Source: Bdellovibrionales bacterium
GTDB taxonomy: Bacteria; Bdellovibrionota; Bdellovibrionia; Bdellovibrionales; UBA1609
Length of the DNA stretch: 34,000 bases
Direction of reading: 5' to 3'
Assembly (NCBI GenBank): GCA_020628165.1
Contig: JAHDFM010000026.1
Location: 11,225 to 45,224, forward strand
Below the pieces are notes generated by a model. The model was not told the origin of the DNA. It did not search any database and saw only the letters and a list, made by a program, of their open reading frames with translations. This document shows positions 1 to 34,000 of this stretch, one piece after another; positions within the stretch are counted from its first letter, which is position 1, and the number at the start of each line of letters is the position of its first letter. The translations under genes and the position numbers were made by a program.

Positions 1-99
1 ATGGTTTATATTCGCCTTAAAAATTCATGAAAATTATTCTCTAGGAAATTAACGTGAAGTTGTTAATTTCATCTCATAAATATGAATAAAGGAATTTTT

Positions 100-258
100 A
101 TGAAGAAATCAATACACTTACTATTAATTGTCGCTTTGGGAATTATTGCAAATGTGACATACGCAGACTCTAGTTATGAGTTTAAAAAAGACAAGGGGTT
201 GCTGCAATTAAAAGGCACTGTTGCTAAGAGCTTTTATGAGCTGATATTAGAAAAATAA
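100..258 (+). CDS. Small secreted protein, 52 aa, unknown function
   Basis: This short frame starts with a clean signal peptide: a K-K start, a hydrophobic core through about residue 18 and a likely signal peptidase I site after TYA near residue 22. The mature part is only about 30 residues, charged and lysine-rich. AAAGGA lies 6 nt before the ATG at 100, which supports this start over an in-frame ATG at 82. It ends 15 nt before the convergent gene at 274. I do not recognise a family. The ribosome binding site and signal peptide argue that it is real, but its size leaves doubt. Confidence 0.55.
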   Translation: MKKSIHLLLIVALGIIANVTYADSSYEFKKDKGLLQLKGTVAKSFYELILEK

Positions 259-273
259 TAAAACACTTTTATA

Positions 274-657
274 TTAATATTCAACACTTGAGTACGCCGC
301 TTGATAAGCGACATGAACTTTTAAGCGGCACATAGCTTCAAGCGATCGATAAAGACTCCCTTGGGAATTTTTAAATTTTTCGACACATTGATTGACCATA
401 ACGTTTTTAGCCTTTGATGTTTCCTCATTAAGTTCATCAGTTTGACCTAAGCAAACTTTGGTGGCTTCAGACACTAAATAAACATCTGCTACAGACCCAA
501 AAGCACAATTGAACACGTAGTTAGATGCTTGATGGCAGCTTTTTGAGCTAGAGATCGCCAGTTCAATTTTATCAAAATCAACATCGTCACCCTGTGGGCA
601 CATTCCAAAAGCAAGTGGCGTTAACATTCCAACTAGTAAAATTAAGATAAGTTTCAT
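274..657 (-). CDS. Cysteine-containing secreted protein, unknown
   Basis: A 127-residue protein with an N-terminal signal peptide (hydrophobic stretch about residues 3-17, likely cleavage after LAFG). The mature part holds six cysteines (CPQG, SCHQ, NCAF, VCLG, QCVE, MCRL), an even number that would suit disulfide bonding in the periplasm or outside the cell. A strong GGGGAGGA sits just before the ATG. It stands alone, convergent with the small ORF at 100-258. No family is recognised. Helix-rich, polar composition is the only other visible property. Confidence 0.72.
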   Translation of the reverse strand: MKLILILLVGMLTPLAFGMCPQGDDVDFDKIELAISSSKSCHQASNYVFNCAFGSVADVYLVSEATKVCLGQTDELNEETSKAKNVMVNQCVEKFKNSQGSLYRSLEAMCRLKVHVAYQAAYSSVEY

Positions 658-794
658 GAGTCCTCCCCTAGATATTGTTTTAACTCAGGTTTCAACAAAA
701 TATTATGAAACTTATATAATTGATTATTAGCTAGTAAGAATGATTGGCAGTGTCAATTTTATGCTTTTAAGAAAACTTACTCGATATGTCTTCT

Positions 795-823
795 TTGCAC
801 AAACTTAGAATCTCATCTATATT
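795..823 (+). promoter_or_regulatory. Sigma70-like promoter for the YceI-like gene
   Basis: TTGCAC at 795-800 and TATATT at 818-823 are separated by 17 nt. The -10 box ends only 8 nt before the ATG at 832, so a start site 6-8 nt downstream would give a leaderless or nearly leaderless mRNA. No Shine-Dalgarno sequence is visible before that ATG. Confidence 0.5.
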
Positions 824-831
824 TTAGAGAT

Positions 832-1440
832 ATGAAATATCTATTTTTAATTTGCATGTTACTATTTTGTCTAAACACATCAATGGCGTCAGAGGCTGCA
901 TTTATCGAAAGGTCTCAGGAGTTTAATTTTAAAAGCTTTCAAGTTGCTAAAGACTCGCCTTCCTTTTTAAGGTTTGACATAAACTCTAGCCTTATTGGCT
1001 TTTTAACAGCTCATTTTTCGGGATTTTCTAAAAAGTTTATACTCACATGGAAAGGCTCAGATTCATCAGTCAAAGATCTAAAAATCACTGTTCCGATCGC
1101 ATCACTTGATACCAACATGACCAGTCGTACACTAAAAATGCATGACTACTGCTTTGAATATAAAGATTACCCACAACTTACGGTACAGATTGATTCAGAG
1201 CTCATACTAGAAGAAGGCGTTCAAAGAGTAAAAGCTCTGGCCACCGTTCGCGGAAAAACAACATCATTTATGTTAGACTTATCACTATTAAAGCAAGATA
1301 GAAGCTGGCAGGTTTTTGGAGAGCATTTAACAACCCTCACAGCGTTGAATATAAAGAACCCCACTATTGCTAAAGGAATAGCTTCTTTTGATGATGATGT
1401 AAAAATTTATTTTAACTTCGAGATCAGTGAAAACACCTAA
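832..1440 (+). CDS. YceI-like periplasmic lipid-binding domain protein
   Basis: A 202-residue protein with a signal peptide (hydrophobic residues 3-17, cleavage probably after SMA at about 19). The body fits the YceI/lipocalin-like beta-barrel family: an early strand with the F-D-I-N-S-S-L-I-G-F motif, then the V-P-I-A-S-L-D-T segment followed by an R-x-x-x-M-H-D-Y motif and a Y-P-Q-L strand. YceI proteins bind isoprenoid-type lipids in the periplasm; the ligand here is unknown. It appears to be a single-gene unit with its own promoter and no obvious ribosome binding site. Divergent from the classic YceI proteins, so the family call is likely rather than certain. Confidence 0.7.
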   Translation: MKYLFLICMLLFCLNTSMASEAAFIERSQEFNFKSFQVAKDSPSFLRFDINSSLIGFLTAHFSGFSKKFILTWKGSDSSVKDLKITVPIASLDTNMTSRTLKMHDYCFEYKDYPQLTVQIDSELILEEGVQRVKALATVRGKTTSFMLDLSLLKQDRSWQVFGEHLTTLTALNIKNPTIAKGIASFDDDVKIYFNFEISENT

Positions 1441-1499
1441 CGCGTCGTCATTAAGTTGATTGCTAGTGAGTGCTTGAAATATTTTTTTACTTACAAACA

Positions 1500-1679
1500 A
1501 TGAGGTTAAATATTAAATATTTAAAAACAACACTAATAACACTTTGCTGCTTTGCTGGAGGCTATTCTTTTTATAAGATGAATGGCAGTGATTTGGTCCC
1601 TGCTCTTTTTTTCACGCTTGGCCTGCTTGGGATACTAATGAGTTATTTGAGGCAGAGGCAAGCTGACGAGGCAGAGTAA
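1500..1679 (+). CDS. Possible small two-helix membrane protein
   Basis: From the ATG at 1500 this encodes 59 residues with two hydrophobic stretches (about residues 9-22 and 28-44) and a charged tail rich in R, Q, D and E. An in-frame GTG at 1470 would add ten residues. Neither start has a convincing Shine-Dalgarno sequence, so the gene is doubtful. No family is recognised. It lies between the YceI-like gene and the photolyase operon and does not obviously belong to either. Confidence 0.35.
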   Translation: MRLNIKYLKTTLITLCCFAGGYSFYKMNGSDLVPALFFTLGLLGILMSYLRQRQADEAE

Positions 1680-1803
1680 CTCCAGTTTTTTACAGGCTAT
1701 ACCCATAATGTTAGTTTCAAATTGAGCTTTTTAGCCAACACTTGATCGATATCCTATAATTTAAGCAAGTGATTTCAGATATTTATACTATTATGCGCAA
1801 ATT

Positions 1804-1821
1804 GTTCAAAAGTTATTGAAC
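1804..1821 (+). promoter_or_regulatory. Perfect palindrome, candidate operator
   Basis: GTTCAA-AAGTTA-TTGAAC is an 18-bp inverted repeat with 6-bp arms and a 6-bp centre. Its right arm coincides with the -35 hexamer of the promoter upstream of the photolyase operon. Size and position suit the operator of a dimeric MarR/GbsR-type repressor, and such a regulator is encoded in the same operon at 2309. The assignment is inference. Confidence 0.5.
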
Positions 1822-1843
1822 TATTTTAACTTACTGGTATTAT
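1816..1843 (+). promoter_or_regulatory. Promoter of the photolyase/oxidative-stress operon
   Basis: TTGAAC (1816-1821) and TATTAT (1838-1843) are separated by 16 nt. The predicted start site near 1850 leaves a leader of about 25 nt containing AAGGAA before the first gene. The hexamers are good but not perfect sigma70 matches. Confidence 0.5.
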
Positions 1844-1874
1844 TTTCATTAGTTATCTAACAAGGAATCGTTTG

Positions 1875-2306
1875 GTGAGCTTTGAGTTTCTAACACATAT
1901 TAATTATTTAGCCTGCATACTTATGGTAGGGGTTATATGGGTGATTCAACTAGTGCACTATCCTAGCTTCAAGTTTGTCAAAGAAGAGCGTTTTGGTTTT
2001 TTTGAGTACTTTCACAGTTTAAGAATCTCATGGATCGTTGTTCCTATAATGCTTGTCGAGCTCGCAACAGCCGTTTTGATGGTTTATTTTGCGCCTGAAA
2101 TTTTTAGAACTAAGACAGAGTTTTTACTGCTTGTGTTAGTGATTATATGGGCTGCGACGTTTTTCTTAAGTGCGCCCATTCATAAAAAATTACATTCCAT
2201 TTTTGAAAGAAAATTAATACGAAAATTAGTAAGTACAAATTGGATTCGTACGTTTTTTTGGACAGCTAGAGGATTGGTTCTGTTTTCGTTGGTGCTGGAG
2301 GTTTAA
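1875..2306 (+). CDS. Four-helix membrane protein of photolyase operon
   Basis: About 143 residues with four hydrophobic segments near residues 8-27, 52-71, 80-99 and 123-141, separated by charged loops. A histidine and a tyrosine-proline pair (L-V-H-Y-P) follow helix 1. AAGGAA at 1862-1867 precedes two possible starts, TTG 1872 and GTG 1875; GTG is chosen for its more usual spacing and codon. It is the first gene of the operon, 2 nt before the regulator at 2309. Small integral membrane proteins without known function are common in photolyase-associated gene clusters. I cannot assign a biochemical role. Confidence 0.75.
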   Translation: MSFEFLTHINYLACILMVGVIWVIQLVHYPSFKFVKEERFGFFEYFHSLRISWIVVPIMLVELATAVLMVYFAPEIFRTKTEFLLLVLVIIWAATFFLSAPIHKKLHSIFERKLIRKLVSTNWIRTFFWTARGLVLFSLVLEV

Positions 2307-2308
2307 AT

Positions 2309-2818
2309 ATGTCCGAGAATGTACACAAGTCTGCGATCAACTTAGCGAACGAAGTTGGTCAGTTTATAGAGTACTGGGGATTTAAAAAAATCCACGGAAA
2401 AGTTTGGTGTTTGGTGTTTTTATCTAAAAAACCAGTGGACGCCAATTTTCTTATTGAGAATTTAAAAGTATCAAAGGCTTTGATCAGTATGACCATCAAA
2501 GATCTCATCTACTATAAGGTACTCGAAGAAGCCCCCAAAACAGGGCCAACACTTTGCTATACAGCTAATATGCAGATCAAAGATGTAATTTTTGAAGTTC
2601 TCACACAGCGTGAGAGCCAATTATTGCTTAAGATCAAAGCGGCTTGTGAAATTTTAAATCGCTCTAATTCTAGCGGCGAAGAATCAAACATTGATAATGA
2701 ACGTTTGGAAAAAATGAATGACATGGTCAATACAGCGGACGCTCTTTTGAAATCACTGATTTCTCTCAACGAAGTGAACCTTTTGCCGGCTTTTAATGCC
2801 TTAAACTTCAAAGACTAG
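2309..2818 (+). CDS. GbsR/MarR-family transcriptional regulator
   Basis: A 169-residue protein whose first half matches the GbsR branch of MarR-type winged-helix regulators: an amphipathic helix (about 10-22), the G-K-V-W-C-L-V-F-L segment typical of GbsR proteins near 30-38, and a helix-turn-helix around 45-70 with the recognition helix at V-S-K-A-L-I-S-M-T-I-K-D-L. The C-terminal half is helical and charged and could form the dimer interface. It lies 2 nt after the membrane-protein gene and 5 nt before the photolyase, so it most likely controls this operon through the palindrome at 1804-1821. No sensor cysteine or cofactor site is clear. Confidence 0.82.
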   Translation: MSENVHKSAINLANEVGQFIEYWGFKKIHGKVWCLVFLSKKPVDANFLIENLKVSKALISMTIKDLIYYKVLEEAPKTGPTLCYTANMQIKDVIFEVLTQRESQLLLKIKAACEILNRSNSSGEESNIDNERLEKMNDMVNTADALLKSLISLNEVNLLPAFNALNFKD

Positions 2819-2823
2819 TCCCT

Positions 2824-4323
2824 ATGGTGAAGGAAAAAGCTTTTCTATTACTAGGAAACCAGCTTTTTCCTAAAAAGTACCTCAAAAAATATGTCACAGA
2901 TCCGATCATTATGATCGAGTCCTTTGAACTCTGCACCTATGAAAAGCACCATAAGCAAAAAATTAAACTTTTTTTATCTGCAATGCGAGAGTACAGAGAT
3001 GACTTGGCAAAAAATAAGTATAAAGTTTGTTATCATGAACTCAACGAGCGGGATAAAAAAAAGAAGTACATAGATATTCTTTCATCCCTTGCTCAAAAAT
3101 TAAAAAAACTTTCTTGCTTTGAAATCGAAGACAAATTTTTTGAACGAACTCTTGAAGGGTTTTGTAAGAAAAAGGGCATAGAATTAGAAATTATTAAAAG
3201 TCCAATGTTTATCTCTTCCAGAGAGGATTTTAATCTCTACTTAGAGGGCAAGAAAAAGCCTTTCATGAAAACTTTTTATGAAAAACAAAGGCAACAGTAT
3301 AATATTTTACTTGATAAAAAAGGCGGACCTCTTGGTGGTAAATGGAGCTATGACGCTGAAAATAGAAAAAAAATGCCAAAAGACTATGAACCAACTCATT
3401 TTGAGTTCAAAGCTAAATCTTCTAAGTATGATCAGGAACTGAATTCTCTTATTGAAAAAAACTTTGCCAAACACCCAGGAAACCTTGCGACATTTAATTG
3501 GCCCTGCCAAAGAAAAGACTATTTAAAGATCTTAGACTTTTTTTTAAATAGCAACCTTCCAGACTTTGGCAAATATCAGGATGCAATCAGCGATCAAACC
3601 CCTTTTTTACTGCATTCTCTGCTTTCTCCAGGGATTAATCTTGGGCTCATCACCCCGAGTGAAGTGATTGAGAAAACAGTTAAGCATTACTATGATAATC
3701 ATAAAACCATTCCACTTTCCAGTGTTGAAGGGTTTATCAGGCAAGTCATTGGCTGGCGTGAATTTGTAAGAGGGATCTATCAAAACTATAGTGAGAGGCA
3801 AAATACAGAGAATTATTGGAATCATCAGAGAAAAATGAAGAAGCAGTGGTACGAGGGAACAACAGGCCTTCCTCCATTAGATGATTCCATTAAAAAAGCC
3901 AAAGACTATGGTTACTGTCATCACATAGAGCGCCTTATGGTTTTAAGTAATATTATGCTACTTTGCGAGATTCATCCAAATGAGGTTCATAGTTGGTTCA
4001 TGGAGATGTTTGTCGATAGCTCAGATTGGGTGATGGGCCCTAACGTTTATGGCATGGGTCAATTCAGTGATGGTGGTATCTTTGCTACTAAGCCTTATAT
4101 TTGTGGGTCTAACTACATCATAAAAATGAGTCATTACAAAAAAGGTGATTGGAGTGACATTTTAGATGGCCTTTACTGGCGTTTTGTCGACAAAAACATA
4201 TCTTTTTTTAATAAAAATCCAAGAATGAAAATGATGGTTTCACACTTAGGCAGGATGAAACCAGGTAAGAAAAAACATCTTTTCAGCCAAGCTGAAAACT
4301 TCATCGAAGAGGTCACAAAATGA
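2824..4323 (+). CDS. Photolyase/cryptochrome-related flavoprotein lacking Fe-S cysteines
   Basis: A 499-residue cytosolic protein of the deoxyribodipyrimidine photolyase-related family (PhrB/FeS-BCP lineage). It starts with the N-terminal alpha/beta domain (L-L-G-N-Q-L-F-P at 8-15). The C-terminal FAD domain carries G-W-R-E-F-V-R-G-I-Y at 310-319, Y-G-Y-C-H-H-I-E-R-L-M near 362-372, G-M-G-Q-F-S-D-G-G and K-P-Y near 423-425. The canonical family binds a 4Fe-4S cluster through four cysteines. Here the region that normally reads Y-C-x-x-C reads Y-K-K-G-D (438-442), the later cysteine loop is shortened, and the upstream cysteine position reads G-L-P-P-L. The cluster is therefore probably absent. 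FAD binding and blue-light DNA repair or light sensing remain plausible. It overlaps the next gene by 4 nt. Confidence 0.9.
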   Translation: MVKEKAFLLLGNQLFPKKYLKKYVTDPIIMIESFELCTYEKHHKQKIKLFLSAMREYRDDLAKNKYKVCYHELNERDKKKKYIDILSSLAQKLKKLSCFEIEDKFFERTLEGFCKKKGIELEIIKSPMFISSREDFNLYLEGKKKPFMKTFYEKQRQQYNILLDKKGGPLGGKWSYDAENRKKMPKDYEPTHFEFKAKSSKYDQELNSLIEKNFAKHPGNLATFNWPCQRKDYLKILDFFLNSNLPDFGKYQDAISDQTPFLLHSLLSPGINLGLITPSEVIEKTVKHYYDNHKTIPLSSVEGFIRQVIGWREFVRGIYQNYSERQNTENYWNHQRKMKKQWYEGTTGLPPLDDSIKKAKDYGYCHHIERLMVLSNIMLLCEIHPNEVHSWFMEMFVDSSDWVMGPNVYGMGQFSDGGIFATKPYICGSNYIIKMSHYKKGDWSDILDGLYWRFVDKNISFFNKNPRMKMMVSHLGRMKPGKKKHLFSQAENFIEEVTK

Positions 4324-4856
4324 AATTAGTTCTTTTTTTAGCACTCACCATTTCCTCACTTTCGTTTGCAGGGAAAAACATTTATGATTTTTCATACAAA
4401 ACAATTGATAACAAAGAGGTCTCATTCAAAACATATAAAGACAAGGTTCTTCTTATTTCCAATGTTGCCACTCGTTGTGGCTTCACACCTCAGCTTAAAA
4501 CTTTAGAGTCTGTGTATCAGAAATACAAGGACCAAGGTTTAGTGGTGATGGGTGTGCCTAGTAATGACTTTGGTGGGCAAACTCCGGAGGTGAACAAAAA
4601 GGTGAAAGCTTTTTGTGAATCGAGTTATGGGGTGACCTTTCCTTTAACAGATAAGTACAGCGTGACTGGACCGAATAAACCAGGGTTTGTTCACTTTCTT
4701 TTAGCTGGATCTAACAATAAGAACATTACCTGGAATTTTGAAAAGTTCATTGTTAACAAAAAAGGTCAGGTCATAAAACGGTTTCCTTCGGCTGAAAAGC
4801 CCGATTCAAAAGCCATGGTACAAACCATAGAAAAGGCCATCAAAAATGAATTATGA
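4320..4856 (+). CDS. Periplasmic glutathione/thioredoxin peroxidase
   Basis: A 178-residue protein of the glutathione peroxidase family. The peroxidatic residue is Cys53 in N-V-A-T-R-C-G-F-T, with Gln87 in F-G-G-Q and Trp138 in W-N-F-E-K-F completing the catalytic triad. Cys99 in the K-A-F-C segment could act as the resolving cysteine, as in thioredoxin-dependent members. A signal peptide (residues 1-17, cleavage after SFA) places it in the periplasm. The ATG overlaps the photolyase stop by 4 nt, so the two are translationally coupled. It reduces hydrogen peroxide or lipid hydroperoxides; the electron donor in the periplasm is unknown. Confidence 0.92.
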   Translation: MKLVLFLALTISSLSFAGKNIYDFSYKTIDNKEVSFKTYKDKVLLISNVATRCGFTPQLKTLESVYQKYKDQGLVVMGVPSNDFGGQTPEVNKKVKAFCESSYGVTFPLTDKYSVTGPNKPGFVHFLLAGSNNKNITWNFEKFIVNKKGQVIKRFPSAEKPDSKAMVQTIEKAIKNEL

Positions 4857-5595
4857 TTTTGATGGGAAAACCGGTCTCATTGCTGGCGGTACAAAAGGAA
4901 TTGGTTTTGCTGTTGCAAAATCGCTATGCGAACAAAATAAGCTTAAAAAACTGTATATATTGGGGCGCGACTTTCAGTCAGAAACTCTTCTCAGATTAAA
5001 AGAACAACACGCCGTCGAGTTCATCCCATTAGATTTTTGTAGCGACAACAAAGAGAATACGTTAACGGACTTTGTCAGCTCTTTAGATGGACCCATTGAT
5101 TTTATCATAAATTGTGTGGGAGTTTTAAAGCTCGACCCGTCTTCGCCAGAAAGGCGTCTTGAAGACATTTCTTACGACAATTTTATAAAAAATATCGAAG
5201 TGAATACCTACCCGACTCTGCTTCTAGCTAAAGTTTTTAAAACGAAGTTGCTCGCATCACAGGCCCCCTTGTTTTTGTCTGTATCGGCCAAAGTAGGAAG
5301 CCTCACCGATAATCGTCTTGGAGGTTGGCACTCGTACCGAATATCTAAAGCTGCATTAAATATGTCGATCAAGAATATCTCTTTAGAGTTTAAAAATAGA
5401 AATAAAAATAGCTTAGTCTTTGCCTACCATCCAGGAACCACGGACACTGATTTATCGGCTCCATTTTTAGCGCAGGCTTCAAAAAAATACACGATTCATT
5501 CTGCCGAGCAGTCTGGTGAGAATTTACTGAAAAACATTAAAACAACTAACCACGGTAAACTGATCTCTTGGGACGAGGTGGAACTGCCCTGGTAA
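4846..5595 (+). CDS. SDR-family oxidoreductase (CsgA-like)
   Basis: A 249-residue cytosolic short-chain dehydrogenase. The dinucleotide site reads A-G-G-T-K-G-I-G at about 13-20, the central N-C-V-G motif replaces N-A-G, and the active site has Ser145/147 with Tyr164 and Lys168 (Y-R-I-S-K). The substrate is not predictable. It overlaps the peroxidase gene by 11 nt, so it is co-translated with it. SDR enzymes of this type recur beside photolyase genes in light-responsive clusters together with lipocalins. That context suggests a stress-lipid or redox role, which is inference. Confidence 0.88.
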   Translation: MNYDFDGKTGLIAGGTKGIGFAVAKSLCEQNKLKKLYILGRDFQSETLLRLKEQHAVEFIPLDFCSDNKENTLTDFVSSLDGPIDFIINCVGVLKLDPSSPERRLEDISYDNFIKNIEVNTYPTLLLAKVFKTKLLASQAPLFLSVSAKVGSLTDNRLGGWHSYRISKAALNMSIKNISLEFKNRNKNSLVFAYHPGTTDTDLSAPFLAQASKKYTIHSAEQSGENLLKNIKTTNHGKLISWDEVELPW

Positions 5596-5631
5596 GTAGA
5601 CGTTAACAACAAACAAAATAAGGGGGGAGCA

Positions 5632-6165
5632 ATGATTAAAATCATTCTTATATTACTAACAAGTGTTGTGTTTTCTAACATAGCGTACAGTGACGATGCA
5701 ATGGAGACTGTAGACTATGTTGATCCGGTTCAATTTGCTGGGCGCTGGTACCAAATTGCCAGAAACCCGATCATCTTCGAGCCAAGAAACTGTGTATGTG
5801 CTCAACAAACTTTAACCTTACAAGATGACGGTGTTTTAGGGGTTTACAACTCCTGTAACGTTAGAAGTCCGGAAGGCCGCTTGCGTGAAATTTCAGGTGA
5901 GGCCATTAACCAAGACCCTAATACCAATGCTAAGTTCAAAGTGGACTTCGGTGTTGGAAGAAAGGGAGATTATTGGATCATAGGACTTGCAGCTGACTAC
6001 AGTTGGGCTGTGATTTCTGAACCACGTCGTCGTGCCTTGTACATACTATCTAAAACTCCATTTTTAAAAAATGAGTTGTATCAAGAGGCCCTCGCAACAG
6101 CGAGCAAACAAATCTCAACAGAGAAGCTGTTAACAACAAGTCACGTTGATTGTAAATATCCTTAA
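5632..6165 (+). CDS. Secreted bacterial lipocalin (Blc-like)
   Basis: A 177-residue protein with signal peptide (residues 1-20, cleavage likely after AYS). The lipocalin signature G-R-W-Y-Q-I-A-R is at about 36-43, and the later Y-S-W-A-V-I-S-E-P strand and Y-I-L-S-K-T-P segment match Blc-type lipocalins. There is no lipobox cysteine, unlike E. coli Blc, so it should be soluble in the periplasm or released. A strong GGGGGGAG precedes the ATG, 36 nt after the SDR gene, so it is the last gene of the stress operon. It probably binds fatty acids or damaged lipids. Cysteines at N-C-V-C and S-C-N may form disulfides. Confidence 0.9.
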   Translation: MIKIILILLTSVVFSNIAYSDDAMETVDYVDPVQFAGRWYQIARNPIIFEPRNCVCAQQTLTLQDDGVLGVYNSCNVRSPEGRLREISGEAINQDPNTNAKFKVDFGVGRKGDYWIIGLAADYSWAVISEPRRRALYILSKTPFLKNELYQEALATASKQISTEKLLTTSHVDCKYP

Positions 6166-6180
6166 ATTATTATAATCAGA

Positions 6181-6204
6181 GCTGAGCTCAAAACTGGGCT
6201 CAGC
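6181..6204. terminator. Hairpin between convergent genes, probable terminator
   Basis: GCTGAGC (6181-6187) and GCTCAGC (6198-6204) form a 7-bp GC-rich stem with a 10-nt loop, 15 nt after the lipocalin stop and 6 nt before the end of the minus-strand gene at 6211. The U tract is short, so termination strength is uncertain. Confidence 0.5.
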
Positions 6205-6210
6205 CAACTT

Positions 6211-6579
6211 TTAAACAATAATGGTACTGATATCACTAAGCCCTTCATAAAGTAGTGATTTTTTTAATGTAATATCTTTAAGGTCTAGTTGTTGAAATTC
6301 ATTTTTAAAAAGTTCATGTATTTTTTGATGAACGCTTGCTAACGAAACATCATCATAAAGCAAATCATAATTAAGGTGTTTTTGATCAAATTGACCGGTG
6401 ATTTTTTTAAGTACGGTTTTCACGTCTGTCAGGTTTATAACGAGCCCCGAAACTGGATCAATAGGGCCATCAATATAAACTTCAAAACTATAATTAAAGC
6501 CTGAGTTACCGCAAGATTCTCGCTCGACCCCGCAGCTGAAAAACGACTTCCTTGCTATTGTCACATGATCTTTTCTCAT
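6211..6579 (-). CDS. Degenerate QueD/PTPS-like protein lacking zinc ligands
   Basis: A 122-residue protein with the size and pattern of 6-pyruvoyl-tetrahydropterin synthase/6-carboxytetrahydropterin synthase: an F-F-S start strand, a C-G-N-x-G-F-N-Y-S-F strand, then G-P-I-D-P-V-S-G-L-V-I-N-L-T-D-V-K, which is a close match to the conserved D-P-x-T-G-M-V-x-D-L-x-x-L-K region, then F-D-Q-K-H-L-N where the family has D-H-x-x-L-N. The three zinc-binding histidines (A-x-H and H-G-H) are replaced, while the cysteine before the second site remains. It is unlikely to be an active QueD. It could be a binding or structural paralogue. It is divergent from the gene at 6710. Confidence 0.65.
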   Translation of the reverse strand: MRKDHVTIARKSFFSCGVERESCGNSGFNYSFEVYIDGPIDPVSGLVINLTDVKTVLKKITGQFDQKHLNYDLLYDDVSLASVHQKIHELFKNEFQQLDLKDITLKKSLLYEGLSDISTIIV

Positions 6580-6643
6580 AGACTCATTAATATGTGAATT
6601 TACACAAAAAACAACAGTTATTTCAATCTTTTAAGTCTTTTTT

Positions 6644-6673
6644 GCGCATTGATTGTGCGCTCCTATTTAGGAG
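6644..6673. repeat. Two adjacent small palindromes in divergent promoter region
   Basis: GCGCA (6644-6648) pairs with TGCGC (6656-6660), and CTCCTA (6660-6665) pairs with TAGGAG (6668-6673). They sit in the 130-bp gap between the QueD-like gene and the M14 gene. They could be operators or a leader hairpin. No regulator is identified. Confidence 0.35.
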
Positions 6674-6709
6674 TGTGACAAGCCAAAAAAAAACAGATAG
6701 ATTATTTTT

Positions 6710-7711
6710 ATGTTTTTAAATAAATGTCTGATTTTTATTCTTTTTTGCGCATTGACAGGCTGTCTTTCAGATCACAAAAATAAAATTACTGATGTTTCCA
6801 AAGAGGTCGCAGTTGCTGGAGACCAAAAAATTGAGAACTTTGAATCTACTCAAAAAGTAGAGAGCCCAAAACTTCAAAATGAAAACAAAACTCCAAAAAA
6901 TCAAATTGCAGAGCACTTAGATGATGAAACTTATAAGCTTTGTAAAAAGAAGATTTTTGATAGTAAATACCAAAAACTAAACGCTATCAAGCTTTGCAAA
7001 CGAATGCAGCTACGTAAAGAGTGCTTGAGCGTAAAGAAAGACCCTATTTTTCACTATGAAAAGCTCGCAAAAGACCCAGAAAAAGCAAAAAAAATATTAG
7101 TTATATCCCTTATACATGGTGATGAAGTGCCTAGTGGGCAAATCTCTTACTCTTGGATTCAAAGGCTGATCAATTTAGATTCAAGAAACACTTGGCGTGT
7201 GATCCCAATGGCCAACCCAGATGGCTATTTTAAGCGCACACGCATGAACGCCAACGGTGTTGATATTAACAGAAATTTCCCTACAAAAGACTGGGGAGAG
7301 CTCGCTCTAAAAAGGTGGAAGAATATCAGAAAATCGGACCCAAGAAAATTTCCAGGAGACGATTCAAACAATCAACCAGAAACTCAGTGTCTAGTGAATC
7401 ACATAGACGACTTCAAACCAGACTTTATAATTTCTATTCACACCCCTCTTGGTGTGCTTGATTTTGACGGGCCAAAAAACATAAAGTTACCAAAGTTTAA
7501 GCCTCTTCCGTGGATCTCATTAGGCAACTACCCTGGGAGCCTTGGAAGATACATGTGGAAAGAGCGACGAGTGCCAGTTATGACCATAGAGTTGAATAAC
7601 GAACTCGCAGTTTATAACTTAGAAAAGTTTGACAAACTACAAGACATTTCAGGAACCGTTGCTATTCAGTCATTTAAGCGGAATCAAAAAAAATCGGAAA
7701 AAAAACAATGA
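6710..7711 (+). CDS. M14 zinc carboxypeptidase lipoprotein, MpaA-like
   Basis: A 333-residue lipoprotein: signal sequence ending in L-T-G-C with Cys18 as the lipidated residue. After a Lys/Glu-rich linker (about 20-75) the peptidase M14 domain carries the zinc ligands His136 and Glu139 (H-G-D-E), His244 (I-S-I-H), the N-P-D-G-Y/N-x-N-G-V-D-I-N-R-N-F-P substrate-pocket motif, and the catalytic Glu294 in M-T-I-E-L. This layout resembles MpaA, which trims diaminopimelate from murein peptides. Lipid anchoring would place it in the periplasm or at the outer membrane, so recycling or digestion of wall peptides is likely. Its stop overlaps the cytidine deaminase start by 4 nt. Confidence 0.9.
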   Translation: MFLNKCLIFILFCALTGCLSDHKNKITDVSKEVAVAGDQKIENFESTQKVESPKLQNENKTPKNQIAEHLDDETYKLCKKKIFDSKYQKLNAIKLCKRMQLRKECLSVKKDPIFHYEKLAKDPEKAKKILVISLIHGDEVPSGQISYSWIQRLINLDSRNTWRVIPMANPDGYFKRTRMNANGVDINRNFPTKDWGELALKRWKNIRKSDPRKFPGDDSNNQPETQCLVNHIDDFKPDFIISIHTPLGVLDFDGPKNIKLPKFKPLPWISLGNYPGSLGRYMWKERRVPVMTIELNNELAVYNLEKFDKLQDISGTVAIQSFKRNQKKSEKKQ

Positions 7712-8085
7712 GCGACCTTTACCAGATGGCTGTAGATTATGCCTCAAGAGCCTACGCACCTTTTAGCAAGTACTTAGTAGGAGCCGCCTTAAAAACGTCA
7801 ACTGGGGAGTTGTTTGGTGGTTGCAATGTCGAAAACTCATCATATGGCGGGACTATATGTGCAGAAAGAACAGCTATTTTAAAGGCCGTGAGTGAAGGTC
7901 ACCGAGAGTTTCCAGAAATCTTAGTCTTTACAGACTCAGAAGACCCATGGCCCCCGTGCGCGCTCTGTCAACAAACAATGGCCGAGTTCATGTCGCCAGA
8001 AAGCCTTGTGCATTTAGCTAATAAAAAAGGCGTACAAAAAACTTTAAAATACAAAGAAATAAACCCCTACCCGTTCAAACTCTAG
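7708..8085 (+). CDS. cdd: Cytidine deaminase
   Basis: A 125-residue homotetrameric-type cytidine deaminase that converts cytidine and deoxycytidine to uridine forms in pyrimidine salvage. The zinc site is complete: Cys51 and catalytic Glu53 in C-A-E-R-T-A, with Cys84 and Cys87 in P-C-A-L-C-Q-Q. The usual P-C-G-x-C has Ala instead of Gly, a mild variation. The substrate strand N-V-E-N-S-S-Y-G is intact. Translation is coupled to the upstream carboxypeptidase by an ATGA overlap. Both genes could serve nutrient scavenging. Confidence 0.95.
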   Translation: MSDLYQMAVDYASRAYAPFSKYLVGAALKTSTGELFGGCNVENSSYGGTICAERTAILKAVSEGHREFPEILVFTDSEDPWPPCALCQQTMAEFMSPESLVHLANKKGVQKTLKYKEINPYPFKL

Positions 8086-8092
8086 ACACTGC

Positions 8093-8294
8093 GAAAAATT
8101 AATTTATATTTTTTTAAAAGGCAGCAGTTATAACCCAAAAAAATCCAACACACTCCTCTCGTACTCAAACAGCCTTGGGCAGCACCGCTCGCCCTTTGGA
8201 CGAGCAGTGCACCCACGGAACTCCGTGCGAGACGAGTGTGTTGGATCTTTTTTAGTCTATAAATTTTACCTTAAAAAATATGAATTAATTTTTC
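8093..8294. repeat. Nested inverted-repeat element of about 200 bp
   Basis: The outer arms, AT-rich, are 8093-8114 and 8273-8294: 12 bp perfect, one mismatch, then 9 bp. The inner stem is 8143-8161 against 8228-8246: 13 bp perfect, one C-C mismatch, then 5 bp. Inside are a hairpin 8182-8210 (GCAC-C-GCTCG against CGAGC-A-GTGC), a small one 8214-8227 (CACGG/CCGTG, 4-nt loop) and possibly GCC-TTG-GGC at 8172-8180. A-runs precede and T-runs follow the inner stem. It lies exactly between convergent cdd and the rhodanese gene. It could be a bidirectional terminator, a structured RNA or a small non-autonomous mobile element. Confidence 0.8.
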
Positions 8295-8323
8295 TTGGGG
8301 CGAATAAATTTGTACAATAAAAA

Positions 8324-8821
8324 TTAATACGTGACTTTTGTTTTGTCGAGAACCCATTTAGACCAACTCTTATTGTAGCCGTGAACCATTTTTGAAGGTG
8401 TACCATCATTTTTAACTACAGGCATGCCTTGATTGAACCAGGCAAAGATGCCGCCACTTAGGTTATAGACTTCGTAACCTTTTGCTCTTAATTTTTTAGC
8501 GATTTTTCCGCTTCTTACTCCTAAAGAGCAATAAATAACAATGGGCCTATCTTTGGTAAGTTTTTTTATTGTTTTATCAAGATCAAAGTTTTTATAACCA
8601 ACATTGAGTGCTGATTTTATATGGGAAACTTTGTACTCTTTGGGCTCTCTAGCATCAAGCAACGTGTAATTGTTCAAGTTTTTGTTTAACTGAGTTGTTG
8701 AGATCACTTGGATGGCGTTTTTTTTGTTAATTTGCTGAATTAACTTCGCAAAATCTCGTTCTGAAAATACAACATCACTTAAAACTAGCGTTAACAATAG
8801 AGTGGTTATTTTTTTGATCAT
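8324..8821 (-). CDS. Periplasmic rhodanese-domain protein
   Basis: A 165-residue protein with a signal peptide (residues 1-20) followed by one rhodanese domain. It has L-L-D-A-R-E-P-K-E-Y at 54-63 (the CH2A-type entry motif), H-I-K-S-A-L-N-V and the active-site Cys98 in Y-C-S-L-G-V-R-S-G. The six-residue active loop fits sulfurtransferases rather than Cdc25 phosphatases. Export suggests handling of thiosulfate-like or persulfide sulfur in the periplasm; the substrate is unknown. It lies 12 nt after apt and is the last gene of the minus-strand run. Confidence 0.9.
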   Translation of the reverse strand: MIKKITTLLLTLVLSDVVFSERDFAKLIQQINKKNAIQVISTTQLNKNLNNYTLLDAREPKEYKVSHIKSALNVGYKNFDLDKTIKKLTKDRPIVIYCSLGVRSGKIAKKLRAKGYEVYNLSGGIFAWFNQGMPVVKNDGTPSKMVHGYNKSWSKWVLDKTKVTY

Positions 8822-8833
8822 TTTGAATTTATA

Positions 8834-9349
8834 TTAGTATTTAATCAGGCTATGAATAGGGCCTGTCAGCTTCTGACGGCCGTTTAAAAAACCAAGCTCA
8901 ATCAAAAAACTGTAGGAAATGACTTTGGCGCCCGCTTGCTCACACAAAAGCTTTACTGCCTCGGCCGTGCCTCCCGTTGCGAGTACGTCATCAACAATAA
9001 CAACAGTGTCATCCTCGTTGAGAGAAGACTTATGAAGTTCAACCGTATCTGTGCCATACTCTAGGTCAAACTCTTGACTGAAGGTCTCACCAGGAAGTTT
9101 TCCTTTTTTTCTAGCAAGAACTAACCCTAAGTGCATTTTAGAGGCCATAGCAGCGCCAAATAAAAAGCCCCTAGACTCAATAGCTACAAGCTTTGTCGGC
9201 TTAATGTCTACTGATTCACACATATGGTGAATCATAGAGTCAAAAGCGTGGGAGTCCTCAAGTAAAGGTGTTATGTCTTTAAACGTAACTCCATCCTTTG
9301 GGAAGTTGGGCACGTCCACAACCATACTTTTAAGTTGATCGATGTTCAT
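8834..9349 (-). CDS. apt: Adenine phosphoribosyltransferase
   Basis: A 171-residue type I phosphoribosyltransferase that makes AMP from adenine and PRPP (purine salvage, cytosol). F-K-D-I-T-P-L-L at 23-30 is diagnostic of Apt, E-S-R-G-F-L-F-G follows at 58-65, and the PRPP-binding loop V-V-I-V-D-D-V-L-A-T-G-G-T covers 116-128. Length and motif spacing match the family. Its ATG overlaps the stop of the lipoprotein gene upstream by one base, so translation is coupled. Confidence 0.97.
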   Translation of the reverse strand: MNIDQLKSMVVDVPNFPKDGVTFKDITPLLEDSHAFDSMIHHMCESVDIKPTKLVAIESRGFLFGAAMASKMHLGLVLARKKGKLPGETFSQEFDLEYGTDTVELHKSSLNEDDTVVIVDDVLATGGTAEAVKLLCEQAGAKVISYSFLIELGFLNGRQKLTGPIHSLIKY

Positions 9350-9747
9350 TATTTACTGGCCCATGGCTTAAAGCCTTTTTTAATGGCTTTGTCGAGGTCT
9401 GTCTCAGCAATTTCGTAAACATTTGCTTGTCCGGTCGTGCTCCCACAGACTTGAATGTGCATAAGCCCATCGCCGCGATTGACTTGTGAGTAAATTTTTA
9501 TACCGTCAAGTTGTTTTGCCATTTCGGCAATGGGGATGGCTTGCCCTTGTCCGCATTGGAGGCTTCCATCATATTTAAATACAAAAACAGTTTTTGGCTT
9601 ATCAATGCCTTTGTTGATTTTTAAATTTTTATCGACATTTGAATTATTAGGCATAGCTGGCACCTTGTCTTTCCTGTAGCACTGACTTGTTGAGCAAGAA
9701 ACTAAAAACAATGTGATTATTATGAGGTAGAAATTTTTTTTTGTCAT
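9349..9747 (-). CDS. Small lipoprotein of bamB-apt operon, unknown
   Basis: Starting at 9747 this is 132 residues: a signal sequence ending in L-V-S-C (lipobox), a lysine/asparagine-rich linker, then a compact domain with Cys residues in L-Q-C-G-Q-G and Q-V-C-G-S-T. The start is chosen because its ATG overlaps the bamB stop by 4 nt and gives a normal signal peptide; a start at 9765 would add six residues. The Q-C-G-Q-G and later V-C-G-S-T-T-G-Q-A-N-V-Y-E-I segments may form a disulfide. No family is firmly recognised. It would sit in a membrane facing the periplasm. Confidence 0.8.
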   Translation of the reverse strand: MTKKNFYLIIITLFLVSCSTSQCYRKDKVPAMPNNSNVDKNLKINKGIDKPKTVFVFKYDGSLQCGQGQAIPIAEMAKQLDGIKIYSQVNRGDGLMHIQVCGSTTGQANVYEIAETDLDKAIKKGFKPWASK

Positions 9748-10883
9748 TCGCTGTCCCATGGCCATAGATGTGAATCCTTTACAGGTTTAACTTTAAAACT
9801 GAACAAATTGCCGCCACGACTAAGGGCGTAGTAATTGTTTTTTTCTTTATCGACAGCAATGTCTGAACGTATACCTCGACCCACTTCGTAGTTTGCAATG
9901 GTTTTGCCGTTTAAGCTACTAACTATAGAAAAACCACCGTCAGACTCACCAACAAAAAGATAACCTTTATTTAAAATAGGTTTTGAAGTGATGCCTTTGA
10001 TATCACTTTTTTTCCACACTAATTGACCGTTGCTAGATTTAAGCGCAACCAACTCCCCTTTGCTTGTCGAAGAGTAAATAACATCGCCGTTATAAGTGAC
10101 CCCAACATGACTCCCGTAAGGCGTTTGCCAGATAAGCTTACCGTCTGTTTTACTTAGGGCATAGAGGTTCGCATCAAAGCCAGACACGAATAAAGTGTCC
10201 CCAACGATTAACGGGGTGGAATCAACATCGTTGAACCTGCGGTTGTCATTGATCTTTTTTTCCCAATTGATTTGGCCATTAGTTTTATTAAAAGAAACTG
10301 TGTAGCCATCACTAAAGCCAATATAAAGGGCGTCACCATCTAAAGTCACATCCCCCTGGCCTCTTACGGAAATTTTAGAATCTAATTTGCGTGTGTAAAT
10401 CCATTTCAATTTGCCTGTTTTCTTCTCTAATGAGTAGAGATTGTGGTTGCCTGTAGTGAAATAAACATAGTTATCATCTAGAGCTGCTTTTCCAAGGCCT
10501 TCAAACTTGATCGGAAATGACCATCTGATCATGCCATTAGAAGCGTTCAGACAGTAGAAAACCCCGTCATTACCACCAAAATAAACAAAATCATCCTGAA
10601 CAACAGGTGTTGCTTCCACGCCGTTTTTAATGTTGCGTTTCCAGACTTCGCGTCCAGAGAACTGACTGTACAAGCCAATGCCATCAAAGCCATTAGCTAC
10701 GATCACATTTTTTTTATAAAGAACCGGTTGTGCCTTGTGATTCTGTAAAATGCCCCAATTTTTAGTAGAAGTTGTGTTCGCCGCATACCTTTGGTTTATT
10801 TTTAGCCGAGATGGCACTGGTGGAAAGGCAGCGCAAGATGAAAGAATAAGAGCGAGGTTGATGAGGCTTAAGAAACGAGCCAT
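9744..10883 (-). CDS. bamB: Outer membrane assembly lipoprotein BamB
   Basis: A 379-residue lipoprotein (lipobox L-S-S-C, Cys17) with a PQQ-type eight-bladed beta-propeller. Repeats of the form L-x-x-x-x-G-x-x-x-W recur: for example L-Y-A-L-S-K-T-D-G-K-L-I-W, Y-S-L-E-K-K-T-G-K-L-K-W and V-A-L-K-S-S-N-G-Q-L-V-W. Length matches E. coli BamB (392 aa). BamB helps the BAM complex insert outer-membrane beta-barrel proteins. The yfgM-like gene just upstream (1 nt gap) mirrors the yfgM-bamB order of Gammaproteobacteria, which strengthens the call against a generic PQQ protein. Confidence 0.9.
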   Translation of the reverse strand: MARFLSLINLALILSSCAAFPPVPSRLKINQRYAANTTSTKNWGILQNHKAQPVLYKKNVIVANGFDGIGLYSQFSGREVWKRNIKNGVEATPVVQDDFVYFGGNDGVFYCLNASNGMIRWSFPIKFEGLGKAALDDNYVYFTTGNHNLYSLEKKTGKLKWIYTRKLDSKISVRGQGDVTLDGDALYIGFSDGYTVSFNKTNGQINWEKKINDNRRFNDVDSTPLIVGDTLFVSGFDANLYALSKTDGKLIWQTPYGSHVGVTYNGDVIYSSTSKGELVALKSSNGQLVWKKSDIKGITSKPILNKGYLFVGESDGGFSIVSSLNGKTIANYEVGRGIRSDIAVDKEKNNYYALSRGGNLFSFKVKPVKDSHLWPWDSE

Positions 10884-10884
10884 A

Positions 10885-11592
10885 TTACTTCGACTGACCT
10901 TTGAAATTCATTACACGTAAATATTTATTAGCCGTGTTTGCAATAGGCTTTTCAGCATACTCTTCTGCGACTTGTTTGAAGGCTGCCTTGGCCTTTTCCA
11001 TGTCGCCAAGCTGATGAAAGGCAAGGCCTTTCTTCAGCAATGCATCTGGATGTAAAAAAGCATCTGCTTTAGAAGAAATGATGCTATCGAATTTTGCGAT
11101 AGCACCTTTATAATCTTTCATTTCAAAAAGTGTTGTTGCAAATTGTTGATTCACAAGCGAAGCAAGAACTCCGTCTTTTGGTTGAAGTTTTTCTAGTAAG
11201 CTTTTGGCTTTATCAAACTTTTGGTAATCAAGATAAACTCCAGCAAGCTCTAAAGCAGAGGTCGTGGCAGCACTTGATTTGTCAAAGTTCAATATCTTAG
11301 CCTCAAGATTAGAAGCGGCACTTGCGATAGCCTCAAAGTTAGGCTTTTCTTTTTTTTCGTCTTCGACCTTTAATAAATCAGTGAGCTTTGTTCTTTCCTC
11401 AAAAAGAGCAGCCTCAATTTTTAACTCTTTATTTTTTTGAAAATAACCGTAACTAACAATCGCAATTCCAAAAACAGCGATAGCCAGGAGACCGAAAGAT
11501 AAGGCCTTTAAGTTATCGTGGAGAAATTTAGTGATCTTGTCTGGCAAAGATGGCTGTTTAACTGTTTTTGTTGGGGGCTGATTTTTGGCCAT
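10885..11592 (-). CDS. YfgM-like membrane-anchored TPR protein
   Basis: A 235-residue protein: a short basic cytoplasmic tail, one transmembrane helix near residues 35-51, and a periplasmic domain of TPR-type helices (for example A-L-L-K-K-G-L-A-F-H-Q-L-G-D-M-E-K-A-K-A-A-F near 185-206). It fits the TPR_21/YfgM family, the ancillary subunit of the SecYEG translocon that works with periplasmic chaperones. It lies directly before bamB, as in enterobacteria. The starting M is the ATG at 11592 with AAAGGAATC ahead of it. Lys/Ala-rich composition is usual for the family. Confidence 0.85.
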   Translation of the reverse strand: MAKNQPPTKTVKQPSLPDKITKFLHDNLKALSFGLLAIAVFGIAIVSYGYFQKNKELKIEAALFEERTKLTDLLKVEDEKKEKPNFEAIASAASNLEAKILNFDKSSAATTSALELAGVYLDYQKFDKAKSLLEKLQPKDGVLASLVNQQFATTLFEMKDYKGAIAKFDSIISSKADAFLHPDALLKKGLAFHQLGDMEKAKAAFKQVAEEYAEKPIANTANKYLRVMNFKGQSK

Positions 11593-11614
11593 GGAGATTC
11601 CTTTTTTTTAATCT

Positions 11615-12733
11615 TTATTTTTGACGATTTGTCATTTCACGTAAAGTTGAAAATGGTCGTGCAGTGCGGCCATGATGTTGCTGTCTAAGGCCACCAATCA
11701 ACTGAATTCGTCTCTCAGCAAGCTTATTAGCGGCAATATTGGTAGGAACATCTTCATCTTGAGCTATTTTAAAAACTTCCATCATATTTGTGTAAACCTG
11801 ACTTGTTTTATCTATGGCTCTTTCAGCAGAGTACCCTTCAAGCTCTACAAAAACATTCATCAATCCACCGGCATTAATAACGTAATCAGGAGCGTATAAA
11901 ATGTCTCTTTCTTTGAGCATGCTGCCATGTTTTGATTCAGCAAGTTGATTGTTGGCGCCACCAGCGACAACTTTGCATTTGAGCTCACCAATGGTTTCGT
12001 CATTAATGGTTGCTCCAAGTGCGCAAGGTGCGTAAATGTCGCAATCACTTGTGATGATTCCGCTTGGATCTTCAACGCCAAGTCCATGCTTGTCTGAGAT
12101 TTTTTTCACTTTTTCTTGATCAATGTCGGCAATAGTTACGATGGCTTCTTCGTTTATTAGATAGTCGACAAGGTGTGAGCCTACATTGCCGAGCCCCTGA
12201 ACGGCCACACGTATACCTTTCAAGCTATCAGCTCCAAACTTATGTTTTGCACTTGCTTTGATTCCCATTAAAACACCGTGAGCTGTGTATGGGGAAGGGT
12301 CACCAGATCCGCCTAGCACTTCCGGGATGCCAGTTACAAACGGAGTTTCCATGAATACATATTCCATGTCTTGCACTGTTGTTCCGACATCTTCAGCGGT
12401 GATATAGCGGCCACGCAAAGAGTTGACGTAAGTTCCAAATGCTCTGAATAAGCTTTCGCTTTTTTGGCTTTTTGGATCTCCAATAATAACCGCCTTACCG
12501 CCACCTAAATTAAGGCCTGCAGCAGATGCTTTGTAAGTCATCCCTTTTGAAAGCCTTAAAACGTCTATGAGGGCTTCTTCTTCAGATTCGTAATTCCACA
12601 TTCTTGTTCCGCCAAGAGCTGGACCTAAGGATGTGTTATGAATGGCTATGATGGCTTTGAGTCCGACTTCCTTATTATGACAAAAGATAACCTGCTCGTG
12701 TTCGCCGTGCTTTTCAATCAATTCAAATGACAT
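11615..12733 (-). CDS. Leucine (Glu/Leu/Phe/Val) dehydrogenase
   Basis: From 12733 this is 372 residues. The catalytic lysines fall at Lys68 (G-M-T-Y-K-A-S) and Lys80 (G-G-G-K-A-V), the same numbering as bacterial leucine dehydrogenases. P-A-L-G-G-T-R-M-W lies at 38-46, and the NAD site is G-L-G-N-V-G. It oxidatively deaminates branched-chain amino acids, feeding the 2-oxo acids to catabolism or branched fatty-acid primers. The start at 12733 has AAGGGG upstream; a longer frame to 12823 adds 30 non-conserved residues and was rejected. It is the first gene of the minus-strand run, 22 nt before the yfgM-like gene. Confidence 0.95.
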   Translation of the reverse strand: MSFELIEKHGEHEQVIFCHNKEVGLKAIIAIHNTSLGPALGGTRMWNYESEEEALIDVLRLSKGMTYKASAAGLNLGGGKAVIIGDPKSQKSESLFRAFGTYVNSLRGRYITAEDVGTTVQDMEYVFMETPFVTGIPEVLGGSGDPSPYTAHGVLMGIKASAKHKFGADSLKGIRVAVQGLGNVGSHLVDYLINEEAIVTIADIDQEKVKKISDKHGLGVEDPSGIITSDCDIYAPCALGATINDETIGELKCKVVAGGANNQLAESKHGSMLKERDILYAPDYVINAGGLMNVFVELEGYSAERAIDKTSQVYTNMMEVFKIAQDEDVPTNIAANKLAERRIQLIGGLRQQHHGRTARPFSTLREMTNRQK

Positions 12734-12867
12734 GTGTATCCCCTTACGACTGCTGTCTTTGTTAAAGTCTGTTCTTACCAAAATGAACAAATATGTAAAG
12801 CAAATACACGGAGCGGGATACAAAATGCCTGATTTTTCATGCGCTTAATGCAGCTAGATGAGTCTTT

Positions 12868-13350
12868 TTAAGAGAGTAAATGATACGTCAAAGCCAGCAG
12901 GACTAAGGTTTGTAGAGCTGTGACTCCTGTTAAAAGAAAAAGGATTTTGTTTTTCGTTTTGTCGAGCTTTGAATTGATCAATTGTTCGTATTGCATAGAT
13001 ATTAGCTTCTTTTCGAGCTCTTTTTTGTGCTCTTCAAGTTCAATTTTAACAGCTTTGTGATTTGAGGGTTGAAATGACCTCATAAAGCTGTTCTGAGGGT
13101 GCCATTCAGGACTTTTTTCAATCAAAGCCATATACCACTGCAAACTTCTATAAATATGGGCTGGAACAGGGGTGATTTGCTTCGTCCAACGGGTCCAAGC
13201 TGAGGGGTCAACCATGAGAAGTTGTGAAATCTTTCTTTGGCTGAGGCCAAGGTCATTCCTTATGTTTTCGATATCTCCAAGCTTACTTTTAATAATAGTG
13301 ACTTCGGCATCGTACTGAAGCTTTAAGCTGTTAGTTTTTACTGTTTTCAT
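12868..13350 (-). CDS. HTH protein with C-terminal membrane anchor
   Basis: A 160-residue protein with three parts: a Cro/C1-like helix-turn-helix near 30-60 (I-R-N-D-L-G-L-S-Q-R-K-I-S-Q-L-L followed by P-S-A-W-T-R-W), a charged coiled-coil region near 100-130 (E-L-E-E-H-K-K-E-L-E-K-K), and a single C-terminal hydrophobic helix near 140-158. It therefore looks like a tail-anchored DNA-binding protein. The ATG at 13350 has GAGGAG just upstream; a GTG at 13359 overlaps that site and was rejected. It is divergent from the recombinase gene across a palindrome-rich gap, where it could autoregulate. No characterised homologue is recognised. Confidence 0.8.
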   Translation of the reverse strand: MKTVKTNSLKLQYDAEVTIIKSKLGDIENIRNDLGLSQRKISQLLMVDPSAWTRWTKQITPVPAHIYRSLQWYMALIEKSPEWHPQNSFMRSFQPSNHKAVKIELEEHKKELEKKLISMQYEQLINSKLDKTKNKILFLLTGVTALQTLVLLALTYHLLS

Positions 13351-13390
13351 GCTCCTCACCCTTTTTATGTGATGTTATATGCAATATAAG

Positions 13391-13407
13391 TATTGTGAAA
13401 TACAATA
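13391..13407. promoter_or_regulatory. Inverted repeat, candidate operator
   Basis: TATTGT-GAAAT-ACAATA has 6-bp arms and a 5-bp centre, 41 bp upstream of the HTH gene start. Position and symmetry suit an operator for that gene. This is inference. Confidence 0.4.
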
Positions 13408-13515
13408 TATATAGTTGTAAAATAGAATTAATTAAATAATGCGAAACGTTAAGTGCAAATAATGTTTCAGGAATTAAAAAAAGCATACCTATATAAGGGT
13501 CTTTTCAAAATAGAA

Positions 13516-13539
13516 TATAACTTATAGTTATAAGTTATA
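13516..13539. repeat. 24-bp palindrome in AT-rich divergent gap
   Basis: Arms TATAACTTATA and TATAAGTTATA (11 bp each) surround a GT centre. It lies mid-way in the 351-bp gap (13351-13701) between the HTH gene and the recombinase gene. The rest of that gap is very AT-rich and holds no gene. The palindrome may be a regulator site, a recombinase site or a cruciform. Confidence 0.6.
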
Positions 13540-13701
13540 ATATTAAGTAATTGATATTATTAAGTATATATGCCAATATAATCCTATATAATTTTGAATT
13601 TAAATTGATTGCTTATGTTTAAGGCATGATTTTTAGGTTTGAAACTGACTCGGCAGTTTTATGCGTAGCATTAATGAGTAACATAATTAAGGGGTAAAAA
13701 A

Positions 13702-14229
13702 ATGTCGTCACGAAGCAGGTATGCACTCAATAAAAGCAAGTATTTATTAGACTCAGAATTTAATAAGCTGAATGAGCTTTTGAAGACTTATTTAAAAACA
13801 GACACCCGTAACTGCACCTTGCTATTTTTAGCTCTCCACACTGGGGCCAGAGCCTCTGAGTTGTTAAATATACGTAAGCAAGATCTTGACCCTGAATCAA
13901 ACACCGTATTTATCAGAGGCATCAAAGGCAGCAATGACCGAGAAATCCCCCTCTATCCATGGCTATTCAAATCATTACAGTCTTTGGACTCTAAATCAGA
14001 AATGACTTTTCCAATTTCTTACAATCGCCTCAGGCAAATTTGGCAGTACTATCGTCCAACCCATAAAAAGTTCCACTGCCTTAGGCACACCTTTGCCATT
14101 CGGCTTTATAAAAAGACAAAAGACATTCGCTTAGTTCAAGTTGCCCTAGGGCACAGAAACATCACTAATACTATGGTTTATGCCGACTATGTGTACACAC
14201 AACAAGAGCTTAAGCGCTTGATACTTTAG
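13702..14229 (+). CDS. Catalytic-domain-only tyrosine recombinase
   Basis: A 175-residue tyrosine recombinase with all catalytic positions visible: Arg50 (G-A-R-A-S-E-L), Lys75 (G-I-K-G-S), His125 and Arg128 (H-C-L-R-H-T-F-A), His151 (L-G-H-R-N-I-T-N-T) and the nucleophile Tyr160. XerC/D-type enzymes have an N-terminal SAM-like arm-binding domain of about 100 residues; here only some 20 residues precede the catalytic fold. The architecture resembles the FimB/FimE inversion recombinases (about 200 aa). AAGGGG lies 7 nt before the ATG, so this is a complete gene rather than a truncation. DNA inversion, excision of a small element, or control of a neighbouring gene are possible jobs. Confidence 0.88.
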   Translation: MSSRSRYALNKSKYLLDSEFNKLNELLKTYLKTDTRNCTLLFLALHTGARASELLNIRKQDLDPESNTVFIRGIKGSNDREIPLYPWLFKSLQSLDSKSEMTFPISYNRLRQIWQYYRPTHKKFHCLRHTFAIRLYKKTKDIRLVQVALGHRNITNTMVYADYVYTQQELKRLIL

Positions 14230-14440
14230 CTAGGTTTACTTGCACTCAAGCTGCGGTAATATTTTGATGATAAGATTTCTTTCACTCTGTTTTTGAGTCA
14301 TGCTCGTATTTATCGCATGATTTAGGGATGCAGGTAAGCTTCTTAATTTATGTGCAAAATTAAACTCATTTGGTAGATACTTTGCCTTTGGGAATTTATA
14401 GCTTTAACATACTAGATACAAAATTTATAAAGGAGCATTT

Positions 14441-15004
14441 ATGAACACGTTTTTAAAGTTAAACGCCCTATTTTTAATGGCGTTTTTAGTCGGCTGTGGA
14501 TCCGCAAATAAAAAAGAACAAATTATTAAGAATTCGGCGAACAAAATCCCGCCTCCACAACAAGCTTTCTCAAACTATGGCAGCTTTGAGTTAAAGCCAA
14601 TGAAGCATGTGAGCGATGTAGCTACGCATGAGAAAAAAATGGTTTACGCCAACCGTCTTGAGACTCAACTTCAGAACAAATTGACAGCCCTTTTTACAAG
14701 CTGGGAAAAGCAAGGTGGCAAAAAATTAATCATTGAACCTAAAGTGGTGGGCTTGCGCATTGTCGGCGGAGCTTCAAGGTTCTTTGTAGGTGCTATGGCC
14801 GGGAACTCAAACATTGATTTGCAATTAAAAATCATTGATGCCCAAACCAAACAAGTGATAGCACAACCTCTAGTCAACAGACAATCAAATGCTATGGCCG
14901 GTGGCTGGTCGATGGGTGCCACGGATAAAAATCTTGTGAACTACATCGCAGACATCACAGAGCAATACTTCAAAAATAACTACGAAAGCACACAAGACTA
15001 TTAA
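14441..15004 (+). CDS. Lipoprotein, DUF4410-like
   Basis: A 187-residue protein with a signal sequence ending in L-V-G-C (lipobox, Cys19). The mature part has an A-N-R-L-E-T-Q-L helix, an I-E-P-K-V-V-G strand, a glycine-rich segment (G-G-A-S-R-F-F-V-G-A-M-A-G) and strands reading I-D-L-Q-L-K-I-I-D-A-Q-T-K-Q-V-I. This order matches the DUF4410 family of periplasm-facing lipoproteins of unknown function; I hold that match loosely. AAAGGAG precedes the ATG. It stands as a single gene ending at a large hairpin. Confidence 0.7.
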   Translation: MNTFLKLNALFLMAFLVGCGSANKKEQIIKNSANKIPPPQQAFSNYGSFELKPMKHVSDVATHEKKMVYANRLETQLQNKLTALFTSWEKQGGKKLIIEPKVVGLRIVGGASRFFVGAMAGNSNIDLQLKIIDAQTKQVIAQPLVNRQSNAMAGGWSMGATDKNLVNYIADITEQYFKNNYESTQDY

Positions 15005-15015
15005 ATAATTTTTTT

Positions 15016-15060
15016 ATTATAAATAGCGCCCTCTCAAATAGAGGGGGGCGCGTTTATAAT
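15016..15060. terminator. Large hairpin between convergent genes
   Basis: ATTATAAA (15016-15023) pairs with TTTATAAT (15053-15060), GCGCCC (15026-15031) with GGGCGC (15046-15051), and TCT with AGA around a 5-nt loop, with a GGG bulge on the right. The U-rich right arm right after the GC stem could work as a terminator for the lipoprotein gene. It may act in both directions, since 15129 is the end of a minus-strand gene. Confidence 0.6.
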
Positions 15061-15128
15061 AGACTTGTGAGTTTGCAAGAGAATTTGTCAAACACAACTC
15101 ACTTATAAATCATATCGTCACTTTATTT

Positions 15129-15572
15129 TTATTGTTCTGAGTCGCAATCGAAGCTCTCACCTCGTGAAACTTCAACATACCATACTTGTCCTGTTTCAAC
15201 TGAAAGTACTTTTTTAAATTCAAAAATACTGAGGCAGACGTAGCCATTAAATTCGTCACCTATAGTTCTTTTTATCCCTTCAGTGAGAACCTTAGCGCTA
15301 AAAGGTTTTTCAGCGGTTCGTATTTTGGGATAAAGATACCTATCAACGTTTGAGTTTTCGTCAGTGGTCGAGTTGTCCCAATCAGGGTTCGGAATAACAA
15401 AAGTGCCATTATCAGACACTTGATAATAATAAGGCAGCTCAAAGTACAACTTACTTCCTTCACTCACAGTCACAGTTTTTAAATCTAGGTAGTCATAATC
15501 ACCTTCAACCCCTAACGCTGTTATAGGCAACGAAAACATAATAAAAGCTAGACAATAATGAATAAATTTCAT
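15129..15572 (-). CDS. Small secreted protein, unknown
   Basis: A 147-residue protein with a signal peptide (residues 1-21, cleavage after A-L-G) and a mature domain rich in D, E, Y and S, predicted beta-strand-like by its alternating pattern (L-Y-F-E-L-P-Y-Y-Y). Two cysteines near the C-terminus (Y-V-C-L-S and F-D-C-D) may pair. AAAGGA lies ahead of the ATG. It is single and convergent with the lipoprotein gene. I recognise no family. Confidence 0.72.
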   Translation of the reverse strand: MKFIHYCLAFIMFSLPITALGVEGDYDYLDLKTVTVSEGSKLYFELPYYYQVSDNGTFVIPNPDWDNSTTDENSNVDRYLYPKIRTAEKPFSAKVLTEGIKRTIGDEFNGYVCLSIFEFKKVLSVETGQVWYVEVSRGESFDCDSEQ

Positions 15573-15853
15573 CTCAATAATCCTTTAGTGTTAATTCATA
15601 AAATTTTATTGAGATGTTTTGCATTTCTAATGCCAGGTTGAATTCTTTAAGGGGTTATATATATAGCTCAATGAGAGATTAATATGTTCTTTAGATCGGT
15701 TAAGGAGGTTCTATTAAATACATATGTCTTCTAAGCGCTCTTTTAGTAGTGCTTATTGAGTAGTAATCGTGGCATATCAGTTTATATTTCAACTGAAATT
15801 TTAATTTTATTTATCACTAACGTAGACTTTGAATAAATCTTTACAAAGCTGTT
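15573..15853. other. Gene-free gap with orphan Shine-Dalgarno and hairpin
   Basis: This 281-bp gap holds a perfect AAGGAGG at 15702-15708, but the nearest ATG (15724) opens only an 11-codon frame. TAAGCGCT (15732-15739) and AGTGCTTA (15748-15755) form an 8-bp stem with one G-U pair and no U tract after it. Nothing else is evident. Confidence 0.5.
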
Positions 15854-16315
15854 TTAGTATTCAAGCTCAACATCTTCTAATTGAGTGACATCAACCATAC
15901 CAATTTCATCGCTGAATTCATTGGCGATCTCTGAATCAATCTTTCTCACAGCTTCTTCCGTGGTGATAGAGTCACTTTCAGGTAAGGCCTCTTTCTTTTT
16001 TACTGGCGTGCTTTCAAAGTCATCTTCTAGTTTTTGGACTTTACTGATAGATTTTTTAGAATATGTGCTCTTTGAAGCAGCCTTTCTATTTGATGGCTTG
16101 GTGCTTTTAATGGTGTCAAATCCGTCCTCATCTATAGTCGATTCAGAAATGGTGTTTTTTAAGCCGGATTCAGCTGACATAGACTCTTTTTCAGCCTGGT
16201 CTATGCTTTCATGAGCGATGCTCGTACTTTTCTTAACTATATCTAATTTCATGCCTTGAGTATGTGCTGAAAACAAAAGAACAGAAACTACTAAACTAAC
16301 CTTTAAACCTTTCAT
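15854..16315 (-). CDS. Secreted Ser/Lys/Glu-rich protein, unknown
   Basis: A 153-residue protein with a signal peptide (hydrophobic residues 5-17, cleavage near T-Q-G) and a mature chain of low complexity, rich in S, K, E and D, with no cysteine and few aromatic residues. It is probably disordered. The C-terminus is strongly acidic (D-E-I-G-M-V-D-V-T-Q-L-E-D-V-E-L-E-Y). GGGGAGG sits 6 nt before the ATG, a strong ribosome binding site. It diverges from the yceD operon promoter region. No family is recognised; codon usage does not differ obviously from its neighbours. Confidence 0.72.
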   Translation of the reverse strand: MKGLKVSLVVSVLLFSAHTQGMKLDIVKKSTSIAHESIDQAEKESMSAESGLKNTISESTIDEDGFDTIKSTKPSNRKAASKSTYSKKSISKVQKLEDDFESTPVKKKEALPESDSITTEEAVRKIDSEIANEFSDEIGMVDVTQLEDVELEY

Positions 16316-16477
16316 ATTGACCTCCCCGTCAGAATCAATACCTTCTTATAAAGCAAGGTTTGGTCCGCCCTAGTTGCCCTGTGTTTGATTTGAGCGTCAC
16401 CCATTGCCCAAACCCTATTCACGAATTGTCAATTGTGACAGTCGTATAAATATGAGATATCATTAAAATATATTAAA

Positions 16478-16506
16478 TTGAGACAACTTTAGAAAGTGGA
16501 TGTAAT
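16478..16506 (+). promoter_or_regulatory. Sigma70 promoter of the yceD-fab operon
   Basis: TTGAGA (16478-16483) and TGTAAT (16501-16506) are separated by 17 nt, each one mismatch from consensus. The leader of about 55 nt contains a small stem ACCGC/GCGGT around 16526-16544. No other comparable pair is seen before yceD. Confidence 0.55.
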
Positions 16507-16568
16507 TGTTATTAGCTTGAGATAAACCGCTAGACTTTTGCGGTGAGTCGTAATACAACGATTGGATT

Positions 16569-17141
16569 ATGGCAAATAAACTTGAAGTGCGCTTGAATGA
16601 AATTCCTGACGACGGCGATTTTTGGGAGTTCAACCAAGAAAGCAAAGATAAACTTAAAGACTTTTTAACTCCTGAACTCGATATCAACGAATACAGTATT
16701 AGGGTCTCTGTTAAACCCATGGGCAATATCTACGAGGTCACAGTAGATTATAATGTTCGTCATGATCTTCTGTGCTCTAAATGTGCTTTTGAGTTCAAAT
16801 TGCCTGTGAGTAAAAAATGTAAGGAAATCATTGTTATACGCGATAAACATGAGCGCATAGACCAAACAAAGAGCACGCTGAAAAACTGGCAAGATGATCT
16901 TTTCTGCACAGAATTAGATAAACCCATTTTGCATCTTGGGCACTTTATTAGAGAGGTTATACTTATAGATACACCTAATAGACCCCTTGCCTATGGAGAA
17001 CAGTGCGAACAGGAAGCTTGTGAGCCTATAAAGAAGTACAATTTTAGCGCAACTGAAGATAACTGGGTGAATGAGCAAAAAAACCAGCCATTTTCAGTGC
17101 TTAAAGATATGAAGATAAAAGCCAATAAATACAACAACTGA
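16569..17141 (+). CDS. yceD: YceD (DUF177) 23S rRNA accumulation protein
   Basis: A 190-residue protein of the DUF177 family, found next to rpmF in most bacteria and needed for normal 23S rRNA accumulation. Characteristic points are the C-S-K-C pair near 73-76, the H-L-G-H-F-I-R-E-V-I-L-I-D-T-P segment, and the cysteine pair C-E-Q-E-A-C in place of the usual C-x-x-x-C. The four cysteines may bind zinc. It is the first gene of the operon; rpmF follows after a 75-nt gap. Confidence 0.9.
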   Translation: MANKLEVRLNEIPDDGDFWEFNQESKDKLKDFLTPELDINEYSIRVSVKPMGNIYEVTVDYNVRHDLLCSKCAFEFKLPVSKKCKEIIVIRDKHERIDQTKSTLKNWQDDLFCTELDKPILHLGHFIREVILIDTPNRPLAYGEQCEQEACEPIKKYNFSATEDNWVNEQKNQPFSVLKDMKIKANKYNN

Positions 17142-17216
17142 TTTATTTGCTTGCCTAGCTATTATAAGTTAGATAGAAATTTGCTTTCATTTAATGTATT
17201 TAGAAGGAATTAGCCC

Positions 17217-17399
17217 ATGCCAGGACCGAAGAGTAAAATATCAAAATCAAGACGTGGAATGAGACGCTCACACAATGCTTTAAAAAGCATGACTGTTCAC
17301 AACTGTCCAAACTGTGGCGCACTCACCAAGCCACACCATGCCTGCACATCTTGTGGTTACTACAAGGGCAAAGAAGTTATTACTGCTAAAGGCATTTAA
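17217..17399 (+). CDS. rpmF: 50S ribosomal protein L32
   Basis: A 60-residue L32 with a basic N-terminus ([16 protein letters not shown]) and a four-cysteine zinc site C-P-N-C ... C-T-S-C. The N-terminus reads M-P-G-P-K rather than the common M-A-V-P-K. AGAAGGAA lies ahead of the start. The full zinc site marks the C+ type of L32. fabH follows after 48 nt, with no plsX in between. Confidence 0.97.
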
Positions 17400-17447
17400 T
17401 ACATTCGTTTGTCATTATCAATGACCTCTTTAGGGGAGGATGCAACT

Positions 17448-18437
17448 ATGTTTCGCACAAAAATAATTGGCACAGGTCACTACTTACCAGAAAATAAAAT
17501 CACCAATCACGATTTAGCAAAAATGGTTGATACCAACCATGAATGGATCGTTGAGCGTACAGGTATTCACGCCCGTAGAAACGCAAATGACAATCAGTCC
17601 ACGACAGACCTTGCACTCATCGCTGCAACCAACGCCCTTGAAATGGCACAGCTCGATGCCAAAGACCTCGATATGATTGTTTTTTGCTCCATTACGCCTG
17701 ACTACATCATGCCTAGTAGTGCTTGCATTTTACAAGAAAAACTAGGTGCCTCTAATTGCGTGTCGTTTGATCTTGTAGCTGCGTGCTCAGGCTTTATATA
17801 CGGGCTTGCTACAGCAGACATGTACATAAAAACTGGCGTTAAGAAAAATATACTCGTTATCGGCGCTGAAGTGTTACATAATTTTGTGGATTATACAGAT
17901 AGAGGAACATGTATACTTTTTGGAGACGCTGCCGGCGCTGCCGTAGTTACTCGCAATGAAGACGAATCTGACAACGCTGAGATCTACTCACACCACATGT
18001 ACTCTGATGGCTCATTAAATAAACTCCTTTATGTTCCATCAGGTGGATCTCAAAACCCAGCCACTAAAGAGTCTTTTGAAAACAAAGAGCACTTCGTAAA
18101 AATGAATGGCCGAGAAATTTTTAAGCATGCTGTTAGAGCCATGAGTAAGTGCTCTTCTGAAGCTATTGAAACAAACAACATGTCACTTGAAGACATTTCT
18201 TGGGTCGTGCCTCATCAGGCCAATACGCGAATCATTGAGGCCACTGCCAAGCACTTAGGTATTTCTATGGACAAAGTCATTGTTGAGATCGAAGAAATGG
18301 GCAACACCTCAGCAGCTACTATACCCGTGGCTTTAGACATTGCCGTGAGAGATCAACGCATACAACGTGGGCAGAACGTCTTGTTAACGGCTTTCGGTGC
18401 CGGCTTAACAAGCGGCAGTCTGTTGTTTAATTTTTAA
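17448..18437 (+). CDS. fabH: 3-oxoacyl-ACP synthase III
   Basis: A 329-residue KAS III that starts type II fatty-acid synthesis by condensing an acyl-CoA with malonyl-ACP. The triad is Cys113 (A-A-C-S-G-F), His256 (V-P-H-Q-A-N) and Asn286 (G-N-T-S-A-A). W-I-V-E-R-T-G-I at 33-40 is typical. The start at 17448 is preceded by GGGGAGGA at 7 nt; an in-frame ATG at 17409 would add 13 residues that cover the ribosome binding site. The presence of leucine dehydrogenase elsewhere in the window would allow branched-chain primers, but primer choice cannot be read here. Confidence 0.97.
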   Translation: MFRTKIIGTGHYLPENKITNHDLAKMVDTNHEWIVERTGIHARRNANDNQSTTDLALIAATNALEMAQLDAKDLDMIVFCSITPDYIMPSSACILQEKLGASNCVSFDLVAACSGFIYGLATADMYIKTGVKKNILVIGAEVLHNFVDYTDRGTCILFGDAAGAAVVTRNEDESDNAEIYSHHMYSDGSLNKLLYVPSGGSQNPATKESFENKEHFVKMNGREIFKHAVRAMSKCSSEAIETNNMSLEDISWVVPHQANTRIIEATAKHLGISMDKVIVEIEEMGNTSAATIPVALDIAVRDQRIQRGQNVLLTAFGAGLTSGSLLFNF

Positions 18438-18460
18438 TATATAACAAGGATCGGTCAATT

Positions 18461-19420
18461 ATGTGGGGAGCTATTTTTCCGGGTCAAGGAAGTCAACAAA
18501 TTGGCATGGGCCAGTTTTTATTCGATAACTTTAAGGTGGCTAAAGAGCTCTTTGAAGAAGCCTCTGATAGCTTATCACTTGATTTCAAAAAACTTTGTTT
18601 TACAGGCAGTGAAGACGACTTAGCGCTCACTCACAACACTCAACCTGCCCTTTTGTTAGTTTCAACCTGTTATTCAAAAGTCATTCAAGAAACAACAGGA
18701 GTGCCGTTTAAATATGCTGCAGGTCACTCAATTGGTGAGTACGCAGCTCTTGTGATGGCTGAAACTTTAAAATTTTCTGATGCTATTAAAGCTGTGCGCA
18801 AACGTGGTGAAGAGATGCAAAAAGCAGTTCCTGTTGGCGATGGCTCAATGCTTGCAGTCTTGGGGCTTGATGATCAACAGGTTGAAAAGCTTGTTGCATG
18901 GGCCTTAGAAAAGTCAGGTCTTTTTCCCATTGAGTGCGCTAATTTTAACTCTCCTGGACAGGTGGTTTTGAGTGGCAGCAGCAAGGCTCTTGCATGGCTT
19001 TCAGAAAACATGACTAAAGACATTTTCCCAGAGCCACCAAGGCGTTTAAAAGCAATTCCACTAAAAGTGTCTGCGCCTTTTCATTGCTCAATGATGATGC
19101 CAGCACAAAATGCTATGAAAGAGTTTTTTGAAACCATAGACTTTAATGATGCTAAGGTGCCTGTTGTGCAAAACACAACCGCCCAAGCAGAAAGCAAAGC
19201 CGACGTTCTTAAAGACAATTTAACCAAGCAAATCTCAGCCTCCGTTTTGTGGACTCAATCTATCAACTGGATGCAAGAGCAAGGTGTAGGTAACTACATT
19301 GAACTCGGCCATGGCAAAGTGCTCGCTGGACTCAACAAAAAAATCAATCCAGCAATTAAAACCATTAACGTTTCTAATTTAGAAGATCTCAATGAGGTAG
19401 AAAAATTATGTTTAACTTAG
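18461..19420 (+). CDS. fabD: Malonyl-CoA:ACP transacylase
   Basis: A 319-residue malonyltransferase that loads malonate onto ACP. P-G-Q-G-S-Q is at 8-13, the nucleophile Ser90 lies in G-H-S-I-G-E-Y, and the catalytic His208 in A-P-F-H-C-S. Length and order match the family. The final 13 nt overlap the start of fabG, so translation is coupled. Confidence 0.97.
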   Translation: MWGAIFPGQGSQQIGMGQFLFDNFKVAKELFEEASDSLSLDFKKLCFTGSEDDLALTHNTQPALLLVSTCYSKVIQETTGVPFKYAAGHSIGEYAALVMAETLKFSDAIKAVRKRGEEMQKAVPVGDGSMLAVLGLDDQQVEKLVAWALEKSGLFPIECANFNSPGQVVLSGSSKALAWLSENMTKDIFPEPPRRLKAIPLKVSAPFHCSMMMPAQNAMKEFFETIDFNDAKVPVVQNTTAQAESKADVLKDNLTKQISASVLWTQSINWMQEQGVGNYIELGHGKVLAGLNKKINPAIKTINVSNLEDLNEVEKLCLT

Positions 19421-20148
19421 AAGGAAAGAAAATAGTTGTCACTGGTGGTAGCCGAGGCATTGGTGCAGGTGTTGTCAAAGCTTTAGACTCTCTGGGAGCA
19501 CAAGTTGCATTCACTTACTCTTCAAGAAAAGAGTCTGCGGAAGCTGTGCTAAAAGAGCTTTCTGGAAATGAACATATGATCACGCAACTCAACTTGTCGG
19601 ATGAGGAGTCCATCACCACAGCCTTTAAAGAGATATTAACTAAGTTTGGTCAAATCGACGGGCTTGTTAACAACGCTGGAATCACGCAAGATCAAATCCT
19701 CTTGAGAATGAAAACAGATGACTTTGATAAAGTGCTAAATACTAATTTAAGAGGCACCTACCTTTGCACTAAGGCTGTTTTAAAGCCAATGGTTAAGGCT
19801 CGTAACGGTTCAGTCGTTCACATCACATCTGTGGTGGGGCAAATGGGCAACCCGGGGCAAGCCAACTATGCTGCCAGCAAAGCGGGCGTTGAGGCTTTTT
19901 CTAAGTCGTTGGCTAAAGAGCTTGGATCACGTAATGTGAGATCCAACTGTGTTGCCCCAGGCTTTATAGAAACAGAAATGACTAACGAGCTCAGCGATGA
20001 TCAGAAGCAAAAGCTCATTGGTGGCCTTGCTTTAGAGCGTCTAGGTTCGGTGGATGACATCGCCTCTGCTGTGGCCTACTTACTTTCTGACAACTCAAGC
20101 TATATCACAGGTCAAACTATAGCCGTAAACGGAGGGCTCTACGTTTAA
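19408..20148 (+). CDS. fabG: 3-oxoacyl-ACP reductase
   Basis: A 246-residue SDR enzyme that reduces 3-oxoacyl-ACP with NADPH. It has T-G-G-S-R-G-I-G at 12-19, N-N-A-G-I-T, catalytic Ser in H-I-T-S-V-V-G and Y-A-A-S-K. The C-terminal G-Q-T-I-A-V-N-G-G-L-Y-V is typical of FabG. It begins inside the end of fabD (13-nt overlap). A weak terminator-like hairpin and a 218-nt gap follow before acpP. Confidence 0.97.
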   Translation: MFNLEGKKIVVTGGSRGIGAGVVKALDSLGAQVAFTYSSRKESAEAVLKELSGNEHMITQLNLSDEESITTAFKEILTKFGQIDGLVNNAGITQDQILLRMKTDDFDKVLNTNLRGTYLCTKAVLKPMVKARNGSVVHITSVVGQMGNPGQANYAASKAGVEAFSKSLAKELGSRNVRSNCVAPGFIETEMTNELSDDQKQKLIGGLALERLGSVDDIASAVAYLLSDNSSYITGQTIAVNGGLYV

Positions 20149-20189
20149 AAAAAAGGCAGCTTGAAACGCCAGATTGATTTCTGCTGAGG

Positions 20190-20206
20190 AAGCTAACAGC
20201 TTTTTT
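20190..20206 (+). terminator. Weak hairpin with U tract after fabG
   Basis: AAGCT-AAC-AGCTT followed by TTTT, extendable by two G-U pairs, within the 218-bp gap before acpP. It may attenuate read-through so that acpP is expressed separately. The rest of the gap is AT-rich with no gene. Confidence 0.35.
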
Positions 20207-20366
20207 AAGATCTCGGTTAACGTGGTGAGTTCTTCAACATTTTGCCTTAAATATTATGTAGAAATTTCTTTACAAATAGCTAAGAGATTGAGTTAATTGC
20301 CAACTGTAAAATTAAAATTATTTCTAACACTAAAATAATTTTTGTTGAAAAAAAAAGGAGTATACA

Positions 20367-20597
20367 ATGTCTTTAGACCCAAAAGTAAACAAAATCATCG
20401 AGGAGCAACTTGGAGTTGAGGGCGATCGCATAAAGCCAGAAGCCTCTTTTATTGATGACTTGGGAGCTGATAGTTTAGACATCGTTGAACTAGTTATGGC
20501 CATGGAAGAGGAGTTTGATATTGAAATTCCTGATGAAGAGGCTGAGAAGTTAAAAACAGTTCAAGATGTACATAACTACATAGCTACTAAAAAATAA
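20367..20597 (+). CDS. acpP: Acyl carrier protein
   Basis: A 76-residue acidic ACP. The phosphopantetheine site is Ser36 in G-A-D-S-L-D, followed by the recognition helix [12 protein letters not shown]. It carries the growing acyl chains for FabD, FabH, FabG and FabF. AAAAAGGAG lies ahead of the ATG. The long AT-rich gap before it suggests its own promoter, in line with the high level of ACP cells need; no convincing hexamer pair was fixed. Confidence 0.98.
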
Positions 20598-20660
20598 ATT
20601 TAATATATTCTTTTCTTATTGGTCTTTTAGGGATGAGTTTGTCAGTAAGGAGGACCTCTT

Positions 20661-21932
20661 ATGACTAATATTTTTGAGCGCAAATCCATTGCTCAACGAC
20701 GTGTTGTAATCACTGGAATATCAGCGATCACTCCCCTCGGGCTTGATATCAACAAAAGTTGGGCAAGCCTCATTGAGAGTCGATCTGGGGTGGGTAAAAT
20801 CACTCAATACGATGATCCAAACATAGAGGTTCAAATCGCTGGTGAGGTCAAAGGTTTTGAAGCCTCTGATTACGTCGAGAAAAAAGACATCAAAAAAATG
20901 GATCGTTTCATTCCATTTGCTTTAGCAGCATCAGACCACTGCCTCAAAGACAGTGGTTTGGAGCTTTCCGAACAAGATAGTCACCAGGCTGGGTGCATTA
21001 TTGGCGTTGGACTTGGTGGTCTTAACTACATTTCAAAGCAACAAAACATTTTGTCTAGTAGAGGCCCGTCTCGCATTAGCCCTTTTTTCATACCTTCTGT
21101 CATTGCAAACTTAGCAGCTGGGCACGTGAGTATGCGCCACAAGCTGAGATACTTAAATTATGCCGTTACTTCGGCTTGCTCATCGGGAGCTCACGCCATC
21201 GGCGAAGCTTTTAATTACATTCGTAACGGAAAATGCAAAGTGATGATTGCTGGTGGTTCTGAAGCTGTCGTCACTCCACTAGCCGTAGCCGGATTTAACT
21301 CGATGAAGGCACTGTCCACCCGCAATAGTTCTCCGACAGAAGCCAGTCGCCCCTGGGACCAAGACCGCGATGGTTTTGTGCTCGCAGAAGGTGCTAGTCT
21401 TTTTGTTTTAGAAGACTATGAATACGCCTCTAAAAGGGGAGCTAAAATTTATGCGGAAGTTATTGGTTACGGAGCGTCGTCAGATGCCCACCATATGACA
21501 ACACCATCACCAGGTGGTGTTGGGGCAGCAATGTCGATGCAAAATGCACTTAACGATGCTGAACTCAACCCTGAACAAATCAATTACATCAATGCTCACG
21601 GAACAAGTACTCCTGCTGGAGACATTGTCGAGTGTGAAGCCGTGAAAAAAGTATTTGGGGGTCATGCCAAAAGTGGACTTTGGGTGAGTAGTACAAAAAG
21701 TGCCATGGGACATGCTCTTGGAGCAGCTGGTGCCATTGAATCTGCTTTTTGTGTGAAAGCTATCGAAGATCAAGTGGCTCCTCCAACAATAAACTTAGAC
21801 AATCCAAGTCCTGAATGTGATTTAGATTTTATACCAGAAGCATCTCGTCGCGGAGAACTTAACTATGTATTGAACAATAGTTTTGGTTTTGGTGGCACAA
21901 ACGCTTCTTTAATATTTGGAAAGATGAATTGA
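20661..21932 (+). CDS. fabF: 3-oxoacyl-ACP synthase II
   Basis: A 423-residue KAS II elongating enzyme. The catalytic residues are Cys173 (S-A-C-S-S-G), His313 (N-A-H-G-T-S-T) and His351 (M-G-H-A-L-G-A-A-G), the same C-H-H pattern as E. coli FabF. The N-terminal extension of about ten residues before R-R-V-V-I-T-G is slightly long, but AGGAGG stands just before this ATG. The stop codon overlaps the TTG start of rpiB. Confidence 0.97.
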   Translation: MTNIFERKSIAQRRVVITGISAITPLGLDINKSWASLIESRSGVGKITQYDDPNIEVQIAGEVKGFEASDYVEKKDIKKMDRFIPFALAASDHCLKDSGLELSEQDSHQAGCIIGVGLGGLNYISKQQNILSSRGPSRISPFFIPSVIANLAAGHVSMRHKLRYLNYAVTSACSSGAHAIGEAFNYIRNGKCKVMIAGGSEAVVTPLAVAGFNSMKALSTRNSSPTEASRPWDQDRDGFVLAEGASLFVLEDYEYASKRGAKIYAEVIGYGASSDAHHMTTPSPGGVGAAMSMQNALNDAELNPEQINYINAHGTSTPAGDIVECEAVKKVFGGHAKSGLWVSSTKSAMGHALGAAGAIESAFCVKAIEDQVAPPTINLDNPSPECDLDFIPEASRRGELNYVLNNSFGFGGTNASLIFGKMN

Positions 21933-22381
21933 GCGAAATAAAAAACAATGTGCTCATTGCCTGCGATCACGGGGGCTTTGAGTTAAAAAAAGACATCATC
22001 AAACAATTTAATAATTATTCTTTCAAAGACTTTGGCTGTAGCGATCAGTCTTCTGTCGATTATCCAGATTATGCCCATAAGCTAATTAAAGAACTTGCAA
22101 ATAACCTGACAGACCCCCATGAAGACACTGAGCATTTCGGCATTCTTATTTGTGGATCTGGGCAAGGCATGGCAATGACTGCCAACAAACAACAAAACGT
22201 TCGTGCAGCTCTTTGCTGGAGTGTAGAGTCTGCAAAACTTGCAAGAGGCCATAACAACGCTCAAGTGCTATGCATAGGTGCCCGCCTACTAGAAAAAAAA
22301 TTAGCTTTTGAAATTATCGAAGCATTTTTAACAACGCCGTTTGAAGGCGGTCGCCACGTAAAAAGGATAAATAAAATATGA
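21929..22381 (+). CDS. rpiB: Ribose-5-phosphate isomerase B
   Basis: A 150-residue RpiB/LacAB-type isomerase linking ribose 5-phosphate and ribulose 5-phosphate. [10 protein letters not shown] is at 11-20, S-S-V-D-Y-P-D-Y-A follows, then the active-site C-G-S-G-Q-G-M segment and [10 protein letters not shown]. The start is a TTG whose last bases overlap the fabF stop (TTGA), with GGAAAG 5 nt upstream. Its own stop overlaps the glyA ATG by 4 nt. The chain of overlaps ties three enzymes into one coupled unit. Confidence 0.95.
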
Positions 22382-23628
22382 TCAACCAAATTAAAGATTG
22401 TGTCTCCACCTATGATTCTGTAGCGGCAGAGCTTTTGGCTCAAGAGGTTGACCGCCAAGAGTACGGCCTCGAAATGATTGCTTCTGAAAACTACGCCTCC
22501 CCTGCTGTTATGGCCATGCAAGGATCAGTTCTGACTAACAAATATGCAGAAGGCTATCCTGGAAAAAGATATTACGGTGGCTGTGAGGTTGTTGACCAAC
22601 TTGAAAACTTAGCGATTGATCGCGCCAAAGAACTATTTTCTGCGGACCATGTAAACGTACAGCCCCACTCCGGTTCTAATGCCAATCTCGCTGTTTACCT
22701 GGCTGCTTGTAAGCCTGGAGACATGATCCTAGGTATGGACTTGTCTCATGGGGGGCACCTCACTCACGGATCTCCTGTGAACTTCAGTGGCCTTATTTTT
22801 AAAGCAGCTCATTATGGCTTGAACCCTGAAACTGGACGCATTGATTATGATGAAATTAGGGACATTGCCAAAAAAACAAATCCAAAGATGATCATTGCAG
22901 GCTATAGCGCATACCCTAGAGAACTTGACTTTAAAATCTTCAGAGATATCGCTGATGAGGTTGGGGCTTTCCTACTAGTGGATATGGCTCACTTTGCAGG
23001 TCTTGTCGCAACTGGTGTTCACCCGTCTCCTGTGCCTTATGCAGATTTTGTGACATCAACCACTCACAAAACTTTACGCGGTCCACGGGGAGGAATTATT
23101 TTATGCAAGCAAGAGCACGCTAAAAAAATCAACTCTCGCATCTTTCCAGGCGTTCAAGGAGGTCCGCTCGAACATGTGATTGCGGCCAAGGCCGTAGCTT
23201 TTGGTGAGGCCTTAAAACCTGAATTTAAAACTTACTGTCAGCAGGTCGTAACTAATGCAAAAGTTCTAGCTGAAATTATCAAAGCAGAGGGGCTCAAATT
23301 AGTCACAGACGGCACGGACAATCACTTGTTGCTGATCGACCTTTCAGATCTAGAAGTGACTGGAAAAGATGCTGAAAAGCTTTTAGGTGAAGCTGGAATC
23401 ACTGTGAATAAGAATTCAGTTCCCAACGAAAAACGTTCGCCTTTTGTAACTAGTGGCATACGTATCGGAACACCTGCTCTCACAACCCGTGGCATGAAAG
23501 AAGAGCAAATGAAAATCATTGGCGGCTGGATTTCGCAAGTGATTAAAGATCACAACAATAGCGAGTTAAGAACCACTATTAAAAATAATATTGAAGATAT
23601 GTGTAAGCAATTTCCAATTTATAAATAA
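22378..23628 (+). CDS. glyA: Serine hydroxymethyltransferase
   Basis: A 416-residue PLP enzyme that converts serine and tetrahydrofolate to glycine and methylene-tetrahydrofolate. The PLP lysine is Lys231 in [12 protein letters not shown], and M-I-A-S-E-N-Y-A-S is the N-terminal signature. The rpiB-glyA order is common in bacteria. It is the last gene of the operon and is followed by a strong intrinsic terminator. Confidence 0.98.
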
Positions 23629-23651
23629 CTTTCAATAATAAATATTATATA

Positions 23652-23682
23652 AAAAAAGCGACCTACTAATGGTCGCTTTTTT
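23652..23682 (+). terminator. Strong intrinsic terminator after glyA
   Basis: AAAAAAGCGACC (23652-23663) pairs with GGTCGCTTTTTT (23671-23682) around a 7-nt loop, giving GCGACC/GGTCGC flanked by A and T runs. It can serve in both directions and so also ends the minus-strand gene at 23710. Confidence 0.9.
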
Positions 23683-23709
23683 ATTATCAGTATTGATAAA
23701 ATAATTTTT

Positions 23710-24204
23710 CTACTCTAAAGAGTTGCAGTCTACAAATAAGAGTGAAATGAAGTCTTCATCTGTGCTACTTGGGTTGGCAACTAGCAATGTTATAGCCCCA
23801 TTTTCGTCAAAGAAATCTATATTGACCACATCAGGAAAAAATTTATTGTCGCCAAAAACATTTGGAGCATAATTAATTGCAACACTTTGAGTGTCGAGAC
23901 TCCACTGACCCGTCGCTGTTCCAAGGTGCTGAATGTCTCTACTTGCAGGAACTAAGTAGGCGTTCTGCTGAAATTGATTAGCTTCGTTAAAAAACAATGT
24001 GAGCACAAACAGGCCTTGTGATGGATCTTCTTCATCGACAGGGTTTATGCTGCACCACTCTGTATTAGGTAGTTTTTCTTTGTTGTATTCCTCTATGCAA
24101 TCGTAAAAATTTTCACTACTTAAGTTGCAAGCACTTTCATGATTCTCGTCTGCATAGACAGCCAACGACAATAAAAATGCCGCAGCTATAGTAAGTAATT
24201 TCAT
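23710..24204 (-). CDS. Secreted acidic protein, unknown
   Basis: A 164-residue protein with a signal peptide (residues 1-18, cleavage after V-Y-A). The mature part is acidic, with four cysteines (A-C-N-L, D-C-I-E, W-C-S-I, D-C-N-S) that could form two disulfides, and several beta-strand-like stretches (L-F-V-L-T-L-F-F-N, V-N-I-D-F-F-D). GAGGGGGA precedes the ATG. It is a single gene. Resembles other short secreted orphans in the window in layout, not in visible sequence. Confidence 0.75.
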   Translation of the reverse strand: MKLLTIAAAFLLSLAVYADENHESACNLSSENFYDCIEEYNKEKLPNTEWCSINPVDEEDPSQGLFVLTLFFNEANQFQQNAYLVPASRDIQHLGTATGQWSLDTQSVAINYAPNVFGDNKFFPDVVNIDFFDENGAITLLVANPSSTDEDFISLLFVDCNSLE

Positions 24205-24275
24205 AAGATCCCCCTCTTAATACCTGAAATTTTTAAAGAATATATACTAATTCTTATATAAAAGTATGATTGATT

Positions 24276-24812
24276 TTATTTTTTAAGAAATTTTAAGGGA
24301 TCAATGGGAATCTTTTTGTAAATAAGTTCAAAGTGCAAATGAACACCTGTGGAGCGGCCTGTCGTTCCCATAAAGCCAATCATATCACCGGAGTTCACAA
24401 TTTGTCCTTCTCTGACATTGAACTTATTTAAGTGAGCATAAAGTGAAGCCCAAGTGTCGTTGTATTCCAATATAATGACCTTGCCGTATCCGCTGTAACC
24501 ACTTCCTGCGTAGACAATAAGCCCTGGGTGTGATGCGTATATGGGAGTGTTTAATTTGGCAGCAAGATCAATCCCATAATGCTTACGTCTTTTGCGAGTT
24601 GCTTTATAGTAACCTCGAGTCATTCTATGTTTTTTCTTAACAGGCCATAAAAACTGAGGGGTGCCAGTACGGTTAAGGTGCCCGCTTTTGCCATACTTCC
24701 CTCCCTCTCCAAGTGGATAAAAATTTCCCGACTTGGATTGGAACTGACTACAAGAGGTTATAAGTGTAGCCAAAAATAAAATAATTAGAATTTTAATGTT
24801 CAAAGAGTGCAC
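24276..24812 (-). CDS. M23-family endopeptidase lipoprotein
   Basis: From a GTG at 24812 this is 178 residues with a signal sequence ending I-T-S-C (lipobox). The LytM/M23 domain has the H-x-x-x-D motif in H-Y-G-I-D and the H-x-H in H-L-H-F-E, with the Y-A-H-L and G-x-x-G-x-x-G-x-T-G-R-S-T-G segments between, so the zinc site is complete. It should cleave peptidoglycan cross-links or act as an NlpD-like amidase activator. A longer frame to an ATG at 24869 was rejected because it begins inside a terminator hairpin. The GTG lacks a clear Shine-Dalgarno sequence, so the exact start is open. Confidence 0.88.
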   Translation of the reverse strand: MHSLNIKILIILFLATLITSCSQFQSKSGNFYPLGEGGKYGKSGHLNRTGTPQFLWPVKKKHRMTRGYYKATRKRRKHYGIDLAAKLNTPIYASHPGLIVYAGSGYSGYGKVIILEYNDTWASLYAHLNKFNVREGQIVNSGDMIGFMGTTGRSTGVHLHFELIYKKIPIDPLKFLKK

Positions 24813-24850
24813 ATTTTTTATTTTAACTTCAAATAGCCAATTAAAAAATA

Positions 24851-24885
24851 AAAAAAAGCCACAATTCAAATGATTTGTGGCTTTT
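24851..24885 (-). terminator. Intrinsic terminator, minus strand
   Basis: AAAAGCCACAA (24854-24864) pairs with TTGTGGCTTTT (24875-24885) around a 10-nt loop. Read on the minus strand the stem is followed by seven U residues, so it most likely ends the transcript of the gene at 25064-25309. Confidence 0.7.
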
Positions 24886-25063
24886 AGTTCAAACTGTTTT
24901 AATCTTTGTTACGGATAGAATTGACTGCTTTTTAAAATTTATAAAATGATTTCATATGCTCTTTAAGTGAAGATGCACACAAGTAAAAAAAACTACCACC
25001 GTTTAATGTGATTTTCCTCCGCTAGTTGGGTCTGTTAAATTTTTAAACTTTGATTTTACACCA

Positions 25064-25309
25064 TTAATTTTTAGTTGCTAATTGACCATCGTTTTCTTTA
25101 ATAAAATCTCTAATGTCATCAGCTTTATCTAAAACCTTCAGCCATTGTTCTTTATAAAGAGTCACTGGAAATCGCCCCATACCGTACAAAGAGACGGCCC
25201 CTTTTTGGCTGACCTTTAAAGTGAGATCTTTTGGTTTCGTCGCCTTTTTTAAGTTGGCATTTTCTGCTTTTAGTCGTTCTAATTCTGCTTTCAAGTCTTC
25301 GTCGCTCAT
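25064..25309 (-). CDS. Conserved small protein, coiled coil plus RFPVTLY motif
   Basis: An 81-residue cytosolic protein. A short N-terminal coiled coil (L-K-A-E-L-E-R-L-K-A-E-N, residues 6-20) precedes a compact domain with K-G-A-V-S-L-Y-G-M-G-R-F-P-V-T-L-Y-K-E-Q-W and a final helix with R-D-F-I-K-E-N. I recall similar small proteins of unknown function in other bacteria, notably cyanobacteria, but cannot verify this here. The ATG at 25309 has GAGG 6 nt upstream; the ATG at 25321 has none. It is monocistronic with its own terminator. Confidence 0.82.
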   Translation of the reverse strand: MSDEDLKAELERLKAENANLKKATKPKDLTLKVSQKGAVSLYGMGRFPVTLYKEQWLKVLDKADDIRDFIKENDGQLATKN

Positions 25310-25395
25310 CTGTAACCTCATTATTTATTAGAAATTTATTGTGTTGCTAATATTATATTTAAAAATATTTGGCAGCAATCCATTAATTATTAACA

Positions 25396-26169
25396 CTAAT
25401 TATTATGTTTCGTATAGTGCTGCGTAACATAGGTCCAAACTTTAAAATTTAACTGCTCGTGACCTAGTAAATACACAGGCTCACCTTGGTCAGCTTTGCC
25501 TTTGATCAACTTTGATGGAAGCACTCCAGAGCCATTGTAATCATCAAGCCAATGTTTGCGAGTTGCTAAAGAGTTACTCACTAAAACTTTCGTTGTTTTT
25601 GGCTTCTTTTTTTGCATAGCAAATTCGTAAGAACTCACTACAGAAAGATCTTTGTTTTGCTTAACTGGATCAAGAGTTTGGTAGCCAAGGTCTACTTGTC
25701 GAGACATTTTTTTTGCCCCAGGAAGAGTCGAGGTGAAGATAAGGTCAAGTTCGTTTTTAGAGAATAAATTCTGTAACTCAGATAAATCGTAAACATCTAA
25801 ATTAATCACCTCTAAAGCTGTTTCTCGGAGCATCACTTCACAAAGAGAGCTTGCAACCTCAATCAAACCTTCTAATGTGCCCACGGTGATTTCTTTTGGA
25901 AAAGCATCTTGCAGCAAATTAGTAATGGAGTTTTTTAAATTGCGTGAATACCCCTTGTAAAGCTGCGCTAATTTTTGTGCTTCACTGGTCCAGGCAGACT
26001 TTCTTTTTGACTCTCTGTCGAGCAAAACAACAGAATACTCTTCTTCGATTTTTGAAATAATGCGGGACAACTGTGGTTGGCTGATGCCAATGTTGTTCGC
26101 AGCATGCGTTAAGTTTTTATAATCTATAGCCCGACTTAAAAGCGTCAGAGGCCAGTGCATGTCTTCCAT
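25396..26169 (-). CDS. LysR-family transcriptional regulator
   Basis: From 26169 this is 257 residues. The N-terminal winged helix is clear: L-T-H-A-A-N-N-I-G-I-S-Q-P-Q-L-S-R-I-I-S-K-I-E-E near 19-42, then L-L-D-R-E. The effector domain is shorter and more divergent than in the usual 290-310-residue LysR proteins. The ATG at 26169 opens at the usual family position; 14 extra residues to 26211 look non-conserved. It diverges from the secreted-protein gene at 26326, which it may control. The effector is unknown. Confidence 0.85.
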   Translation of the reverse strand: MEDMHWPLTLLSRAIDYKNLTHAANNIGISQPQLSRIISKIEEEYSVVLLDRESKRKSAWTSEAQKLAQLYKGYSRNLKNSITNLLQDAFPKEITVGTLEGLIEVASSLCEVMLRETALEVINLDVYDLSELQNLFSKNELDLIFTSTLPGAKKMSRQVDLGYQTLDPVKQNKDLSVVSSYEFAMQKKKPKTTKVLVSNSLATRKHWLDDYNGSGVLPSKLIKGKADQGEPVYLLGHEQLNFKVWTYVTQHYTKHNN

Positions 26170-26325
26170 GGTTAATATGTAACAAATGAATATAAAGTTG
26201 TGTACTAACAATTTTACAAACCTATCGATTCTCTAATAAACATAGCGCAATTCATTTAAAAGAAACGTTCTTAAGAACATTTAAGAAATTTAAAAAATAC
26301 AACAATGTTTTCATAGGGAGGATAT

Positions 26326-26856
26326 ATGAAACAACTCATCGCAATGATCGCCACTTTAACTCTTGGACAGTTTGCCAACGCTTCACACTTTACTTGCACA
26401 ACTGACAACGTGTCTGGCAAAGATATGATTCAAGTCGTCGTCAACCACTACACAAAAGAAAAAACTCGCACAGCAGCTATTATGGTTGTTTCTAAACCGA
26501 ACCAAGAAAGCGACAAAACTGTGGGCACTTTTAAACATAGCGATGAACAGCTTTTCAATGAAGGAGCAAAGTACTATGCTAACGTCGATGAAAGATACAC
26601 GAATGGAAAAGGCTTTAAATCATTAGTTCGCGGCGGTGAAGACTTACTTGGAACAGAGTTGCAGTCACTTGATACAATTATCCTAGACATTGATTTCTCT
26701 TATGATGCTCCTGCTGCTCATTGTGATTTGATGAACGCTTACCTGATTTTAAACAAGGAAGATGCTAAAATCCAGGCTGACGGTGCCAAACAAATCATTG
26801 AAAAAATGACTTGTGTTTATACAAAAAAAACAATGAGCAATATTGCTTGCCAATAA
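26326..26856 (+). CDS. Secreted protein, unknown
   Basis: A 176-residue protein with a signal peptide (residues 1-19, cleavage after A-N-A). The mature part has cysteines in F-T-C-T, H-C-D-L, M-T-C-V and I-A-C-Q, an even number. AGGGAGG stands 6 nt ahead of the ATG. It is divergent from the LysR gene and followed by an intrinsic terminator, so it is a one-gene unit. No family recognised; the pattern of beta-strands and a central D-I-D-F-S-Y is all that can be said. Confidence 0.78.
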   Translation: MKQLIAMIATLTLGQFANASHFTCTTDNVSGKDMIQVVVNHYTKEKTRTAAIMVVSKPNQESDKTVGTFKHSDEQLFNEGAKYYANVDERYTNGKGFKSLVRGGEDLLGTELQSLDTIILDIDFSYDAPAAHCDLMNAYLILNKEDAKIQADGAKQIIEKMTCVYTKKTMSNIACQ

Positions 26857-26884
26857 TTTAAATTTTAAAAAAAAGCATTCATCA

Positions 26885-26912
26885 AAGCCTCCGTTTAACT
26901 GGAGGTTTTTTT
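26885..26912 (+). terminator. Intrinsic terminator
   Basis: CCTCC (26888-26892) and GGAGG (26901-26905) with an 8-nt loop, followed by seven T residues. It ends the transcript of the secreted-protein gene. Confidence 0.85.
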
Positions 26913-27034
26913 GTATAATTAACTTTTATTTTTTTAGCAGGCTGTTATTCATCCCAACCCATAAAAAAACGCAAAAAGGCCTTTTATAAATAAAGATTTG
27001 CAAGATTAGCTATCTTTCAATTAATGTAATCACC

Positions 27035-28039
27035 ATGACTTACAAAACTATCCTCTCCGCATTTACTGTTAGCCTTATGATTCTTTTCACTGCTTCTTGC
27101 GCTATTACTCAAAAAAAAGAAAGGTTTGTTTATGACAAACAACTCACTCATTTTAAATACCCATTTCCAGTACAGATTTTTAAACTAAACACTCAAAATC
27201 AGCAATTGAACATGGCTTATATGGATATCAATCAGACATCCAAAAAAACAGTGCTTTTACTTCACGGAAAAAATTTTTCTGGCTTTTATTGGGCAAAGAT
27301 CGCTAACGACTTAGTTAAAAAGGGCTACCGAGTTGTTATGCCAGACCAAATCGGCTTTGGTAAAAGCTCAAAACCTAGCCGTTATCAACATAGTTTTTAT
27401 AACTTTTCACTCAACACTTTTAAATTATTAACACATTTGAAGATTGATAAAGCCATTGTTGTTGGACACTCTATGGGAGGAATGCTTGCGACTCATTTTT
27501 CTTATCTTTACCCAAAGGCTTCAAAAAAACTGATTCTCATAAACCCTATTGGCCTTGAACCTTACTTAAAATACGTTGAGCACAAGGATGTCGATCACTT
27601 TTATAAAATTGAATTAAATAAAACTGCAGATAAAATCAGGCAGTATCAACTCAAATTTTATTATGACAACAATTGGAGAGAAGAATACAACCATTTAATT
27701 GAACCACTCATCGGACAAATAAATGGATCTGATCGGAAACTAATCGCTTGGAACAATGCTCTGACTTTTGGGCCTGTTTTCTCTGAAGATATAACTAGTA
27801 AATTTAAACACCTTAAAAATGAAATCATCTTAATCATAGGTACTAGAGATAGAACTGGGCCAGGAAGAAACTGGAAAAAACCTGGAGTCACCTACGATCT
27901 AGGACGCTATGACAAACTTGGAAAAGACTTGGCTAAAAAACATGACAACATTCAGCTGTATGAGCTCAACGGGCTAGGACACATGCCACAATTTGAGAAC
28001 TACCAGGTTTTTTCTGATGTTTTTTTCAAACACTTCTAA
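27035..28039 (+). CDS. Alpha/beta-hydrolase lipoprotein
   Basis: A 334-residue hydrolase with a lipobox T-A-S-C (Cys22). The fold signature is L-L-L-H-G-K-N-F-S-G near 74-83 (oxyanion region), the nucleophile Ser146 in V-G-H-S-M-G-G, the acid Asp272 in G-T-R-D-R and His316 in G-L-G-H-M-P. It is probably an esterase, lipase or haloalkane-type hydrolase acting from a membrane surface; the substrate cannot be read. There is no good Shine-Dalgarno before the ATG at 27035. It converges with the long gene at 28117. Confidence 0.9.
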   Translation: MTYKTILSAFTVSLMILFTASCAITQKKERFVYDKQLTHFKYPFPVQIFKLNTQNQQLNMAYMDINQTSKKTVLLLHGKNFSGFYWAKIANDLVKKGYRVVMPDQIGFGKSSKPSRYQHSFYNFSLNTFKLLTHLKIDKAIVVGHSMGGMLATHFSYLYPKASKKLILINPIGLEPYLKYVEHKDVDHFYKIELNKTADKIRQYQLKFYYDNNWREEYNHLIEPLIGQINGSDRKLIAWNNALTFGPVFSEDITSKFKHLKNEIILIIGTRDRTGPGRNWKKPGVTYDLGRYDKLGKDLAKKHDNIQLYELNGLGHMPQFENYQVFSDVFFKHF

Positions 28040-28116
28040 AGTTTTAAGACAATTGTTATTAGCCAGCTTAAAGAGTGTAGAAGTAATAAAACTATATCGG
28101 CGCAAACTGATATTTT

Positions 28117-29901
28117 TTAATTTGAACTTGAAGCGTTGTTCAATACAACTGTTAAAATTATTGCTGTTGTGATTGCAGAATTTGTTGCTTCTTCAATGAC
28201 CTCTTCAACAACTTCAGCCGAATATCTAGCTTGTTCAGCTAATTCATCTTCAGCAACAGTTTGCGAATCAGCATTGTCTAAATCTTGAATTTTTTTTCTA
28301 AGTCTTAAGATTTCAAGTATGTCTATTGCATTTTGAGATGTGATTGAAGTATTATGATACAGACGATCATGCATTTCAGCCATTGCATGTTTAACATCAA
28401 TAAGTCCCATATTTATTTGTCGAGCCAAATATATGGCTTCACCAATAGTACTAGAGTTCGCTAATTTTACTTCATTATAGAGGAATGAGGTGTCTTCTGT
28501 TAGAGTTTCTACGGATCGACTATCATCTCTTTCTAAAACTTCTGCGAGGAGAATTGAACCACTCGCATCGTTGTCACTTTTCTTATAGATATCTTTTGCA
28601 TTTTGGGCAATCTGCTTAACAGCCTCTATATCGTTATCTTTCTTAAGAGACATTGATACTAATAGTAATGCGCCTGCATGCTTGGTTGAATCTACGATGT
28701 CATAAATTTCTGAAAGTAGCTTTTTTCCATTTTGTACATTTTCTTCAAACTTTTCATCATCTAATTTATAAAGAGCATAGGTAAATAAAAACGGAGCATA
28801 CTCTGAAGTAAAGAAGCCAACTTCTCCTCTGGCTATTTTGTATTTTTCTTTATACTCATCAAATATTTGTTCGTAGTTCTGTTCTGTGATCTTAATAGAT
28901 TCACCCATTAAATTTCTTATCTTTATATGACCTAACATACTGTTTAAAAAAAGCATGTAATACAAGCGATCACCACTAATGTTGTAATATGATTTTTTAA
29001 ACAACTTGGTCATAACATCAACACTCATCCCGAGAGTTAACATTTCATAAACTAAATCAGCTGCATTCTCAGTAGTGATGCCTGAGGCTCCGTAAAGCTC
29101 TTTTGTGCTGTCTATAACCAGCTGAACATGCTCTGAATTATTTATGCTCATTGATGTTTGACCACGCTGTCTTTTTTGATCAAGGGCATATTTATAGGCT
29201 GTTTTAACAACTTCAATGGCATCAGAGTTAGTAAAGCTACTGAAAAACCCACGACTCATTTGTTTGTATGTCATTAAAAACTCATTCACCAAAACCACTA
29301 AATCCTCAGTGCCATACTCATCAATATTTACATGAACCTGTCGACCTAACACTTCGTCAACATTGGTCATCAGCTGAGTCTTAGCTAAATTCCAATTATT
29401 TAAGTGTCGTCTAAACTTTTTACTTCCAACAGCGTGAATAACTGTACTGTTTGTTTTGGGGTCATCCATTTCAACAAACATGTGCACTATTCCATCAGAC
29501 GTTTTAAATAAATAGATACTCTTCCCATTATCCATTTTATAACTTCGAGTCGCGCTAGACTTTAAATAAAGAGACAAACCTCGATCATCCCACCCGCCTT
29601 TAGTAAAATGGTAAGATGTTGGAATCTCTTGAGCTTGAATTTTGGCACTGATTGTTTGAAAAAAGTGATCTATGGATTGTGCTTGATCTATATAGGAATT
29701 GTACTGGCCTGAGCTCATCCAACCCGTCGCGAAACTCCAAATTGGGTTATCAACCCTTAATCTTGGGAACTCTAACGATGGAGGGTCAGTGTCAAGGTTT
29801 TGGGCAGTCTTAATAACAAATTTGCACATGAGCTTGGCCTCAACAGGCCTCTCAACGGCAATTAAATTGAATATAACAAATATAAGTAACAAATTTTTCA
29901 T
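28117..29901 (-). CDS. Large secreted helical protein, unknown
   Basis: From 29901 this is 594 residues: a signal peptide (residues 1-22, cleavage near V-E-A), a long helix-rich body, and a C-terminal hydrophobic helix (about T-A-I-I-L-T-V-V-L) just before the last six residues. The middle has repeated helical hairpins that resemble TPR/SEL-like solenoids without a clear repeat. The start at 29901 is preceded by AAGG at 8 nt; a longer frame to 29943 starts in the leader. It is monocistronic. The tail helix could anchor it in a membrane. I recognise no family. Confidence 0.82.
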   Translation of the reverse strand: MKNLLLIFVIFNLIAVERPVEAKLMCKFVIKTAQNLDTDPPSLEFPRLRVDNPIWSFATGWMSSGQYNSYIDQAQSIDHFFQTISAKIQAQEIPTSYHFTKGGWDDRGLSLYLKSSATRSYKMDNGKSIYLFKTSDGIVHMFVEMDDPKTNSTVIHAVGSKKFRRHLNNWNLAKTQLMTNVDEVLGRQVHVNIDEYGTEDLVVLVNEFLMTYKQMSRGFFSSFTNSDAIEVVKTAYKYALDQKRQRGQTSMSINNSEHVQLVIDSTKELYGASGITTENAADLVYEMLTLGMSVDVMTKLFKKSYYNISGDRLYYMLFLNSMLGHIKIRNLMGESIKITEQNYEQIFDEYKEKYKIARGEVGFFTSEYAPFLFTYALYKLDDEKFEENVQNGKKLLSEIYDIVDSTKHAGALLLVSMSLKKDNDIEAVKQIAQNAKDIYKKSDNDASGSILLAEVLERDDSRSVETLTEDTSFLYNEVKLANSSTIGEAIYLARQINMGLIDVKHAMAEMHDRLYHNTSITSQNAIDILEILRLRKKIQDLDNADSQTVAEDELAEQARYSAEVVEEVIEEATNSAITTAIILTVVLNNASSSN

Positions 29902-30106
29902 AATTTTACCTTGGTACGTGCCTATAGTTAGGAGTATTTGCAAAAATTGTGCACAACTTTTTAATATAAATCACCAGAAGTTAATCTTGGGAAGAAAAAG
30001 GCTTTCAATTAGTAAAAGTTATACTCTAAAAGCTGTCTCTCGGCCTTAGAGCTCACTACAAAAGGATGAAATCTATAACCTGGTACCTATTTAGTATTTT
30101 TGATAT

Positions 30107-30631
30107 ATGATTTTTATGACGTCTTTCATATTTTTAATTATTTTCATGTCGCCTTATAATCTAGTCGCAAAAATATCATTTAGCCAATGGCAGGGTCGCT
30201 GGGATGGGACATGCTTACAAAATCAATACAACACAGAAAATGTAAAAACTCAGTCAGAAACAAAAATGACATTAGAAATTAAAGAGTTAGATAACGACCA
30301 AGTCTCATGGGTTATTAATTATTTCGGAGAGCCACCTCGAAACTACACAATGAGAAAAAGCAATACGAATCTTGAAGGGCATTACGTCCTCGATGAGAAC
30401 AACGGTATTTTGATTGATCGCTTTAAAATAAAAAATGAAATCAGAGACTTGTTTCAAGTGAATGGTAAAAAAATTTTCACAACAACGACCTTAGAAGAAA
30501 ACACCATTAAAATAGTAACAAATTCATTTTGGCAACAACCTTTACGAACTACATCCCTACCTGATGGCTCATTCAAAGTGAATTCTTTTGCCTTACGAGA
30601 TGTTAGCCACTGTCATTTAATACGTAAGTAA
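30107..30631 (+). CDS. Secreted protein heading questin-oxidase operon
   Basis: A 174-residue protein with a signal sequence (hydrophobic 3-20, cleavage near L-V-A) and a predicted beta-barrel-like mature part starting W-Q-G-R-W-D-G-T-C and continuing with alternating strands. The opening recalls lipocalin-like DUF1579 proteins, a weak resemblance. Two cysteines (G-T-C and S-H-C) may pair. It lies a few nt before the methyltransferase and is probably co-transcribed with it. No good Shine-Dalgarno is visible; an alternative start at the second methionine (30116) is possible. Confidence 0.72.
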   Translation: MIFMTSFIFLIIFMSPYNLVAKISFSQWQGRWDGTCLQNQYNTENVKTQSETKMTLEIKELDNDQVSWVINYFGEPPRNYTMRKSNTNLEGHYVLDENNGILIDRFKIKNEIRDLFQVNGKKIFTTTTLEENTIKIVTNSFWQQPLRTTSLPDGSFKVNSFALRDVSHCHLIRK

Positions 30632-30663
30632 TTATGGTTCGTAAAAAGGAAAACAGTAAATAT

Positions 30664-31395
30664 ATGGCAGATCCAATATTTTCTAACCCCAGACTAGCAA
30701 GAGTTTATGACTTCTTTGATGGCAAAAGGACCGATCTGATTCATTATTTAGAAATAGTGAATGAGCTAGATTTAAAAAGCGTTCTTGATATTGGATGTGG
30801 CACAGGAACATTTACTTCTCTTTTAGCTAAAAATGGTTTTGCAGTTTATGGCATAGACCCTGCCGAAGCTTCTATTGATATTGCTAAAAAAAAACCATTT
30901 GCTAACAACGTTCAATTTATATTAGGAACAGTTCAAACTATAACAGACCTCAAAGTTGACCTGGCAATTATGACCGGAAATGTTGCCCAAGTTTTTACCG
31001 ATGATGTTGATTGGAACTCAAACTTGAACTGTATACATAATTTATTAAAAACAAATAAATATTTTGTTTTCGAAACAAGAAACCCAGAGTACAAAGCTTG
31101 GGAAAACTGGACAAAAGAAAACACATATCGACGAGTCCATTTACCTTCACTTGGTTGGATTGAAGAATATTGTCAAGTTTTAGATGTTATTGATAAACTT
31201 GTTAGCTTTAGATGGACCTATGTGTTTGAAAAGCAAAATGAGACTGTTACCTCAGACTCAACAATTATTTTTAGATCAAAAGACAACTTAATTAAGTCAT
31301 TAAAAACTAATCACTTCGAGGTTATTGACATTAGAGAAGCTCCCGACAGGCCTGGCAAAGAGTTTGTATTCATCACAAAGGCTCTTCAAAAATGA
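30664..31395 (+). CDS. Class I SAM-dependent methyltransferase
   Basis: From the ATG at 30664 this is 243 residues, beginning M-A-D-P-I-F-S-N-P-R-L-A-R-V-Y-D, which looks like the natural start of a known group of methyltransferases; an ATG at 30634 adds ten lysine-rich residues. Motif I is V-L-D-I-G-C-G-T-G-T, followed by G-I-D-P-A (acidic loop) and a typical beta-sheet core. The acceptor is unknown. Its stop overlaps the questin-oxidase-like gene start by 4 nt, so the two probably act together on one small molecule. Confidence 0.87.
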   Translation: MADPIFSNPRLARVYDFFDGKRTDLIHYLEIVNELDLKSVLDIGCGTGTFTSLLAKNGFAVYGIDPAEASIDIAKKKPFANNVQFILGTVQTITDLKVDLAIMTGNVAQVFTDDVDWNSNLNCIHNLLKTNKYFVFETRNPEYKAWENWTKENTYRRVHLPSLGWIEEYCQVLDVIDKLVSFRWTYVFEKQNETVTSDSTIIFRSKDNLIKSLKTNHFEVIDIREAPDRPGKEFVFITKALQK

Positions 31396-32384
31396 AAGAA
31401 ACGACTTTAAAGTTAATAAATTCTGCACACATATACTCTTGTCATTACAGTAATGGCTTATCAAACCATTTGCCGATGGCCCTATTTTCATTAGAACAAA
31501 TTGGCGCTTCTGAGGAACAAATAAACTACTTCCACAATTTTTATGTAAAAAAGCTTGAACCTATTCAAGCAACTGATGAGAACATAAGCGACCTGTCTGT
31601 TTGTTTTGGCAAACCAGAATACTTCCACTCAATGACCAAATATTTTCAAAATCAAACTCAAAAAAATGATCTATTTTCAATTTTAAATAAATACATTCCA
31701 AAATTAGCAAAAGGAGTCTCCGGAGCAGCCTTTCACCCATTAATACGCCTTGCCTTTGCAATTGAAATGAATAATAGAAATGAAATCAGCCATTCTCTAG
31801 CAAGTTGGGTTATATCCTACCAAGAACTTGAAGGAGATGCTCTAAGCAACAGCAGCTTAACACTTGGTGAATCACTAAAAAGCCTTCAGTCAAGCTTTAG
31901 AGGCTCTCATCATAACATTGAAGGTTACGGTGTATTTAGAAGAATGCTTTCTATAAGTCAGAAAAAAGAGTTTGCATCTTTTTTAAATTCTTTTGATATA
32001 AATGATTTAAAATTAGATAAAATGGCTAATATCTTAATTAAAATGTATCTCGCATCAAAAGATAACTTCACAGCACTTCATACTGTTACATCTTGCCATG
32101 CTCTTCGAACCATTTCAGGATATTTAAATACTGAAAATAAAAACGTTCTTTTCAAATACTACTGGCAAGCTATAGGTGCGGCATATATTGATTCCGGCTT
32201 AAATGATATCAATGACATCACTGAATTTGATGTTTTACCTAACTGGTCAGACATAAAAGATATAGCATGCTCTTCAAAAAATAATCATGTGATAAAGTTC
32301 GTTTACACATGCAAAGAAGAATTTAAAAATTATAGTGATAACTTATATCAACTTGCTGCGGCAAAAAAAGTAAGACTGATATGA
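31392..32384 (+). CDS. Questin-oxidase-like protein
   Basis: A 330-residue protein of the questin oxidase family. Visible matches are S-N-H-L-P-M-A-L-F-S-L near the N-terminus, the H-P-L-I-R-L-A-F-A-I-E segment near 115-125, and F-T-A-L-H-T-V-T-S-C-H-A-L-R near 227-240, with conserved histidines in each. In fungi the founding member opens an anthraquinone ring during secondary metabolism; the bacterial members have no settled function. Overlaps of 4 nt with the methyltransferase upstream and with the membrane-protein gene downstream tie the three into one unit. Confidence 0.8.
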   Translation: MKETTLKLINSAHIYSCHYSNGLSNHLPMALFSLEQIGASEEQINYFHNFYVKKLEPIQATDENISDLSVCFGKPEYFHSMTKYFQNQTQKNDLFSILNKYIPKLAKGVSGAAFHPLIRLAFAIEMNNRNEISHSLASWVISYQELEGDALSNSSLTLGESLKSLQSSFRGSHHNIEGYGVFRRMLSISQKKEFASFLNSFDINDLKLDKMANILIKMYLASKDNFTALHTVTSCHALRTISGYLNTENKNVLFKYYWQAIGAAYIDSGLNDINDITEFDVLPNWSDIKDIACSSKNNHVIKFVYTCKEEFKNYSDNLYQLAAAKKVRLI

Positions 32385-33001
32385 GCCCAAAGAGTTTCTT
32401 TTTAATTCTAGCTTTTGATTTTGGACCACTTATCATATTTTACGCCTTAAACTTCCTTTATAGTATTAAAACAGCAATTTTTAGTTCGATTATGGTTTCG
32501 TTATTCATTCTAACATATATGTGGCTGAAAAAAATTAAGGTGAGTACAATTCTAATAACATCTATTTTAATTTCAGTTATTTTTGGAGTTCTAGATTTAT
32601 ATTCAAACAATATAATATTTAGTAAATATGAATCTGTATTTATAAATTTAATTTTAGCTGTTGCATTCTTTTCTTCGATCACAAGAAACAAAACGCCTAT
32701 CATTCAGGAATTTGCCGAAAAACAAAATAAGATCAATAAAAATGAGTTAGATGATGATCTTATATACTACTTTAAGTTTATAACTCTTGTATGGTCAGCC
32801 TATTTTGTATTCAAAGCAATATTATATACTATCTTGGGCTATAAATTTGAATTAGCTGAGATTAAAACTTTCAAAACAATTTTTGGCAACATCACCTTCT
32901 ACAGCTTATTAGTACTAACATTATTTTTTGGAAAAAGAATATACAGTGTTTTGTACAAATTCAAAAAATTACCTTCACTGAGACTACAAAACAATGATTG
33001 A
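32381..33001 (+). CDS. YciB-like integral membrane protein
   Basis: A 206-residue membrane protein with about five hydrophobic segments. It resembles the YciB/IspZ septation-associated family in its order: F-D-F-G-P-L-I-I-F-Y-A-L near the start, the T-Y-M-W-L-K-K-I-K loop, I-F-G-V-L-D-L-Y, then the N-K-T-P-I-I-Q loop and W-S-A-Y-F-V-F in the second half. YciB proteins help envelope integrity and division. Here it is divergent and placed in a small-molecule operon, so a transport or modification role is equally open. It overlaps the questin-oxidase-like gene by 4 nt. Confidence 0.68.
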   Translation: MSPKSFFLILAFDFGPLIIFYALNFLYSIKTAIFSSIMVSLFILTYMWLKKIKVSTILITSILISVIFGVLDLYSNNIIFSKYESVFINLILAVAFFSSITRNKTPIIQEFAEKQNKINKNELDDDLIYYFKFITLVWSAYFVFKAILYTILGYKFELAEIKTFKTIFGNITFYSLLVLTLFFGKRIYSVLYKFKKLPSLRLQNND

Positions 33002-33280
33002 TAGTTTCGAATGAACCCCTTAATATTTTAAAACTAGAAGTCATTTGAGGTTGGATTATACCTGGAATAGCTATTATTATTTCAAGTTTATTCTACATTG
33101 AGAGATTTCAATAAAAAAAAGGATGATACGCCAAAAACTCACTCCTATCATTAAAGATCTATGGCATTTTTTCTACATCTAAGGCTTCCTGATATCGAGA
33201 TTTTTACATGCTTGATTTAATTTAAATGGCATTAATTTTGCTAATTTAAATAAATAAAAATAATAACAAAGGAGATCCTA

Positions 33281-33703
33281 TTGAGATCTGTAATTTTTTT
33301 CCTATCGATCATATTTTCTACAAACCTGTATGCTTTAAAATATGAATGCACTCTCAATTTTGGTGGTCACGATTCAGTACCTAAAGACATAGATTTTGCT
33401 GAAGCTGAAATCAGAAAAACTGTTGATCGTCATGGGGTAGAGCATGTCTCTCAATCTGTTTTAGTTCATTATGATGAAAATCGATCAGAAAGAGTTTACT
33501 CTCTAGTTTGTGCCTCACCAATAACAGCAGATTCAATTTGCAATTTATCGGTATCACAACTAAAAGTCACATATGATACTCTTGAGATTCCACGAATAAA
33601 TTCTTATTTAGTTGCAAATGTAATTTTTAAATCAAGTACTACTCATATCGGATACAGCGATCATCATGCAAAAGTCTTTTTAGGCTGTGATCTAAAAAAT
33701 TAA
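33281..33703 (+). CDS. Small secreted protein, unknown
   Basis: A 140-residue protein that starts with TTG at 33281, supported by AAAGGAG 6 nt upstream. It has a signal peptide (hydrophobic 4-16, cleavage near L-Y-A) and four cysteines (E-C-T-L, V-C-A-S, I-C-N-L, G-C-D-L). The composition is beta-strand-like. It is monocistronic, after a 279-nt gap (33002-33280) that holds no gene and no clear terminator. No family recognised. Confidence 0.72.
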   Translation: MRSVIFFLSIIFSTNLYALKYECTLNFGGHDSVPKDIDFAEAEIRKTVDRHGVEHVSQSVLVHYDENRSERVYSLVCASPITADSICNLSVSQLKVTYDTLEIPRINSYLVANVIFKSSTTHIGYSDHHAKVFLGCDLKN

Positions 33704-34000
33704 TTAAATTTTAATCTAATACTGAACACTTGTTTTATCGTAACCATTAATGAGTTCTGTGATAAAAAATTATATAAGATCGATCAAGTTTTACTAAACA
33801 AACCAACAACGCTTAGTAGCATAGCTTTTAAATGATTTTACAGAAGCAGGATTATTAATAGAAAAGTTATTTGTAACCTAAAAACTGGGGCTTCTAAGTG
33901 CTTGCATTCTTTGAATTGCGGTCTGAGCTTTTCAGATAAAATGGGTTGATCCAAAGTATAGGCAAAAGTTGAGATGAAGGCAATTATTGGAGCGGGTGAT
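33704..34000. other. Terminal gap with ambiguous edge ORFs
   Basis: No complete gene lies in these 297 bases. On the plus strand an ATG at 33974 opens a frame reading M-K-A-I-I-G-A-G-D up to the window edge, which looks like the start of a Rossmann-fold protein. On the minus strand a frame is open from the edge to a stop at 33838. Both cannot be real over their shared part. The plus-strand option has a typical glycine motif but no clear Shine-Dalgarno. Confidence 0.3.

Follow-up and report, generated by a model that had tools for sequence, protein, structure and literature searches.

A palindromic repeat of Bdellovibrionota with a conserved core and arms that match within copies and differ between them

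Known extragenic palindromes and the structure of the element

The closest known systems to the element described here are REPs with their RAYTs (PMC2817692) and the palindrome-embedded REPs and TIRtrons (PMC3733652). By definition a REP carries GTAG (GTRG) or CGTC as a tetranucleotide tag at a foot of its palindrome and measures 20–40 bp (PMC2817692, PMC3733652), and in a RAYT-REP unit a Y1 transposase gene lies between two copies in inverted orientation. Long inverted repeats belonging to repeat families of modest size also border some tyrosine transposase genes (PMC3733652). The palindrome at positions 8093–8294 of the window, the 34,000-nucleotide stretch of DNA that was analysed as a whole, resembles REPs, BIMEs and REPtrons with RAYTs (PMC2817692) in that it belongs to a set of dispersed extragenic palindromes, often located between convergent genes near stop codons, and in its link to IS200-related Y1 transposases, beside whose genes the element is found in one genome (G047). 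With palindrome-embedded REPs and TIRtrons/TIRYT (PMC3733652) it shares the placement of repeat units within longer palindromes, whereas the embedding palindromes of those systems follow a consensus and the arms of the Bdellovibrionota element differ from copy to copy. Unlike REPs, the element is about 80–230 bp rather than 20–40 bp long and combines a conserved core with hypervariable arms, and unlike RAYT-REP systems, most of its carrier genomes have no linked transposase gene. The GTAG/CGTC tag was absent from the aligned cores and ends. Because both the defining tag and the length differ, we did not class the element among the REPs, though in its position, its structure and possibly its enzyme it functions as they do.

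ERIC/IRU elements are imperfect palindromes of about 127 bp whose sequence is conserved over the entire length. Compared by description, the element is similar to them in size, intergenic position, central palindrome and lack of coding capacity, and it differs from ERIC in that its arms vary. Integron attC sites are recognised by the structure of a folded single strand and have variable sequence, with the outer ends kept and the inside varying. Recognition of one folded strand of variable sequence is also what we propose for the present element which, unlike attC, keeps its inside; no cassette arrays were seen. The resemblance to a MITE suggested by the original prediction stood in part: the element is a short, non-coding, non-autonomous, multi-copy repeat, dispersed, intergenic, palindromic and patchy in distribution. 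The terminal inverted repeats of a MITE were not found, as it is the centre that is conserved while the arms vary to near or at the random level between copies, with short end motifs only, in the window's own genome. No description of these palindromes in Bdellovibrionota was found in the open-access literature.

The predicted fold of the palindrome is a single long coaxial hairpin, unbranched, on the minus strand of the window. Read along that strand, it consists of an outer helix, a short unpaired stretch, an inner helix of ~27 bp and the core AGTTC-[tip hairpin]-TGTYTGAG. Folded as RNA, the region 8080–8310 (231 nt) reached −88 kcal/mol compared to a shuffled mean of −43 (z −10.2), with none of 200 shuffles equal to it, and a hairpin scan identified no other hairpins with arms of at least 20 bp in the 34-kb window. 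The same scan located the inner arms at 8137–8161 and 8228–8252, 25 bp each, which are variable among copies and self-complementary in each. Around them, and sharing their centre as originally proposed, AT-rich outer arms at 8093–8121 and 8269–8294 pair in the predicted fold. Outer pairing is general among the copies and beyond chance, with a mean score of 10.2 for flanks of the same copy and 7.1 for flanks of different copies (18 genomic copies, p = 5e-6).

The core is GC-rich, also as proposed. On the minus strand it carries AGTTC at 8218–8222, conserved in most copies phylum-wide, and TGTTTGAG at 8164–8171, an instance of the TGTYTGAG motif. Between these motifs lies a GC-rich tip hairpin (8177–8214, minus strand), seen in the consensus fold and showing double-sided changes at some pairs. 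The branched core of two or three small hairpins that had been envisaged was not borne out, as the family covariance models contained no branch point and the core consisted of one tip hairpin with internal loops. Conserved element ends were identified at 8133–8136 (ACCC in window orientation, GGGT on the minus strand; part of ACCCAAAGA in most own-genome copies) and, by comparison of own-genome copies, at 8250–8256 (ACTAAAA, minus strand). The outer ends of most copies in this genome read ACCCAAAGA..TCTTTTAGT in window orientation, and four copies had another end type.

Two genes converge on the element. The left neighbour is a 125-aa ORF (7708–8085, plus strand), labelled cdd (cytidine deaminase) in the original prediction, with homologous syntenic DNA in the congeners G002 and G003; the right neighbour is a rhodanese-domain gene (8324–8821, minus strand; Pfam PF00581). 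In both congeners an apt-like gene, the next gene of the window, comes immediately after the cdd homologue. Since the element and the rhodanese gene (window 8086–8825) are both missing between cdd and apt there, the two may share a single gain or loss. With the models used, no copy was detected anywhere in G002. Pre-existing long hairpins were considered as insertion targets, and none were present in the G002 loci read.

Copies, conserved core and copy-specific arms

A blast search with the element matched 18 further places in its own genome (G000), not counting the query locus on either strand. With a covariance model based on 18 copies, the number rose to ~25 distinct places. Predicted pairs had changed on both sides in 33 of 50 cases. 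The case of a single genomic copy without covariation, which the original prediction took to leave only a terminator role, thus fails. The first covariance model detected the element in 13 of 59 relatives, with dozens of copies in some, and the core model detected it in 36 of 369 genomes of the phylum Bdellovibrionota, in a patchy pattern; the per-genome counts from the core model are lower bounds, as few candidates were scored. Matches of a degenerate core pattern among GTDB contigs fell solely in Bdellovibrionota records, and there were none in viral contigs. Phage or plasmid cargo was rejected on this absence from viral contigs and on the lack of a blast match to the window element in phage and plasmid collections.

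Core and arms differed sharply in how they are conserved. In the core, copies were 81–90% identical to one another. Almost every copy, in several families of the phylum, retains AGTTC and TGTYTGAG, whereas the tip is highly variable in length and sequence. The two arms of one copy were 93–99% identical over 25–90 bp, while arms of different copies with the same core type were 54–69% identical, compared to 56% for random sequences in the same aligner. In G021, some of the copies at contig ends could be fold-back artefacts of assembly; internal copies, away from contig ends, had near-identical arms of up to 85–91 bp. Independent mutation of both arms is an unlikely source of this match within copies. 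Certainly orthologous copies were not found within genera, and two candidate pairs were ambiguous. The conservation of the core could also reflect a host function.

Other palindromes were observed in the same genomes. G003 held a second family of about 185 bp (L220:5880-6064, L221:6024-6194, L223:6574-6757, L230:7213-7399) built around the core GTGCGCTTACGGCAGCATCGCG..CGCGATACTC; its outer ends, near CCAAATYTCTGAATAAATATTT, are conserved, and the stem in the middle varies while remaining self-matched. Altogether, 28 long hairpins of several core families were counted in 354 kb of G003, a density that is an upper estimate, as the contigs were partly chosen for carrying copies. The complete genome G042 had six long hairpins in 400 kb, all with short loops and none of the AGTTC/TGTYTGAG family, as well as a separate short palindromic repeat, GGTGCCAGGCCGTGTTTACGGAC..GTCCGTAAACACGGCCTGGCACC (L271:14059-14111, L274:3840-3890, L289:4378-4430).

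Genomic placement and the link to Y1 transposases

Based on plain ORF predictions, 31 of 62 classified copies were located between convergent genes, and divergent and tandem gaps were also occupied. Many copies begin just downstream of stop codons, and those in convergent gaps often abut both. One copy was found nested in another, inverted inside its tip (L324:1322-1491, G236), an arrangement that is hard to account for without insertion. Mobility of the palindrome is well supported. No target-site duplication was evident in the flanks of the own-genome copies. Inverted pairs of copies were also seen: in L311 (G260) and L321 (G235) the two members are ~0.2–1 kb apart and have related arms, and in the own genome (C53:84404-85455, L165) a GNAT acetyltransferase gene is bracketed by two inverted copies in the manner of a composite unit. 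A transposase was considered for the interval between the C53 copies, and the ORF there is the acetyltransferase.

The genome of G047 encoded seven closely related Y1 transposases (IS200-like, RAYT-type; 80–100% identical to the query), and five of its eight element copies were within about 300 bp of four of these genes. One gene had a copy on each side, both on the same strand, and three had one copy. A rough estimate, taking a target of about 8 kb in 2.4 Mb, places the probability of this linkage arising by chance at ~1e-10. The G047 protein matched PF01797, with NF033573 below its cut-off, and its sequence contained an HIH motif with a tyrosine further downstream. The loci examined in other genomes showed no element next to a Y1 gene, and Y1 searches gave no match in G018, G004 and G016, though each carries at least 7–10 copies. 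As the linkage was seen in G047 alone and three carrier genomes had no Y1 match, assignment of the Y1 enzyme is uncertain and serves as a lead.

Strand polarity, alternative explanations and significance

Wobble pairs were used to compare the two strands of the stem. In the core-proximal stem, within 9–16 nt of the core, G.T outnumbered A.C on the core strand by 27 to 4 (p = 3e-5, a nominal value given that the copies are related to each other), while in the outer arms the counts were 25 and 19, which was not significant. The own genome alone gave 16 to 2 in columns 0–23 of the copy alignment, and a looser early count in G003 gave 43 to 10. Since the bias near the core is absent further out, selection seems to act on the folding of one strand in the core and its immediate vicinity, but not on the outer arms. 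Orientation relative to transcription was balanced, with 12 copies co-directional and 12 anti-directional. This balance, the restriction of wobble polarity to the core-proximal stem and the placement in convergent gaps favour a single-stranded DNA substrate over a transcript.

These observations bear directly on whether the copies form a structured RNA family of 3'-UTR elements or small RNAs, with stems kept by compensatory evolution and a core that binds a protein or ligand, which we consider improbable. Such a family would fit the strong covariation (33 of 50 pairs), the one-strand G.U bias near the core, an internal loop conserved in sequence and the many copies that start just after stop codons. 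RNA-pairing selection alone, however, would be expected to yield wobble intermediates biased to one strand over the full length of the stem, and the outer arms show no such bias; moreover, the arms are unrelated among copies yet near-perfect for up to 90 bp, direction relative to transcription is even, and the distribution is patchy. No family in Rfam 15 reached its gathering threshold for the element, with one microRNA model far below its cut-off. The more specific proposal of a structured RNA made from the cdd or rhodanese transcripts was not supported, given the many unrelated gene contexts of the copies, the 12:12 orientation and a wobble asymmetry limited to the core-proximal stem. Two further RNA-based candidates were rejected: RVT_1, sought for a retron, DGR or other RT-linked RNA, was unmatched in the own genome, and a genome-wide blast of the element, bearing on antisense or hairpin-siRNA pairing of the arms with a target gene, returned other copies alone.

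A palindrome could also be made anew at each insertion, if copying were limited to the core plus a single arm and snap-back synthesis supplied the other, so that new copies start perfect. The graded state of the arms, near perfect in G021 (0.98–0.99) but with slight decay in both G000 and G003 (about 0.93), is in line with this, as are some G003 copies whose arms look unrelated. Several subfamilies nevertheless share a drifting arm consensus, from which it follows that arms are at least partly inherited, and we regard synthesis anew as quite improbable. In one G003 subfamily (L222, L229, L231, L233, L117) the consensus drifts and length differences are shared by both arms of a copy. Bidirectional terminators or 3'-end stabilisers of convergent genes with a fortuitously shared core are very improbable, for although half of the classified copies sit in convergent gaps and often abut both stop codons, no stem plus T run is present within 7900–8500, divergent and tandem gaps carry copies too, and a core found phylum-wide with patchy multi-copy spread would be unexpected.

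The window palindrome is thus, we think probably, a copy of a non-autonomous, REP/MITE-like mobile palindromic repeat, with a core hairpin recognised as a single strand and arms homogenised by template switching. Recognition would involve AGTTC-[tip hairpin]-TGTYTGAG and some 10 bp of the adjoining stem, folded as a single strand that always has the window-minus polarity. A HUH/Y1-type, RAYT-like transposase probably binds this hairpin and moves it as single-stranded DNA, and insertion would occur into intergenic gaps, mostly between convergent genes. The long arms would not be read as sequence and would drift between copies, and their match within a copy probably arises from replication template switching across the hairpin, one arm being copied onto the other. 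Both the formation and the repair of hairpin stems have been attributed to template switching (PMC8794818). The copy between cdd and the rhodanese gene may incidentally serve both transcripts as a 3' boundary.

A broader reading, which we offer tentatively, is that of a class of mobile hairpins whose actual element is confined to the loop, with copying of one arm onto the other renewing the long arms; a genome would thereby accumulate dozens to hundreds of long, near-perfect palindromes that have no common arm sequence. If so, the palindromes would avoid recombining with each other through the lack of shared arm sequence. For the mobile repeat itself, a conserved centre with arms that differ by copy yet match within a copy suggests that the palindrome is mobile and of a little-known kind, and is neither a gene-control RNA nor just a terminator. 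If confirmed, this would caution that covariation alone, here at 33 of 50 pairs, is no proof of a functional RNA.

Bacteria do not normally maintain long perfect palindromes stably. Bdellovibrionota nevertheless keep a family of them with arms that evolve in concert. If confirmed, its many copies at several stages of decay would provide natural, phylum-wide replicates of how perfect stems originate and persist, and with them a means of addressing template switching versus compensatory mutation.
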